NCBI GenBank assembly: GCA_938075305.1
Contig: CALJGV010000006.1
Coordinates: 186,001-250,000 of the forward strand
Direction: 5' to 3'
DNA length: 64,000 bases
Source of the DNA: an uncultured bacterium
Lineage (GTDB): Bacteria > Planctomycetota > UBA1135 > GCA-002686595
This document shows positions 1 to 64,000 of this stretch, one piece after another. A program made the translations under genes and the position numbers. The notes below the pieces were generated by a model, which saw only the letters and a list, made by a program, of their open reading frames with translations, searched no databases and had not been told where the DNA came from. How positions within the stretch are numbered: position 1 is the stretch's first letter; every line of letters starts with the position of its first letter.

Positions 1-8
1 GCCAGGAC

Positions 9-383
9 ATGCCCGAGCAGACGGCCCCCAACGACGAGTTCTTCGTCGAGGGCTGGCGAGTCGCGTGCCAGCGGTCGGGGCGTTCCCCCGTCCCGATGAT
101 GGCGCAGGTCGCCACCAACTACGCCCTCGAGCCCTACGCCCGGGTGATCGCCGTGCGTTCCCTGGGCGCCCACTCCGACGATCCCCGGGCCAGCGGGGCC
201 ATCCGAACCACCCTCGTGGAGTCCACCGGGAACGGCTACCTGCGGATGGTCTCCGCACAGACCGTGCTCTCTAGCTTCCCGAAGGAGACCGCCTGCGAGC
301 TGCTCACCGAGGTCCGGAGCCGCGAGTCCAACATCAACTTCGCGCGCTTCCTCGACGACGTCATCCAGACGAACTGTCGATGA
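9..383 (+). CDS. HEAT-like repeat protein, probably 5'-truncated by the window edge
   Basis: ORF open upstream to the window edge; helical repeat-like sequence (YARVIAVRSLGAHSDDPRASGAIRTTLVES); ATGA overlap with the next gene. Confidence 0.45.
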   Translation: MPEQTAPNDEFFVEGWRVACQRSGRSPVPMMAQVATNYALEPYARVIAVRSLGAHSDDPRASGAIRTTLVESTGNGYLRMVSAQTVLSSFPKETACELLTEVRSRESNINFARFLDDVIQTNCR

Positions 384-1171
384 CTGTCGGGATCACCGAC
401 TCCCACTGCCACGTCTGGTGGGACCAGTTCGACGCGGACCGAGACCTCGTCCTCGAACGCGCGCGGGAGGCGGGCGTCCAGCGGATGGTCGTGGTCGGGA
501 CCGACGTCGAGACGTCCCGGGCATCTTTGGACCTCGCCGCTCGCGAGCCAGAGCTCCACGGGACCGCAGGTCTCCACCCCCACGACGCGGCGAAGTTCAA
601 CGAAGGGACGCGGCGTTCGATCGAGGCCCTCTGCCAGCGGCGCGACTGCGTCGCCGTGGGCGAGACCGGCCTGGACTGGTTCAAGGAGTGGGCCCCACGG
701 GACGCCCAGCTCGACTCCTTCAGATGGCACCTCGAGCTCGCTCGCTCCCTCGACAAGCCCGTGATCATCCACTCCCGAGATGCGCACGAGGACACGCTCG
801 CGCTGGTGCAGGGCTGCCCGGGCGTCCGCGGGGTCATGCACTGCTTCGTGATGGGCCCCGACGAGCTCCCTTGCTACCTCGAGGCGGGCATGTACATCTC
901 CTTCAGCGGGATCGTCACCTTCAAGGGCAGCCAGGCCAACCAGGAAGCCGCGCGGCGCTGCCCGGAGGACCGGCTCTTGGTGGAGACCGACGCGCCCTTC
1001 CTGGCCCCCGCCCCCCACCGGGGCAAGCGCAATGAACCGGCGTACTGCGCGGACACCCTCCGCTTCGTGGCGGCCCTGCGGGGGACCACCGCAGAGCACC
1101 TCGCGCGCGTGACGACCGAGAACGCCTCGCGCCTGTTCGGCCTGCCGCCGCTGCAGGTCGGTCCCAAATGA
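380..1171 (+). CDS. tatD: TatD family metal-dependent hydrolase
   Basis: DSHCHVWWDQF, GETGLDWF, VIIHSRDAHEDTL, HCF and ETDAPFLAP motifs typical of TatD/YcfH. Confidence 0.9.
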   Translation: MTVGITDSHCHVWWDQFDADRDLVLERAREAGVQRMVVVGTDVETSRASLDLAAREPELHGTAGLHPHDAAKFNEGTRRSIEALCQRRDCVAVGETGLDWFKEWAPRDAQLDSFRWHLELARSLDKPVIIHSRDAHEDTLALVQGCPGVRGVMHCFVMGPDELPCYLEAGMYISFSGIVTFKGSQANQEAARRCPEDRLLVETDAPFLAPAPHRGKRNEPAYCADTLRFVAALRGTTAEHLARVTTENASRLFGLPPLQVGPK

Positions 1172-1175
1172 AGGA

Positions 1176-1203
1176 GCGCCCCAGGCATGACTGCCAGGGG
1201 CGC
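1176..1203. terminator. Hairpin between convergent tatD and pilin gene
   Basis: gcgccccaggca-tgac-tgccaggggcgc, 12-bp stem with one mismatch. Confidence 0.6.
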
Positions 1204-1244
1204 CCCTCAGCGAGCCGTCAGGCGGCTCGGCGGATCAGACTCGA

Positions 1245-2021
1245 TCAGTTGCCGACCGGGGTCCAGATGTTGGCGTCCACCGCGGTGAGGCCAAGCTGGG
1301 CGAGCGCCGGGTCGGAACCCATGTCGCTGGCCTCGGTGTAGGCGGCGTAGCAGGTGGGGACGTCGTCGAAGGCGTCATAGACCTGGCCGACGCCCGTACC
1401 GCCGACGCGGTTCTGGGTCGACATCACGTCTCCCTGCTCGTTGATGAAGAAGGCGCGGTTGCCCGTCTTGGTGGTCTGGACCGGCCAGGCGTAGCAGCAC
1501 CAGATGAGCTCGGAGTTGTCGGGGTCCGGGAGCGTGCCCGGGTTACCGCCCGTACCAGCCTCGCCGATACCAGCGATCGCGGTGTCGCCGGAGCCAGTGG
1601 TGGCGTCCGGGAGCCAGATCTTGAAGTAGTAACCCTGACGCTCGACGACGCCGTTCGACCCGTCGGAGACGACGTTGCCGAACTGAACCGGGAGGTAGGT
1701 CGGGTCCAGAATGTCACCGGTGGCGTTGCCGATCGCGGCGCCGCCCGAGGTGTAGACGCGGACCGGGTCGGAACCGGCGAGCTCGCCGAAGAATCCGTAC
1801 TCGCCGCCGCCGTCCGCGTCGGTGTCGATCGCGGCCGAGGCCTGGAGCTGCTGCTGCGCCGCAGCGATGGAACGAAGCGTCGCGATGGCGGCGTTCTCGT
1901 TGGCGGAGATACGCGCGCTGATCAGCTTCGGGATAGCGACGGCAGCAATAATTGCGATGATGGCCACCACGATCATCAGTTCGATGAGCGTGAAACCAGC
2001 TTTGTTTGAGTTGCGATTCAT
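1245..2021 (-). CDS. Type IV pilin / T2SS major pseudopilin-like protein
   Basis: Class III signal peptide MNRNSNKAGFTLIELMIVVAIIAIIAAVAIPKL; start moved to the internal ATG at 2021. Confidence 0.9.
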   Translation of the reverse strand: MNRNSNKAGFTLIELMIVVAIIAIIAAVAIPKLISARISANENAAIATLRSIAAAQQQLQASAAIDTDADGGGEYGFFGELAGSDPVRVYTSGGAAIGNATGDILDPTYLPVQFGNVVSDGSNGVVERQGYYFKIWLPDATTGSGDTAIAGIGEAGTGGNPGTLPDPDNSELIWCCYAWPVQTTKTGNRAFFINEQGDVMSTQNRVGGTGVGQVYDAFDDVPTCYAAYTEASDMGSDPALAQLGLTAVDANIWTPVGN

Positions 2022-2257
2022 CTTGTCGAGAAGTGGTAGGTTTGAGGAGGCAGAGCCCCCTGGGCCCTGCGGAAGGGACCAAGTCATTGGTTCGGATTGA
2101 CAGGCGAGGTCCCCTCCGCGGAGACCAGGCGAGGCTCGACATCGACAGACCGCCGAGCCAAGAGAGGTTTCGTCCCCGGCGCGCACGTTCCTTTAGGCGT
2201 CGTCCCTACTATTGGGGTTTATTTGAGACACCCGGGGGTGGTGTCCGGGCACGAGAG

Positions 2258-2288
2258 AGGGCCCCACCGCCGAACGCGGTGGAGCCCC
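2258..2288 (-). terminator. Hairpin downstream of pilC/gspF, before pilin gene
   Basis: gggccccaccgc-cgaac-gcggtggagccc stem-loop. Confidence 0.5.
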
Positions 2289-2317
2289 TCTTCGTCACGG
2301 GCCAGTCAGGCCGCTGG

Positions 2318-3574
2318 TCAGGTCTGCAGCGCGGTGACCATGTCGAGGATGGGCATGAAGATCGCAAGGACGACGCCCCCAACGACCACGCCCATGAAGG
2401 CGATGAGAAGCGGCTCAATGAGGCTCGTGAGCCCCTTGACCTGGGCCTTGACCTGGCTGTCGTAGAACTCCGCGATCTTCTCGAGGAGCATCTCGAGCGC
2501 GCCGGTCCGCTCGCCGATCGCGATCATGCGGGTGACCATGGGCGGAAAAATTTTCTCCTCTGCCAGCGGGTCCGAGAGGAGGTTGCCGCCCCGCACCGCG
2601 TCCCGGGACTCGAGGACCGCTCGCTCCAAGACCCAGTTGCCGGAGGTGGCGGCGACGATCTCCAGGGTCGACATGATCGGCACGCCAGAGCGTACTAGCG
2701 TGGCGAAGGTGCGGCTGAAGCGCGCCAGGCAGACCTTCTGGAACAGGGGGCCGAAGATCGGGAGCTTGAGCGTGACGCTGTCGAGGACCCGCATCCCCAT
2801 GGGGGTCTTGCGAAACATCATGAAGGCGATGAAGGCGCCGAAGAGGCTGCCGTACACCGCGATGGCGTTGTCCCGGAGGAAGTTCGATGCGTCGAGCACC
2901 GCCTGGGTGATCAGGGGCAGGTCGATGTCCATCGAGTCGAAGACGGTCTTGAACGTCGGCACGACCCCGATCATGAGGAAGCCGGTGATGCCGAGGACGA
3001 GGATCATCGAGATGATCGGGTAGGTCATGGCCGACTTGATCTCACGCGCCAGCTCCTCGGCAGACTCCATGTAGTCCGCGAGCCGGTTGAGGATGACGTC
3101 CATCTGACCGGAGACCTCGCCGGCCTTGACCATGCTGATGTAGAGCACCGGGAAGCACCGGGGGCACCGCTCCATTGCGGCGGACAGGTCCGAGCCGCTC
3201 CGGACGGAGTCGACCAAGGCGGTGCAGACTTTGCCCATCTCCTTCGACTCGGCCTGGTGTCCGAGCACCTCGAGGGACTCGAGCAGCGAGAGGCCCGCCC
3301 CCACCATGGTCGCGAGCTGGCGCGTGAAGATGACGAGTTCCTGCTTCTTGACGCGGACCTTCGCGGTCTGGGCGCGCTCTTGCTCGGCTGCGCCGGCGAA
3401 GGAGGTCTTCCCCGCGCCGAAGGGCAAGCGACGCACCCTGTCCTCATCCAGCCGGATGATCGTGAGGTTCTTCTTGCGGAGTTCCGAGACGGCGGCGGCC
3501 TTTGTTTCCGCCGAGATCGTGCCCTCGACGGTGGCACCGCCCGCGCTCTTCGCGGAGTACTTGAAGTCAGCCAT
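2318..3574 (-). CDS. pilC: Type II secretion/type IV pilus inner-membrane platform protein (GspF/PilC family)
   Basis: Two T2SSF domains (FTRQLATMVGAGLSLLESLEVL; FSRTFATLVRSGVPIMSTLEIVAATSGN), TM segments. Confidence 0.92.
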   Translation of the reverse strand: MADFKYSAKSAGGATVEGTISAETKAAAVSELRKKNLTIIRLDEDRVRRLPFGAGKTSFAGAAEQERAQTAKVRVKKQELVIFTRQLATMVGAGLSLLESLEVLGHQAESKEMGKVCTALVDSVRSGSDLSAAMERCPRCFPVLYISMVKAGEVSGQMDVILNRLADYMESAEELAREIKSAMTYPIISMILVLGITGFLMIGVVPTFKTVFDSMDIDLPLITQAVLDASNFLRDNAIAVYGSLFGAFIAFMMFRKTPMGMRVLDSVTLKLPIFGPLFQKVCLARFSRTFATLVRSGVPIMSTLEIVAATSGNWVLERAVLESRDAVRGGNLLSDPLAEEKIFPPMVTRMIAIGERTGALEMLLEKIAEFYDSQVKAQVKGLTSLIEPLLIAFMGVVVGGVVLAIFMPILDMVTALQT

Positions 3575-3625
3575 TTTGGAGAAGGTCTGAGTGGCGTGGA
3601 GGAATCAGGGAGGGCCAGGGACCGC

Positions 3626-5323
3626 TCAGTGCTCCTGCGTGATCCGCAGGATCTCTTGGACGGAGGTGACGCCGCGCATCGCGTTGAGGACGCCGACCCG
3701 CCGCAGGGTCAACATCCCGTCGGAGATGGCCTGGGCCTTGATGTCGTCCTTGGAGCGTCCCTCGACGACCATGCGCCGGATCCGCTGCGTCATGGGCAGG
3801 GTCTCCAGGATCGGGAAGCGGCCCTTGTAGCCACCGGTGCAGCGCGCGCAGCCGTCGGCGTTGGGCTCGTAGAGCTGGAAGGGCGTGGCGAAGTCCTTCT
3901 CCTTGAAGCCGATCTTGAGCAGCTCCTCGCGAGGCGGCTCTTCGATCGCCACCTTGCACGAGGTGCAGAGCCGACGGCCGAGCCGCTGGGCGCAGATGAC
4001 GAGGATCGAGCTCGAGACCATGAAGGGGTCGATCCCCATGTCGATGAGCCGGGTGATCGTGGCGGCCGCGTCGTTGGTGTGGAGCGTCGTGAGCACGAGG
4101 TGCCCCGTGAGCGCCGCCTTGATCGCGATGTCAGCCGTCTCCTTGTCCCGGATCTCGCCGACGAGGACGATGTCGGGGTCCTGACGCAGGATGGAGCGCA
4201 GGGCGCCAGCGAACGTGGTGCCCCGCTTGGGATTGACCGGGACCTGGTTGATCCCGTCCATCCGGTATTCGACCGGGTCCTCCACGGTGGTCACGTTCAC
4301 CTCGGGGTTAGCGACCGCAGCGACGCAGGAGTAGAGCGTGGTGGACTTACCTGAACCGGTCGGGCCAGTCACCAGCACCATCCCGTAGGGGGCGTGGATC
4401 GCCTCCTCGACGTCCTTCAGCGACTGCTCCTCGAAGCCCATCTTCCCGAGGTCCATCGAGATGCTCCCGCTGTCGAGGATCCGGATGACCGACTTCTCCC
4501 CGCCAACCACCGGGAGCACGGAGATCCGGAAGTCCACGGTGCGTCCCTGGTACTTGATCCGGAACTTGCCGTCCTGGGGTGCGTTCCGCTCGGCGATGTC
4601 GAGCTGCGCGAGGATCTTGAGTCGACTGGAGAGGGCGGGCAGCAGGGTCTTGGGCGGCGTCATGATCTGACGCAGGCGGCCGTCGATCCGGTAGCGAACC
4701 CGCAGGTTCCTGTCCCCCGGCTCGATGTGGATATCGCTCGCCTTGTCGCGCAAGGCCCCGAGGATGATCGCGTTGGCGAGCTTGACGGCCGGCGCATCAG
4801 CGCCGTCAAGGTCGGCCATCTCGATGTCCTCGGCCTCGTCGCCCTTGACCTCAATCTCGCCCGTCTCACCGACCTTCTCCATGAGCTCGTCGACGGACGT
4901 CCCGCCGCTGAGCACGCGCTTGAGCGCGCTGTTGACCATGGAGCGGTGCGAGAAGACCGGTCGGATGTGGCAGTGGGTGACCCGCTTGAGGTCGTCGAAG
5001 AGGAGCACGTCGAACGGGTCGGAGACCGCGATCGTGAGCACGTCGCCGGTCTTCGCGACCGGGATGAAGCCCCGCTCGCGGCAGAGCTCGGGGGCCACGG
5101 TGTCGACCACCGCGGCGTCCAGTTCGACCCGGCGAAGGTCCACGGGGGCGATGCCAGCGGCGCGCCCCATCACCTCCATCAGGGCGTTCTCGTTGAGATC
5201 GCCCGCCTCGAGGAGCGTCTCGATGGGCTCGCCGTCGCCGCTGCAGGCTCGGGACCAGTCATTCTCGGATACGAGCCCCTCACCAATGAGGAGGGCCTTG
5301 ACCTTGGATGAGACGGTGACCAT
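3626..5323 (-). CDS. pilB: GspE/PilB family assembly ATPase
   Basis: Walker A GPTGSGKSTTLYS, Asp box, VGEIRDKETADIAIKAALTGHLVLTTLHTNDA, tetracysteine CTSC...CARC zinc motif. Confidence 0.93.
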   Translation of the reverse strand: MVTVSSKVKALLIGEGLVSENDWSRACSGDGEPIETLLEAGDLNENALMEVMGRAAGIAPVDLRRVELDAAVVDTVAPELCRERGFIPVAKTGDVLTIAVSDPFDVLLFDDLKRVTHCHIRPVFSHRSMVNSALKRVLSGGTSVDELMEKVGETGEIEVKGDEAEDIEMADLDGADAPAVKLANAIILGALRDKASDIHIEPGDRNLRVRYRIDGRLRQIMTPPKTLLPALSSRLKILAQLDIAERNAPQDGKFRIKYQGRTVDFRISVLPVVGGEKSVIRILDSGSISMDLGKMGFEEQSLKDVEEAIHAPYGMVLVTGPTGSGKSTTLYSCVAAVANPEVNVTTVEDPVEYRMDGINQVPVNPKRGTTFAGALRSILRQDPDIVLVGEIRDKETADIAIKAALTGHLVLTTLHTNDAAATITRLIDMGIDPFMVSSSILVICAQRLGRRLCTSCKVAIEEPPREELLKIGFKEKDFATPFQLYEPNADGCARCTGGYKGRFPILETLPMTQRIRRMVVEGRSKDDIKAQAISDGMLTLRRVGVLNAMRGVTSVQEILRITQEH

Positions 5324-5324
5324 T

Positions 5325-6389
5325 TCAGGCTGCGTTCAGCGCGCTTTGGAGTTCCTTGGGGTCCGAGAGCAAGCGCTCGGCGTCGGCGAGTCGGCAGGCC
5401 CCGGAGCGGACCAAGTTGGCGAGGCTCTGGGACATGGTCTGCATGCCGTGCTGAGCCCCGGTCTGGATGTGCGAGTAGATCTGGTGCGCCTTGTCATCGC
5501 GAATGAGGGCGCGGACCGCGGGCGTGGCGATCATGATCTCCGCCGCCAGGGCTCGGCCTTCTCCACGCGCCGTGGGCACGAGGGCCTGACTGAAGACCGC
5601 CTCCAGCGTGAAGGAGAGCATCGTCCTGACCTGCTCCTGCTGGTGCGCAGGGAACACGTCGATGATCCGGTTCATGGTCTGGACCGCGTCAGAGGTATGG
5701 AGCGTCCCGAAGGTCAGGTGGCCCGTCTCCGCCAGCGTCAGGGCGGCCTCGATGGTCTCGTGATCGCGGAGCTCGCCCACGAGCACCACGTCCGGATCCT
5801 GCCGGAGGACGCTCTTGAGGGCGTTGGAGAAGCCGTGGGTATCGTCCCCCACCTCTCGCTGAGTCACCATGCACCGCTTGTGGCGGTGGGTGAATTCGAC
5901 GGGGTCCTCGATGGTGACAATGTGGTCACTTCGGGTCTCGTTGATGTGGTCGATCATCGCAGCGAGGGACGTCGACTTGCCGGACCCGGTGACCCCGGTG
6001 AAGAGGACGAGCCCCGAGGAGAGGTTGCACAGGCGCTTGCAGAGCTCGAGGGGCATGCCGAGCTGCTCGAACGTCGGTGTCCCTTCAGGAATGGCCCTCA
6101 GCACGCAGGCGACGGCACCCCGCTGGTGGAAGGTGTTGACCCGGAAGCGCCCGAGCCCCTCGATCCCGATCGAGCAGTCGAGCTCCAGCTCCCGATCGAG
6201 GCGGGCGATCTGCTCCGAGTTGAGGAGGCTCGTGGAGAGCCTCCGGGTGGTCTCCGAGTCCAGCGGCGGATGGTCCACCGAGACCAGGGCTCCGTTGATA
6301 CGAAGTCTGGGGGGGCTCCCGACCGAGACGTGCAGGTCGGAGCCGCCCTGACGCATCAGGAGCGCCAGGAGTTCTTCCATTGAGATCAT
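5325..6389 (-). CDS. pilT: PilT-type retraction ATPase
   Basis: SDLHVSVG start, GVTGSGKSTSLAAMI, VGELRDHETIEAALTLAETGHLTFGTLHT; start reassigned to MISMEELL. Confidence 0.9.
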   Translation of the reverse strand: MISMEELLALLMRQGGSDLHVSVGSPPRLRINGALVSVDHPPLDSETTRRLSTSLLNSEQIARLDRELELDCSIGIEGLGRFRVNTFHQRGAVACVLRAIPEGTPTFEQLGMPLELCKRLCNLSSGLVLFTGVTGSGKSTSLAAMIDHINETRSDHIVTIEDPVEFTHRHKRCMVTQREVGDDTHGFSNALKSVLRQDPDVVLVGELRDHETIEAALTLAETGHLTFGTLHTSDAVQTMNRIIDVFPAHQQEQVRTMLSFTLEAVFSQALVPTARGEGRALAAEIMIATPAVRALIRDDKAHQIYSHIQTGAQHGMQTMSQSLANLVRSGACRLADAERLLSDPKELQSALNAA

Positions 6390-6546
6390 GGGATACCGCC
6401 CCGCTGGCAAGCGGGCTCGAGTCTCCCATCGACGCACCGCGCCCAAATGCTTGAACGAAATGGACTGAGGGCGTTCGGTCCCCCCCCCACCCACCGGGAC
6501 CACCGGTTTCCCGACCGGGAGGGGCCGCGGTCTCATTCCAAGACAA

Positions 6547-6583
6547 GACGGCTGGCCCGGGGGTGCTCCCCGGGCCAGCCGTC
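6547..6583 (-). terminator. Strong stem-loop terminator after OmpA-family gene
   Basis: Perfect 16-bp stem gacggctggcccgggg/ccccgggccagccgtc with 5-nt loop. Confidence 0.75.
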
Positions 6584-6619
6584 TGTCCTCGTACCACGCG
6601 CGCGCGTGGGCCGGGACCG

Positions 6620-7336
6620 CTAGCGGCGGTCCTTCACGACGATCTCGACTCGACGGTTCTTGCCCTTCTGGGCCCCCTTGTTGGGAGCCACGGGCGCGTA
6701 CTCGCCGTAGCCCGCCACCACGAAGCGGCTGTCCGGGATCCGCGCGTCCGCGACCAGGAACTGGAGCACGGCCATGGCGCGCTGAATCGACAGGTCACGG
6801 TTCGACTTGAACTTGGACTTGCGGATCGGGTCGCTGTCGGTGTGCCCTTCGATGTGGAAGGTGGAGTCCTCGGGGAAGTCGGACTTGAGGCGCGCCGCCA
6901 CGGAGGCGAGAGCGCGGCTGCCCTCCTTCGAGATCGTGGCCTTGCCCGAGCCGAAGGTGATCTCGGTGGGGACCGAGATGACCGTATCGCCGGCCCTGCG
7001 GCTGACGGTGATGCCCTGGTTCTCCAACTCGGGGAAGGGCACGAGGGCCGTCTCGTCGGTGAAGGAGGCGGGCTGGGTGGAGGGCATCGCGGAGCGCGCC
7101 TTGGCGAGCTGGTTGCGGAGGTCCTCCGCCTCGTAGGTCATCAGGGTGACCCGCTCCTGGAGCTCGACCTTGTCCGAGCGCAGCACGGCGATCTCACGAT
7201 CGCGCTCCTCGACGGAGAGGCGCATCTGGGTCTCGGTGACGCAGGAGGTGAGTGTCGGCGCCGCGAGCAAGGTGAGTGCAAGCGCGATGCGGCGGTGGAT
7301 CGGCGCGCTGGTCATGGGCTGGTCAGACGTGTTCAT
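6620..7336 (-). CDS. OmpA/MotB-family peptidoglycan-associated lipoprotein
   Basis: Lipobox-like LTSC, coiled coil, FHIEGHTDSDPIRKSKFKSNRDLSIQRAMAVLQFL ... GYGEYAPVAPNKGAQKGKNRRVEIVV. Confidence 0.9.
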   Translation of the reverse strand: MNTSDQPMTSAPIHRRIALALTLLAAPTLTSCVTETQMRLSVEERDREIAVLRSDKVELQERVTLMTYEAEDLRNQLAKARSAMPSTQPASFTDETALVPFPELENQGITVSRRAGDTVISVPTEITFGSGKATISKEGSRALASVAARLKSDFPEDSTFHIEGHTDSDPIRKSKFKSNRDLSIQRAMAVLQFLVADARIPDSRFVVAGYGEYAPVAPNKGAQKGKNRRVEIVVKDRR

Positions 7337-7388
7337 GGTGTCCCCTCAGTCGGATTCGATGGCCCTGCCGAGGCCCTGGGTGAGATCC

Positions 7389-8342
7389 CTATCCCAGCCC
7401 GAAGGGCAGCAGGTCGAGCACATCCTTCCAATCGAGGAGCACGATTCCAATACCCAGGGCCAAGTACGGGCCAAAGGGCAGATATCGGCCCAGGACCCTG
7501 GCCGTGCGCAGGGCCTGGGAGGACCCGCGGTTGGAGAGCGGGCGCCGGCGCTGGCGGGCCCGGACGACCAGGTACCAGCGGAGGATATTCAGGATCCCGA
7601 TGAGCGACCCGGTGAAGACCGCGACCTGGAGGGCGAAGAAGGTGCCCTCGACCCCGATGAGGCCCCCCCCGGCAGCCATCAGCTTGACATCTCCGAAGCC
7701 CATGGCGTCGGCGCCGGACGCCCGCTTGCCGACCCATCCGAGGCCGTACAGCACGCCCCCACCCGCCGCCATGCCGGCCAGGCACTCCGCCAAGGACGCC
7801 ACGCCGTCCACCGCCCCGTCCGGGGCGAGCGCGCCGGCCACGAGGCCGGAGGCGTGCAGCGCGGGCAGGAGGTAGGACACGAACGGCGCCGCCCACATCC
7901 CGCCAATGGAGACCTGGTCGGGGATCTCGTAGCGTTCGAAGTCCACGAAGGTCGCGACGATCAAGGCAGCGAGCACGACCGAATCGAGCAGCAGAAAGCT
8001 CCACCCGTCCGCGGCGGCGGCTCGCCACGCGATGAAGAACCCTGCGGCGCCGATCAACTCGACGAGCGGATAGCGCCAGTGGATCGGCGCCGCGCAGCCC
8101 TTGCAGCGACCGCGCTGGAGCACCCAGGAGAGTATGGGCAGGTTCTCGCGCCACCCCAGCTGACGATCGCACCCCGGGCAGTGCGACCTCGACGGACTCC
8201 AAACGGAGGCCCCCTCGACCGGGAAGCGGTGAATGCAGACGTTGAGGAAGGAGCCGACGAAGAGCCCCATCACCGTCCAGAACACACCGAAGCCCGCGCT
8301 CTCCAGCGGGGGGAAGGTTTGGAGAAGACCGAGGCAGCTCAT
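7389..8342 (-). CDS. pilD: Prepilin peptidase (A24 family, GspO/PilD)
   Basis: GSFLNVCIHRFP, CPGCDRQLGWRENLPILSWVLQRGRCKGC, MGFGDVKLMAAGGG. Confidence 0.92.
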   Translation of the reverse strand: MSCLGLLQTFPPLESAGFGVFWTVMGLFVGSFLNVCIHRFPVEGASVWSPSRSHCPGCDRQLGWRENLPILSWVLQRGRCKGCAAPIHWRYPLVELIGAAGFFIAWRAAAADGWSFLLLDSVVLAALIVATFVDFERYEIPDQVSIGGMWAAPFVSYLLPALHASGLVAGALAPDGAVDGVASLAECLAGMAAGGGVLYGLGWVGKRASGADAMGFGDVKLMAAGGGLIGVEGTFFALQVAVFTGSLIGILNILRWYLVVRARQRRRPLSNRGSSQALRTARVLGRYLPFGPYLALGIGIVLLDWKDVLDLLPFGLG

Positions 8343-10378
8343 CGTTCAGGGCTCCAGGTCAGGTCAACGCGGTCCACGAAGGGAGGATCCCAAGTCCCGC
8401 GGTGGGGATAGACCACGAGCTCGATCCGCATTCGGACCGGGGCTCCCCCACCAGAGTTCGGATCGAGCACGAGCCCCGGCTGGTCGAAGCGCGCCGCCCG
8501 GGCGAGCCCTTCCTCTCCGCCCTGGAGGATGTCCGCCCGAAGGAATTGGACGCGGTAGTCCCCGCGGGCTCCGCGGTCGCCGAGCACCTCGGCCTCCTGC
8601 CAGAAGCGGGGCCGCTGCCCCTTCGGGACCGGTGACGACAGGGCGACGAAGGTGAGCGGGCGGGCCAGCGGGTTGTGCAGCGGCTCGTCGATGATCAGCG
8701 GCGGCACAACGATGGGGCTCGCGTTGGGGTTGTGCTGATGGGGAAGCTCGAAGCCGCCGCCTTCGCCCAGGAGCCAGAGCTGACCGTCGGCGGCCTTGGG
8801 CCTCCCCGCTCCTCTGATCCGCCCGCCCGCGACCAGCAGCAGCGGGGTGTCCACGTCGATGTCCCCGCTCACCACCAGGTCCCCCCCGGCGATGATCACG
8901 GTCCACGGGTGGTCGAGCACCGAGGCCCGCTTGAGCCAGTTGGAGAGCGACTCGGCGTCGCCCTCGGGCAGGATCAGCTTCGAGGAGTCCCACATCGCGG
9001 GCGCCGGGTCAGCGGCGGCTCGGCGGGTCAGGTCCCCCTCGAGGTTGATGCGCCCCTGGGCTCTCAGCACCACCAGCCCCTCCCCCGTCAGCTGGGTGAT
9101 CGTCCCCGCCGGGATCGAGAGCCCGGTCGCCTGGGTGTCCTTACTGCCCTCCGTCTCGCTCAGCACGATCTCTCCCGATCGGCCGTCCCCTGCCGCCGCC
9201 GGGAAGCGGATATCGACCCTCCCGCTCCCGACCCATCTCGCCGTCCCGTCACTCCCCCGGTCGAGCACCGGCACGAAGTCGAGGTCGTCCACGAAGTCGA
9301 AGGTGTAGCTGTCGTCCCCCTCCGGGGAGCGGAGGTCCTCGCGCGCGACGGTGAAGCGGATCGGCCGCTGACGCCGGCCCACCGCGGTCCCCGAGAAGTC
9401 GCGGATCCCGCCGCCAGGGGCCCCCTTCAGGTGCAGTTCGAAGAGCACGGGTCCGCGGCCGTTGGCGACGGGGAACGGCGTCCGTGGATAGAACCGGAGC
9501 CGCGCACCGGCCACCCTGCTCCCGTCCCGAGTGAGCCCGCTCTCTCCCTCGTTCGTCACCAGCTCGATCTTGGCGACGTCGAGCGTGGCCGCTAGCGGAG
9601 CGGCCGACGGACCCGGAAGGGGGCTGCCCTCAGGTCCCAGGGCGAGGCGGAACTCGTAGTCCGTGGGGCGGATGGACCTCGGATCCACGGGCTCGGCGCA
9701 GGAGAGCACGAGCGCCTCGTCCCACGGCAGGGGCAACGTGTCCGCCGACCCAGGATCTCCCGCCGCGACCCGCAGGACCTCCGCTCGCCCCGGCGAAGCG
9801 TCCCGGAGCACGGCCGTCCCCTCATCCCCGGGGCTCGCGACCCCCTCCACCGACACCACCTGGTAGTCCAGCAACGTCGAGCGTTCGAGCGACGCTCCGC
9901 CCGTGGATCGGATCGCGCCGAGGAACGGGAAGCCCGTGAGCGTCAACCGGTAGGTCTGCCCCGGACTGAAGCCGCCGTCCGAGAGCGCCGCGTTACGGAC
10001 CCCCGCGGGTCGAAAGAGCACGAGGCGCCCATCCACCTGCCAGTCCCCCTGGGCCTCGACCCCCGTGCGTCGATTCACGAGCCGCGTCGACTCGCGCGTC
10101 ACCGAGGTCGGGTCCACCGGCTCGCTGAAGGTCAGCCGGATCGCGTCGTTCAGGAGGAGTGGCGACCCGTCGGTTGCGGGGAAGGACGACTCGAGCCCGA
10201 GGCGACCCCCATCCGCGTCCGAGGGGCTGCACCCGGGCATCAGCGGGAGTAGAGCGAGGCCGAGCCAACCCAGAGCAGACGCCGAGCGGCGAGGCGCGCG
10301 CAGCCGTGAACAGGACCACAGGGCGGACAGAATCCCGCGCGGCCGCCGGGGCCGGCCTGTGCTCTGGTCGAGGCGCAT
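8339..10378 (-). CDS. Ig-like (SbsA/Big_5-type) lipoprotein, translationally coupled to pilD
   Basis: Start at MRLDQ; signal and lipobox LLPLMPGCS; FPATDGSPLLLNDAIRLTFSEPVDPTSV repeats; ATGA overlap with pilD. Confidence 0.75.
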   Translation of the reverse strand: MRLDQSTGRPRRPRGILSALWSCSRLRAPRRSASALGWLGLALLPLMPGCSPSDADGGRLGLESSFPATDGSPLLLNDAIRLTFSEPVDPTSVTRESTRLVNRRTGVEAQGDWQVDGRLVLFRPAGVRNAALSDGGFSPGQTYRLTLTGFPFLGAIRSTGGASLERSTLLDYQVVSVEGVASPGDEGTAVLRDASPGRAEVLRVAAGDPGSADTLPLPWDEALVLSCAEPVDPRSIRPTDYEFRLALGPEGSPLPGPSAAPLAATLDVAKIELVTNEGESGLTRDGSRVAGARLRFYPRTPFPVANGRGPVLFELHLKGAPGGGIRDFSGTAVGRRQRPIRFTVAREDLRSPEGDDSYTFDFVDDLDFVPVLDRGSDGTARWVGSGRVDIRFPAAAGDGRSGEIVLSETEGSKDTQATGLSIPAGTITQLTGEGLVVLRAQGRINLEGDLTRRAAADPAPAMWDSSKLILPEGDAESLSNWLKRASVLDHPWTVIIAGGDLVVSGDIDVDTPLLLVAGGRIRGAGRPKAADGQLWLLGEGGGFELPHQHNPNASPIVVPPLIIDEPLHNPLARPLTFVALSSPVPKGQRPRFWQEAEVLGDRGARGDYRVQFLRADILQGGEEGLARAARFDQPGLVLDPNSGGGAPVRMRIELVVYPHRGTWDPPFVDRVDLTWSPER

Positions 10379-10395
10379 GACTGGATCAAACGGAT

Positions 10396-10431
10396 GAGGC
10401 CCGCTGATCGCAAGCGCGATCAGCGGGCCTC
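10396..10431 (-). terminator. Stem-loop terminator downstream of large Ig-like lipoprotein
   Basis: Perfect 16-bp stem gaggcccgctgatcgc/gcgatcagcgggcctc, loop aagc. Confidence 0.75.
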
Positions 10432-10457
10432 GGTGCACTAAGTGCCGGACGGGAGGA

Positions 10458-13400
10458 TCAGAACTTGTACTGGATCCTGAGGTAGTCGAGCCCCGGCCGC
10501 GGGCCGGAGAGGTCGACACCCGAGTTGTCCACGTCCAGGTTGAAGACCGCCTTGAACCGGATGAAGCCCCAGTCCGCGGCGTTCAGCGCCGAGATATCGG
10601 TCGCGAAGGCCGAGAGATCGCCACCGCTGAACGAGTCAGCGGGCAGCGCACTCGGCTCCCCCGTGAGCGCGTTCTCGATCGTCGCGTCGAAGGAGAGCTC
10701 CACCGAGGTGTTCAGCGGGAACGCGTCCTCGACCCCACCGGTACGGAGGCGATAGAAGAACGGAACCACCTCGACCTCGACCGTGCCGTTGCCGACTCCC
10801 AGGGCCACGAGCGTGTCTTCCAGCTCGGTGCCGCGGGGGTCCACCACGAGCGCCAGGGCGTCGCCAGCTTGGTCGTACTCGCCGGACTGGACGATGAACT
10901 CGGAGAAGGCCGGGCCAGCGCCGTCACGGATCCGGACCGCGAACTCGCGGGTCAGCGCCGGGTTCAGCTTGTAGATATCGTCGAAGCCAGCGCCCGGGAA
11001 GGTGAACGTCGCCGTCGCCCCGTCGACCGAAGGCAGCGCGCCGCCAGCCGGGATCGGGGTGAAGCTGAAGATCGCCGGAAGCTCGGCTGCCACGGTGCCC
11101 ACTCGGCCCACGGAGCCGTCAGCAGGGTCGGTGCCGTCGAAGAGCAGTTCGACCTGCTCCGACGCTCCGCCCGGGTTGAGGCGCGCGAGACCCAGCGGGA
11201 TCCAGACCGAGAAGGCCTCGGAACGGGCGCTGAAGAACGGGATGAGCACGTCCGCCGGCGCCGTCGGGCTCGTCCAGCCGACGGGCGGGGGTGCCATCGA
11301 GCGGGTCGGGTCCAGGTTGACACCGTAGACACCCGCCGCGTTCGGGAACTGGAGCTGGGTGGCCGGGTCGGAGACGTGCAGCTGAATGATGCCCGGGCCG
11401 CCGTCGCCGCCGCCGCCGATCACCGTGCCCTCGGGGGGCTGGATCGTGGCGCAAGCGTCGATCGCGTTGCACTGGAGCCAGATGTTCTGGTTCTGCGGCG
11501 GGATCGTGACGTTGCCCTCGAAGTGGGCGATCGGGATGGCGTCAGAGCGCCACTGGGTGGAGCCGTTCTCGTTGGCGCCGCAACGGCTGTCCTTGCCGCA
11601 GCCGCCCTGACCACCGAGCGCACGAAGCGGGCGCGTCTGGTGCACGGGGACGTTGCCGTCATCGCTGTAGAAGTTGCCGACCGAGGACGCCGTCGCCTCC
11701 GACTCGATGATGATCGCGCCAGCGCTCGAGAGGACGATGTGTCCACCGGAGCCGCCGCCGGAGCCGCCGCCGATCCGGTCGAAGAAGATGGTGTTCTCAC
11801 CGCCTCCGCCGTCACCGCCGTTGGCGGAGAGCTCTCCGTCGCCGAGGAGTTCGATGTTGCCGATGGCCAGCACGAGGAGGCCGCCAGCACCGCCGCCGCC
11901 GCCGGAGCCCTTCTCATCACCCGTGGGGTTGAAGGGGCTCTGGGGGAAGGTCGCCGTGCGGGAGGCATCTCCGCCGCCGCCGCCACCGGCGCCGGCGATG
12001 ACGCCGGTCAGCTCACCGAGGATCTGCTCGCCGCTGGAGGTCAGCAGCGTGCCGAGGAAGTCGTTGTCGTCCCGCTCGTCCGAGAACGGCGAGGGGGCGA
12101 GGGTGCCTCCCTCCGCAGGACCGGAGCCGGAGACGGCGCCGGTGGAGTCCGGGCAGCCCGTGAAACCGGGCTCCGCGTCCATGCCCACGAGGGTCTGGCA
12201 GCGGATGAGGCCCGTGGGAGCACCGGTGGTCACGTTGAAGCGGACGTCCTTGCCGGTCACGCCGCCGCCGCCGCCGGCGCCGCGACGGTTCTCGATCGAG
12301 CACGTCCCCGGGGGCGCGTAGGTGGTCTCACCACCCCCACCACCGAGGCCGGGGATCCCGAAGGCTCCCTCACCGGCGCCGCCCCTGGGCGTCGACTGGG
12401 AGGTCAGGAACGAGGCCGCACCGCCAGCGCCGCCGCCGGCCTGGCCTTCCGCGCCCTCCTCGGGCTGGTTCGTGGTGTTCAGCGTACCGACACCCGCGTT
12501 GTCGCCGCCGTCCAGCGAGACCTCACCGCGGATGGTGACGTTGCCGGTCGCGAGGATCGTGCAGGTGTTCGGGCCCTGGATGACGAGTCGCCCGCCGGCC
12601 TCGACCACGAGGTCGTTGACGTCCACGACACCATTGAACACCGGCTGGGTGAAGAACGGCTCGCCGTTCGGGCCGCCGACGATCTGGTCGCCGGAGGTGT
12701 TGAGGAAGATGGTCTCGCCCGTTCGGATGTACCAGTCGAAGTCGCCGCCCGGTCCGCCGGTGCCGTCGAAGTCGAAGGACGCGGCCAGGACCCCCTCGTT
12801 GGAGGCCGTGGACCAGTTCGCCCGCGGGAGTGCCGATGCGATGGCCGTGTCCTCGAGCGAGCCGGCGCTGGCCCCGCTCAGGGTGAAGGTCTCGAGGATC
12901 TCGTCGCTCCCGTCGTCCTCCGTCCCCGGATCGCCGCCAGGGTTGGCGAGCGTGGAGTTCATCCGCGCGAAGCTGGTCTGGGTGGCCTGGACGCTGTCTC
13001 CCGTGAGGTCCTGGAAGCCCTCGCGCACGATGACGCGAAGGAAGGCCCCCTGCGGCACGACGCCCCCCGGCGTCACGCGGAGGGACGAGCCGGACTGCGT
13101 GCAGTTGTCGATCAGCGCAACGGACGAAGGAACGCGAGACCAGTTCACCTCGTTGTAGCTGTACTGCATCTCGATCAGCTGCGAGTTCACGTTCGTGGTT
13201 CCCGCGAACACCGGCTGGTTGAACCGGAGCACGACCGAGAACTGCTGGGTGGCGTCGCTGTACAGGTTGAGGGGAACCTCTCCGCTGATCCCGCCGAGCT
13301 GGGTCAGCGGATCGAAGGAGAAGTACTCCTCCGTCCCGTCGCCGAACTCCACGGCCGACGCGTTGAGCGAGTCGAGCGGCTCGCCGTTGAGGCCACGGAC

Positions 13401-13931
13401 ACGAACCTGCGGCGGCCCTGCGACCACGTCGACGAACAGCACCAGCGGGTCCGTGGACTCAGGCGTGGAGAACGAGATGTTCAACCCCGTGCCCAGGGTG
13501 GCCCCGGAGGTGCTGAGGACCGTGACACCATTCGGGTCGGAGATGACGCGCAGGCTGTACTCCAGCCCTTGCTTGAGTCCGCCGTTGGAGTTGTCGTTGT
13601 TCGTCGGGCAGACCGGCTGGAACCGGACGGTCCTGGGCCCAGCCGCGGTGAACGAGCCGATCGCCGGGCCGCCCTGGGTGTCGATGATCTGGATCGTGCT
13701 CAGAGAGACCGTCGAGAAGTCGACGTCCTCGTTGAACTCGACGTCGATCGCCCTGTTGAGCTGCCAGATGGACCCGTTCAGCACGTTCGAGCTGACGACC
13801 GCGAAGCTGGACCCGGGGTTGGTGCCTGCACCACCTCCGGAGTCGCTGCCGCTGCCACTACAGGCGACCAGGGTGAGGGCCCCGAGAGAGGCAGCCAGGA
13901 GGGTCTGAAGGCGTCGTTGCAGTCGCGGCAT
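10458..13931 (-). CDS. Large Gly-rich Ig-like surface lipoprotein
   Basis: Lipobox TLVACSGSGS; Big_5-like IDVEFNEDVDFSTVSLSTI; Gly-rich segments (GGGGGGDASR, GGGGAGGLLVLAIGNIEL). Confidence 0.75.
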   Translation of the reverse strand: MPRLQRRLQTLLAASLGALTLVACSGSGSDSGGGAGTNPGSSFAVVSSNVLNGSIWQLNRAIDVEFNEDVDFSTVSLSTIQIIDTQGGPAIGSFTAAGPRTVRFQPVCPTNNDNSNGGLKQGLEYSLRVISDPNGVTVLSTSGATLGTGLNISFSTPESTDPLVLFVDVVAGPPQVRVRGLNGEPLDSLNASAVEFGDGTEEYFSFDPLTQLGGISGEVPLNLYSDATQQFSVVLRFNQPVFAGTTNVNSQLIEMQYSYNEVNWSRVPSSVALIDNCTQSGSSLRVTPGGVVPQGAFLRVIVREGFQDLTGDSVQATQTSFARMNSTLANPGGDPGTEDDGSDEILETFTLSGASAGSLEDTAIASALPRANWSTASNEGVLAASFDFDGTGGPGGDFDWYIRTGETIFLNTSGDQIVGGPNGEPFFTQPVFNGVVDVNDLVVEAGGRLVIQGPNTCTILATGNVTIRGEVSLDGGDNAGVGTLNTTNQPEEGAEGQAGGGAGGAASFLTSQSTPRGGAGEGAFGIPGLGGGGGETTYAPPGTCSIENRRGAGGGGGVTGKDVRFNVTTGAPTGLIRCQTLVGMDAEPGFTGCPDSTGAVSGSGPAEGGTLAPSPFSDERDDNDFLGTLLTSSGEQILGELTGVIAGAGGGGGGDASRTATFPQSPFNPTGDEKGSGGGGGAGGLLVLAIGNIELLGDGELSANGGDGGGGENTIFFDRIGGGSGGGSGGHIVLSSAGAIIIESEATASSVGNFYSDDGNVPVHQTRPLRALGGQGGCGKDSRCGANENGSTQWRSDAIPIAHFEGNVTIPPQNQNIWLQCNAIDACATIQPPEGTVIGGGGDGGPGIIQLHVSDPATQLQFPNAAGVYGVNLDPTRSMAPPPVGWTSPTAPADVLIPFFSARSEAFSVWIPLGLARLNPGGASEQVELLFDGTDPADGSVGRVGTVAAELPAIFSFTPIPAGGALPSVDGATATFTFPGAGFDDIYKLNPALTREFAVRIRDGAGPAFSEFIVQSGEYDQAGDALALVVDPRGTELEDTLVALGVGNGTVEVEVVPFFYRLRTGGVEDAFPLNTSVELSFDATIENALTGEPSALPADSFSGGDLSAFATDISALNAADWGFIRFKAVFNLDVDNSGVDLSGPRPGLDYLRIQYKF

Positions 13932-14079
13932 GGTGGTGATGTTCGCTTGGGGGGTGTTGAACATTCGGGAGGTTGCAGTCGCGTATGGCGGCGAGGAGAG
14001 TGCCGCGATTGGACGTCGAGTTGGGGGCTTGGCGCTCGGCGGAGTCCGCGCGAGCGAGGTCGTGGTCGCGTGGAAGGGC

Positions 14080-17000
14080 CTAGTCCTGGGACCAGGTCAT
14101 GGCGAAGGCGGACAGCTCCGGGGTCTGCGCCGTCACCGGGTTCCCGATGAAGGTCAGCCGGACCTGGTAGAAGCGAGCGTTGTCGATCTCGCTCACGTCG
14201 CTCCTCCACTCATCCGTCGCCCCGAGGAAGCTGATTCCAGGGTTCATGGCGTTGGTGTCGTGGTTGATCGATCCGGCGATCGCGGCGGTGTCCACCTCGT
14301 TGTAGTAGTCGCCGTACAGGTCGAGGGAGAAGGCGTCCTCGGTGTAGTCGATGATGCCGTTGCCGAGGCCTCCATCATCCGCATCGTTGTCGACGCGGTA
14401 GAGCCCGCTGTTGTCGTAGGTGAACGACTGGGCGCCACGGAAGTTCGAGACGATCTCGGTCCCCGGAGGCTGAGCGCCGGGGTTCGGCTCGAGGGTCGGC
14501 GGGTTGTAGACCCGGGTCGAGAAGCTGGTCTCCGAGGGGATGATCGACTCGTACCAGAGCGAGTGGACCTGACTCACCCGGGTGATGTAGTCGATGCCAC
14601 CCAGGTGCACGGTGTTGTCTCGCCCGAAGGTGGGCGCCCCGGGGTTCGGGAGGGAGCCGGGGTTGAAGCCGCCGTTGGCGATGCTCTGCGAGTCCGGGTT
14701 GACGAAGACCGTCGTGCCGGACTGGTTCACGCCGCCGGTGCTGAAGGCCCGGAAGTACGGGCGCGACGACGAGTTGACCGCGAGCGCGAGCACCCAGGCG
14801 TTGAGGCCGATGGCCTCGGGGTCCGGGTAGGTCGAGAAGTCCATCAGGAGCGGGAGCCCCACGGTTTGAACCTGACCCGGCCGGTAGAACGGGACGAGCG
14901 GCGCGTCGATACCCAGCGCGAGCAGGTAGGCCTGCGGCTCCACGCCCCCGTTGGAGATGCCGGCGCGATCGCGGATCGTGGTGTCGCGCCAGGTGTAGTA
15001 GGTGTAGTCCTCGGGAGCGATCCCGCGGTTCATCGGGAACGGCAGGAGGGTCGCGCCCGTGGGCGTGGTGAACAGGTTGCCCGAATCCACGGTGTACCCG
15101 CGCTCACGCGGATGGACCGTCGTGCGGGGCGCGCCGGGGAGCACGTTGCTGTCGTACTGGGGCCGGAGGCCCGAGTTCTGGAACTGAGGGAAGAGACTCG
15201 ACGGGTCGATGATCTCGTCCGGCGCGTAGCGGCAGTGGGACAGCTGGATCTCGAATTGCGAGAACGCGTCCGGCGTGATCACGCCGCCCGAGGGCTGCCA
15301 GTTGAGGCCCTCAACGTCGATGTTCGCGTTCTGCGGGTCCGTCAGCGAGAAGCCGCAGTCGCAGTAGCGCCACAGGGTCTGCATCTTCGAGCCAAAGTTC
15401 GAGAGGGGCGTGACGACCCCCTGGGGGAACTGGGTCATCTGCTGGACGATCGCCTGGCTCTCATTGACCGCGACGAAGCTCCGGATGACCGGGCGGGGCC
15501 GGATGAGTTGGCGGCCGCTGTCCACGAGGAACTGCCCCCCCCACTCTGGCTTGTTGCCGAAGGGAGGCTCCTCGTCGATCGAGGTGAAGCGGCTCACGCG
15601 GCCGCCCGTGAGCTGACTCGCCTGCTCGGGGGCGACCCTGAGGTCGATCGCGGGCACCGTCTCGACGATGTTGCCGGCGAGGTCCCGCGGCGGGAAGTCG
15701 TCCTCCTCGTTCGCGAGGGTCAGGAAGTAGCTCTCCGTCACCCCCTGCTCGTGGGCCAGGGGCTGGCCCGGCACGAACGTGACCCGGCGCAGGTCGGCCG
15801 ACTGCCCGACGCTTCCGACGACGTAGTCCGAGGTGGGCAGGTTGCCGATCGACGGGATCAGCTGTCGCGTCAGGGTCAGGGAGTCGAAGGCGGTGAGCGA
15901 CAGCGGGTCCATGGGCTCGCTGAAGCGCAGGGTCATCCGAGCGCCCGTCGAGATCCCGAAGCCGGGGTCCTCGGGGAAGCCCGCGGCCTGGGGCAGGATC
16001 TGGGTGTAGCACTGGGGGCGCTGGGCGTCCGCCAGGGGGTCGAAGGCCGTCTGGTAGGTGGCGGGGAGTGCTCCGAAGAGCTCCCAGTCCCCGGGGCCGC
16101 TCCAGGCGCTGGGGTAGCTGAGCAGCTGGACCTGGACGTTGTTGACCACGCCAGCGATCGGGGGCGCCGCGTCCACGGCGACCTGGGCGAAGACGCCGGT
16201 CTGGTCGATCACGTCGCCGGCCTGGGGCGGCGAGGAGCAGAGGGAGGACTGGAAGACCAGCTGCGGGATCACGAAGGACGTGCTCTCGGCTCCGCCGACC
16301 TGGGTCGGCGCCAGCGGCACGTCGATGGGCGTGGACCCGACGACCACCGGCGCGACCTCGTCGCGCAGGAAGCCGTTGGAGGGGTCGGAGATGAGGTCGG
16401 GGCGCCCTCCCGTCCGGAACGCACGGGTGACCGGACGCGTCGAGGAAGACAGGTCCACCGGACCGTTGTTGCTCGTACCGAGCTGATGGTCCGTCAGGTT
16501 GGAGATCACCGTGGTGATGCCCTGGGCGGCGTTGGTCCGAGTCGGGATACGGATCTGGCCGTTGGCCTCGCTGAGCACGAGGCTCGCGGGGAGACCGATG
16601 CCGTTGATGACGAGCGGCGGGTTCGACGCGAAGGCCTCGAGTTCGCTGATGGTCAGGTCGATCACCACGCGAGTCGGGTAAAGCTGCCCGCCAGGCCCGA
16701 TGTCCCCGTAGAAGTCGGACGGGAAGATGCGCGCCTCGAAGGGTGCTGCCGGGGGAAGCCCCGTGACCAGCTGAACCGAGTTGCGGTTGATGGTGTTCGG
16801 ATCGATCAGGTCGTCGAACGTGAGCACCATCGCCGCGTTACGGGGGAGCATCGAGAACACCCCAGACGTGCCGAGGTCCTGGACCTGAATGAGGTCGAGC
16901 CCCTCCCCCGCCTGCTGGACCAGCAGGATGAAATCTTCGAGGCCCTCCCGCGTGGTGACGTCGCGGAGGACGGTGAGGTTCTCCTGACCCGTGACCGCGT

Positions 17001-17358
17001 TGAGGCTCAGCCGGAAGTCCACCTCATCCGAGACGAGGCTCTGAGGGACAACGAAGTCGTTGCCCATGGGAATCTGGATTCCATTCTCGTCGAGACCGAA
17101 CAGCTGCACGAGGCGGCCGAAGCGAGTGGAGACGAGGCCGATCTGGGTGGCCGCGCCGCCCGAGTTCAGGTCCGTGAAGTAGAAGGACCCTCCTGTGACG
17201 CCTTGCCCACCGCCAGGGTTGGTCTCTGCGGCTGAGCCGCCTCCGCAAGCCGAGGCGCCAAGGCCCAGGAGCAGCGCCGCAATGACTCGGGGAGCTCGAC
17301 TGGTCGGGGGCGATTTGTGGGGCTGATGAAAGGTCATCGGCATCGATTCGTCATTCAT
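14080..17358 (-). CDS. Large Ig-like surface lipoprotein
   Basis: Lipobox LGASACGGGS; repeated MVLTFDDLIDPNTI / MTLRFSEPMDPLSLTAFDSLTL Big_5-like motifs. Confidence 0.75.
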   Translation of the reverse strand: MNDESMPMTFHQPHKSPPTSRAPRVIAALLLGLGASACGGGSAAETNPGGGQGVTGGSFYFTDLNSGGAATQIGLVSTRFGRLVQLFGLDENGIQIPMGNDFVVPQSLVSDEVDFRLSLNAVTGQENLTVLRDVTTREGLEDFILLVQQAGEGLDLIQVQDLGTSGVFSMLPRNAAMVLTFDDLIDPNTINRNSVQLVTGLPPAAPFEARIFPSDFYGDIGPGGQLYPTRVVIDLTISELEAFASNPPLVINGIGLPASLVLSEANGQIRIPTRTNAAQGITTVISNLTDHQLGTSNNGPVDLSSSTRPVTRAFRTGGRPDLISDPSNGFLRDEVAPVVVGSTPIDVPLAPTQVGGAESTSFVIPQLVFQSSLCSSPPQAGDVIDQTGVFAQVAVDAAPPIAGVVNNVQVQLLSYPSAWSGPGDWELFGALPATYQTAFDPLADAQRPQCYTQILPQAAGFPEDPGFGISTGARMTLRFSEPMDPLSLTAFDSLTLTRQLIPSIGNLPTSDYVVGSVGQSADLRRVTFVPGQPLAHEQGVTESYFLTLANEEDDFPPRDLAGNIVETVPAIDLRVAPEQASQLTGGRVSRFTSIDEEPPFGNKPEWGGQFLVDSGRQLIRPRPVIRSFVAVNESQAIVQQMTQFPQGVVTPLSNFGSKMQTLWRYCDCGFSLTDPQNANIDVEGLNWQPSGGVITPDAFSQFEIQLSHCRYAPDEIIDPSSLFPQFQNSGLRPQYDSNVLPGAPRTTVHPRERGYTVDSGNLFTTPTGATLLPFPMNRGIAPEDYTYYTWRDTTIRDRAGISNGGVEPQAYLLALGIDAPLVPFYRPGQVQTVGLPLLMDFSTYPDPEAIGLNAWVLALAVNSSSRPYFRAFSTGGVNQSGTTVFVNPDSQSIANGGFNPGSLPNPGAPTFGRDNTVHLGGIDYITRVSQVHSLWYESIIPSETSFSTRVYNPPTLEPNPGAQPPGTEIVSNFRGAQSFTYDNSGLYRVDNDADDGGLGNGIIDYTEDAFSLDLYGDYYNEVDTAAIAGSINHDTNAMNPGISFLGATDEWRSDVSEIDNARFYQVRLTFIGNPVTAQTPELSAFAMTWSQD

Positions 17359-17494
17359 TCGGAGGGGCCTGCAGGCCCCGGCACTCCATGAGCGTCGGGG
17401 GCGCAGGGCCCAGCGGGGGGTAGGGAGTCGCCTTCTCGGTGGGGGCCGTGGCGCGACCTGGGGAGCGGCCTGCCTTGGGCAGGACGCAAGGCCG

Positions 17495-17524
17495 ATATTG
17501 TTCCACAGAGAGGACGAGGGTCAA
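17495..17524 (-). promoter_or_regulatory. Candidate sigma70-type promoter for the Ig-like lipoprotein at 14080..17358
   Basis: On minus strand TTGACC-N18-CAATAT, AT-rich patch in GC-rich intergenic DNA. Confidence 0.4.
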
Positions 17525-17861
17525 GGGAGCGTACCTGAGCAACACCTGTGCCGGAGCCGCGAATCACCCCCAGATCACGCCTGGGGCCACGATTCGGCCC
17601 TGGGGATCGGTCGCACGCCCAGAATCCGTGCGGAACCGCACAGACGGTCCTGGAGGTCCGAGGAGCCGCCCTCTCCCGCGCGGCGCTCGGTGCGGGGATA
17701 CGGTGGGCCCGAGGCCCTCCGCGACGGCTATCCCCCCCCCGCTCGTGGCGCCCGTGGCGCGAACCAGCGGCCCTGGCCCCCTCTGCTGGCCCCCCCCGGA
17801 CAGGCTCGAGCCCGCCATCGACGAGGTCGGCCGAGCCCGAGCGGCTCCGACCGACGGTCCC

Positions 17862-19310
17862 TCAGTGCCCCGCGAGGCTGGCAGCCGGCCGAAAACCGGC
17901 GCCGATGGCCGCCTCGTCGTCCTCGAAGAACACGAGGTGCTCCGGGAGGATGAGCCGGATCGTGCCCGCCTCCGGCGCGTGGAAGATCCGGGATCGAGAG
18001 CAGCCAATGACGGTGTGGGACAGCTCCCTCGTGCAGTAGGCGCACGCCACCCGGAGCGGTTCGCGCTCGAGGATGGTGAACCGCGGCTCGGCGTGGCGGG
18101 TCTCGGTCCGGGAGATGCACGAGGGATTGGGACAGGGGTTGGGCCCCATGGGGACTCCGTAGGAAGCCTGCTGCCCGTGGGGCTCCCCCGCCGACTCGAG
18201 GGGAACTCGCCCGAGGAGCCAGGAGAGGATCGCCATCCGGATCGGCACCCCTCGCGCTGCCTGCTTGAAGTAGATGCTCCGCGGGTCCGCGTCCACCTCG
18301 TCGCTGATCTCATCCCTCCGCGGAAGCGGGTGCATCACCACCGCGTCACGGAGAGACTCGGCGGCCATGGCCCGCTTCTCCAGGCGAAGGTAGGTGGTAT
18401 CCGACAGCTCGGAGCCCGAGTGGCGCTCGGTCTGGGGGCGCGTCATGTAGACCGCGTCCACGCTCTGGACCTCCCAACCCCGGGCGTCCGTGAAGAGCGA
18501 CAGCTGGTGAGGCTTCTGCGGGGTCAGGTAGACCGCGTCACTGTTGGAAGCGAGGTTCCCGAGCCGCCGGGCGTCGGCCCGCATGGGTTCCACCTGGAAC
18601 TCCTCGTGCAGCCGCTCCACCACGTAGTCCGGAAGTTCGAGGCCCGCCTGGGGAACGCAGACGATGTTCGCGCCGAAGCGCGCGAGGGCGTAGGCGAACG
18701 AGTGGACCGTCCGGCTGTACTTGAGGTCGCCGGCGAGGACGACGTCCAGCCCCTCGATCTTGCCCCGCTCCACGTGCAGGTTGTAGAGATCGCACAGCGT
18801 CTGGGTCGGGTGCTCGAGGCTCCCGTCGCCCGCGTTGATCACGGGGACCGGGGAGTAGCGGGCCGCGAGCCTCGCGGCCCCCTCGCTCGGGTGTCGCAGG
18901 ACGATCGCGTCGGCGTACCCCCCGCCCACCACCCGGATGGTGTCCGCCAGCGACTCCCCCTTCACCACGCTGGAACTCGTCATCTCGGCGGCCGTGAGCA
19001 CCCCGCCGCCGAGCCGCAGCATGGCCGATTCGAACGACAGGCGAGTCCGCGTCGACGGCTCGTAGAAGAGGCTCGCTGAGATGAAGCCCGGGCAGGTGTC
19101 GGCGAAGGCCCGCGGATCCGACGCGAACCGGTCGGCCAGCCGGAAGAGCGCGTGCATTTCCTCGATCGACACGTCATCGATCGACACGAGGTGGCGCACG
19201 GCGGGGGCCTCGGCGCCCGAGAGGACCTGGGGCGCGTCCCCGGAGACAGGGGGCGCCTCCCCTCCTCGCTCGGGGTCGCCGCTGTCGTCCGGGCCTGTGT
19301 CCTGGGTCAT
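17862..19310 (-). CDS. pyrB: Aspartate carbamoyltransferase catalytic chain fused to a PyrI-type zinc domain
   Basis: FYEPSTRTRLSFESAMLRLGG, HPTQTLCDLYNL, MHPLPRRDEISDEVD; C-terminal CPNPSCISRTE...CAYCTRELSHTVI as in PyrI. Confidence 0.92.
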   Translation of the reverse strand: MTQDTGPDDSGDPERGGEAPPVSGDAPQVLSGAEAPAVRHLVSIDDVSIEEMHALFRLADRFASDPRAFADTCPGFISASLFYEPSTRTRLSFESAMLRLGGGVLTAAEMTSSSVVKGESLADTIRVVGGGYADAIVLRHPSEGAARLAARYSPVPVINAGDGSLEHPTQTLCDLYNLHVERGKIEGLDVVLAGDLKYSRTVHSFAYALARFGANIVCVPQAGLELPDYVVERLHEEFQVEPMRADARRLGNLASNSDAVYLTPQKPHQLSLFTDARGWEVQSVDAVYMTRPQTERHSGSELSDTTYLRLEKRAMAAESLRDAVVMHPLPRRDEISDEVDADPRSIYFKQAARGVPIRMAILSWLLGRVPLESAGEPHGQQASYGVPMGPNPCPNPSCISRTETRHAEPRFTILEREPLRVACAYCTRELSHTVIGCSRSRIFHAPEAGTIRLILPEHLVFFEDDEAAIGAGFRPAASLAGH

Positions 19311-19366
19311 TCGCGCCATCTCCCGGGGGGGGACCATCCAGAAGACCCGCCACCCACGGGTAGAAG

Positions 19367-20503
19367 CTAGATCGCCGCGAGCACAGATGCGAGCGCGGAC
19401 CGGTCGACGGTTGGGGCGGTCGCGAGATCGCACATCCTCGCCACCAGTTCGGCCTCGAAGGGCACGGGACGACCCGGTAGCCAGGCGGCGCCAGCTCCGA
19501 GCCCCAGGCGCTGCCGGAAGAGGGCCTCGACGGTCGCACGAGCGTGCCCTGGATCCTCCAGGGCAGAGATCGCCTGGGGTCCCCAGTCCGAGGGCTCCGG
19601 GCCGACCTCCTCCGCCGCGCGGCTCCAGAGGTCGATGCGGCGTCCGCTGTCGGGGGAGTCCTCGGCGTCGGGCTTGGGGCCCGGGGCCCCGAAGGGCGAG
19701 AGGTGGAGGACGAGCTCCGCTCGAGCGGCGACCCCGCGCGCGAGGCGCTGTCCCTCGGCCTCCACCGCCGCTGCTCGGTCCCCAGCTGCCACGCGGTCGC
19801 GGAGGTCTCGCTCACCCGCGGTGTCCACGAAGATCACCGGCCACCCACCGAGCTCCCCCGGCGCTCCGAGCGCGTCTCGGGTCGTCCCCGGGCGCGAGGT
19901 GACCGTCGCCTGCTCCTCCCCCACCAGGGCGTTGAAGAGCGTCGACTTCCCTGCGTTGACGGGCCCGATGAGCGCCACCACCGTCGGCGTCCAGAGTCGA
20001 GCGCTGCGCTGGCCCTCCCGGCATAGCGCAGCCAGCCCTCGCATGCGCTCGACCTCGTCCGCGTCCAGCAGGTCCTCGAGGGCACGGCGAAGCGCTCCTC
20101 CTGCCTGGTCGAGCAAGACGCGGGCCCCCGAGGCGGTGGGCGCGTTGGCCACCGCCAGCTCCGCGCGCTCCTCAAGCGTCCGAGCCAGCGCCCCGATCGC
20201 ATGCCCTCTCGCTCCGGCCCGCAGCAGCTCGGTCACCGCCGAGACGATCGCAGGGCTACCGTGGGTGTGGACCTCGACTGACTTGGCTCTGCCCACGAGG
20301 AGGGCTTCGTCCAGGGGCGGGGCGCCGCGGTCCGCTCCCGGCTCACGGAGCAGCGCGAGCCGCACCTCCCCGGGAGCCGGGAGCGCCACGCTCGTCATGG
20401 ACCCAAGCCGCCCGAGGCTCTCTGGCCCGGATACCCGGAGGACCGCCACGCCGCCAGCCCCCGCGGGGGTCAACGTCTCCACACCCCAGCTCCCCTGCGT
20501 CAC
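19367..20503 (-). CDS. Divergent MnmE/TrmE-like GTPase (GTG start)
   Basis: VAVLRVSGPESL, EVHTHGSPAIVSAVTELL, GPVNAGKSTLFNALVG, PGTTRDALG, FVDTAGER; GTGA overlap with coaX stop. Confidence 0.75.
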   Translation of the reverse strand: MTQGSWGVETLTPAGAGGVAVLRVSGPESLGRLGSMTSVALPAPGEVRLALLREPGADRGAPPLDEALLVGRAKSVEVHTHGSPAIVSAVTELLRAGARGHAIGALARTLEERAELAVANAPTASGARVLLDQAGGALRRALEDLLDADEVERMRGLAALCREGQRSARLWTPTVVALIGPVNAGKSTLFNALVGEEQATVTSRPGTTRDALGAPGELGGWPVIFVDTAGERDLRDRVAAGDRAAAVEAEGQRLARGVAARAELVLHLSPFGAPGPKPDAEDSPDSGRRIDLWSRAAEEVGPEPSDWGPQAISALEDPGHARATVEALFRQRLGLGAGAAWLPGRPVPFEAELVARMCDLATAPTVDRSALASVLAAI

Positions 20504-21276
20504 GGGTTGAGCGCGGCGGCGAGGCCGATGTGGACCAGCAGCGGTTCCTCCCGTGGAGCTCCCTTGAGGCCCGCGGCGACGCCAGCCCGCGCGAACTCGC
20601 GGGCGCCTCCAGTCAGGACCCCCGCCACGGAAGCGGTGGGCCCGAAGGCCTCCGCCGCGATCGTCGCGCAGAGGTCCCGGACCGCGCCGCGGAACCCGAC
20701 CACGACGCCGGAGCGCAGGGCCTCTTCGGTGGACCGGCCCAGGGCACTCACGTCGGGCCTCACCGCGAACTCCGGGAGCCTCGCGCCCGCCCGGGAGAGG
20801 CTCGCCGCCAGGGTCCCCGGCCCCGGCGCGATGGCCCCGCCGAGGAACGCGAGGGGCGTGAGCGAGACGGCGTCCACCGTCACGGCGGTGCCCGCGTCGA
20901 TGACCACGAGTCCGTCGGGGTCGTAGAACTCCGGGATCCCCTCCACCGCGCCGAGCGCGGCGTAGAGCCGATCCCGTCCGCAGGTCTCGGGGTGGTCGAT
21001 TCGAAGCTCCATGCCCGGGTCCGGATTGCAGGAGACGTCGAGCCCGAGGGCTTCGAGCGCCCGGCACACCCGGCGCTCCGTGGCGGGATCCGCCACAGCG
21101 CTCACCGCCGCGCGGGTGGGGCGCGGGGCGGCCCGCTGGAGGCACGCCTCGAGGGCAGCCACGTCGAGGTCACCGACTGGCATCGATGCGAGGAGGTGCG
21201 CCTCCCCCCGGTCAACGAGGGCGACGGAGGCGCTGGTGTTCCCCAGGTCCAGGGTCAGCACCGCGCCCCCGGTCAA
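20500..21276 (-). CDS. coaX: Type III pantothenate kinase
   Basis: LTLDLGNTSASVALVD, GRDRLYAALGAVE, VVIDAGTAVTVDAVS, FLGGAIAPGPGTLAASLSRAGARLPE. Confidence 0.92.
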   Translation of the reverse strand: MTGGAVLTLDLGNTSASVALVDRGEAHLLASMPVGDLDVAALEACLQRAAPRPTRAAVSAVADPATERRVCRALEALGLDVSCNPDPGMELRIDHPETCGRDRLYAALGAVEGIPEFYDPDGLVVIDAGTAVTVDAVSLTPLAFLGGAIAPGPGTLAASLSRAGARLPEFAVRPDVSALGRSTEEALRSGVVVGFRGAVRDLCATIAAEAFGPTASVAGVLTGGAREFARAGVAAGLKGAPREEPLLVHIGLAAALNP

Positions 21277-22271
21277 TTGCCCGGGCTGTGGTAGACGACC
21301 GTCTCTACACGGCCGAGGCGCAGCACCTCGACGGTCCAGACGGAGTAGAGCTCCGAATTGGCCTTCGCGAAGGCGATGGCCTCCTGCTGACTTGAGACGG
21401 GCGTCCCGTTGATAGAGATGACCACGTCTCCCGACTGGGCTCCGTGGCGCGCCGCGATCGAGCCCTCACGCACCTCCGTGAGCTCCACCCCCGCGCGCTT
21501 CCCGTCCTTCATGCGGGTCCGTGTGGTCACGTCGCTCGAGAGGATCGACTGGTAGTCCCTCGCGAACGCCTCGGCGTCCTCGGTCCCGAGGAAGTACTGC
21601 CCGTTCCTGCGCTCCGTCGTCTTGGGGAGGTCCCGCTTCGCGTTACCCGCCTTCGCGATCAGTGAGGTCGTCTTCCTCCGCCTGAACTCCGCCCCCTCCT
21701 CGATGGAGGAGATGAGGTCTGCACCCGTGCGGGAGCTCGGCGTCAGGAACTCCCGCTCGCGCCCGTCGTCCTCGAAGGAGAACTCGACGCCCTGACCGGT
21801 GATGCGGTACACGCTGAACTCTCCGTCAGGAGAGGAGGTGGTAGAGCCGACGCCAAACCAGCGGTCGCGGGGGTTCGCCTGGAGGTCAGCGAGGCGCACG
21901 AGGCAGAGGGACTCGCCGGGGTCTCGCTCGTCGACGAGCACCATGAGGACCTCGAGGACCTCGGACACGGGGGTGAGACGGACGACCACCTCGTCGGCCG
22001 TCCCCGACGTCACCTCCTCGACGACCACCGGGAGCTTGCCCGTCCAGTCGAACTCGACGACAGACGGTCGGATGTCCGTCTCATAGTCCAGCGCCGCGGC
22101 GCGCGGCGCCTCCGGAGACCGGACCCCGTTCAGGACCTTCCCGACCCGCTCCTTCTTGAAGTAGGTGCGGGTCCTCTCGTCCGTGTAGTAGTCGTACGCG
22201 ACGTACGCCACCCCGGCGAGGAGCACGGTGGAGGCCAGGTAGGAGACCGTTTTGACGATGCCGACGTTCAT
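21273..22271 (-). CDS. GspC-like membrane protein with C-terminal PDZ domain (copy B)
   Basis: N-terminal TM, HR-like middle, PDZ GVELTEVREGSIAARHGAQSGDVVISINGTPVSSQQEAIAFAK; ATGA overlap with coaX. Confidence 0.7.
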   Translation of the reverse strand: MNVGIVKTVSYLASTVLLAGVAYVAYDYYTDERTRTYFKKERVGKVLNGVRSPEAPRAAALDYETDIRPSVVEFDWTGKLPVVVEEVTSGTADEVVVRLTPVSEVLEVLMVLVDERDPGESLCLVRLADLQANPRDRWFGVGSTTSSPDGEFSVYRITGQGVEFSFEDDGREREFLTPSSRTGADLISSIEEGAEFRRRKTTSLIAKAGNAKRDLPKTTERRNGQYFLGTEDAEAFARDYQSILSSDVTTRTRMKDGKRAGVELTEVREGSIAARHGAQSGDVVISINGTPVSSQQEAIAFAKANSELYSVWTVEVLRLGRVETVVYHSPGN

Positions 22272-22312
22272 GGGTCAGGTGCCGCCGGGCCTGGAGCCGC
22301 GGCGCGGGGCAT

Positions 22313-23311
22313 TCAGTCGTTGGAGCTGTGGTAGATGATCGTCTCGACCCGACCGAGGCGGAGCACCTCGACCTCCCAGACCGTGTAGCGCTCTGAGTTG
22401 TTCTTCGCGAAGGCGATCGCCTCCTGCTGACTGTTGACCGGGTTGCCATTGATCGAGATCACCACGTCGCCCGACTGGGCGCCGTGGCGGGCTGCGATCG
22501 AACCCTCTCGGACCTCCGTCAGCTCGACCCCCGATCGCTTCCCATCCACGTAGCGCGTCTTGGTCTTGACGTCTGACGAGAGGATCTGTTGGTAGCTGTC
22601 CGCGAACTGCTTCGCGTCGTCGGAGCCGATGTAGAACTGGCCGTTTCGGCGCTCGGTGAGGAGCGGCGTGCTCGCGTCCGCGACGTTGGTGGAGCCGGAG
22701 CCCACGAGGGTGCGGCGGACCAGCTTGTCCCCCGGTCCGAGGCGCTTGATCAGATCGCCGGCCTGGGACCGGAGGCTGAGTGCCACCACCTCCGACGGGC
22801 GCTGCTCGTCCTCGAAGGAGAACTCCACCCCGTCGGGGAGGATGTTGAGCACGGAGACGTGGTCGATGGGCGCGGGGAGCGAAGCGCCCACGGTGAACAG
22901 CTGCTCGCGGGGGCTGATGGCACTGTCCGCGAAGCGCAACGAGCAGAACGAGTCCCCTGGGTTACGCGGCTCGGCAGCCACCATGATGACCTCGAGCACG
23001 TCCTCCACGGGGACCACCGGGGCTGGCGCGTCGACCTCCTCGGCGGCGTTGACCACCTCGGGAGGCGGGGGCAGCTTGCCCGTCCAATCGAACAGCACGA
23101 CGGCCGCCTCGATGTCGGACTTGTAGTCCAGCGCAGCAGGGACCGGGGCCTTGGGAGGCCTCACACCGTTCAGCACGCTCCCTGCCCGCTCCGCGTCGAA
23201 GTGGGTGACGCCGCGATCGTTCTCGAGGTAGTCGTACCCCGAATACGCCATCGCGCTCACGCAGGCGAACGAGGACAGGTAGGCGAGGGTCTTGATCGTG
23301 GGGACGTTCAT
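22313..23311 (-). CDS. GspC-like membrane protein with C-terminal PDZ domain (copy A)
   Basis: Tandem paralog of the same length (332 aa), near-identical PDZ domain. Confidence 0.7.
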   Translation of the reverse strand: MNVPTIKTLAYLSSFACVSAMAYSGYDYLENDRGVTHFDAERAGSVLNGVRPPKAPVPAALDYKSDIEAAVVLFDWTGKLPPPPEVVNAAEEVDAPAPVVPVEDVLEVIMVAAEPRNPGDSFCSLRFADSAISPREQLFTVGASLPAPIDHVSVLNILPDGVEFSFEDEQRPSEVVALSLRSQAGDLIKRLGPGDKLVRRTLVGSGSTNVADASTPLLTERRNGQFYIGSDDAKQFADSYQQILSSDVKTKTRYVDGKRSGVELTEVREGSIAARHGAQSGDVVISINGNPVNSQQEAIAFAKNNSERYTVWEVEVLRLGRVETIIYHSSND

Positions 23312-23417
23312 GGATCGGTCGGGGAGGCCCCGCGCGGACGCAGGTTAGCAGGGAGACGCCGCAGCACGACGATCCTTCCCCCCGGACGCCATTTTTGAGC
23401 GACCCCTGGCCGCCCCC

Positions 23418-24980
23418 TCAGCTGCCCCCCTTGCGAAGCCTCAGCTCCCCCTCCGCGGGCGGAGGCGGCGTGCGGGACCCCTTCAGCAGCGGCTCCTCGT
23501 CGGTGCCCTGGCCTCGCTGGGTCCCGGCCCGGGCTGCACCGCGGACCCCGGCGTGGATGCCGCGCAGGCTCATGGTCAGCTCATCGGGCCGATCGGAGGC
23601 CTCGCAGGCGCTCTCGAGCGAGACCGCGCCGCTCTGTACAAGCTCCGCAAGACGGCTGTTGAGCGAGACCAGGCCGGCCTCCATGCCCGCCTCGATGACT
23701 CGACCCAGCTCGGTGGTCTTGCCCTCCTCGAGCAGCTCGCGGACCTGGGGCGTGGCGCTCATGAGCTCGTACGCGGGGATCAAGCCGCCCCCCGACCGCG
23801 GGACCAGCCGCATGGACAGGACCCCGGCGAGCGTGTCCGCCATCCGCTGTCGAATCTGAGCGTGCCGCTCGACGGGGAAGTAGCCGAGGATCCGGTCCAC
23901 CGTCTGGGCGGCGTTCACCGTGTGCATGGTCGACATCACGAGGTGCCCGGTCTCGATCGCCTCCAGGGCGGCGAGCACGGTCTCGGCGTCCCGCATCTCG
24001 CCGATCAGGATCACGTCGGGGCTCTGCCGAAGCGCGTGCTTCAGGCCCAGCTTGAAGGACGAGGTATCGGTCCCGATCTCCCGCTGGCTGATGACGCAGT
24101 AGCGCTCCTTGAACAGGAGCTCGATCGGATCCTCGAGCGTCACGACGTGCCGCTCCACGTTGCGGTTCATGAACTCGATCATGGCCGACAGCGTGGTGGA
24201 CTTACCCGATCCGGCCACGCCCGTCACGAGCACCAGGCCGCGCTTGCGCAGCGCGAGGGCCTTCAGCTCCTCGGCCGGCAGGTGGAGTTCGTCGAGGCTG
24301 GGGGCGTCCTCGTTGATGCGCCGGATGACGATCGCCGGCTCCCCCATCTGCTTGTACGCGTTGATCCTGAAGCGCCCGAGCCCGTCGAGGTCGAGGGCCG
24401 CGTCGGCGGCCCCGGTCTCCACGAAGACCTCCATGCGCTTGGCCCCGAGGATCCCCTCGAGCACCTCGAGCATGGGACCCGGCCCGGGGACCTGGCCGTC
24501 GAGGAACTGGATCCGCCCGCTGAGGCGCTGGGAAGGCCTCCCGTTGCTGCGGAGGATCAGGTCACTCGCGTTGGCGGACACCATCTGCTGGAGCCAGCCC
24601 TCGACCAGGTGTCGAGGGCTGACCGAGGCGGGCGAGCCGGCTGCGGCGTCGTCGACCTCGAGGCAGCCGGCGGCGCTGGCCTCCGTCGCCGCTTGCTCCG
24701 GCTGCGCCCCGAGCGGGTGCCCCATGAGCGGCCCCCCGGGGTTCCCGAGAGCAACGCTCTCGTCCTCCTCCCTCGGCAGCCCGTCCTCGAAGGAGAAGAG
24801 TTCGCTGGCCTCGCCAGGCACGGAGCCCGCGGTGGGCAGGGGAGGGAGGAGCGCGTCCGGTCCCGAGTGCGGCGCTGCCTGAGGTTCCGGCGCCGGTTGT
24901 TCCGGAGCCACGTCCTGTCGGTCTGCAGGTGCGACGCCCTTGAAGCTGAAGTCGTCGTCGGAAAAGTCGTTCACTGCCAT
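23418..24980 (-). CDS. Second PilT/PilU-like ATPase with disordered N-terminal extension
   Basis: GVAGSGKSTTLSAMIEFMN, VTLEDPIELLFKERYCVISQREIGTDTSSF, IGEMRDAETVLAALEAIETGHLVMSTMHT; start set at MAVNDFSDDDF. Confidence 0.88.
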   Translation of the reverse strand: MAVNDFSDDDFSFKGVAPADRQDVAPEQPAPEPQAAPHSGPDALLPPLPTAGSVPGEASELFSFEDGLPREEDESVALGNPGGPLMGHPLGAQPEQAATEASAAGCLEVDDAAAGSPASVSPRHLVEGWLQQMVSANASDLILRSNGRPSQRLSGRIQFLDGQVPGPGPMLEVLEGILGAKRMEVFVETGAADAALDLDGLGRFRINAYKQMGEPAIVIRRINEDAPSLDELHLPAEELKALALRKRGLVLVTGVAGSGKSTTLSAMIEFMNRNVERHVVTLEDPIELLFKERYCVISQREIGTDTSSFKLGLKHALRQSPDVILIGEMRDAETVLAALEAIETGHLVMSTMHTVNAAQTVDRILGYFPVERHAQIRQRMADTLAGVLSMRLVPRSGGGLIPAYELMSATPQVRELLEEGKTTELGRVIEAGMEAGLVSLNSRLAELVQSGAVSLESACEASDRPDELTMSLRGIHAGVRGAARAGTQRGQGTDEEPLLKGSRTPPPPAEGELRLRKGGS

Positions 24981-25179
24981 ACCCTCGCTCGCTGCCCGCA
25001 CATCGCCGGCGTGTGCTATTCGCCTGGACCGTTCAAGCGCACCGACCCAGGGCAAGGGATCGACCCCCCGGGGCAGCCCCCTTGAGGGCCCATTCACCGG
25101 GTCAGGGCGGCTCTCACGCCGGGACAATCGCCGCGCCGCCCGGGCCTCCTGGCCAGCCCAGGAGGGGGTGCGGAGGGGC

Positions 25180-26187
25180 TCAGGCCTCGTCCAGGCCCCG
25201 GACGACCCGGTGGGCGTCCCGGAGGACCTCGTCCACGCCGGTCCCGAGGATCGAGGACATCCCCACCACCGAGCCGCCCGCGACCGCCCGGAGCTGCTCG
25301 AGCCGCTCCTCCCATCCCTCGTCCTCGAAGCACTTCGATGCCACCGTGAGGCGAGGCTTGGCGTGGAGCTCTGGCGAGTAGCGTCGGAGCTCGTCCTCGA
25401 GGGTCTCCCAGGCCGCGGCGGGCTCGCGCTCGGCCGCCTCCGAGACGTCCACGAGGTGCACGAGGATGCCGCACCGTTCGACGTGCTTGAGGAAGCGGTG
25501 CCCGAGTCCCGCGCCCTCCGCCGCGCCCTCGATCAGCCCGGGGAGGTCCGCGACCACAAGGGTGTCGTAGTCCTTCACGCGGGCGATGCCGACCTGGGGG
25601 TCGAGGGTGGTGAAGGGGTAATCTGCCACCTTCGGGCGGGCGGCGGTCACCCGGCTGATGAAGGTCGACTTGCCAGCGTTGGGGAAGCCGAGCAACCCCA
25701 CCTCAGCGAAGATCTTCAGCTCCAGGCGAAGCCGGCGCTGTTCGCCCGGGGTCCCGAGCGTCGCCTTCCGCGGCACCTGCCGGATGGCGGTCGCGAAGCG
25801 GGTGTTCCCCTTGCCCCGCTTGCCGCCCTCGGCGACCACGAGCCGGTCGTCGGGCCTCGCCAGATCGCGCATCAGGTTCCCGCGCTCTGAGTCGTAGACG
25901 AGGGTCCCGACCGGGACGTGAATCACCTCATCCTGGGCGCTCTTGCCAGTCCGATTCCGAGGACCGCCGGGCTGGCCGTTGCGGGCGGCGTACCGGAACC
26001 TTCGGCCGATATCGAGCAGGGAGTGGACGTTCGGGTCGGCCACGAAGACCACGCTCCCCCCGTTCCCGCCGTCGCCCCCGTCCGGCCCTCCCAGGGGGAC
26101 GTGGGCCTCCCTACGGAAGGACACGATCCCGTCCCCGCCCTTGCCGGCGACGACCTCTACCTCAGCCTCGTCGCGGAACGTGGACAT
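25180..26187 (-). CDS. obgE: GTPase ObgE/CgtA
   Basis: FRDEAEVEVVAGKGGDGIVSFRREAHVPLGGPDGGDGGNGGSVVFVAD; GFPNAGKSTFISRVTAARPKVADYPFTTLDP. Confidence 0.96.
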   Translation of the reverse strand: MSTFRDEAEVEVVAGKGGDGIVSFRREAHVPLGGPDGGDGGNGGSVVFVADPNVHSLLDIGRRFRYAARNGQPGGPRNRTGKSAQDEVIHVPVGTLVYDSERGNLMRDLARPDDRLVVAEGGKRGKGNTRFATAIRQVPRKATLGTPGEQRRLRLELKIFAEVGLLGFPNAGKSTFISRVTAARPKVADYPFTTLDPQVGIARVKDYDTLVVADLPGLIEGAAEGAGLGHRFLKHVERCGILVHLVDVSEAAEREPAAAWETLEDELRRYSPELHAKPRLTVASKCFEDEGWEERLEQLRAVAGGSVVGMSSILGTGVDEVLRDAHRVVRGLDEA

Positions 26188-26256
26188 GTCAGATGTGCGA
26201 GCGCCGGCGCTGGACGGAGATGTCCTGGCGCCGGCGCAGAGTGGACCCGGCTGGGG

Positions 26257-26505
26257 TCACTCGGCCGTGGCGTCCACGTGGACGCGACGGCCGGTCTGGA
26301 AGCGAACGGTCCCGTCCACGAGTGCGTAGAGGGTGTAGTCGCTGCCGAGGCCAACGTTCTTACCCTGCTTGAAGCGGGTGCCGCACTGGCGAACGATGAT
26401 CGTGCCGGCCGTGACCTGCTGCCCGCCGAAGCGCTTCACGCCACGGAACTGGGGGTTGGAGTCGCGGCCGTTGCGGGTCGAGCCCTGTCCCTTCTTGTGT
26501 GCCAT
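26257..26505 (-). CDS. rpmA: 50S ribosomal protein L27
   Basis: [45 protein letters not shown]. Confidence 0.97.
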
Positions 26506-26537
26506 GTCTGTGTTCTCCTTTCAGGCGCCGAGCTGGC

Positions 26538-26852
26538 TCAGCCGTTGATGTCCGTGATCCGGACGCGGGTGTAGGTCTGACGGTGGCCGCGCTTCACGCG
26601 GATGTTCTTCCGGCGCTTGAAGCGGAAGACGACCAGCTTGTCGCCGCGGGCCTCCCCCATCACCTCGCCGGTGACCTTGGCGCCGTCGACGGTGGGCTTA
26701 CCGATCTTGACGGAGCCCTCCTCGCCGACGAGCAAGACGTGGTCGAAGGTGATCGTGGAGCCGCGCTCCGCGTCGTCCATGAGATCGCAGAGGATCTCGT
26801 CGCCAACGCGCACGGTGGCCTGGTTGTTTCGGTCGCTGATGATCGCGTACAT
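26538..26852 (-). CDS. rplU: 50S ribosomal protein L21
   Basis: MYAIISDRNNQATVRVGDEI...FRFKRRKNIRVKRGHRQTYTRVRI; start moved to 26852. Confidence 0.95.
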   Translation of the reverse strand: MYAIISDRNNQATVRVGDEILCDLMDDAERGSTITFDHVLLVGEEGSVKIGKPTVDGAKVTGEVMGEARGDKLVVFRFKRRKNIRVKRGHRQTYTRVRITDING

Positions 26853-27061
26853 CGGTGCTTGATCCGGGCCCAGTTCCCCCGGATGGAGGCGACGGGGCGT
26901 CCGGCTATCCCACGGTGTTCTCTCCCGGGGGCCGCTCGGCTGGCCGAGGGGGCGAAAAGCATACGCCGGGCCCCGGCGGAGCACAACCGCCTCCGGGACG
27001 CCCCTTTACCGCCTCGCCCGCGGAAGCGCGGACCCTCCACCGCAGGGGGCGGCCAAGGAGG

Positions 27062-27093
27062 CGGGGCGCGGGGCCCCTTGGCCCCGCGCCCCG
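27062..27093 (-). terminator. Stem-loop between rne/rng and rplU
   Basis: Perfect 14-bp stem cggggcgcggggcc/ggccccgcgccccg, 4-nt loop. Confidence 0.7.
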
Positions 27094-27142
27094 TCCTGCC
27101 TCGGACCCCGCAGGGGAGCCCGCCGAGCCGATCAGGGGCCCG

Positions 27143-30100
27143 TCAGCGCTTCCGGCGGCCGCCGGGGCGGACCTCACGGCCGTCGGCCCGCAGGTAGCGC
27201 AGGACGCTGTCCTCGAGCTGGTCCGGCACGGGGGAGAGCTCGATCTGCTTCTCGGAGCGATGCTCCAGGGCGCGGACCCAGTCCCAGAGGTCCTCCTTCA
27301 GGTACTGGACGACCTCGGGGTGAGCCCGGACCTCCACCTTGGTGAAGCCCTTCTGGACCACGGCCCCACCGAGACGGCGCAGGATGGCCTGGGCCCTCGA
27401 CTCGACCGTACGGACCCGGCCTGTGCCGCGGCACCGCGGGCAGGCCTGGAAGACCTTCTTGTGGGTGCCTGGACCGAGGCGCTGCCGGGTCATCTCGAGC
27501 AGCCCGAACTGGCTGATGCGGCCCAGCTTGCTCCGCGCGCGGTCGTCCGCCAGCGCCTCACGGAGCGCCCGCTCGACCTGCCGGTTGCTCGAGGAGCGCA
27601 CCATGTCGATGAAGTCGCAGACGATGATCCCGCCCAGGTCCCTGAGCTTGATCTGGCGCGCGATCTCGGGGACCGCCTCCATGTTCGTCTTGAGCGCGAT
27701 GTCCTCGAAGTCGTAACTGTCCGTCCGCGTGCGCCCGGAGTTGACGTCGATCGCCACCAGCGCCTCTGCCTGGTCGAGCACGATGGAGCCACCCGAGGGC
27801 AGGTCCACGCGGCGCGAGAAAATCCGCTCGAACTCCTGCTCGAGCCCGCTCTCCTGGAACAGCGGCCGATCGCCCTCGTAGCGCTTGATGCGCCCGACGT
27901 GCTCGGGCATCAGCTTCTCGGCGAAGTTCACCATCTGCTCGTAGACGGTGAAGTCGTCGACCAGCACCTCCTTGGTGCGCCGGTTGAAGAGGTCGCGGAG
28001 CGTCCTCGTCGCCACGTCGGATTCGAGGTAGAGGGGGGCCGGTCCGCGGCTCCCCCGGAGCTTCTTGCCGAAGGACTCCCAGAGCCCGAGCAGGTAGTCG
28101 AGGTCCCGCTGCAGGTCCGCCTTCGTGCGCCCGACGCCCGCCGTGCGGACGATGACGCCCATGTCGGCAGGGGTCTTCAGGCTGGCGAGGATCCGCTTGA
28201 GGCGCTTGCGCTCCTTGTCATCCGGGATCTTCCGGCTCACGCCGGTGCGGGACATGGAGGGCATCAGCACGAGGTAGCGCCCCGGCATGGAGATGTAGGT
28301 GGTGAGGGTCGGGCCCTTGTCGCCGATGGCGTCCTTGGTGACCTGGACCACGACCGGGTCCCCCACCTTGAGGAGCTGATCGATCGGCCGCCGCTCCCGC
28401 TGGGGGCGCCGCTCGGACCGGCCCCTTGAGCGGGGGCCGCCGCTCTTCGAGCCGCCCTTGCTGGCCTTGCGCCGCGAGGAGGCCTTCTTCTTCGACTTGC
28501 GCTCGGCCTTCTTGGTGGTCTTCTTCTTGGCGGACTTCTTCGCGCCGCCCTCGGACCCCTTGTCGGAGGCCGTCGCCTTCTTGCGGCTACGCTTCCGGCT
28601 GGACGACCGCTTGCGGCCGCCCTCCTCGGAGTCGCCGTCCGACCCGGAGTCGCCGTCGGCGCTCGCGGAGGCGGCCTTCTTCGACGAGCGCCGCTTGCGC
28701 TTCTTGCGCGCCGGCTTCCCGTCGTCGTCGCCGCCCGGCGCATCGCCGTCATCCATCGCGGCGACCCGCGACGAGGCGGGGCGCCGTGACCGTGACCGGA
28801 GCGACCGGGTCCCCCGAGGCTCCTCCGCCTCGGCGTCCTCGTCGACGATCCCCTGGGCGAAGCCAGGCGCGGGCCCGTCGTCGTCATTGGAGGGACCTTC
28901 GTCGGAGGGGCCATCGTCGGAGGGGCCATCGTCGGAGGGACCATCCTCCTCGTCGGGCCCGTCGTCGGAGTCCCCCTGGTCGGAGTCCCCCTGGTCGGAG
29001 TCCCCTTGGTCGGAAGCGTATTCGCTCTCGGACTCGGCGGCCGGAGCCTCGGACGCGGCGTCGTCGCTGGCCGCTTCCTCGAGCTCGTCCTCGTCGTCGT
29101 GATCCTCGTCGAGGGCGTCGGCCTCCTCGGACCAGTCTGCGTCGTGGTCCCCTTCCTCGTCGTGGTGACCTCCCGTGAGCAGGTCCTCGAGCTGGAAGTC
29201 GTCGTCCGCGTAGATCGGCAGGACGTCGGAGGTGTGCAGGAAGCCGTTCCGGCCCTGACCGAAGTCGATGAAGGCCGCCCCGATAGCGGGCTCGAGGTTG
29301 ACGACACGGCCCCGGTAGATGTCGTTGACGAGAGTCTTCTGGCTCTCGGCCGTCATCAGGATGTCCTCGATGCGGCCGTTCTCGTAGACCGCAACGCGGC
29401 GCTCTTCGGGCTCCACCGCGTTGACCGCGATGGTCTGCGTCCGCATGGCCTCGGCCTCGGCAGCCTTCTCCTCGGCCGTCTTGGTCGCCGTTGCGGCGCC
29501 CGACTTCTTCGTGCGGCGGCGGGTCTTCTTCGTCGAGCTGGCCTCGCTGTCCGTCTCCGATTCGGGGTCGGCCTCGGCTCCGGAGTCTTCGCTCCCGGTG
29601 GCCTTCTTGCGCGAACGGCGGCGGCGGCGCTTCTTCTTGCCCCCCTCTTCCTCGGGCTCCTCGTCCCGCGAGTCGGAGGGCGCGCCCTCGTCATCGGAGG
29701 TCGCGGCGCCCTCGAGCTCCGCGCCCGAGTCCTCGTCGCTCGTCTTCCGGCGGGACTTCCGGCGGGTGCGCTTCTTCTTGCGCGCCGCCGGTTTCTCCTC
29801 GTCCGCCTCGGCGTCCGAGGCGCCGTCGCCGCGGGGAAGTTCGTCCTCCTCGCCGGGGATCACATCGACCTCGGGCGAGTCGTCTTCATCGCCGCGCTTG
29901 CGCCGACGCCCACCTCGGGAGCCCCGGCGGCGGCGCTTCCGGCCTCCGCGCTCGTCACCATCCTCGGCCGGGGCTTCTCCCCCATCCGGCTCGGCGGTCG
30001 AACGCCGACGGGTCTTCCTGGCCCTGGGCTCATCGCCCTCCGAGCCCTTCGGCTCGGCGCTCTCCGGCGCGGCATCGGCCTCTGCTCCATCGGAGCCAGC

Positions 30101-30358
30101 GTCCGAGGAGGCCGCTTTCTTGCGGACGGGCTTCTTGCGGACCCGCCGCTTCCGGGCAGGCTTCTCTGCCGGCGGACCGGCCTCTCCGGAGTCCGAGGCA
30201 CTGGGACGCGCGCCCGGCTCGATACCGGCGCCGAAGCCGCCGGGAGCGCCGTCCCCGGTGTCGTCGGGGCCTTCCCAGCTGGGGAAGCGGCTGGAGAGAG
30301 CGAGGCGAACCATCGAGTCGACAGAGAGGTCTCTGTCGACGGGGTACTGATCTGTCAT
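27143..30358 (-). CDS. rne: Ribonuclease E/G family protein with long disordered N-terminus and disordered insertion in the S1 domain
   Basis: IYRGRVVNLEPAIGAAFIDFGQGRNGFLH, LVLMPSMSRTGVSRKI, LPSGGSIVLDQAEALVAIDVNSGR, LRDLGGIIVCDFIDM, CPRCRGTG. Confidence 0.93.
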   Translation of the reverse strand: MTDQYPVDRDLSVDSMVRLALSSRFPSWEGPDDTGDGAPGGFGAGIEPGARPSASDSGEAGPPAEKPARKRRVRKKPVRKKAASSDAGSDGAEADAAPESAEPKGSEGDEPRARKTRRRSTAEPDGGEAPAEDGDERGGRKRRRRGSRGGRRRKRGDEDDSPEVDVIPGEEDELPRGDGASDAEADEEKPAARKKKRTRRKSRRKTSDEDSGAELEGAATSDDEGAPSDSRDEEPEEEGGKKKRRRRRSRKKATGSEDSGAEADPESETDSEASSTKKTRRRTKKSGAATATKTAEEKAAEAEAMRTQTIAVNAVEPEERRVAVYENGRIEDILMTAESQKTLVNDIYRGRVVNLEPAIGAAFIDFGQGRNGFLHTSDVLPIYADDDFQLEDLLTGGHHDEEGDHDADWSEEADALDEDHDDEDELEEAASDDAASEAPAAESESEYASDQGDSDQGDSDQGDSDDGPDEEDGPSDDGPSDDGPSDEGPSNDDDGPAPGFAQGIVDEDAEAEEPRGTRSLRSRSRRPASSRVAAMDDGDAPGGDDDGKPARKKRKRRSSKKAASASADGDSGSDGDSEEGGRKRSSSRKRSRKKATASDKGSEGGAKKSAKKKTTKKAERKSKKKASSRRKASKGGSKSGGPRSRGRSERRPQRERRPIDQLLKVGDPVVVQVTKDAIGDKGPTLTTYISMPGRYLVLMPSMSRTGVSRKIPDDKERKRLKRILASLKTPADMGVIVRTAGVGRTKADLQRDLDYLLGLWESFGKKLRGSRGPAPLYLESDVATRTLRDLFNRRTKEVLVDDFTVYEQMVNFAEKLMPEHVGRIKRYEGDRPLFQESGLEQEFERIFSRRVDLPSGGSIVLDQAEALVAIDVNSGRTRTDSYDFEDIALKTNMEAVPEIARQIKLRDLGGIIVCDFIDMVRSSSNRQVERALREALADDRARSKLGRISQFGLLEMTRQRLGPGTHKKVFQACPRCRGTGRVRTVESRAQAILRRLGGAVVQKGFTKVEVRAHPEVVQYLKEDLWDWVRALEHRSEKQIELSPVPDQLEDSVLRYLRADGREVRPGGRRKR
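28887..28946 (-). repeat. Imperfect 15-bp tandem repeat (about 4 units) inside rne
   Basis: tcggaggggccatcg units, encoding (DGPS[D/E])n. Confidence 0.8.
28965..29009 (-). repeat. 15-bp tandem repeat (3 units) inside rne
   Basis: tcggagtcccc[c/t]tgg x3, encoding (DQGDS)n. Confidence 0.85.
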
Positions 30359-30855
30359 CGTTGTGAAGCGCCCACCGAGGTGGCGCGCGCCCCGTCATCC
30401 AGACCCTCAGGAGAGGATCATGGGACCGGGCGCAGCGTCGACAGCCGCGGGGCGCCGAGCAGCCCGCGATGGGCCGCTGGGTAACTGTGTTTCGAAGGGG
30501 AGGCGCGCGGCCGAACGAATTCGGCGCAGCGCCCCGGCGATCCCCGCGCGGATGGCGGGGCTGGACGTGGTCGGGAAGGGCCGCCGGTCGGCGGGAGGGC
30601 CAGTCACCCTGGCCTCAGCGCCGCCCCCGGATGCCGGGGGACAACGCGCCCTTCCTGGGCTTGGCGGAGGAACACTCCTCGGCGCCGGAGACGAATGTCG
30701 CAGAGCCCATCGCTGGAGTCGAACATCACCGCCCAAAAAGGGAGGAGGGGGCGCTGAGGGGGCCTAGGAGGGGGGGGGCCGCTCCCTGTCCCCCTGGAGG
30801 GCCCACCCCTGCGACGGGGGGCCCATGCCCACCTGGGGCCGCGCAGGGGAAGGAT

Positions 30856-30881
30856 GGGGCCCCCTCGCTAAAGGGGGCCCC
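30856..30881 (-). terminator. Stem-loop downstream of secretin gene
   Basis: Perfect 10-bp stem ggggccccct/agggggcccc, 6-nt loop. Confidence 0.6.
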
Positions 30882-30893
30882 AGTCCAGCTGGA

Positions 30894-32687
30894 TCACTCC
30901 ACGTCTTCGTCGAGGAGCGCCTCGACCTCGTCCGCGAGTCGGTTCTTGCGGCGCTGCAGCTCCTGCTGGAGCAGGAACTCCGCGTCCTCCGAGTTATGGA
31001 CAAGCGACGGCGTGATGAAGATCAGGAGGCTGCGGCGATCTCGAGCCTCGTTGCGGTACTTGAAGAGCTCCCCCAGGACCGGGATCCGGGAGATGTACGG
31101 CACGCGGCTGAGGGTCTTGGTCTCGGCGTCCGTGGTGAGGCCGCCGATGACCATGGTCTGGCCGCTCTCGAAGATCATCTGGGTGAACAGGGTCGAGGAG
31201 CGCGTCCGCGGGAGCGCGATGGAGCCCTCGCCGCCGGCCGAGCCGACCGTGAAGACATCGAAGCCCGCCGGTGCCAGCGCGCTCACGCCAGTACCCGAGA
31301 GGCTCGTCTCCTTCGGGATGACCTCCATCCGGATCTTGCGCGTACCGGGGATCACGTTCGGGCGCACCAGCAGCTGGAAGCCGATCTCCACGGGCGAGCC
31401 CTGGGCCTCCGCGACCGTGAGCTGGAGGCCGCCGGCCTGGCCCTGTTCGGACTTGGCCTCGGCGTAGCGAACCGTCTCACCGACGAAGATCGTGGCCTCG
31501 TTTCCGTCGAGGGTCACGATCTTGGGGGCCTGGATGACCTCTGACTTGGTGTCCCGCTGGAGCATCCGCAGGGTGGCCTGGACCTGGTTGAAGTTCAGGG
31601 CACCGAAGATCGTCGCGGGGACCTGCGTCTGACCGGGGTTGATCGGGGCGCCGTTCACCGTCGAGTTACCGGCGTAGGGACCAAAGCCCGTGTCCGAGGC
31701 GATGATGCTGTCCTCCCAGCCCCCCTCACCCATGCTGAACGGGAGCTCGATGGGAATCTGGCTGCCGCTGATGGAGACCCGCGCGCCCTCGTCGCCGTAG
31801 TCGACGCCGAGGTTGAGCAGGTCGGAGTTCGCGGTCGAGACGAACTTCAGGTCGACGAAGATCTGGCCGGGCTCGACGTCGAGGCGTCGCAGGATCTCCT
31901 GGATGGTCTCGTGCACCTGGGTCGTGTCGCGGACGAGGATCACGTTCTGCGACTCGATGAAGGTCAGGTCCCCGGTGTCCGAGAGGGCCCCGTCGAGGGC
32001 CGCCAGGATGGAGAAGTGCTCGGAGGGGGGGCCGATCGGGGGCTGCGACTGCCCCTCGACGAACTCACTCTTGAGCACCGCCGCCCGCGAGCTGCGGGGG
32101 CGGATGTAGCGCAGCTGGTAGCTGCGGGTCACCTTCTGGCGCTCGAGCTGCGCCGGGTCGACGACGCTGAGGATGTTCCGCGCCTTCTCGACGACGGTGT
32201 ACCCGCGGGCCTCGCAGATCTGCTCCAGCGCATCGCGCCAGGGCACGTTCTTGAGGCGGAGCCGGACGGTGCCCTCGACCTCGGGGGCGATGACCACGTT
32301 GGCGTCTGCGGCCTTGGCGATCGTCGAGATCACCTCGCGGATGTCCTGGTCGTCGAAGACGAACTCCACCCGATACGGGCTGCTGATCGTGAGGACGCCG
32401 GACTGGTCCTCCTCGACGACACAACCCGCCGACTCGGCGGCGTAGTCCAGGGCGTGGCGCCAGTAGACGTCGGAGAGCTTGAGCGTCTCGACCTTCCGGT
32501 CCCCACCCTCGAGCACGACGATGTTGGCGCCCGACTTTTCGCGCAGGTACTGCACGACCTCGGAGAGGTCACGCTCGACGATGTCGATGTCGACCCGGGC
32601 GTCGAGGCTCGGGACCTGTGCGCTCGCGAGCGGAGTGAGAGCGGCCAGGCAGAGGCCGATCGCGTTGAGGCGGTTGATGAGTTTCAC
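30894..32687 (-). CDS. pilQ: Secretin (PilQ/GspD family), GTG start
   Basis: STN/N-domain and secretin core: VIQAPKIVTLDGNEATIFVGETVRY...FESGQTMVIGGLTTDAETKTLSRVPYISRIPVLGELFKYR. Confidence 0.92.
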   Translation of the reverse strand: MKLINRLNAIGLCLAALTPLASAQVPSLDARVDIDIVERDLSEVVQYLREKSGANIVVLEGGDRKVETLKLSDVYWRHALDYAAESAGCVVEEDQSGVLTISSPYRVEFVFDDQDIREVISTIAKAADANVVIAPEVEGTVRLRLKNVPWRDALEQICEARGYTVVEKARNILSVVDPAQLERQKVTRSYQLRYIRPRSSRAAVLKSEFVEGQSQPPIGPPSEHFSILAALDGALSDTGDLTFIESQNVILVRDTTQVHETIQEILRRLDVEPGQIFVDLKFVSTANSDLLNLGVDYGDEGARVSISGSQIPIELPFSMGEGGWEDSIIASDTGFGPYAGNSTVNGAPINPGQTQVPATIFGALNFNQVQATLRMLQRDTKSEVIQAPKIVTLDGNEATIFVGETVRYAEAKSEQGQAGGLQLTVAEAQGSPVEIGFQLLVRPNVIPGTRKIRMEVIPKETSLSGTGVSALAPAGFDVFTVGSAGGEGSIALPRTRSSTLFTQMIFESGQTMVIGGLTTDAETKTLSRVPYISRIPVLGELFKYRNEARDRRSLLIFITPSLVHNSEDAEFLLQQELQRRKNRLADEVEALLDEDVE

Positions 32688-32805
32688 CAGGAGTCCTTCT
32701 GTCCGACGAGCGGACGGTAGTTGGCTTGGAGTGGCGGTGGTTGTTGTTTGAAAGGTGCAGAGTCAGGTACGCCTCGAGGCGGGCCCGGCTCGGGCAGGAC
32801 AGGGC

Positions 32806-34212
32806 TCAGAATTCGCGCGTCACGATCGCACCCCGGAAGATGAAGTCGACCTCGTTCGGGCGCACCCCGTGCACCACGAGGTCGTCCGCCACGAGGTCAC
32901 CGATCGTGCGGCGCTTGCCGTCGATGATGATCACGGGCTCAAGTCCTTCGATGATGGCCACGCCGCCCACATCGAATTCGATCGCGCTGAAGTCGCGGAG
33001 GATGGTCGCCTCCTCGTAGAGCATCAGGAGCCAGTCAGCCAGCTCCATGCGCTCCGGGTCATCGGCGAGCAGCTCGAGGGAGTCGACGACGGCGTCGAAC
33101 GCGTCGAGCGCGTACTCGTACTCGAGCGCCTCGATGTAGCCGACCATCGTGTCCCCCACCGTCTGGAGGGCGGTGGCGCTGGGTCCTTCGATGGCCTTGC
33201 TCCGGTCGAGCGCCAGGCGCAGGACCTCGAGGGGCTCGGTGACGAGGGTCTCCAGGCGCTTCTGGGCCGGACGATAGGTGATGTGCCCCTCGTCCTCGAT
33301 GCGCCGGACGTCCTCGCCAATGCGGAGGATCAGCTTCTCGAGCTCGCTGCGCTGGACCATCCGCTCGAGGACCGACTTGGCCGCGTTGGACGCCACCCAG
33401 TAGCCCTGGGCCTCCTCGACGCGGGCGACCAGTTCGTCGACCTCCTCTTGCTGGCGCTGAACGGTCCAGGCGTTGGGGTCGTCGACGCGGGCAGGAACGC
33501 GCGGGTCCACCAGCGGGTCGCGGCGCCCGCGGGCTCCCTGGTAGCGGTAGGTCTGCAGGGTGAGCGCCTGACGGCGGACCCCGATCTTGCCCGAGAGCAG
33601 GTCACGCTTCCGCTCGTAGCTGCGGATCTCGACCTCCCCCTCCTTGGCGCTCGGGGGCACGTACTTGTACGTCTCGACGTCGAGGATGATCGTGTGGCTC
33701 GCCACTCCCTCGTCGAGGATCGCGCGGCGGTTCGCCGACTTGATGCTCAGCTTCGAGACCGCCATGAAGCGGCTGTGGGTCTCGATCCGGTTGAGGAAGT
33801 CGAGCACCTGGAAGGTGTCCCCGGCGAGCCGCCACTGGTACGAGACCCGCTCGAAGGCCGAGCGAGTGCGCTGGCGCGAGTTGGAGTTCGAGGTGGGCCG
33901 GAACCCCTGGGAGGTCACCCCCGCCTCTTGCATGTACTCCTCGAAGTCCCGGATGACGTTGTTCAGGTCCTTCGTGTCAGGGAGGATCTCGCGGATGCGG
34001 TCGGAGATCTCCCGCAGGATGATGACCTCCTGCTCCACCTGGGGCGTGGACTGAACCGTCTTGCGCGAGCTCGCGATGCGGTCGCGCAGGGAGACCACCT
34101 CAGCCTGGGCAGCGTTCACGCCCTCGTGCTCGCTGTAGATGAGGTACCCGAAGAGGAGCGCCAGCGCTGCGGTGATGCCACCGAGCGTTGACCAGAATTG
34201 CTTGTCGTTCAC
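32806..34212 (-). CDS. PilO-like protein with C-terminal GspB/PilP-like extension
   Basis: N-terminal TM plus coiled coil, PilO-like VSYQWRLAGDTFQVLDFLNRIETHSRF; overlaps pilN by ATGA; C-terminal GVAIIEGLEPVIIIDGKRRTIGDLV. Confidence 0.7.
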   Translation of the reverse strand: MNDKQFWSTLGGITAALALLFGYLIYSEHEGVNAAQAEVVSLRDRIASSRKTVQSTPQVEQEVIILREISDRIREILPDTKDLNNVIRDFEEYMQEAGVTSQGFRPTSNSNSRQRTRSAFERVSYQWRLAGDTFQVLDFLNRIETHSRFMAVSKLSIKSANRRAILDEGVASHTIILDVETYKYVPPSAKEGEVEIRSYERKRDLLSGKIGVRRQALTLQTYRYQGARGRRDPLVDPRVPARVDDPNAWTVQRQQEEVDELVARVEEAQGYWVASNAAKSVLERMVQRSELEKLILRIGEDVRRIEDEGHITYRPAQKRLETLVTEPLEVLRLALDRSKAIEGPSATALQTVGDTMVGYIEALEYEYALDAFDAVVDSLELLADDPERMELADWLLMLYEEATILRDFSAIEFDVGGVAIIEGLEPVIIIDGKRRTIGDLVADDLVVHGVRPNEVDFIFRGAIVTREF

Positions 34213-34874
34213 TGGTCGTCCCCCTCAGCAGCTTCGCGGTTCTTCACACGGTCCTGCGGGCTGAGCAGGTTCATCCGCAGCGGGAACGACCAGGTCACGG
34301 ACGGGATGAGGGTCTCGTCCGGCTTCTCCTGGGTCGCCTGCAGCGGCTCGGGGGCCTCGAAGATGCCCATGAGTGAGGACAGCGAGGCGTCCTCGAGGTC
34401 CTCGGCGAAGTTCGCCAGCTGGGCGTAGGCCTCGGCGCCAGAGACGCCGTCGCCGGTCAGCTGGCCGTGGTTGTTGCGGTCGGTCTTGACCTCGGCGGCG
34501 AGGTCGTTGAACCAGATGAAGTGGTCGACCCCTTCGCGGCCGGCGTGGACGACGTCGATCAGCTCGTCGAGCGTCTTCGTCCAGAGGACCCGGTCCTTGG
34601 TGATCTCCGCGAGGGTCTGCTCGCGCTGGGAGCGCGTGGCGATCTCGGCCTTGAGGCTGTTGTGGTAGTCGACCTGCCACTTGAGTCCGGCAAGGTCGGC
34701 CTGGAGGACGTCCCGGGTCGTGGCCACGTTCGCCTTGACGCCGAAGTGGAGGTAGCCCCAGTAGGCGAAGAGCGAGGCGTTGATCAGCACCGCCGCGCTG
34801 ATGGCCGCGATGATCCCGATCGGGGACTTCGCCCGCCGGCGGTACTCTTCGGGGAGGAGATTGACGCTGATCAT
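34209..34874 (-). CDS. pilN: Type IV pilus assembly protein PilN-like
   Basis: MISVNLLPEEYRRRAKSP, single TM, between pilM and pilO-like genes. Confidence 0.8.
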   Translation of the reverse strand: MISVNLLPEEYRRRAKSPIGIIAAISAAVLINASLFAYWGYLHFGVKANVATTRDVLQADLAGLKWQVDYHNSLKAEIATRSQREQTLAEITKDRVLWTKTLDELIDVVHAGREGVDHFIWFNDLAAEVKTDRNNHGQLTGDGVSGAEAYAQLANFAEDLEDASLSSLMGIFEAPEPLQATQEKPDETLIPSVTWSFPLRMNLLSPQDRVKNREAAEGDDQ

Positions 34875-35899
34875 TGGTTCACAACCCTGGACGCGAGTCC
34901 GACGGCAACGACGAGTGAGGGGGCCCAGGCCTCGAGCTCCTCGACGTCAACGCGGTTGACGTCGACGCGGAGCCCCTCGAGGGGGTTCCAGAGGCGCGTC
35001 GGTCGCGCCACGGCCTGTTCGACATACTCCGCGGCACCGGGGGCGAGGACGCCCCCACCGGACAGGAGGACCTCGGTGACGGTGAGCCCCTCGTTGTGCT
35101 CGACGTAGTCCATGGAGAGCATCAGCTCGGAGGCGAGGTCCTCGAGGACCGGCCCGATGGCGGTGCGCACCTCTGCCTGGTGGTCCTCGGAGGTCCGCTT
35201 GACGGCCTCGGCCTCGAAGCCCTCCAGGCTGAGCCGGCGGGCAACCGCCTGGGTCATGTTCGCTCCGCCGATGGGGATCTCTCTGCTGAAGCAGCTCACG
35301 CCCCCGCGCATCACGTTGATCGAGGTCACCCGGGAGCCGACATCCACCAGGGCCGTGGCCCGCGTGTCTCGCCCCTCGACGCTCTCGGAGACCGGCATGA
35401 CGCACAGCTCCCAGGCGTTCGCGAGGGCGAAGAGATCGAGGTCGATCGCGATCGGGAGCAAGCCTGCGCTCTGGATCATCTGGGCCTGACCGTTCAGCCT
35501 CTCGGACTGGCAGGCCGCCACGAGGACGGACATCTCGGGGTCCTCTGCGGTGCCCCGCTGGAGCGGCAGGCAGTCCAGGATGAAGTCCTCGTCCGAGGCC
35601 ACGATCTTGTCCGCCTCGAACTGGATGGCCTGCTGCAGCTCGCTGTCCGACATCTGCGGCATGGAGAGGTAGCGCACGACCGTGTCCTGACCGGACACGC
35701 CCGAGACGACGCGCTTGGAGCGGAAGCGGCCCTCCTTGAAGACCTGCTTCACGGCGTCATCGACGCTGCCTCCTGGTGGCAACTCGGCGCGGCTGAAGCC
35801 GGTGATGACCGGTTCCTGCCCCTCGAGCGTGATCTCTACGGCCTTGACGACCGAACTGCCGAGGTCGAGTCCGACCACCCTCTTCTTGCTCCGAAACAC
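34871..35899 (-). CDS. pilM: Type IV pilus assembly protein PilM
   Basis: VVGLDLGSSVVKAVEI, VVSGVSGQDTVVRYLSMPQMSDSELQQAIQFEADKIV; probable GTG start at 35899 (ORF extends to 36001). Confidence 0.88.
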   Translation of the reverse strand: MFRSKKRVVGLDLGSSVVKAVEITLEGQEPVITGFSRAELPPGGSVDDAVKQVFKEGRFRSKRVVSGVSGQDTVVRYLSMPQMSDSELQQAIQFEADKIVASDEDFILDCLPLQRGTAEDPEMSVLVAACQSERLNGQAQMIQSAGLLPIAIDLDLFALANAWELCVMPVSESVEGRDTRATALVDVGSRVTSINVMRGGVSCFSREIPIGGANMTQAVARRLSLEGFEAEAVKRTSEDHQAEVRTAIGPVLEDLASELMLSMDYVEHNEGLTVTEVLLSGGGVLAPGAAEYVEQAVARPTRLWNPLEGLRVDVNRVDVEELEAWAPSLVVAVGLASRVVNQ

Positions 35900-36204
35900 T
35901 TGCCTTCCCTTGGTTGGGGGGCCGCGCTCGATGGGGTTGCCCCGGCGGCTCCACTGGCTGTGTCGTCCAGCCCCAGCAAATGGGTTGAGCGGCCGTCCCA
36001 AAAAAGCGCAGCGAACGGCCTTCCCGGGGGCGTAAGGGGGTTTCCCCTCCTACCCACGGTGGCCCTGGGGAGCACCGCAGGGGCCCCCATGACTCGGCGC
36101 GGGATCGACCCCTCCGCCGCCGCAAGAAACCACCGAATGCGCGATCGCACCCGAGGGAGGCCCTGGGAGGGCAGGAGCAACTCCTGGGGGCGCCTCCCGC
36201 CGTG

Positions 36205-36495
36205 TCAGCCGGCGGACTCGCGCTCCCCGAATCCCGAGGAGAAGAGCCCTGCGAGCTCGTCGAGCAGGTCCGCGGCCCCCTCCCCGTCCGCGCTGAGCTC
36301 CAGCTCGACGCCCTGCCGGGCCTCGAGGGTCATCAGCTCGAGGATGCTCTTGCCGTTCACGTCACGCGCCGCGTCCCCCACCGAGCGGATCCTGAGCGAA
36401 CAGGAGTGCCCCATGGCGAGGGAGACAATGGCGTGGCATGGGCGGGCGTGGAGCCCCGCCTCGTTCACCACCGTGACATTGCGAGAGTTGTTCAT
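36205..36495 (-). CDS. ptsH: Phosphocarrier protein HPr
   Basis: VVNEAGLHARPCHAIVSLA (His15) and NGKSILELMTLEARQG (Ser46). Confidence 0.9.
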   Translation of the reverse strand: MNNSRNVTVVNEAGLHARPCHAIVSLAMGHSCSLRIRSVGDAARDVNGKSILELMTLEARQGVELELSADGEGAADLLDELAGLFSSGFGERESAG

Positions 36496-36537
36496 GGCCA
36501 GCGGGCCCCAGGCGGCGAACGGGCGCCGCGACGGGGT

Positions 36538-37017
36538 TCAGTTCGACGACATCTCCTTGAGCAGGCCGACGAGCTGGGGCTTGGTCTTCGCCTGCATGGC
36601 GAAGGCGCGGAAGTCTGTGTCCCGGGCAAGCTTCGCGATCCAGCGCATCATCTCGAGGTGATCCTCGGGGTCGTGCTCCTCCGTCGGGCCGTCGGGACGG
36701 ATGACCGTGAAGAGGATGTTCACTGGGGCGCCATCGACGGCCCTCCACTCCAGACCTTCCTTGCAGACGGCGAGGGAGCAGACCGCCTCCGTGAGGCCCT
36801 CGACCTTCACGTGCGGGATGGCCACGTTCATGCCGACCCCCGTGGAAGCCAGCGCCTCCCGGTCGTGGAGCGCCTTCCGGATCGACTCCCCGAGCTCGGC
36901 GTTCACCAGCCCCGAGGACAGGATCTGCGCGGCGACCTCATCGAGGGCCTCTTCCTTGGACTCCGCCTTCATCTTGAGGATGCAGGCCTTCGACTTGAAA
37001 CGCTTGTACCAGTCCAT
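36538..37017 (-). CDS. ptsN: PTS IIA (fructose/nitrogen family, PtsN-like)
   Basis: ILSSGLVNAELGESIRKALHDREALASTGVGMNVAIPHVKVEGL active-site region; start moved to MDWYK. Confidence 0.87.
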   Translation of the reverse strand: MDWYKRFKSKACILKMKAESKEEALDEVAAQILSSGLVNAELGESIRKALHDREALASTGVGMNVAIPHVKVEGLTEAVCSLAVCKEGLEWRAVDGAPVNILFTVIRPDGPTEEHDPEDHLEMMRWIAKLARDTDFRAFAMQAKTKPQLVGLLKEMSSN

Positions 37018-37162
37018 GGGGAGTATTGGGGCCGGAGCACGCCACCGGGACTGGGCGTCGCTCTGTGGGACCAACTTAACAGAATCGGCGCTCCGCGGCT
37101 GGGACCCGCCAGCCGCGCCAGGGACCGGTACGCGGTGCCCCGGAGCACCTTGCACATGAGGA

Positions 37163-37198
37163 GGCGGCCCGGCCGGATCGAAATCCTGCCGGGCCGCC
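37163..37198 (-). terminator. Stem-loop between hpf and ptsN
   Basis: 11-bp stem ggcggcccggc/gccgggccgcc. Confidence 0.6.
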
Positions 37199-37244
37199 CC
37201 TAGCGAGCCACGGACCCGGAGGCCGCGTGGCGTGTTCCCATCGG

Positions 37245-37559
37245 TCAGGCGACTCCGTGGTGCCTCCGGGGCTCCAGCTTGGCTTTATCGTGCTGCTTAC
37301 GCAGCTGCCTCCCCATGCGGTCGATCGCCTCATAGAGGGCCTCTCCGAAGGCGTCTCGGTGAACGTTGGCCACGAGGGTTTGCCCCCTCCCGAGGTTGGC
37401 GACCAGCTCGACGCGGTGCGTGCGCGCGTCCTTCTCGAGCCGTGCATCCATGGAGATGATCTCCTGATTGAATCGCTCGAGCGCGGCTAGACGCTCCTCG
37501 ACGAGGCTGCGGTAGCGGCTCGGGTAATCGTGATGCAGGATCGACACTTTGGTCTTCAT
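37245..37559 (-). CDS. hpf: Ribosome hibernation promoting factor / sigma54 modulation protein
   Basis: YRSLVEERLAALERFNQEIISMDARLEKD...VELVANLGRGQTLVANVHRDAFGEALYEAIDRMGRQLRKQHDK. Confidence 0.85.
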   Translation of the reverse strand: MKTKVSILHHDYPSRYRSLVEERLAALERFNQEIISMDARLEKDARTHRVELVANLGRGQTLVANVHRDAFGEALYEAIDRMGRQLRKQHDKAKLEPRRHHGVA

Positions 37560-37772
37560 GCGCACCTCCTGGAGCGTGGGTTTCGAGTTGTCCTGGTGAT
37601 CCACCGGGATCCGGCGGGTCCTGATCGACCCTGCGACAAATGTGCACAGGCGTCAAGGCCTCTCCAGGGAGCCGGCCCTGGGGGCCCCGCGAACGACGAT
37701 TCCCCACGAATCACCCGACGGTGAGCGCCGGGCGCCCCGCTGTCCTGGGAAGAGGCACAGGCGGCCCCGGGG

Positions 37773-38579
37773 TCAGCCTCCGTTGAGGAGACCGGGGACG
37801 CCGGCCGGGCCACGGTCAGGGCCGGAGAATACCGGCTCGTCGTAGAGCACCCGCACCATGTAGAGCCCCCGGGCCGGGGCCGTGGGGCCGGCCAGGCTGC
37901 GGTCCCCCGCCTCGAGCGCGGCGCTCACATCGTCGGGCGTCATGGCCCCCTTCCCCACCTGGATCAGGGTGCCCGCGATGGTCCGCACCATGTTGTAGAG
38001 GAAGCCGTCCCCCTGGACGACGATGGCGAAGCGCTCGCGCCGCGCCACGAGCCGCAGGTGCTGCACCGTGCGGACCGTGGACTTGCGCGGGGAGCCCGCG
38101 GTCGCGAACGCCGCGAAGTCTCGTCGACCGATGATGCGCCGGGCCGCGGCCTCCATCGCCCCACGGTTCAGCGGCGCGGGCTCCCAATGGACGTGCTCGA
38201 CCCCGAGCGCGGGCCGGTGTCGAGTGCTCTGCACCACGTAGGCGTAGCGCTTGCCCCGCGCGTCGAATCGTGCGTGGAAGTCGTCCCGGCAGGTCTCGGC
38301 CCTTCGGATCCGAACCCCGGCGGGCAGGTGGGCGTTGAGGGCGTGGCGCAGGCGATCGTCATCCAGGCGTGTGTCCAAATGGAAGTGCGCCACCTGCCGC
38401 AGCGCATGCACCCCCGTGTCGGTGCGGCCCGCCCCGTGGATCGTCACGATCGTGCCCAGGAGGTCCGCAAGGCCATCCTCGATGGAGGCCTGGACGCTGT
38501 CAAAGCCGTCCTGCCGCTGCCACCCGTAGAAGAGTGAGCCGTCGTACGCGACCTCGATGCGGACGTTTCGCAGCGCCAT
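37773..38579 (-). CDS. truA: tRNA pseudouridine(38-40) synthase TruA
   Basis: VAYDGSLFYGWQRQ, GAGRTDTGVHALRQVAHF, FLYNMVRTIAGTLIQVG. Confidence 0.95.
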   Translation of the reverse strand: MALRNVRIEVAYDGSLFYGWQRQDGFDSVQASIEDGLADLLGTIVTIHGAGRTDTGVHALRQVAHFHLDTRLDDDRLRHALNAHLPAGVRIRRAETCRDDFHARFDARGKRYAYVVQSTRHRPALGVEHVHWEPAPLNRGAMEAAARRIIGRRDFAAFATAGSPRKSTVRTVQHLRLVARRERFAIVVQGDGFLYNMVRTIAGTLIQVGKGAMTPDDVSAALEAGDRSLAGPTAPARGLYMVRVLYDEPVFSGPDRGPAGVPGLLNGG

Positions 38580-38599
38580 GGCGCCGGGAGGATAGCCGC

Positions 38600-39979
38600 T
38601 CAGGCGTGGCGCTTGCGCCGATAGGAGCTCGGGATCCCGAGTTCCTTGCGGTACTTGGCGACCGTCCGCCGCGCGACGGCGAGCCCGGCCTCGCCGAGGG
38701 CCTCGACGATCGCCTCGTCGGAGAGGGGCGCGGAGGGCTCCTCGCCCTCCACCAGGTGCTTTACCCGGATCCTGACCGCCTCGGTGGCGGCGGCCCCTCC
38801 CTCCCCCGCCGAGGAGGTCGAGCTCTGGAAGAACTGCCGCAGCGGGAGGATCCCGAAGGGTGTCTGGAGGGACTTCCCGGCCACCGCGCGGCTGATGGTG
38901 CTGGGCGCGAGCCCGAGCTCCGCGGCGAGGTCGGTCATCGACAGGGGGCGCAGGCCCGAGAGGCCCTCGCTCATGAACCGAGGCTGGCGGCGGATGACGC
39001 CCTCGGCCACACGGAGCAGCGTCGCGCCCCTCATCTCCACCGCCTCCGCCAAGGAGCGCGCCCGGTCGACCTTGCCCCGCAGGTAGCCGCGGGCGTCGGG
39101 CTCGAGGGCGCCGCTGCCGAGCAGCTCCTCGGCCATGGGGTCGATGGTGACGGACGGCAGCAGGCCGCGGACGAGCTCGACGCTCACGCGATCACCGTCC
39201 CTTTGCACCATGACATCCGGCTGGATGGTGGGCGCCGCGTCCACCGTGAGGTACGCGGCCGGCCGCGTCTCGAGCTGCCCGAGGACCCCGAGCAGCCGAT
39301 CGAGCTCGCCGAGCTCGAGGCCCAGCTTCGCCGCCACCGACGGGCGACGGTTCCGGGAGAGCTCGAAGAGGAAGTCCTCGAGCAGGGAGCAGAGGAGCGC
39401 GTAGTCCTCGTCCGCCGGATCGAGCTGGAGGAGCAGGGCTTCGACGGAGGAGCGAGCGCCTATGCCGGCGGGCTCCAGCTGCTGGAGCTCCCCGATCGCC
39501 CGGCCGAGCAACGCCCAGCCCGACTCGGTCCCGGCGAGCGCGAGGTCTGCGGCTACCGCCAGGTCCATGAGCTCCTCGTCGGAGGTCGTTAGGAGGCCGG
39601 CGGGGTCCAGGCAGTCCACGAGGAAGCACACCCACCCCCTCACGTCCTCGTCGACCTCCCGCGTCGACAGCTGCGCCTCGAGGGTGTCGGAGAGGGAGAG
39701 GCTGCGGTCCGGCTGGGCCTCGAGCAGCGCGTGATGGTCGTCGCTGGCCCTCATGGCGGCGGCCCGCGATCGCGACGGCTCCAGCCGGTCCCGCTCGGCC
39801 GACAGCTCGGGGCGAGCCGCCTCCACCACGAGGGCCTCGTTGCCCTCCGCCTGCTCCATGAGCCAGCCCTCGAGGTCCGCGCCCGGGAGGGCGAGCACCT
39901 CGATCGCCTGGAGCATGCGCGGCGCCAGGACCATGTCCTGGCGCTGGTGCAGACCGTGATTGAGTCCGAGCTTGGCCAT
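38600..39979 (-). CDS. rpoN: RNA polymerase sigma-54 factor
   Basis: N-terminal Q/L-rich region I, central HTH (LSMTDLAAELGLAPSTISRAVAGKSLQTPFGILPLRQFF), RpoN box VARRTVAKYRKELGIPSSYRRK. Confidence 0.94.
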   Translation of the reverse strand: MAKLGLNHGLHQRQDMVLAPRMLQAIEVLALPGADLEGWLMEQAEGNEALVVEAARPELSAERDRLEPSRSRAAAMRASDDHHALLEAQPDRSLSLSDTLEAQLSTREVDEDVRGWVCFLVDCLDPAGLLTTSDEELMDLAVAADLALAGTESGWALLGRAIGELQQLEPAGIGARSSVEALLLQLDPADEDYALLCSLLEDFLFELSRNRRPSVAAKLGLELGELDRLLGVLGQLETRPAAYLTVDAAPTIQPDVMVQRDGDRVSVELVRGLLPSVTIDPMAEELLGSGALEPDARGYLRGKVDRARSLAEAVEMRGATLLRVAEGVIRRQPRFMSEGLSGLRPLSMTDLAAELGLAPSTISRAVAGKSLQTPFGILPLRQFFQSSTSSAGEGGAAATEAVRIRVKHLVEGEEPSAPLSDEAIVEALGEAGLAVARRTVAKYRKELGIPSSYRRKRHA

Positions 39980-40030
39980 CGGGGGGTGTATCGGCCGATC
40001 CCGCCGAATCCCGTAGCCCGCTCTCCCCCC

Positions 40031-40648
40031 TCAGCCCTGTCGGCGCCGGATGGCCCTGCGGTCCTCCAGGGCATCCTCGAGGACCCCCTTGTGGAGGTAC
40101 TCGATGGCGCTGCCCGCCGGCAGCCCCCTGGCGAGGCGACTGACGGTCAGCCCGTCGATCCCGGCGGACTCCAGGGCGTCTAGGACCAGCAGCGCCGTGG
40201 CCTCCCCCTCCTTGTCCGGGTCCGTGGCGAGGATCACCTCCTTCACGCCCCCGCCCTGGGCTCGGCGAATGAGGCCCTTCACGGCGAGGTGTCGCTCCTC
40301 CGTACCGTCAGCGGGGTTCAGGGCCCCCATCAAGACGTGATAGCGCCCCTGGAAGACGCCCGCCCGCTCGAGGGCCTCCACGTGACGCGGCTCCTCGACC
40401 ACGGCGAGGGTCGACGCGTCCCGCTCGGGGTCCGAGCAGACCTCGCAGAGCTTGCCCTCACAGACGTTGCCGCACTCCGAGCAGCGACGGGCGCTCTCGA
40501 GGGCCAGGGCCAGGCCGTCCCGCAGGCCGCGGCCGGCCGCGGCGTCACGGAGGACGTGGAAGGTCAGGCGCTCGGCGCTCACGCGCCCCACGCCGGGGAG
40601 GGCTTCGAAGGCGCGGACCAGCGACTCGACGGGGGCGGGGTAAGCCAT
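40031..40648 (-). CDS. recR: Recombination protein RecR
   Basis: LPGVGRVSAERLTFHVL, C4 zinc finger CSECGNVCEGKLCEVC, Toprim domain. Confidence 0.95.
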   Translation of the reverse strand: MAYPAPVESLVRAFEALPGVGRVSAERLTFHVLRDAAAGRGLRDGLALALESARRCSECGNVCEGKLCEVCSDPERDASTLAVVEEPRHVEALERAGVFQGRYHVLMGALNPADGTEERHLAVKGLIRRAQGGGVKEVILATDPDKEGEATALLVLDALESAGIDGLTVSRLARGLPAGSAIEYLHKGVLEDALEDRRAIRRRQG

Positions 40649-40679
40649 GGTGCTTGGGGTGTGCGGTGCGCTCAGCGCC

Positions 40680-41003
40680 TCAGGAGAACCACGGCAGCTG
40701 GACGCCGCCGGTGACCTGCGTCAACCGCTCGATGCGCTGGCGCTTGGCCCTGGCCTGCGCGTCCTTCGTGGCGGCGAGGACGAGCTCATCGAGTCCCGAC
40801 GGGTCAGAGGCCCGCGCCGCCTCTTCGGAGATCCGGATCCCCTGGACCTGACCGAGCCCGTCCACCGTGGCCCCCACCACGCCTCCCCCGGCGGAGCCGT
40901 CGATGCGATCCTCGCCGAGCTCCTCGAGGGCCTCACGGACGCGGCGGTCCATCTCCTGCGCCTGGGACAGCAGGTTGCCCATATCTCCGAAGGCTCCGGT
41001 CAT
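40680..41003 (-). CDS. ybaB: YbaB/EbfC family nucleoid-associated protein
   Basis: MTGAFGDMGNLLSQAQEMDRRVREALEEL; position between dnaX and recR. Confidence 0.88.
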   Translation of the reverse strand: MTGAFGDMGNLLSQAQEMDRRVREALEELGEDRIDGSAGGGVVGATVDGLGQVQGIRISEEAARASDPSGLDELVLAATKDAQARAKRQRIERLTQVTGGVQLPWFS

Positions 41004-41114
41004 GGTCGATCTCCACGGGACGCGAGGGTCCCCTTGGTCTGAGGTCTGTTGGTCTTGGCACTCTTGTCGAGTGACCTGGATGTTGCGTCTGCGGACCCGC
41101 GGCGCCAAGCCCCG

Positions 41115-42887
41115 TCAGTCCTCGACCCGGCCGCCGAAGAGCTCCGTGATCTCCTGGGTGAAGCCATCGGCGCTGGAGCCTCCGCGGTGGATCTCAAGTT
41201 TGAGCGCGACCTCCTCGCCGGAGACCGCCCTGAAGGCCGCCTCGATGGAGGCCCTCGAGTCGGGCCGCTCCATGAAGGCCAGCTCCGGCTCGGTCAGGCC
41301 GCGTACCTTCAGCGGCGCCACGCTGTTGCTCTCACGCACGAGCTCCCCCTTCTTGGAGAGCAGGCCCGCGAGCTCCCTCGAGCTGCGCCCGAGTTCCTGG
41401 AGCAGCCCCGTCCAGCGGTCGGCGGTGCTGTTGGTCTGGACCCGCGCGGTCGAGCCGGCAGCCCGTCGATCGCGCGCCGAAGGCGGCCTGCGCTCGGGCG
41501 AGGGCTGGACGCGAACCTCTGCCTGTGCGGGGGCGGCGGGGGGCGCCTGGGGCGGGGCCGCGGGGCGTGCCTTGCCGGCGCGCTCGGACGGGGGGACGTA
41601 GGCCTCCGGCGCTGGCGCGACGCCCCTGGGGGCCGGCGGCGTGGGCGGTGCCTGGGTGGGCGCTGGAGCCGGCGCCGGGGCAGGAGCCCGCGGCGCGGGC
41701 GCCGCCGGTGAGGGGGCGGGCGACGCCGGAGCGCCACCGAGGCGCGCCTCGAGGGCCTCGAGCCGCCGGCACATCTCCTCCACCGGCATGGTGGCCTCGG
41801 GCCGGCAGAGGTCGAGGAGCGTCGTCTCAAGGACGAGGCGTGCGTGGGCGCGCATGTGGACCGGCCCCATCCGCTCACGGGCGTGGAGCAACTCCTGGAG
41901 CATCAGCTCGACCCGGCCTGCACCGAAGGACTTGGCGAGGGCGGCCATGCGAGCCCGGCTCTCCGCGCTCGCAGCCCCCGCGGCCATGGGCGCGTCCTCT
42001 CCCACCAGCGCGAGCACCAGCGCGGTGCGCACGTACCCGAGGAGTGCGTCGAGGAACGCGGGCTCCTCGCCCTCGCGCGCGGGGAGCGCGGCCAGCAGCC
42101 CCGGCGGATCCGCCTGGAGGATCGCGCCGAGCACGGCCTCCACGGCCTCGTTCGTTCCCTCGCCCGCCAGGCGCTCGGTGTCGGCGAGCCGCGGCTTCCG
42201 GCCCACCTGGGCCAGGAGCTGATCCGCCAGGGAGAGCGCGTCCCGCATGCCGCCCCTGGCCAGCCTCGCGATCTGCGCGGTGACCCCCTCCTCCGCCTCG
42301 ATCTGCTCGGCGGCGAAGACCTCGTCGAGGCGCGCCTGGATCTCGGACTCCGAGAGCGCCGACAGGCGCAGCACCTGACAGCGGGACACGACGGTGTCGG
42401 GGACCTTGTGGAGCTCGGTGGTGGCGAAGAGGAACTTGACGTGGGGCGGCGGCTCCTCGAGCGTCTTCAGGAGCGCGTTGAACGCGCTCTTGGAGAGCAT
42501 GTGCACCTCGTCGATGAGGAACACCTTGAAGCGCGCAGCGAGGGGGACATAGGAGGCCTGGTCCCGCAGACCCCGGACATGGTCCACGCTCGTGTTGGAG
42601 GCGGCGTCGATCTCGATGAGGTCGCCCTCCGCCCCGGCGTCGTAGGCGAGGCAGCGCGCGCAAACCCCGCACGGGTCGGCCGTCGGCCCCTCCTCGCAGT
42701 TCAGCGCCTTGGCGAAGAGCCGCGCCGAGGTGGTCTTGCCCGTCCCTCGGGGCCCGAAGAAGAGATAGGCGTGCCCGACGCGGTCCTCGGCGATGGCGCC
42801 CCGGAGGGTACGGGTGACCACGTCTTGCCCGGCCACCTCGGCGAAGGTCCGCGGGCGGTATTTTCGGGCGAGGACGAGGTAGGACAT
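41115..42887 (-). CDS. dnaX: DNA polymerase III subunit gamma/tau
   Basis: MSYLVLARKYRPRTFAEVAGQDVVTRTL, YLFFGPRGTGKTTSARLFAKALNC, zinc module, EVHMLSKSAFNALLKTLEEPP; start moved to 42887. Confidence 0.96.
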   Translation of the reverse strand: MSYLVLARKYRPRTFAEVAGQDVVTRTLRGAIAEDRVGHAYLFFGPRGTGKTTSARLFAKALNCEEGPTADPCGVCARCLAYDAGAEGDLIEIDAASNTSVDHVRGLRDQASYVPLAARFKVFLIDEVHMLSKSAFNALLKTLEEPPPHVKFLFATTELHKVPDTVVSRCQVLRLSALSESEIQARLDEVFAAEQIEAEEGVTAQIARLARGGMRDALSLADQLLAQVGRKPRLADTERLAGEGTNEAVEAVLGAILQADPPGLLAALPAREGEEPAFLDALLGYVRTALVLALVGEDAPMAAGAASAESRARMAALAKSFGAGRVELMLQELLHARERMGPVHMRAHARLVLETTLLDLCRPEATMPVEEMCRRLEALEARLGGAPASPAPSPAAPAPRAPAPAPAPAPTQAPPTPPAPRGVAPAPEAYVPPSERAGKARPAAPPQAPPAAPAQAEVRVQPSPERRPPSARDRRAAGSTARVQTNSTADRWTGLLQELGRSSRELAGLLSKKGELVRESNSVAPLKVRGLTEPELAFMERPDSRASIEAAFRAVSGEEVALKLEIHRGGSSADGFTQEITELFGGRVED

Positions 42888-43114
42888 CAGGTGGGGCGCC
42901 GCGCCGGCGCTCGGGTGGAGGATAACGCCTCGGGCCCGGTTCGAAGCAGCCTTCGCCCCGGTCAGCCGGGAGGGGCCTGGATCCCGCAGTGGGCGAGGCC
43001 CGCGATGGACGCACGGCGGCCCCTGAGAGTCGCCGTGGATCTGAGGCCCCCCCGCCGGGGTAGCCGGCGGCCGCCGCCGTCTCCTGCAGCCCAGGAGGGA
43101 CCGCGCGCGCCGAA

Positions 43115-43211
43115 GGGCCCGGGCACCTCGCGCCTGACGTGAGGACCTTAGGGCTGCTCCGTTCCCGGCCTGACCCGGTTCGGACCTACGCCATCGCGTG
43201 GGACCGGACCC
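43115..43211 (-). ncRNA. ffs: Small bacterial signal recognition particle RNA (4.5S-type)
   Basis: Minus strand GGGTCAGGCCGGGAACGGAGCAGCCC matches SRP helix 8 (GGAA tetraloop, UCAGG/AGCAG internal loops); terminal pairing GGGTCCGG/CCGGGCCC; located between tRNA-Ser and dnaX as in other bacteria. Confidence 0.85.
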
Positions 43212-43275
43212 ATCGCCGCGCACGGTTGTGCCTGCTACTGAGTTGCTGCCCATCCCCCCCCGAGGTGGGAGGGAA

Positions 43276-43365
<90 letters not shown>

Positions 43366-43448
43366 GTCTAGTTGTCGTGTTCCCCCGCCGAGCGAGGAGG
43401 CTCTCGGCCTCCCCCAAGGACCGGGCCGCTTGGCCAGGGATGGAAGGA

Positions 43449-43538
43449 TGGCGGAGAGGGTGGGATTTGAACCCACGAGACCCGTAAAGGCCTACTGGTT
43501 TTCGAAACCAGCGCATTCGGCCACTCTGCCACCTCTCC
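43449..43538 (-). tRNA. tRNA-Ser (CGA)
   Basis: GGAGAGGTGGC..TTCGAAA..GGGTTCAAATCCC..CCTCTCCGCCA cloverleaf with long variable arm and encoded CCA. Confidence 0.95.
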
Positions 43539-43598
43539 GCCCGGGGGCTGCAGCCTCGCAGCTGTAGGCCCCCTGGACTGGTCGATGGACGAACGCGC

Positions 43599-44093
43599 TC
43601 AGCGCTTGTCGCGGAAGAACTGCTGCAGCAGTCGCCGCGACTCTTCCGCGTGGAGTCCCTCGCGGATCTCCGCCACATGGTTCAGCCTGGGATCGGTGAG
43701 GACCGTGCCGAGGGAGGCTGCGCCTCCGAACTTTGGGTCCCGGACCGACCAGACCACCCGCGCGATCCGCGCGTGGCTCAGCGCACCTGCGCACATGAAG
43801 CAGGGCTCCACCGTGGTGTACACCGTGGCGCCGGGGAGCCGCATGTCGCCGGTCCGCTGGAAGGCATCGCTGAGCGCGAGCATCTCCGCGTGAGCGGTGG
43901 CCTCTCCGTGGGCACGGCAGCGGTTCCGGCCCACGCCGAGCAGCGCGCCGCCACGGACCACGACGGCGCCGATCGGCACCTCGTCGGCGTCTCGCGCCTC
44001 CTCGGCGTACGCCAAGGCCAGCGCGATGCCCGCCAGGTCGTCCACGTCGTCGCCGGGAGCTCGGGGGTCCTCGATGCTGAGGGTCTCGTCCAT
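43599..44093 (-). CDS. tadA: tRNA-specific adenosine deaminase TadA
   Basis: HAEMLAL, TVEPCFMCAGALSHARIARVVWSVRDPKFGGAASL; start at MDETLSIED. Confidence 0.93.
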   Translation of the reverse strand: MDETLSIEDPRAPGDDVDDLAGIALALAYAEEARDADEVPIGAVVVRGGALLGVGRNRCRAHGEATAHAEMLALSDAFQRTGDMRLPGATVYTTVEPCFMCAGALSHARIARVVWSVRDPKFGGAASLGTVLTDPRLNHVAEIREGLHAEESRRLLQQFFRDKR

Positions 44094-44253
44094 CGTCAGA
44101 TTGTCAGAGGACCGCCGAGATGGTTGAGCGTCACCGGCGGTCTTCGAAGAGCAGGCCCGGATCCGGCCCTGGATCCTGACCCGCCGACCTGAGGTGACTT
44201 GTGAGGGGCCCGAGAGCGCGGGGGCGACCGGCCGCAGGTCGCGGTCGGTTGAG

Positions 44254-44330
44254 TGGTACACCCGAGAGGATTCGAACCTCTAACCTCCTGATCCGTAGTC
44301 AGGTGCTCTATCCAGTTGAGCTACGGGTGC
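44254..44330 (-). tRNA. tRNA-Arg (ACG)
   Basis: GCACCCGTAGCTCAACTGGATAGAGCACCTGACTACGGATCAGGAGGTTAGAGGTTCGAATCCTCTCGGGTGTACCA. Confidence 0.95.
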
Positions 44331-44344
44331 GTTTGAGAGGCGAG

Positions 44345-44373
44345 GTTGTAGCCGTGACCGGGGCGACCGTCAA
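44345..44373 (-). promoter_or_regulatory. Sigma70-type promoter for tRNA-Arg
   Basis: TTGACG-N17-TACAAC on minus strand, -10 element ends about 14 nt upstream of tRNA-Arg 5' end. Confidence 0.7.
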
Positions 44374-44624
44374 GATTCGGCGAGCGAAAGCCAGCGACCC
44401 GCCCACCCCGGCGCGCCCGGCCCGAGGCCCCGCCCCCCATCGACCGCCACGCCCACCCGGCGGCGGGAGGGGGGCGCGCTGGGCCGGGGCGGGCCGGACC
44501 AGGGCACCTGGCAGGGGGAGGACGCCACCGGCGGGATCGAGGATCCCACCTCCCCACGCCGATCGCGCTGGAACGCGGCCCGATCCATCGTAGGATCGGG
44601 CCCCTCGCTCCCCCCATTGATGCA

Positions 44625-45638
44625 ATGACCAGGACCACCCAGAGTCTGATCCGCCTCCGCGACCTCACCGAGTCCCGCCTCGAGGACATCCTCGACCTCG
44701 CGCAGCGTTTCAAGGCCGGCTCTCAGCGCGCCGAGCTGGCAGGGAAGTCCGTGGGCTTCCTCTTCTTCCGCGGGTCGCTGCGGACCCGCACCTCCTTCGA
44801 GGTCGCCATCCAGCAGCTGGGCGGCCGCGGGGTCCACCTGTCCGCCGGCTCGGACTTCTGGGAGGTGGAGGCCCGCGACGGTGTCGTGATGGACGGCACC
44901 GCCCCCGAACACGTCCGGGACGCCGCCGCCGTCCTCTCCACCTATTGCGACGCCCTCGCCATCCGGCCCAAGCCCGCGGGCAAGGCCTGGGAGGTGGACC
45001 GGCGGGACGAGGGCATCCGCGCCTGGGCCAGCAACAGCAGCGTCCCTGTCATCAACATGGAGAGCGCGCTCTGGCACCCTCTGCAGGCCCTCGCCGATCT
45101 CCTGACCCTGCGCGAGACCTTCGGCAAGGACATCACCGGCCGCCGCCTCGCCATCGTGTGGACCCCGTCCCCCACCCCCGCGGGCCCGGCCGTCGTCCAC
45201 TCCCTGCTACACGCCGCGCTGCGCGCGGGCGCCAACGTCTCCCTCGCGCACCCGCCCGGCTACGAGCTGGATGGCGGCGTGCTGAGCGAAGCCCGTCAGC
45301 TCGCCGCGGAGGGCGGCGCCAGCTTCGAGGAGGTGTCGTCCGCCGAGGCCGCCGCACGCGGCGCCCACGTGGTCTACGCCCGCTCGTGGGGTGCCCTCGA
45401 GAGCTACGGTCAGCCGACCATCGCCGCGCACCGGGTCGCCCAGAGCCGCGACTGGCTCGTGGACGAGAACCTCATGAAGCTCGGCGACGACGCGCGCCTC
45501 ATGCACCCGATGCCCGTGCGCCGCAACCTCGAGGTGACCGACGAGGTCATCGACGGGCCGAGGAGCCTCGTCTACACCCAGGCAGCGAACCGCCTCCCCA
45601 CCCAGAAGGGCCTGTTGTCCCTGCTGCTGCGCGGCTGA
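44625..45638 (+). CDS. N-acetyl/N-succinyl-ornithine carbamoyltransferase-like protein
   Basis: FFRGSLRTRTSFE, GVVMDGTAPEHV, VPVINMES, VVYARSWGAL, MHPMPVRRNLEVTDEVIDGPRSLVYTQAANRL. Confidence 0.85.
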   Translation: MTRTTQSLIRLRDLTESRLEDILDLAQRFKAGSQRAELAGKSVGFLFFRGSLRTRTSFEVAIQQLGGRGVHLSAGSDFWEVEARDGVVMDGTAPEHVRDAAAVLSTYCDALAIRPKPAGKAWEVDRRDEGIRAWASNSSVPVINMESALWHPLQALADLLTLRETFGKDITGRRLAIVWTPSPTPAGPAVVHSLLHAALRAGANVSLAHPPGYELDGGVLSEARQLAAEGGASFEEVSSAEAAARGAHVVYARSWGALESYGQPTIAAHRVAQSRDWLVDENLMKLGDDARLMHPMPVRRNLEVTDEVIDGPRSLVYTQAANRLPTQKGLLSLLLRG

Positions 45639-45738
45639 GGCCTCCCGTCGACGCGCCCTCAGCCCCGGTCCGACTCCCGCCCGACTCTCCGCCGGCCCCC
45701 CCCCAGGGCCCCTCAAACTCGCCAGCCCCCCACCGTCC

Positions 45739-48700
45739 ATGGCAGCGCCCGACTTCGTCCACCTCCACGTCCACTCGGAGTACAGCCTCCTCGATGGCGC
45801 CAACAGGATCGGCGACCTCGTCAAGGCGTGCAAGGCGGACGGGCAGCGGGCGCTGGCGCTCACGGACCACGGCAACATGCACGGGGCCGTGGAGCTCTAC
45901 CAAAAGGCTCACGCCGGAGACGTCAAGCCGCTGCTCGGCTGCGAGGTGTACATCGCCAAGCGGTCGATGCGGGAGAAGCACTCCAAGAAGAACGGTAACG
46001 GCTATAGCCACCTGACTCTCCTCGCGCGGACGAACGAGGGCTACCAGAACCTCGTGAAGCTCACGAGCGCGGGCTTCGTCGACGGGTACCACTTCAAGCC
46101 GCGCATCGACATGGATCTCCTGCGGGACCACGCGAGCGGGATCTCCTGCCTCTCGGGCTGCCTGGCCGGTGAGATCAACCAGCTGACGCGGACGGGCAAG
46201 GAGAAGGAGGCCGAGGCCCTCGCCTCGGGGCTGCGCGACCTCTTCGGGCCCGAGCACTTCTGGCTCGAGCTCCAGCGCAACGGGCTCAACATCCAGGCCG
46301 ACGCCAACGAGGCGCTGGTGAGGATCCACGAACGCACCGGGATCCCCCTCGTCGCCACGAACGACATCCACTACCTGCGCGCCGAGGACTGCCACGCTCA
46401 GGACGTCCTGCTGTGCATCAACACCGGCGCCAAGAAGGACGAGAAGGACCGCTTCCGCTTCGAGACCGACACGCTGTTCTTCAAGTCGCGGGAGGAGATG
46501 GCGCACATGTTCCGCGACCTCCCCGACTCGGTGAAGGCCACCAATGACGTGGCCGATCAGGTCGACGTGAAGCTCACCTTCGGCGAGTACCACGTCCCCG
46601 AGTTCGTGAGCGAGACGGGCGAGGCCGCCGACGCCCTCTTCGACCGGCTCCTCGAGGAGCGGCTCGTCGAGCTGTACGGGACGGACAGCCAGCAGGCCCG
46701 CGACCGCCTCGAGCGAGAGAAGTCGATCATCCGGGAGCTCGGCTTCGTGTCGTACTTCCTCATCGTCTGGGACCTGATCAAGTGGGCCCGCGACCACGAC
46801 ATCGCCGTGGGCCCGGGCCGGGGCTCCGCCGCTGGATCGATCGTCGCCTACCTCCTCGACATCACGCGGCTCTGCCCCCTCAAGTACGACCTGCTGTTCG
46901 AGCGCTTCCTGAACTCGAGCCGCGTGTCGATGCCCGACATCGACATCGACTTCTGCAAGGAGGGCCGTGAGCGGGTCATCGAGTACACCCGGGAGAGGTA
47001 CGGCCGCGAGTGCGTCACCCAGATCGTGACCTTCGGGACCATGGCCTCACGGACGGTCGTCCGGGACGTGGGGCGCGTCCTCGACCTCCCCCTGAACGAG
47101 ATCAACAAGATCTCCAAGAAGATCCCGGCTGGTCCCGGAGCCCCGCCCCTCGCCAGGGCCATCGAGGAGGACAGCGACCTGCAGGCGTTCCGCGACCAGG
47201 GCCCGCGCTGGAAGGAGCTGTTCCAGTACTCGGTCTCCCTGGAGGGCATGTCCCGGCACGTGTCGACCCACGCCGCGGGCGTGGTCATCACACCAGGGCC
47301 GACCGTGGACTACGTGCCCCTGGGTCGGAATGGCGATGACATCACCACCCAGTATCCGGCGCCGCAGCTGGAGGAGCTCGGGCTCCTCAAGATGGACTAC
47401 CTGGGGCTCAGGACCCTGACCATCATCGAGCGCTGCCTCGACAATATCCGGCGCAGAGGACTCGAGGCCCCCGTGATGGACGAGCTCCCCCTCGACGACC
47501 CCGGGGTCTTCGAGCTCCTCATGGCGGGCGATACCCTCGGCGTGTTCCAGCTGGAATCCGAGGGGATGCGGAAGCTCCTGTCACGGCTCAAGCCGGACTG
47601 CTTCGACGACGTGATCGCGGTGCTCGCGCTGTACCGACCGGGCCCGCTCGAGTCCGGCATGGTGGACATGTTCGTGGACCGCAAGCACGGCCGCGAGGAG
47701 ATCACGTATCCCCACAAGAGCCTGGTCCCGATCCTCGACAGCACCTACGGCTGCCTCGTCTACCAGGAGCAGGTCATGCTTGCCTCGGTGGAGCTGTCGG
47801 GCTTCTCCCTTAACGACGCCGACAACCTGCGAAAGGCGATGGGCAAGAAGAAGCCCGAGATCATGCAGAAGTTCTCGGCGCAGTTCATCGAGGGCGCCGT
47901 GGCCAACGGCTGCGAGGAGGACGTCGCCCGGAACACCTGGGACAACATCATCAAGTTCGGTGGATACGGCTTCAACAAGTCGCACTCGGCCGCCTACGCC
48001 CTGATCACCTACCAGACCGCCTACCTCAAGGCGCACCACCGGACCGACTTCCTCGCCGCGAACTTCTCGTGCGAGATGAGCGACTCGAACAAGATCAAGG
48101 ACTTCATCGACGACGCGAAGCGGTCCGACATCGCGATCCTCATGCCGAGCGCGACGGAGTCGGAGTGGGAGTTCCGCCCGACCCAGACCGATGACGGCGG
48201 AGAGGCGATCCGCTTCGGCATCGGCGCAGTGAAGGGCACCGGCCGGGCGGCCATCGAGGCCATGGACGCCACCCGCGCCACCCTCCTCGAGAAGGGGGAA
48301 CCGCTCACCTTCCACTCCCTCGTCACGGCCGTCGACCCCCACGACATGGGCAAGATCGCTTGGGAGGCGCTCATCAAGTCCGGTGCCTTCGACGAGATGG
48401 GCCACAACCGGGGCGCGCTCCTCGCCGCGCTGGACTCGGCCATGACGGACGCCAGCAGCGCGGCCAAGGATCGGCGCAGCGGGCAGTCCTCCATGTTTGA
48501 CGCCTTCGGCGGCGCGGAGGAGCCCGACGACGACCACGAGGTGGGGATCGACGACAGCTTCGCCATCGAGAAGGCGGAGGCCCTTCGGCTCGAGTACGAG
48601 GTCCTGGGCTTCTACCTCTCCGGTCACCCCCTCGAGGAGCGCGCCGGCCTCGTGTCCTTGCTGTCGTCCTGCCCCATCCGGAAGCTGCCCGAGCTGGCCA

Positions 48701-49218
48701 GCCGTGAAGGCTCCGTCCGCATCGCGGGCCTCGTCCTCCAGAAGGCCGAGCTCGTGGTGAAGTCGGGCCGCATGGCCGGATCCAAGATGTGCCGCTTCCG
48801 GCTCGAGGACCTCTCGGGCTCGGTGGGCGTCACCTGCTTCCCCCGGACGTACGAGACTGCCCGGGACCTCATCGAGGACGGGGCCGTCCTGTTCTGCAGC
48901 GGCAAGCTGGAGGAAGGCGCCGACGAGCCCGCCATGCTCCTCGACGAGGTCATGGGCCTCTCGGACGCCCTCAAGCGCTTCCGCGGGGGCCTCGAGCTCA
49001 AGGTCTCCCCCAGCGACCGCAGCAAGCTAAGGGAGCTCAGGGACACGTGCGCGCGCTACCCCGGCGAGAACCCGCTGTTCTTTCAGGCCCTCGGCGAGGA
49101 CGGGCTCACCCGGCGCGTCCGGGCGAGCAAGGAGCGCAGCGTCACGATCTCCGAGGAGCTCGCCGGAGAGCTCTGCGACCTGCTCGGCCACGACCGAGTC
49201 GGCATCGTGCGGGTCTGA
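45739..49218 (+). CDS. dnaE: DNA polymerase III subunit alpha
   Basis: PHP domain VHLHVHSEYSLLDGANRI; GPGRGSAAGSIVAYLLDIT; MPDIDIDFCKEGRERVIEY; GYGFNKSHSAAYALITYQTAYLKAHH. Confidence 0.97.
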   Translation: MAAPDFVHLHVHSEYSLLDGANRIGDLVKACKADGQRALALTDHGNMHGAVELYQKAHAGDVKPLLGCEVYIAKRSMREKHSKKNGNGYSHLTLLARTNEGYQNLVKLTSAGFVDGYHFKPRIDMDLLRDHASGISCLSGCLAGEINQLTRTGKEKEAEALASGLRDLFGPEHFWLELQRNGLNIQADANEALVRIHERTGIPLVATNDIHYLRAEDCHAQDVLLCINTGAKKDEKDRFRFETDTLFFKSREEMAHMFRDLPDSVKATNDVADQVDVKLTFGEYHVPEFVSETGEAADALFDRLLEERLVELYGTDSQQARDRLEREKSIIRELGFVSYFLIVWDLIKWARDHDIAVGPGRGSAAGSIVAYLLDITRLCPLKYDLLFERFLNSSRVSMPDIDIDFCKEGRERVIEYTRERYGRECVTQIVTFGTMASRTVVRDVGRVLDLPLNEINKISKKIPAGPGAPPLARAIEEDSDLQAFRDQGPRWKELFQYSVSLEGMSRHVSTHAAGVVITPGPTVDYVPLGRNGDDITTQYPAPQLEELGLLKMDYLGLRTLTIIERCLDNIRRRGLEAPVMDELPLDDPGVFELLMAGDTLGVFQLESEGMRKLLSRLKPDCFDDVIAVLALYRPGPLESGMVDMFVDRKHGREEITYPHKSLVPILDSTYGCLVYQEQVMLASVELSGFSLNDADNLRKAMGKKKPEIMQKFSAQFIEGAVANGCEEDVARNTWDNIIKFGGYGFNKSHSAAYALITYQTAYLKAHHRTDFLAANFSCEMSDSNKIKDFIDDAKRSDIAILMPSATESEWEFRPTQTDDGGEAIRFGIGAVKGTGRAAIEAMDATRATLLEKGEPLTFHSLVTAVDPHDMGKIAWEALIKSGAFDEMGHNRGALLAALDSAMTDASSAAKDRRSGQSSMFDAFGGAEEPDDDHEVGIDDSFAIEKAEALRLEYEVLGFYLSGHPLEERAGLVSLLSSCPIRKLPELASREGSVRIAGLVLQKAELVVKSGRMAGSKMCRFRLEDLSGSVGVTCFPRTYETARDLIEDGAVLFCSGKLEEGADEPAMLLDEVMGLSDALKRFRGGLELKVSPSDRSKLRELRDTCARYPGENPLFFQALGEDGLTRRVRASKERSVTISEELAGELCDLLGHDRVGIVRV

Positions 49219-49245
49219 TCGGCGCTGGCCCGCGCTGTCCACGAA

Positions 49246-49278
49246 AGCGGCGCGCGCCCGGTCAGGGCGCGCGCCGCT
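49246..49278. terminator. Bidirectional stem-loop between convergent dnaE and adk
   Basis: Perfect 14-bp stem agcggcgcgcgccc/gggcgcgcgccgct, 5-nt loop. Confidence 0.75.
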
Positions 49279-49314
49279 CGTGCTCACCGGCCCGGAGGCC
49301 CTGGGGCTGACTCG

Positions 49315-49902
49315 CTAGACCGCAGCGCGAATGCGCTCGGCGACCTCTTCGATCGAGCCGACGCCGTCCACGAAGTACAGCGGCACCTCGCCCTGGCCCT
49401 CGTAGTACGCGATGCAAGGCTCGGACTGCTCCTTGTAGGTCGCGATCCGACGCTCGATGACCGCCGGATCCGCGTCGTCCGCGCGGCTCTCCTTCTCAGC
49501 CCGCCCCTTCAGGCGAGCCTTGAGCTCCTCATCGGGCACGGTGAGGACCACCACGCCCGAGAGCTTGGTGCCCTTCCCGGCGAGGAATCCGTCCAGCCAT
49601 GCGGCCTGGGGCACGTTGCGCGGGAAGCCGTCCAGCAGGACCCCCTCCGCCACATCCGTCTGATGCAGACGGTCCGCCACTAGGCGGTTGGTCAGAGAGT
49701 CCGGCACGAGGGTCCCCGAGGCCAGGAGGCTCTGGACCTCCTTGCCGAGGTCCGTGCCGCCCTGGATGTTGGCCCGGAACATATCCCCCGTCGAGACGTG
49801 CGGGACACTCAGGTGCTCCTTCAACGAGTGCGCCTGGGTCCCCTTGCCCGCCGCGGGCGGTCCGAAGATCAGGAAGTGGCGAGTCACTTGGCTCGGGCTC
49901 AC
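49315..49902 (-). CDS. adk: Adenylate kinase (short-lid type)
   Basis: [52 protein letters not shown] overlap with rplQ. Confidence 0.94.
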
Positions 49903-50303
49903 TCGGCAGCGGCTTCGGGCTCGGCCACGGCCTCTTCGCGAGGCGTACGCTCCACGAACTCGAGGATCGCGCGCTCGCCGTTATCCCCCAGCCGGCGCTT
50001 GGCCAGCTTGATGATGCGGCAGTAGCCGCCGGGACGCTCCGCGAAGCGAGGGCCGAGCACGTCGAACAGCTTGATGGTGCCGTCCTTGCTGCGCAGCTTC
50101 GAGAAGGCGCGGCGGCGATTGTGCTGAGACGGGTCCTTGGCCATCGTCACCAGCTTCTCGACGAACGGCTTGACGGCCTTCGCCTTCTGGACGGTGGTGA
50201 TGATGCGCTCGTGCTCGATCAGCGACGCAGCCATGTTTCGAGTCATGGCAATACGGTGGCTGGTGGTTCGGCCGAGCTTGTAACCGGCAACGCGGTGTCG
50301 CAT
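49899..50303 (-). CDS. rplQ: 50S ribosomal protein L17
   Basis: [37 protein letters not shown]. Confidence 0.96.
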
Positions 50304-50413
50304 GGGTCTTTGGTGGTCTCGCGCCCGCCGAGGAGCGGCGGGCGTCCCCGTTGGAGGGGATCTTCAGGGGGGTGTCGGGAGCGGCCAGAGCCGGCCGCGC
50401 CCGTCGTTCAGGA

Positions 50414-51406
50414 TCAGTCGACGCGCATGCCCAGCGACAGGCCGCGCTCCGCAAGCTTGGCCTTGATCTCCGTGAGGGAGGTCTTGCCGAGGTTCTTGAG
50501 GTTGATGACGTCGTTCTCGGACATGGTCACCAGGTCAAAGAGGGTCTGGAGGTTGGCCCCATCCAGGCAGTTTCGCGCCCGGACCGAGAGCTCGAGCTCC
50601 GCGATCGGCGCCTCGAGGAGGCGGCTGAGCTCGCTGTCCTCCTGACGCTTCGGGTTGAACTCAGAGGACTGCGGGGTCTCCAGCAGGGGCGTCCCGTCAC
50701 GCGTCTCGCCCTGGAGGACGAACGGGTTCAGGTGCTTGCGGTAGATCTTCGCAGCCTCGGTGAGCGCCAGCTGGGGCGTCACGGTCCCGTCGGTCCAGAC
50801 CTCGAGGATGAGCCGGTCATAGTTGGTGAACTTGCCGACGCGGGTGGCCTCGATGGAGTACCTCACGCGCTGGACCGGCGAGTAGCTGGAGTCCACGGGG
50901 ATGGTCCCGAGCTCCTGCCCCTCCATGCGGTTCTCCTCGGCGGGGATGTACCCGCGACCGCGCTGCACCTCGAGCTCGATGTCGAGCTCTCGGTCCATGG
51001 TGAGCGTGCAGATGTGCAGGTCCTCGTTGATGACTCGGGCTCCGCCCTCGCACTCAACGTCAGCGCCGGTCACCGCGCCCTCGCTGGAACGCTGGATGCG
51101 GCAGGTGATGGTCTCATCCCCGTCGTACTCAACGCGCAGGCGCTTCAGGTTGAGGATGATGTCGGCAACGTCCTCGTAGACACCTTCGAGGCTGTCGAAC
51201 TCATGGTTCGCGCCCTCGATACGGACGGCTGTGACCGCGCAGCCCTCGATGGACGAGAGCAGGACACGACGGAGGCCGTTGCCGATGGTGTGCCCGAAGC
51301 CGCGTTCGAAGGGGTCGATCAGGAAGCGACCGTACTCTTCGGTCAGCGACTCCTGCTCGGCCTCGACGCGCGAGGGAAGTTCAAAGTTACGCCAGCGGAT
51401 CCTCAT
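50414..51406 (-). CDS. rpoA: RNA polymerase subunit alpha
   Basis: YGRFLIDPFERGFGHTIGNGLRRVLLSSIEG; alpha-CTD LELSVRARNCLDGANLQTLFDLV. Confidence 0.96.
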   Translation of the reverse strand: MRIRWRNFELPSRVEAEQESLTEEYGRFLIDPFERGFGHTIGNGLRRVLLSSIEGCAVTAVRIEGANHEFDSLEGVYEDVADIILNLKRLRVEYDGDETITCRIQRSSEGAVTGADVECEGGARVINEDLHICTLTMDRELDIELEVQRGRGYIPAEENRMEGQELGTIPVDSSYSPVQRVRYSIEATRVGKFTNYDRLILEVWTDGTVTPQLALTEAAKIYRKHLNPFVLQGETRDGTPLLETPQSSEFNPKRQEDSELSRLLEAPIAELELSVRARNCLDGANLQTLFDLVTMSENDVINLKNLGKTSLTEIKAKLAERGLSLGMRVD

Positions 51407-51568
51407 TTTCTTGGGCCCTCTGAGAGGGAACGGCCAGGGGCGGCTTCGCCGCGGACTTGGGGCCGTATTGGGGGATTCGGAGTTGAAAGGGGACGGTTTG
51501 GGGGGAGCGCCGCGGCGGGGAGACCGCCCAAAAGGAGGGCGGAGTCGTCAGCCGCGGAGCCAACCATC

Positions 51569-51588
51569 GTGGGCTCCGAGGAGCCCAC
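51569..51588 (-). terminator. Short stem-loop between rpoA and rpsD
   Basis: gtgggctcc-ga-ggagcccac perfect 9-bp stem, very short loop; could be terminator, attenuator or neither. Confidence 0.35.
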
Positions 51589-51593
51589 TCGAA

Positions 51594-52223
51594 TCACTTG
51601 GAGCAGAGCTCGACGATGAGCTGCTCCTGGATCGGGAACTGGAAGTCTTCGCGCTTCGGCAGCGAGGAAACGGTGATGGCCATCCCATCGGCGTCGACGC
51701 TGAGCCAGTCCGGCTGGACGCCGCCCTTGTTCACGTCGATGAAGCCAGAGACGATCTTCTTGGTGTTCTCCTTGTCGCGCGGCTGGAGCACATCGCCCGG
51801 ACGCACGCGGTAGGAGGGGATCGTCACGCGCTTGCCGTTCACGAGGAAGTGGCCGTGGTTCACCATCTGCCGCGCCTGGGCGAGGGTCGTGGCGAAGCCA
51901 CCGGCGAGCACGACGTTGTCCATGCGGCGGCTGAGGAGCGCCAGCAGGTTCTCACCCGTGTTGCCCTTCATACGCTCGGCCTCGGCGAAGTAGCGCTTGA
52001 ACTGACGCTCGAGCACGCCGAAGACGCGCTTCAGCTTCTGCTTCTCCCGCAGGCGGACACCGTACTCGGTGACCTTGCGTCGGCTCTGGGCGTGCACCCC
52101 CGGCGGGTAGTCCCGTCGCTGGAGCACGGCCACTTTGCCGCTGGAGGTGTTTTGGCCGAGGAAGAAGAGGTTCATCCCTTCTCGACGGCACTGCTTGATC
52201 TTGGGTCCGGTGTAACGAGCCAT
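51594..52223 (-). CDS. rpsD: 30S ribosomal protein S4
   Basis: MARYTGPKIKQCRREGMNLF...S4 domain RRMDNVVLAGGFATTLAQARQMVNHGHFLVNGKRVTIPSYRVRPGD. Confidence 0.95.
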   Translation of the reverse strand: MARYTGPKIKQCRREGMNLFFLGQNTSSGKVAVLQRRDYPPGVHAQSRRKVTEYGVRLREKQKLKRVFGVLERQFKRYFAEAERMKGNTGENLLALLSRRMDNVVLAGGFATTLAQARQMVNHGHFLVNGKRVTIPSYRVRPGDVLQPRDKENTKKIVSGFIDVNKGGVQPDWLSVDADGMAITVSSLPKREDFQFPIQEQLIVELCSK

Positions 52224-52278
52224 ATCGGTCCTAGGCTGATCCTTGGTCCTACGTGGTGGGCTTGCGCGAAACGCGCGA

Positions 52279-52659
52279 TCAGACGCGGCGGCGCTTCTTC
52301 GCGCGGCAGCCGTTGTGCGGAAGCGGGGTGACGTCCTCGATCGAGGACACGCGGAGGCCGGCGTTTGCCAGGGCTCGGACGGCCGACTCGCGGCCGGATC
52401 CAGCGCCCTTGACGCGCACCTCGACCTCCTTGAGGCCATGGCGCATTGCGGCCTGGGCCGCGTTATCTGCAGCGCGCTGGGCGGCGAAGGGGGTGCTCTT
52501 ACGCGTCCCCTTGAAGCCCTGACTGCCTGCGGTGCCCCACGAAATCGTGTTGCCCGCGGGGTCGGTGATCGTCACGTGAGTGTTGTTAAACGTCGACTTC
52601 ACGTGGACGATGCCCTTGACGATGTTCTTCTTCGCCTTGCGCTTCGTGCTCTTAGCCAT
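52279..52659 (-). CDS. rpsK: 30S ribosomal protein S11
   Basis: [46 protein letters not shown]. Confidence 0.97.
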
Positions 52660-52742
52660 GGATCTGAATCGGGTCGGAGTGCAGGTTCAGCGAGCGAAGC
52701 TCGCCAGGTCCTGCGGGGTGTTTCGGTGTGCCGTGCGCTCGG

Positions 52743-53120
52743 TCACTTCTTGATGGACTTCTTGCCAGCGACCGTCTTCTTCGGTCCCTTGCGCGAGCGG
52801 GCGTTGGTGCGGGTCCGCTGACCGCGCACGGGGAGGCCGCGCCGGTGACGGAGGCCGCGGTAGCAGCCAATGTCCCGGAGCCGGGTGATGGCCTGCGCCA
52901 GGGAGCGCCGGAGCTCTCCCTCGACGTTGTAGTTCTTCTGCAGGTGGGTCGCGATCGCGGTGACCTGCTCCTCGTTGAGGTCCCGGGCCTTCATGCCCGG
53001 GTCGAGGTTGAGGTCGCGACAGACGTCCAGGGCCGTCTTGCGGCCAACGCCGAAGATGTAGGTCAGGCTGATCTCCAAACGCTTGTCGTTCGGAATGTCG
53101 ACGCCAATGACGCGTGCCAT
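52743..53120 (-). CDS. rpsM: 30S ribosomal protein S13
   Basis: [30 protein letters not shown]...[33 protein letters not shown]. Confidence 0.97.
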
Positions 53121-53198
53121 GGGATGGTGGGGTGAGGGGATGCTATCCGGCGGTCAAGGCCGGACGGGTCGCTGGTGGATTGAGAGGGGCGCGGGGGC

Positions 53199-53318
53199 TT
53201 ACTTGCCCTGGCGCTGCTTGTGACGGGGGTCCGCGTTGCAGATGACCCGCACAACGCCGCGACGGCGGACGATCTTGCAGGAGGAGCACATGCGACGGAC
53301 GCTGCTTCGAACTTTCAT
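53199..53318 (-). CDS. rpmJ: 50S ribosomal protein L36 (not in supplied ORF track)
   Basis: Translated by eye: [39 protein letters not shown]; CxxC..C..H zinc motif. Confidence 0.95.
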
Positions 53319-53575
53319 CTTCTTCTTCTCCTCCGGCCGCGGCCGCCACGACGGCGACGCTCACCTCGGCAGGTGATTCGGCCCTTGGTCAGGTCATAGG
53401 GGGACATCTCGACAGTGATCTTGTCGCCGGGGAGGATTCGGATGTAGTGCATCCGCATCTTGCCGGAGACGTGCGCGAGGATCTCGTGACCGGACTCCAG
53501 CTTCGCCCGAAAGCGGGCGTTGGGGAGAGCCTCAGTGACGATGGCCTCAACGGTGATCGGTTCTTCTTTCGCCAT
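53315..53575 (-). CDS. infA: Translation initiation factor IF-1 with Arg-rich C-terminal tail
   Basis: [74 protein letters not shown] overlap with rpmJ. Confidence 0.95.
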
Positions 53576-53581
53576 GGGCTG

Positions 53582-54952
53582 TTACTCGGCACCGCCTTCA
53601 GCAGCGCCGTCGCGCTTGGTCCAGGATGCGTTTCCGCGGGCCTGGCCCTTGCGCTTACCTGACCCGCCGCCGGGAGGGCCACTCGGAGCCGCCCCACCGT
53701 CGTAGGCCTTCATGACGAGCTGAGCCTGGAGCTTGTCGACAAGCTCGAGCGCGACGCCCACGACGATCAGCACGCTGGTGCCGCCGAGGAAGTAACGCAT
53801 CTCCAGGGTCAGGTTGGAGTTCTTGGTGATGAAGTTCGGCAGCACCGCGATGACGGCGAGGAAAGCCGCGCCGGCGAGGGTGATGCGAGTCAGCACGCTG
53901 GAAAGGTACTCGGCAGTCTTCGCTCCGGGACGGATGCCCGGGATGAAGGAGCCGTGCTCCCTGAGGTTCTTGGCGATCTCCTCGGGCTGGAACATCAGAC
54001 GGTTCCAGAAGAAGCAGAAGGAGAAGATCAGGACCAGGTAGATGGCCGTGTAGACGAACCCGGTCGGGTCCTGGAACATCCGCGTTCCGTATCCCCAGCC
54101 GATCCAGTCGAACAGGATGCCCGGGATCACGAAGAGGACCGAGGCGAAGATGATCGGCATGACGCCGGCCATGTTGACCTTGAGCGGCAGGAAGTGACGC
54201 TGTCCCCCATACACCCGGCGGCCTCGCTGGAGGCGGGCGTACTGGATCGGGATTCGACGGGCGCCCTTGTGCATGAAGACCACCACGAAGATGGTCACGG
54301 CCCAGACGAGCAGGAGGAACACCATGATGTTCCAGAACTCGTCGCTGCTGCGCAGGTTCAGGATGCTCGACGGCATCGAGGCGATGATGCCCGCCATGAT
54401 GATGAGCGAGGCGCCGTTCCCAACGCCGTACTCCGTGATCAGCTCGCCGATCCACATGACCAGCAGGGCGCCGGTCACCAGGGCACCGATGACGATGAAC
54501 GCCAGGGCGACCTTGTTCTGGGCCATGGTCGGGTCGACCATCTCCGGGCGGGCGAGGAACACGCCCGTGTAGATGAAGATGGCCTGGACCAGGGCGATGG
54601 GCACCGTGGTCAGGCGCGTCCACTGGGTGATCTTCTTCTGGCCTGCAGCGCCCTCCTTGGAGACCGCCTCGAGGGCAGGTGACACCTTGGTGAGCATGGA
54701 GAAGATGATCGACGCCGAGATGAACGGCATGATCCCCAGGGAGAAGATCGTCTGGGAACCGATCGCTCCCCCCGACAGTGCGGACAGGAGGCCGAAGATC
54801 CCCTCGTTGGCCTGCTCGTCCAGATACTGGGGGCTCATCCCCGGGATGGGGATCTGGAAGCCGACCCTGTACGCGATCAGAAGGCCCAGCGTGCGAAGGA
54901 TTCGCTGCCGGGTCTCCGGGATCTTGAACAGCTTGAGGAAGTTGTTCTCCAC
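53582..54952 (-). CDS. secY: Preprotein translocase subunit SecY
   Basis: RILRTLGLLIAYRVGFQIPIPGM, multiple TMs, RIPIQYARLQRGRRVYGGQRHFLPLKVNMAGVMPIIFAS. Confidence 0.96.
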   Translation of the reverse strand: MENNFLKLFKIPETRQRILRTLGLLIAYRVGFQIPIPGMSPQYLDEQANEGIFGLLSALSGGAIGSQTIFSLGIMPFISASIIFSMLTKVSPALEAVSKEGAAGQKKITQWTRLTTVPIALVQAIFIYTGVFLARPEMVDPTMAQNKVALAFIVIGALVTGALLVMWIGELITEYGVGNGASLIIMAGIIASMPSSILNLRSSDEFWNIMVFLLLVWAVTIFVVVFMHKGARRIPIQYARLQRGRRVYGGQRHFLPLKVNMAGVMPIIFASVLFVIPGILFDWIGWGYGTRMFQDPTGFVYTAIYLVLIFSFCFFWNRLMFQPEEIAKNLREHGSFIPGIRPGAKTAEYLSSVLTRITLAGAAFLAVIAVLPNFITKNSNLTLEMRYFLGGTSVLIVVGVALELVDKLQAQLVMKAYDGGAAPSGPPGGGSGKRKGQARGNASWTKRDGAAEGGAE

Positions 54953-54996
54953 TGGGTTTGTGCGGTGGTGGCCGAGGGGGGGAAGGGGAGGATGAA

Positions 54997-55476
54997 TCAG
55001 GCGTCGCTGGCGGCGGCCTCGCGGCCACGACCATCCAGCTCGACGACGGTGCCGCCGGCCTTCTCGATCTTCTCGCGTGCGGTCTTCGAGAAGCGCTGGG
55101 CCCGGACGGTCAGCTTGGTGCTGAGGTCGCCGTTCCCGAGGAGCTTGAGGAGCTCGGTGTTCTTGGAGGCCAGACCCTTGGCGAGGATCGCGTCGAGGTC
55201 GACGGTGGCGCCGTCCTCGAACGCGTCCAGGAGGCCGACGTTCAGGATCGTGTAGTCCGTACGGAACCGGGCGTTGGTGAAGCCACGCTTCGGCACCTGA
55301 CGGTAGATCGGCATCTGGCCACCCTCGTAGCCAGCGCGACGGCTGGCGCCCGAGCGCTGACCGCGACCCTTGTGGCCGCGACCGGAGGTCTTGCCGTTAC
55401 CGCTACCCGTACCGCGACCCACGCGCTGGCGGGTGGCGTACTTGGTGCCCTTGGAGCAGACAGTCTTGAGGTCCAT
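54997..55476 (-). CDS. rplO: 50S ribosomal protein L15
   Basis: RVGRGTGSGNGKTSGRGHKGRGQRSGASRRAGYEGGQMPIYRQVPKRGF. Confidence 0.95.
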   Translation of the reverse strand: MDLKTVCSKGTKYATRQRVGRGTGSGNGKTSGRGHKGRGQRSGASRRAGYEGGQMPIYRQVPKRGFTNARFRTDYTILNVGLLDAFEDGATVDLDAILAKGLASKNTELLKLLGNGDLSTKLTVRAQRFSKTAREKIEKAGGTVVELDGRGREAAASDA

Positions 55477-55510
55477 GTCTTCTAGGTGTCTCGGTGGAGG
55501 TGCGGCGCGA

Positions 55511-56023
55511 TCAGAGCTTCGTGCTACGGAGCTCCTCGACCTGCTCCGGCGTGCGGAGCTGTGCGAGGGCGTCGAGCGTCGCCTTGACCAGGTTGATCGG
55601 GTTGGTGGACCCCATGGACTTCGACAGCAGGTTCTTGATTCCTGCCATCTCCGCCACAGCGCGCACGGAGGTGCCGGCGATGATGCCGGTACCCTCGGAG
55701 GCCGGGATGAGCTTGATTCGGGCCGAGCAGAACTCGCCGATGACCTCGTGAGGGATCGAGCCTTCCTTGGTCAGCGGAACGCGCTGGAGGTGCTTGCGGC
55801 CATCCTTGTTCGCTTTCTCGATGGCGCCGGGGACGCCACGGGCCTTGCCGAAGCCGTAGCCCACGACACCGCCGCGGTTGCCCACGACGCAGAGGCCAGA
55901 GAATGAGAAGCGGCGACCGCCCTTGACGACCGCGGCGCAGCGGTTGACCTGCAGCAGCTGCTCACCGAGCTCGCCAGCCTCTTCGACTTCGCTGTGGTCG
56001 AGGTATTCGACGTGAGTCTTCAT
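55511..56023 (-). CDS. rpsE: 30S ribosomal protein S5
   Basis: VNRCAAVVKGGRRFSFSGLCVVGNRGGVVGYGFGKARGVPGAIEKA. Confidence 0.96.
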   Translation of the reverse strand: MKTHVEYLDHSEVEEAGELGEQLLQVNRCAAVVKGGRRFSFSGLCVVGNRGGVVGYGFGKARGVPGAIEKANKDGRKHLQRVPLTKEGSIPHEVIGEFCSARIKLIPASEGTGIIAGTSVRAVAEMAGIKNLLSKSMGSTNPINLVKATLDALAQLRTPEQVEELRSTKL

Positions 56024-56050
56024 GGTTGTTCGTTGGTGCGCGCGCGGCGA

Positions 56051-56422
56051 TCAGAGAGAGAGGCCGCCTTCACGGGCAGCATCGGCGAGGGCCTTCACGC
56101 GGCCGTGGTAGCGGGAGAAGCCGCGATCGAGCACGACGTTGGTGACATCCTTCTCCTTGGCGAGACGAGCGATCTCGGCGCCGATCACGGCGGCCTTCTC
56201 GGTCTTGGTCTTGCCCTGGAGCTGGTCGGCGAGCTTCTTCGACGTGGACGACACCGCGCAGAGCGTGTTGCCGGATTCGTCGTCGATGACCTGAGCCGAG
56301 ATGTGCTTGGTGGAGCGGTGCACAGAGAGCCGCGGACGGCCCGAGTACTTGCCGATACGACGGCGGACGCTCTTGGCGCGCCGGTCGCGGCGCTTGTTCT
56401 TGAGTAGAAGGGTGGACTTCAT
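56051..56422 (-). CDS. rplR: 50S ribosomal protein L18
   Basis: RPRLSVHRSTKHISAQVIDDESGNTLCAVSS...DRGFSRYHGRVKALADAAREGGL. Confidence 0.95.
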   Translation of the reverse strand: MKSTLLLKNKRRDRRAKSVRRRIGKYSGRPRLSVHRSTKHISAQVIDDESGNTLCAVSSTSKKLADQLQGKTKTEKAAVIGAEIARLAKEKDVTNVVLDRGFSRYHGRVKALADAAREGGLSL

Positions 56423-56439
56423 GTTGATGCAGCCTCGCG

Positions 56440-56985
56440 TCAGCTACCGAACGACTTACCGGCCTTCCGCTTCACGTACTCGCCGTGATACCGGATGCCT
56501 TTGCCCTTGTAGGGCTCGGGCGGACGGACGGCGCGGATGACGGCGGCCGTCTGGCCGACCTTCTGCTTGTCCGGGCCGGTGAGGACGATCTGCGTGGGGT
56601 TCGGGCACTCAGCCGAGACACCGTCCGGCATTTCAATGGGGACGTCGTGGCAGAAGCCGATGTTCAGGACGACCTTGTTGCCCTGGACCTTGGCGTTCCA
56701 ACCGACACCGACGATCTCGAGCTTCTTCTCGAAGCCCTTGGTGACGCCCTCGACCATGTTGTTGACGAGGGAGCGGGTCAGGCCGTGGTAGGCGCGGGCG
56801 GCGCGGACCGCACCAGAGCCGTTGACGGTGACGCAGGCCGTGTTGCCCTCCACGGCGACCTCGACCTCGGGTCGAAGCGTGATGGAGAGGTTGCCCTTCG
56901 GCCCCTTCACGTTGACGTCGCGTCCCTTGACGCTGACGTCGACGCCGCCGGGGATGGTGACGGGTGCTTTTCCGATACGAGACAT
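56440..56985 (-). CDS. rplF: 50S ribosomal protein L6
   Basis: MSRIGKAPVTIPGGVDVSVKGRDVNVKGPKGNL...EPYKGKGIRYHGEYVKRKAGKSFG. Confidence 0.96.
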   Translation of the reverse strand: MSRIGKAPVTIPGGVDVSVKGRDVNVKGPKGNLSITLRPEVEVAVEGNTACVTVNGSGAVRAARAYHGLTRSLVNNMVEGVTKGFEKKLEIVGVGWNAKVQGNKVVLNIGFCHDVPIEMPDGVSAECPNPTQIVLTGPDKQKVGQTAAVIRAVRPPEPYKGKGIRYHGEYVKRKAGKSFGS

Positions 56986-57009
56986 TTCAGGTTCCTCGGT
57001 GCAGCGTGA

Positions 57010-57405
57010 TCAGTAGACCTCGGCGAGGAGCTCGCCGCCGACGCCAAGCTCCCGGGCCTTGCGGTCCGAGATCACGCCCTTCGGCGTGGAGACGACGTGG
57101 ATTCCCTGACCCCGGAGGACGGGCTTGAGTTCACGCTGGCCTGCGTAAACGCGGCGGCCAGGGGTGCTGACCCGCTGGATGGAGCGGATGACTTTCTCGC
57201 CATCCACGCCGTAGCGCAGGTCGACCGTGAGGGTGCTGGAGGGCTTCCCCTCCTCCACGGCGTAGTCTTCGATAAAGCCCTCGTCCTTGAGCACGTTGGC
57301 AATGCCCACGCGCATACGAGAGGCCGGCATGGCGACGCACTTACGGCCGATCAGGTTGGCGTTCCTGATCCGCGTGAGCATGTCGGCGATGGGGTCGGTC
57401 ATCAT
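57010..57405 (-). CDS. rpsH: 30S ribosomal protein S8
   Basis: MMTDPIADMLTRIRNANLIGRKCVAMPASRMRVGIANVLKDEGFI...STPKGVISDRKARELGVGGELLAEVY. Confidence 0.96.
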   Translation of the reverse strand: MMTDPIADMLTRIRNANLIGRKCVAMPASRMRVGIANVLKDEGFIEDYAVEEGKPSSTLTVDLRYGVDGEKVIRSIQRVSTPGRRVYAGQRELKPVLRGQGIHVVSTPKGVISDRKARELGVGGELLAEVY

Positions 57406-57438
57406 GGCTGTTGTTCTCCTTTGCCCTGGTGGCTGGCC

Positions 57439-57993
57439 TCAGGCCTTCTGGCTGCGGTCGATGAAGGGCATGCCGAGTTCCTTGAGCAGCATGTAGCCCT
57501 GCTCGTCGGTCTGGGCCGAAGTCACGAACGTGATGTCCATGCCCTGCTGGAACTCGATTCGGTCGAAGGGGATCTCCGGGAAGATCGACTGCTCGGAGAT
57601 GCCGAGCGTGTAGTTACCCCGCCCGTCGAGCTTGTCCTTGACGCCGCGGAAGTCGCGGATACGCGGGAGGACGACCGAGATGAGCCGGTCAGCGAACTCC
57701 CACATGCGGTCCTGGCGAAGCGTCACGGCGCAGCCGATGGGCATCCCCTCGCGGAGCTTGAACCCGGCGATGGACTTCTTGGCGTTGCGGATCGTCGGCT
57801 TCTGGCCGGTGACCGTGCCCAGGTCCCGGGCGGCGGTCTCGACCTTGGACTTGGACTCGACGGCGCCCTGGACGCCCATGTTCACGACGATCTTCTCGAG
57901 GCGAGGGATCGCGTGCAGGTTCTTGATCTCGAACGCCTCGGAGAGCTTGCTCCGGACCTCCGAGTCGTATTTGGTTTTGAGGCGTGCAGCCAT
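57439..57993 (-). CDS. rplE: 50S ribosomal protein L5
   Basis: IPRLEKIVVNMGVQGAV...TVTGQKPTIRNAKKSIAGFKLREGMPIGCAVTLR. Confidence 0.96.
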   Translation of the reverse strand: MAARLKTKYDSEVRSKLSEAFEIKNLHAIPRLEKIVVNMGVQGAVESKSKVETAARDLGTVTGQKPTIRNAKKSIAGFKLREGMPIGCAVTLRQDRMWEFADRLISVVLPRIRDFRGVKDKLDGRGNYTLGISEQSIFPEIPFDRIEFQQGMDITFVTSAQTDEQGYMLLKELGMPFIDRSQKA

Positions 57994-58043
57994 TGTGCTG
58001 GGACCGGTCGTTGTCGGTCCTGGATGGACTGGGGTGGGGTGGA

Positions 58044-58304
58044 TTAGTTCGACGCGGGACGCTTGCGCGTGCCCTTGCCGGTGGAGGGGTCGAGCAGCAT
58101 CACGTTGCTCGCGTGGATCGGGAACTCACGCTCGACTCGGTCACCCTGGGGGTTCGACTGGGTCGGCTTGACGTGCTTGGTCCGGACGTTGACGCCCGAG
58201 ACCACGACGCGATTGGCGTTGAGCATGACCTCGACGACCTCGCCGGTGCTGCCCTTGTCGTTGCCAGAGATGACGATCACCTGGTCTCCGCGCTTGACGT
58301 GCAT
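58044..58304 (-). CDS. rplX: 50S ribosomal protein L24
   Basis: [49 protein letters not shown]. Confidence 0.95.
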   Translation of the reverse strand: MHVKRGDQVIVISGNDKGSTGEVVEVMLNANRVVVSGVNVRTKHVKPTQSNPQGDRVEREFPIHASNVMLLDPSTGKGTRKRPASN

Positions 58305-58672
58305 CAGATGACCTCCTGAGCAAGCGAGACGATCTTCATGAAGCTGCGATCGCGGAGCTCACGGGCCACCGCGCCGAAGATACGAGTGCCCTTCGGGTTA
58401 CCCTCGCCGTCGACGAGGACGAGCGCGTTCCGGTCGAACCGGACGTAGCTGCCGTCGCCGCGACGGGTGCTCTGCTTCACCCGGACGATGACGCCCTTGA
58501 CGATGGTGCCGGGCTTCACCTCGGAACCGGCGATGGACCTCTTGACGGACGCCACGACGATGTCGCCGAGACCGGCATAGCGCCGGTGGGTGCCGCCGAG
58601 GACCTTGATGCACTGCACCTGCTTCGCGCCGGTGTTGTCAGCCACATCGAGGTAGGTCTGCATCTGAATCAC
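58304..58672 (-). CDS. rplN: 50S ribosomal protein L14
   Basis: [44 protein letters not shown]. Confidence 0.97.
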
Positions 58673-59052
58673 GACTTCACCTCCTCGGAGCCGTCGGACT
58701 CACCCCCCATCGCGTCTGCCGTGGCGGCAGCCTGCACCTGGACGGGCTTCACAGCGCCGGCCGGGAGCGAGGGACGCTCGACGACGCGGACCAGGCGGTA
58801 ACGCTTGGTCTTCGAGAGGGGACGGCACTCCATGACCTCAACGCGATCGCCGGTGGCGGCCTCGTTGTTCTCGTCATGGGCGTGAACCTTGGAGTGGCGC
58901 CGGATGTACTTCTTGTACTTCGGGTGCTTGAACTTCCGCTCGACGCGGATGGTGATGGACTTGTCCATCGCGTCGCTTGAGACGATACCTTCAAGCACGC
59001 GGCGGCTGTTGCGCGCCTGCTCGGAGTTGGTCTCGGTGGTGGTGTCGGTCAT
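58669..59052 (-). CDS. rpsQ: 30S ribosomal protein S17 with C-terminal extension
   Basis: [76 protein letters not shown]. Confidence 0.95.
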
Positions 59053-59126
59053 CGCTTCGTGGCCGCCGCGAACGGGGCCATGGGCTGAGGAAGGATTCGT
59101 ATGGGTCGTCTACGCGGGGGGGTGCG

Positions 59127-59339
59127 TCACTTGGCGGCCGCGCCACGGACGCCCAGGGCGCGCTCGTGGAGGACGGTCTGGATGCGCGCAACAGAGCGGC
59201 GCAGATCCCGGACTCGGCCGGTGTTGGCGTCGGTACCCATCGAGGCGCGGAAGCGCGCGTCGAAGAGTTCCTTCTTGAGGTTCGTCATGTCGAACTCGAG
59301 CTCCGAGTCCGTCTTGGCGCGGATGTCTTCGATCTTCAT
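59127..59339 (-). CDS. rpmC: 50S ribosomal protein L29
   Basis: MKIEDIRAKTDSELEFDMTNLKKELFDARFRASMG...VRDLRRSVARIQTVLHER. Confidence 0.95.
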   Translation of the reverse strand: MKIEDIRAKTDSELEFDMTNLKKELFDARFRASMGTDANTGRVRDLRRSVARIQTVLHERALGVRGAAAK

Positions 59340-59348
59340 GTCTTTCGA

Positions 59349-59771
59349 TCAGGTCGTCGGCGTACGCCGGACCATGCGGACCTTGACGGGCATCTTGTGG
59401 GCGATGCGCTTGAACGCGAGCTTCGCCTTGTCCTCGGTCACGTTGCCGAGCTCAAACAGGACGGTCCCCGGCTTCACCTCGGCCGCCCAGAAGTCAATGT
59501 CGCCCTTACCCTTACCCATCCGAGTCTCGGCGGGCTTGGAGGAGATGGGCTTGTCCGGGAACACCCGGATCCAGATCTTGGCTGCACCCTGAGTGGCGCG
59601 GTTGGCCGCGATCCGGCTCGCCTCGAGCTGCCGGCCGGTGATCCAGCCAGCGTCCAGGGACTGGAGACCGAAGTCACCAAAGGAGACGCGGTTCCCGCGG
59701 GTGGCGAGTCCCTTGATCTTGCCGCGGAAGACGCGACGGCGCTTGATGCGCTTGGGCATGTAAGCCATCAC
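59349..59771 (-). CDS. rplP: 50S ribosomal protein L16
   Basis: MPKRIKRRRVFRGKIKGLATRGNRVSFGDFGLQSLDAGWITGRQLEASRIAANR...WIRVFPDKPISSKPAETRMGKGKG. Confidence 0.96.
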   Translation of the reverse strand: MMAYMPKRIKRRRVFRGKIKGLATRGNRVSFGDFGLQSLDAGWITGRQLEASRIAANRATQGAAKIWIRVFPDKPISSKPAETRMGKGKGDIDFWAAEVKPGTVLFELGNVTEDKAKLAFKRIAHKMPVKVRMVRRTPTT

Positions 59772-60583
59772 GCACCTCCCTGGTTGAAGGAGCCTTGGGG
59801 AGTGGCGGGCGCGCCCGGGCGCGGGCCTCCGCCGCCGCCCCCACCTCGGGGGCCGCCTCGTCCGCGACCGCCTCGGCGGCCAGAGCCACGGCGAGGTCCG
59901 CCGCGGTCGTAACGGCCACCTGCAGCAGAGGTGACGCGGTAGTTGATCTTCTCACCGCGCTCGATGTCGCCCTTGTAGATCCAGACCTTGACGCCGATGA
60001 CGCCGTAGGTGGTTCGGGCGAGCGCGGTGCCGTACTCAACGTTGGACTGCAGGGTCGACAGGGGCACGCGCCCCTCCCGCTCCTGGAGCTGACGCGCCAT
60101 CTCGGCGCCGCCCAGTCGACCATTGATCATGACCTTCACGCCGAGGGCGCCGGCCTGCATGGTGGTCTGCACCGCCTTCTTCACCGCGCGGCGGAACGCC
60201 ATCCGACGCTTCAGCTGCTCGGCGATGACCTCGGCGACGAGGCCGGCGGACAGCTCCGGACGCTTGATCTCGTGGATCGTGAGGTGGACCGTGGTCTCGG
60301 CGATCGACTGCAGCTCAGCCTTGAGCTGGTCGATGCGGATGCCCTTTCGGCCCACGAGCACGCCGGGGCGCGCCGTGTAGATGATGACGTTGACGGCGTC
60401 GCTGGTGCGCTCGATCTCGATGCGCGGGATGCCGGCAGAGCCGTACTCCTTGGCGACGTGGTCCCGGATCTTCCTGTCCTGGAGCAGCAGCCGCGCGAAG
60501 TCGTGCTTGTTGGCGTGCCAGCGGGAAGCCCAAGGCTCGATGATTCCGACGCGGTAGCCGGTGGGGTGGATCTTCTGTCCCAT
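59768..60583 (-). CDS. rpsC: 30S ribosomal protein S3 with RGG-rich C-terminal tail
   Basis: MGQKIHPTGYRVGIIEPWASRWHANKHDFARLLLQDRKIRDHV; KH domain; GVIGVKVWIYKGDI. Confidence 0.96.
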   Translation of the reverse strand: MGQKIHPTGYRVGIIEPWASRWHANKHDFARLLLQDRKIRDHVAKEYGSAGIPRIEIERTSDAVNVIIYTARPGVLVGRKGIRIDQLKAELQSIAETTVHLTIHEIKRPELSAGLVAEVIAEQLKRRMAFRRAVKKAVQTTMQAGALGVKVMINGRLGGAEMARQLQEREGRVPLSTLQSNVEYGTALARTTYGVIGVKVWIYKGDIERGEKINYRVTSAAGGRYDRGGPRRGSGRRGGRGRGGPRGGGGGGGPRPGAPATPQGSFNQGGA

Positions 60584-60619
60584 GGATGATCTCTCGTGCT
60601 AGAGGGGCGCGGGGCCGCC

Positions 60620-61036
60620 TCAGGCGCTCGCGGCCTCCGCGTCCGCGTTGGAGTCCGCCTCGAAGGCCGAGGCCTGAGCCACGATCACGGTGAGGTGCGA
60701 GGTCTTCTTGGCGTAGGGCATGGCGCGCCCCTGGGGGCCCGGCCGATACCGGAGACGGTTGTTGAGCATCGGGCCGTCGTCGGCCCGGCAGTCGCTGACG
60801 AACAGGTCATTCACGTCGACCGACTCGTCCTGAGATGCGTTGGCGATGGCCGAGAGCAGGACCTTCTTGAAGAAGGCCGCGCCGCGCTGAGGCAGCAGCT
60901 CCAGGATCTCGAGCGCATCGTTCACCGCGCGTCCCCGGATGGCGTCCGCCACGAGGCGGGCCTTCCGCGAGGAGATGCGGGCGTGGCGGTGGCGGGCGAC
61001 GTACCCACCGAGCTCCCTGATGATCTCGTTCTTCAT
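60620..61036 (-). CDS. rplV: 50S ribosomal protein L22
   Basis: ARISSRKARLVADAIRGRAVNDALEILELLPQRGAAFFKKVLLSAIANA. Confidence 0.95.
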   Translation of the reverse strand: MKNEIIRELGGYVARHRHARISSRKARLVADAIRGRAVNDALEILELLPQRGAAFFKKVLLSAIANASQDESVDVNDLFVSDCRADDGPMLNNRLRYRPGPQGRAMPYAKKTSHLTVIVAQASAFEADSNADAEAASA

Positions 61037-61041
61037 GGTGC

Positions 61042-61326
61042 TCAGCGGCCGCCCTTCTGGCCTTCCTTCTTGTTGGTGTGGCCACGGAAGACGCGCGAGG
61101 GCGCGAACTCTCCGAGCTTGTGCCCCACCATGTCTTCGTTCACGGCGACCTTCACGTGCTTACGTCCGTCGTGGACCATGAAGGTGTGCCCGATGAAGTC
61201 GGGGGAAATCGTGCAGGCGCGGGCCCACGTGATGATCGGGTTCTTCGTCCCGGCCTCGTTTTGCGCGAGGACCTTCTTCTCGAGCTTGGCGTCGATGAAG
61301 GGACCTTTTTTGATGCTTCTGGACAT
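61042..61326 (-). CDS. rpsS: 30S ribosomal protein S19
   Basis: [19 protein letters not shown]...[43 protein letters not shown]. Confidence 0.97.
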
Positions 61327-61395
61327 GACGTTCTGGGTGCGTCGAGCCGCGGCGACCTGGCCACTCCGAGGAGCAGCCAGGGTTCGCCAGCCGGA

Positions 61396-62229
61396 TCACT
61401 TGCGCTTACGGCGGCGGCGGATGATGAAGACGTCGGTCGGGTGATTACGGCGGCGCGTTCTTCCGCCCTTCGCGAGGACGGCAGTCGGCGAGCAGGGGTG
61501 ACGACCACCCGCGGTCCGGCCTTCACCACCACCCATGGGGTGGTCGACCGGGTTCATTGCCGTGCCGCGGACGTGCGGACGGCGGCCCAGGTGACGCTTC
61601 CGCCCGGCCTTACCGAGCTTCACGTTCTGGTGATCGGTGTTCCCGACGCGCCCGATGGTGGCGCGGCAGGTCACGTGCACGCGGCGGAGCTCGCCCGACG
61701 GGAGCAGGAGCACCGCGTAGCTGCCCTCGCGAGCCGTCAGCTGGGCCGACGAGCCGGCGGTGCGGACGAGCTGCCCGCCGCGACCCGGCTGGAGCTCGAC
61801 GTTGTGCACCTGGACACCGATCGGGATGTCACGGAGCATCTTCGCATTGCCCGGGTTCGGCTCGGCGTCGGGTCCAGACAGGATCGTCTGGCCGACCTCG
61901 AGGCCGATGGGCGCGAGGATGTACCGCTTCTCGCCGTCGGCGTAGTGCAGCAGGGCGATGAAGCACGTGCGGTTCGGGTCGTACTCGATCGTGGCAACCT
62001 TGGCGGGGATCCCGTCCTTGTTGCGCTTGAAGTCGATGACCCGGTACTTGCGCTTGTGACCACCCCCGCGGAAGCGGGCGGTGATACGGCCGTAGTTGTT
62101 ACGACCGCCGGTCTTCTTGAGGGGACGCAGGAGAGACTTCTCCGGCGTCGTCGAGGTGACCTCCTCATAGGTGAGCACGCTGCCGTGGCGGCGGCCCGGG
62201 GAGGTCGGCTTGTACTTGCGAATCGGCAT
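61396..62229 (-). CDS. rplB: 50S ribosomal protein L2
   Basis: [18 protein letters not shown]...[25 protein letters not shown]. Confidence 0.97.
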
Positions 62230-62268
62230 GAGACTTAGCCTTGATCAGTGGATCGAACGGGGAGCCCG

Positions 62269-62562
62269 TCAGATCACGTCGATCGTGTCGCCCTCCTTCA
62301 GCGTGACCATGGCCTTCTTCCAGTCGGGCTTCTGGCCCTTGACGTAGCCGCGGCGACGGACCTTGCCCTTCACACCGGCGGTGTTGACCGACTCGACCTT
62401 CACCTCGAACAGCGTCTCGATCGCGTGGCGGATCTCGATCTTGTTCGCATCCGTGGGGACACGGAAGTGATAGGCGTTGCGGAAATGGGTGTCCGTGGTC
62501 GCCTTCTCGGTGACGTGGGACTGCTTGATGATCTGGTAGTAGCGATCGAGGTGCTGGCTCAC
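62269..62562 (-). CDS. rplW: 50S ribosomal protein L23
   Basis: QIIKQSHVTEKATTDTHFRNAYHFRVPTDANKIEIRHAIETLFEVKVESVNTAGVKGKVRR. Confidence 0.95.
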   Translation of the reverse strand: MSQHLDRYYQIIKQSHVTEKATTDTHFRNAYHFRVPTDANKIEIRHAIETLFEVKVESVNTAGVKGKVRRRGYVKGQKPDWKKAMVTLKEGDTIDVI

Positions 62563-63209
62563 GACTCGCCTCCGTTGTTGGACGCGTCGGCGGACTTGCC
62601 AACCCGTGCGCTCAGGTGGTCGAGCGCGCCTTGCTCCGCGATGATCGTCCCACCGTTCACGACGTCGTAGGCGCAGAGCTCAGCGGCGGTGCGGACCTCG
62701 ACCCGGGGGAAGTTACGGAACGACTTGTAGAGGTTCTCGTTGCGGTCGGTGATCACGACGCAGGCCCGGTGGGTCGCGTCCAGGTCGCCGAGGACCTTAC
62801 GGGCGGAGCGGGAGGAGGGCTCTGCCCAGTCCCCGAGGTCCGCGATGACGAGCTCGCCGTCCGCGATCTTGCCCGCGAGCGCGCTGCGAAGCGCCACGCG
62901 ACGGGCCTTGGTCGGCATGTGGTAGCTGTAGTCACGGGGCTTCGGCCCGAAGACCGTGCCGCCGCCGCGCCAGATGGGCGACTTGACGTCGCCGGCCCGC
63001 GCGCGGCCCGTGTGCTTCTGCTTGTAGGGCTTCTTGTTCGTGCCCTTGACCTCGCTGCGCCCCTTGGTGGAGGCGGTGCCCTGCCGCTGGTTCGCCATGT
63101 GCATGACGACCGCATCCTTCAGGGTGCGATAGAGGACCTTCTCGCCGAAGGGCGCGACGTCCAGTTCAACCTCGCCGACGCTGCCGGCCTTGTAGCTTTT
63201 GACCTTCAT
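62559..63209 (-). CDS. rplD: 50S ribosomal protein L4
   Basis: [71 protein letters not shown]. Confidence 0.96.
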
Positions 63210-63216
63210 CGGGGGC

Positions 63217-63852
63217 TCACTTCTTCACGCCCGTGCGGGCGGTCTGGACCTGGACGAAGCTGCCGTTGTGGCCCGGCACCGACCCCTTGATGAGGAGCAG
63301 GTTCCGATCCGCGTCGACGCGCATGATCTCGAGGTTCTTCACGGTCTTGCGCGAGGCGCCATAGTGGCCGCTCATGCGCTTGCCCTTGAAGACGCGGCCC
63401 GGGTACGCCGAGCAGCCGATCGAGCCAGGGGCCCGATAGTTCATGGAGCCGTGAGTCTTCGGCCCGCGGGCGAAGCCGTGGCGCTTGATGGTGCCAGCGA
63501 AGCCGCGCCCCTTGGTGGTGCCGACAACGTCGACCAGCGCCCCAGCCTCGAACACCTCAACGGTGATCGTCTGGCCGACCTCGTGCTCGGAGGGGCCGTC
63601 GAGCCGCTCCTCGCGCAGGAAGCGCTTGGGAGCCGTGCCGATGGCCTTGGCGGCCTCGCGCTGCGGCTTGTTCGAGACCTTGTCCCGAACGTCCTCGTAA
63701 CCGAGTTGGATGGCGGTGTAGCCGTCCTTCTCTTCAGTGCGCAGCTGCATGACCGTGCAAGGCCCCGCCTCGACCACGGTCACCGGGGTGACCGTGCCGT
63801 CGTCGGCGAAGAGTTGCGTCATGCCTCTCTTGCGTCCCAGAAGAAGCGTCAT
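63217..63852 (-). CDS. rplC: 50S ribosomal protein L3
   Basis: LLGRKRGMTQLFADDGTVTPVTVVEAGPCTV...GRGFAGTIKRHGFARGPKTHGSMNYRAPGSIG. Confidence 0.96.
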   Translation of the reverse strand: MTLLLGRKRGMTQLFADDGTVTPVTVVEAGPCTVMQLRTEEKDGYTAIQLGYEDVRDKVSNKPQREAAKAIGTAPKRFLREERLDGPSEHEVGQTITVEVFEAGALVDVVGTTKGRGFAGTIKRHGFARGPKTHGSMNYRAPGSIGCSAYPGRVFKGKRMSGHYGASRKTVKNLEIMRVDADRNLLLIKGSVPGHNGSFVQVQTARTGVKK

Positions 63853-64000
63853 GTCTTCGTGAGAAAGGGTTGATGGAAGCCGGTTCGACCTGAAAGCGCT
63901 GGCCCGGATTGGTTCCGGGTCAAGCGCAACGCCAGGCCACGCGGCGGAGATGGATACGTTGGAAAGAGCGAGCTCGTGCCCCCACCCAGGAAGGGAGGAG

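Follow-up and report, generated by a model that had tools for sequence, protein, structure and literature searches.

Disordered N-terminal and S1-domain regions in a planctomycete RNase E, and a short motif found also in further RNA enzymes

RNase E scaffolds are usually regarded as C-terminal tails that change fast between lineages. SLiM-based assembly is standard for the enzyme (PMC11964227), and in cyanobacterial RNase E a C-terminal nonapeptide binds PNPase (PMC10989914). In Streptomyces RNase ES the catalytic domain lies centrally, and PNPase contacts map to the regions on either side of it (PMC10126417). The S1 domain can also be interrupted by inserts of about 50–150 aa, charged and predicted to be disordered, which occur in alpha-proteobacteria and plants (Voss et al., PMC4245959). 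In Caulobacter, RhlB binds an N-terminal fragment of the catalytic domain that contains such an insert (PMC4245959). The initial annotation of the locus described here had credited S1 inserts to plants and actinobacteria, but the literature gives alpha-proteobacteria and plants (PMC4245959). In the planctomycete enzyme analysed below, the scaffold function seems to have shifted to two different sites within the protein, with a short motif kept.

The RNase E gene and its catalytic core

The window is a 64,000-nt stretch of DNA from a planctomycete genome. The gene, its catalytic parts and its neighbours are as follows.

27146–30358, minus strand: RNase E/G, 1071 aa, from profile matches and alignment to E. 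coli RNase E; stop codon at 27143–27145
29210–29446, minus strand: RNase H-like start and first half of the S1 domain, aa 305–383, from AlphaFold2 and E. coli RNase E alignment
27146–28393, minus strand: RNase E from the resumption of S1 (residue 656) to the chain end, from invariant residues, AlphaFold2 and E. coli alignment
27419–27442, minus strand: zinc-link motif CPRCRGTG, aa 973–980, from sequence and 54-sequence alignment
27146–27214, minus strand: conserved C-terminus EDSVLRYLRADGREVRPGGRRKR, with nothing scaffold-like after it, from family comparison
26538–26984, minus strand: ribosomal protein L21 (rplU), TIGR00061
26257–26505, minus strand: ribosomal protein L27 (rpmA), assigned by reading the sequence
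25180–26187, minus strand: Obg GTPase, TIGR02729

The gene encodes a bona fide planctomycete RNase E. Profile searches match the protein to PF10150 (321 bits, cut-off 25.5) and TIGR00757 (457 bits, cut-off 326), and phmmer aligns it with E. coli RNase E at 341 bits. Foldseek pairs its predicted fold with that of E. coli RNase E (2bx2, E 2e-45), and the model also matches Caulobacter 4OXP. The nearest named records belong to Planctomycetota; among them is the cultured Planctomycetes bacterium Poly30, whose genome is complete (CP036434, L036/G007). The architecture of the 1071-aa open reading frame is as first annotated, with the canonical start of the catalytic part, MRTQTIAV, at residue 305. 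AlphaFold2, run with a 54-sequence alignment, gives pLDDT values mostly above 90 to the S1, 5'-sensor, DNase I and small-domain parts. The 5'-sensor residues R738 and T739, the catalytic residues D871, N873 and D915, and the zinc-link cysteines C973 and C976 are invariant in the 54 aligned sequences; the E. coli equivalents are R169/T170 for the 5'-sensor and D303/N305/D346 for catalysis. The core also contains CPRCRGTG, as first annotated. The chain stops directly after the small domain, and 32 of the 33 family members with a match end at the same residue, the remaining one being a single residue longer. This bears out the earlier statement that the enzyme carries no C-terminal scaffold.

RNase E/G is present as a single copy in the 4.4-Mb genome and is followed downstream by L21, L27 (assigned by sequence) and Obg in an rne-L21-L27-obg operon. 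The order rne-rplU-rpmA-obg is common in bacteria. The genome encodes PNPase and DEAD-box helicases, and profile searches with RNase J and RNase Y models returned no match in it. With PNPase present and neither of these nucleases matched, the main endonuclease of RNA decay is probably RNase E.

Disordered regions ahead of and inside the catalytic domain

Two long regions of the chain lie outside the conserved core, one ahead of the catalytic start and one within the S1 domain.

29447–30358, minus strand: N-terminal disordered region, aa 1–304, AlphaFold2 pLDDT below 50; in 28/28 family members with a complete N-terminus
30269–30283, minus strand: genus-level motif [hydrophobic]P[SAC]W, aa 26–30 PSWEG; in 7/33 family members, those of the same genus
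30221–30241, minus strand: FGxG[ILV] motif GGFGAGI, aa 40–46, followed by E; in 16/28 complete N-termini, shuffled mean 0.07
29897–29935, minus strand: Arg/Gly motif RRRRGSRGGRRRK, aa 142–154, invariant in the genus
29837–29869, minus strand: acidic motif VDVIPGEEDEL, aa 164–174
29603–29635, minus strand: basic motif KKRRRRRSRKK, aa 242–252; conservation island in the genus
28394–29209, minus strand: S1-domain insert, aa 384–655, first part acidic and last part basic, from AlphaFold2, alignment, charge count and lengths in relatives
29102–29167, minus strand: conserved insert motif HHDEEGDHDADWSEEADALDED, aa 398–419, containing a weak helix at 407–415, from relatives, AlphaFold2 and genus conservation
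28835–28867, minus strand: second FGxG-like motif PGFAQGIVDED, aa 498–508; in four same-genus inserts

The N-terminal region has pLDDT below 50 across residues 1–284 (AlphaFold2, 54-sequence alignment) and holds 69 K/R and 71 D/E among its 304 aa; the alternating charge blocks described initially are real. All 28 family members whose N-terminus is complete have an extension of roughly 220–590 aa ahead of the catalytic start, single values being approximate as start codons were picked by pattern. The start MTDQ is common to most relatives in the genus and to several other genera. Mean column conservation of the disordered regions is only about 0.6 in the genus, and the N-terminal motifs stand out from this poorly conserved background as islands. 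RGSRGG occurs in 24/33 family members against 0.01 in composition shuffles, and IPGE[DE]-type motifs are found by pattern in 25/33 N-terminal regions against 0. The FGxG and IPGE motifs are non-basic and are conserved between genera. Motif counts in the disordered regions exceed composition shuffles by orders of magnitude; such shuffles leave shared ancestry within each protein family in place. Conserved short motifs within the disorder had not figured in the initial annotation.

In the S1 domain, alignment to E. coli RNase E shows that the first half-domain stops at residue 383 and restarts at 656, where the E. coli enzyme has a loop of 9 residues. The interruption is real and predicted to be disordered, as first proposed, and its 272 aa slightly exceed the earlier estimate of about 260. 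AlphaFold2 gives pLDDT below 50 across residues 420–647 and finds no folded domain in the insert apart from the weak helix. The insert is bipolar, with a net charge of −50 over 393–520 and +24 over 566–658. Its conservation islands include EEGDHDADWSE adjoining the S1 strand and ERRPQRERRPI at the exit, and four genus members carry PGFAQGI or PGFATGI. The S1 linker measures 48–339 aa in the family and 256–339 aa in the window's genus. An exceptional size was considered and rejected, since alpha-proteobacterial matches reach about 359 aa (Methylobacterium).

The position and charge of the insert bear on its possible function. Its main role might be that of a regulatory gate, competing with RNA for the S1/5'-sensor channel, a model put forward for Caulobacter RNase E; the insertion place is the same as in 4OXP. 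The strongly acidic first part could act as an RNA mimic, in line with the acidic insert residues that could mimic RNA according to Voss et al. (PMC4245959), and the insert has both a conserved DHDADWSEEADAL segment adjoining the S1 strand and the weak helix at 407–415. That helix, however, has low AlphaFold confidence (pLDDT about 51–56), and a gate leaves the N-terminal region unexplained. Gating as the main role is possible but doubtful; as an additional role it is compatible with a relocated scaffold.

The DNA of the RNase E gene is GC-rich and of low complexity, and long antisense open reading frames overlap it, which could point to an assembly, frameshift or start-site artefact in the insert or the N-terminus. 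Comparison with relatives speaks strongly against this. The same architecture recurs in independent assemblies, including the complete genome CP036434 (L036/G007), and same-genus genomes from different assemblies carry a 256–339-aa insert at the same place. Insert indels are in-frame, with 21 gapped columns in the insert between close relatives, and the start MTDQ is conserved. Measured against G002 and G003, dN/dS lies at 0.20–0.25 for each of the disordered regions, compared with 0.03 for the core. Over the 552 codons compared with G002, most changes are at the third codon position (17/16/68). Because both regions recur in frame in relatives and evolve under purifying selection, an assembly artefact was rejected as the source of either and retains almost no credibility. 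The same data bear on the idea that these are loosely constrained RNA-binding or solubility extensions, in which basic blocks bind RNA, the rest drifts and FGxG is a side issue. The wide range of linker lengths, the length shifts between close relatives and the low mean conservation agree with such drift. The dN/dS values and the sharply conserved islands do not, nor does the conservation between genera of two motifs that are not basic, one of which, FGxG, also closes the chains of unrelated proteins. Loose constraint is thus an improbable account of the two regions.

The layout varies among other families of the order. In f6 and f7 the S1 linker measures 115–277 aa and the N-terminal region is absent or short, family f5 has a short S1 linker, and families f8 and f2 combine an N-terminal region with a short S1 linker. 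These varying layouts indicate that disorder moves independently between the N-terminal and S1 sites.

The FGxG[ILV] motif in RNase E and other RNA enzymes

The N-terminal FGxG[ILV] motif recurs in other proteins of the same genome. One DEAD-box helicase closes with ...SAPSGGFGAGI and contains the motif once more further upstream, a second has ...GGGFGRGL at its C-terminus, and the Tpt1/KptA RNA 2'-phosphotransferase (PF01885, 71 bits) ends in ...SGSAPSGFGAGL. A DNA-pattern search for GFGxG[ILVM]-stop, a pattern that also admits TGG for the stop, found exactly these three places, against 0 for the reversed control; all three genes encode RNA enzymes. Relaxing the pattern to allow up to three residues after the motif brought in no further convincing protein. 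Across 37 family genomes the C-terminal pattern gave 72 matches against 26 in the control, and outside the family 27 against 23, the inspected matches there being mostly non-genes. Internal GFGxG has 27 matches in the window's genome against 10 in the control, most of them in folded proteins or non-coding frames; within disordered regions it is confined to RNase E, the two helicases and Tpt1.

Orthologues reinforce this distribution. The motif is present in 27/27 Tpt1 tails, at the C-terminus in 26/27 and in two copies in 23 (shuffles 0.04). Helicase orthologue tails carry it in 22/30 by script (shuffles 0.01), or 23/30 with G022, which was counted by coordinates matching a GFGAGI-stop pattern match, its reading frame being absent from the script count. 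Pus10-like enzymes ending in FGxG[ILV] occur in three genera. Tpt1 itself is present in 34/37 family genomes and in 0/24 outside the family. Among 102 copies of the motif, x is Ala in 59, the preceding residue is mostly G or S, and the hydrophobic residue is followed by the chain end in 40 and by D/E in 19; judged by pattern, this is a grammar of the kind seen in docking motifs. Two genomes of another family, f6, have GFGDGIN and FGFGAGIDE within their S1 inserts, the latter in G045. As that family lacks a long N-terminal region, a motif in the S1 insert is what would be expected if the motif outweighs its position. A clear FGxG is missing from RNase E orthologues in 11–12 of 28 family genomes, some of which keep the motif on the helicase. 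Strict co-occurrence in RNase E and helicase was rejected, a hand-tallied comparison that ignores phylogeny giving a weak trend (Fisher p = 0.085).

These observations make it fairly probable that the disordered regions constitute a relocated degradosome scaffold that uses a shared docking motif. The scaffold would have shifted from the C-terminus to the ~300-aa N-terminal region and the ~270-aa S1 insert. Arg-rich blocks (RRRRGSRGGRRRK, KKRRRRRSRKK) would bind RNA and keep substrate near the catalytic tetramer, and the short motifs would dock partners, FGxG[ILV] often preceding an acidic residue or the C-terminal carboxylate. The bipolar insert would occupy the same RNA-entry site as in Caulobacter, and may there bring in a helicase or control the access of RNA. 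As the motif is common to RNase E and to helicase, Tpt1/KptA and Pus10-like tails, these enzymes are probably gathered by a putative FGxG-binding hub or by each other, which would yield a degradosome-like assembly. RNase E carries only one or two copies and could for that reason be a client of such a hub, not its scaffold. The alternative scaffold suggested initially gains indirect support from conserved motifs above shuffled expectation, one of them common to RNA enzymes; as a new principle it does not stand, both halves having precedents.

A further, more tentative proposal, for which the balance falls slightly on the negative side, is that the planctomycete family has a dedicated code of FGxG[ILV] plus an acid or a free C-terminus. 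This code would gather RNase E, helicases, Tpt1/KptA and Pus10-like enzymes on one putative receptor, forming an RNA-processing hub that has no relation to known degradosomes, and would place Tpt1 in RNA decay or repair.

The same features could also reflect a condensate, the other reading put forward initially. The disordered regions might mainly drive phase separation of the BR-body kind, with charge blocks and FGxG as weak self-associating stickers and no specific receptor. High charge content and block patterning fit this possibility, sequence composition is consistent with RNA-dependent phase-separated foci, and one motif on several RNA enzymes would recruit all of them to one condensate; in alpha-proteobacteria, BR-bodies are formed by the disordered regions of RNase E (PMC10412687). 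The motif is, however, short and stereotyped in its Ala position, often forms the very C-terminus or is followed directly by an acidic residue, and occurs in 1–2 copies per protein, which resembles pocket docking more than multivalent stickers. Phase separation as the main role is on this evidence unlikely.

If a relocated scaffold is correct, it would be a new degradosome-like assembly in a phylum with none described in the literature searched. Bacterial Tpt1/KptA is widespread and without a known substrate, and its role is an acknowledged riddle (PMC6333775). Under the shared-motif proposal this riddle would become testable, with Tpt1 placed in RNA decay or repair. The motif common to RNase E, helicase and Tpt1 is the most interesting lead and lies outside the original coordinates.

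Comparison with known RNase E systems

The E. coli enzyme shares with the window RNase E all catalytic sub-domains and the zinc link, and its degradosome is likewise scaffolded through disordered sequence that holds short motifs and RNA-binding blocks rich in Arg. In the window protein, by contrast, disorder lies on the other side of the catalytic domain and inside it, and E. coli-type C-terminal microdomains are missing. The E. coli-type equivalog NF008074 is scored at 370 bits, below its cut-off of 908, and the literature searched held no description of an FGxG motif for E. coli RNase E.

Streptomyces RNase ES also has a long non-catalytic region ahead of the catalytic domain, which there contributes to scaffolding. 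The window enzyme shares this actinobacterial trait in its 304 predicted-disordered residues, present family-wide. It differs from RNase ES in having an S1 insert and no C-terminal region, and it scores 277 bits against the cut-off of 1400 for the actinobacterial equivalog NF052588, whose C-terminal extension is absent. Cyanobacterial RNase E resembles the window protein in having a conserved short motif in a non-catalytic region, at a different position and with a different sequence. The cyanobacterial nonapeptide is Arg-rich. This make-up resembles KKRRRRRSRKK of the window protein, a resemblance that serves only as a possible lead.

Caulobacter crescentus RNase E (4OXP) carries its charged insert, predicted to be disordered, at the S1 loop that corresponds to residues 384–655 of the window protein, a placement that puts the window protein among the S1-insert RNase E enzymes. 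The Caulobacter insert sits at the RNA-binding site, and the N-terminal segment that bears it binds RhlB (PMC4245959). Unlike it, the window RNase E lacks a C-terminal scaffold and a terminal GWW motif, has an unrelated insert sequence and adds a large N-terminal disordered region. Neither N-terminal plus S1 disorder without a C-terminal scaffold nor a shared FGxG was found in the literature searched, a scope distinct from the 2015 classification of RNase E homologues by Ait-Bara and Carpousis. Sequence comparison shows this combination, with no scaffold at the C-terminus, to be conserved throughout one planctomycete family. Each part of the architecture has a precedent, so that it counts as a new combination in a new lineage and not as a new principle.

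RNA enzymes with FGxG-type tails

The short FGxG[ILV] motif of the RNase E N-terminal disordered region also ends the tails of other RNA enzymes in the source genome (G000):

G000:C8:57772-59727, DEAD-box helicase (loci L110, L127, L186) whose C-terminal tail is long, disordered and rich in Arg and Glu
G000:C32:138962-140362, second DEAD-box helicase (L107, L129) with C-terminal GGGFGRGL
G000:C18:34252-35244, Tpt1/KptA RNA 2'-phosphotransferase (L128, L216) with an RG-rich disordered tail whose last residues are SGFGAGL

The tail of the first helicase carries an internal GGFGLGL in addition to GGFGAGI at the chain end. The GGGFGRGL ending of the second recurs in the same-genus genomes G002, G003, G005 and G008, being confirmed as this helicase in G008 and resting on a DNA match in the other three. 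Within the order, the Tpt1/KptA enzyme is family-specific. Comparable C-termini are found on Pus10-like pseudouridine synthases of related planctomycetes, namely GFGAGI (L148, G026), GFGEGV (L299, G013) and GFGDGV (L300, G025).

Other ribonucleases and the RNase E zinc-link

Neither the RNase J model (TIGR00649) nor the RNase Y model (TIGR03319) had a hit in the whole G000 genome (about 90% complete) at E <= 0.001. In RNase E itself, the CPxC of the zinc-link (window 27419-27442) is replaced in several family members by a proline-less CxxC that retains both cysteines, as in CGRCRGSG (G013) and CARCRGTG (G030).

Length of the S1 insert

The acidic half of the S1 insert (window 28394-29209) contains tandem-like DQGDS and DDGPS repeats. 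The window and G002, a relative 96% identical to it, have unequal numbers of these repeats, so this acidic stretch changes length rapidly. In Methylobacterium aquaticum (L040) the insert reaches about 359 aa, far exceeding the 50-150 aa given in the literature (PMC4245959).
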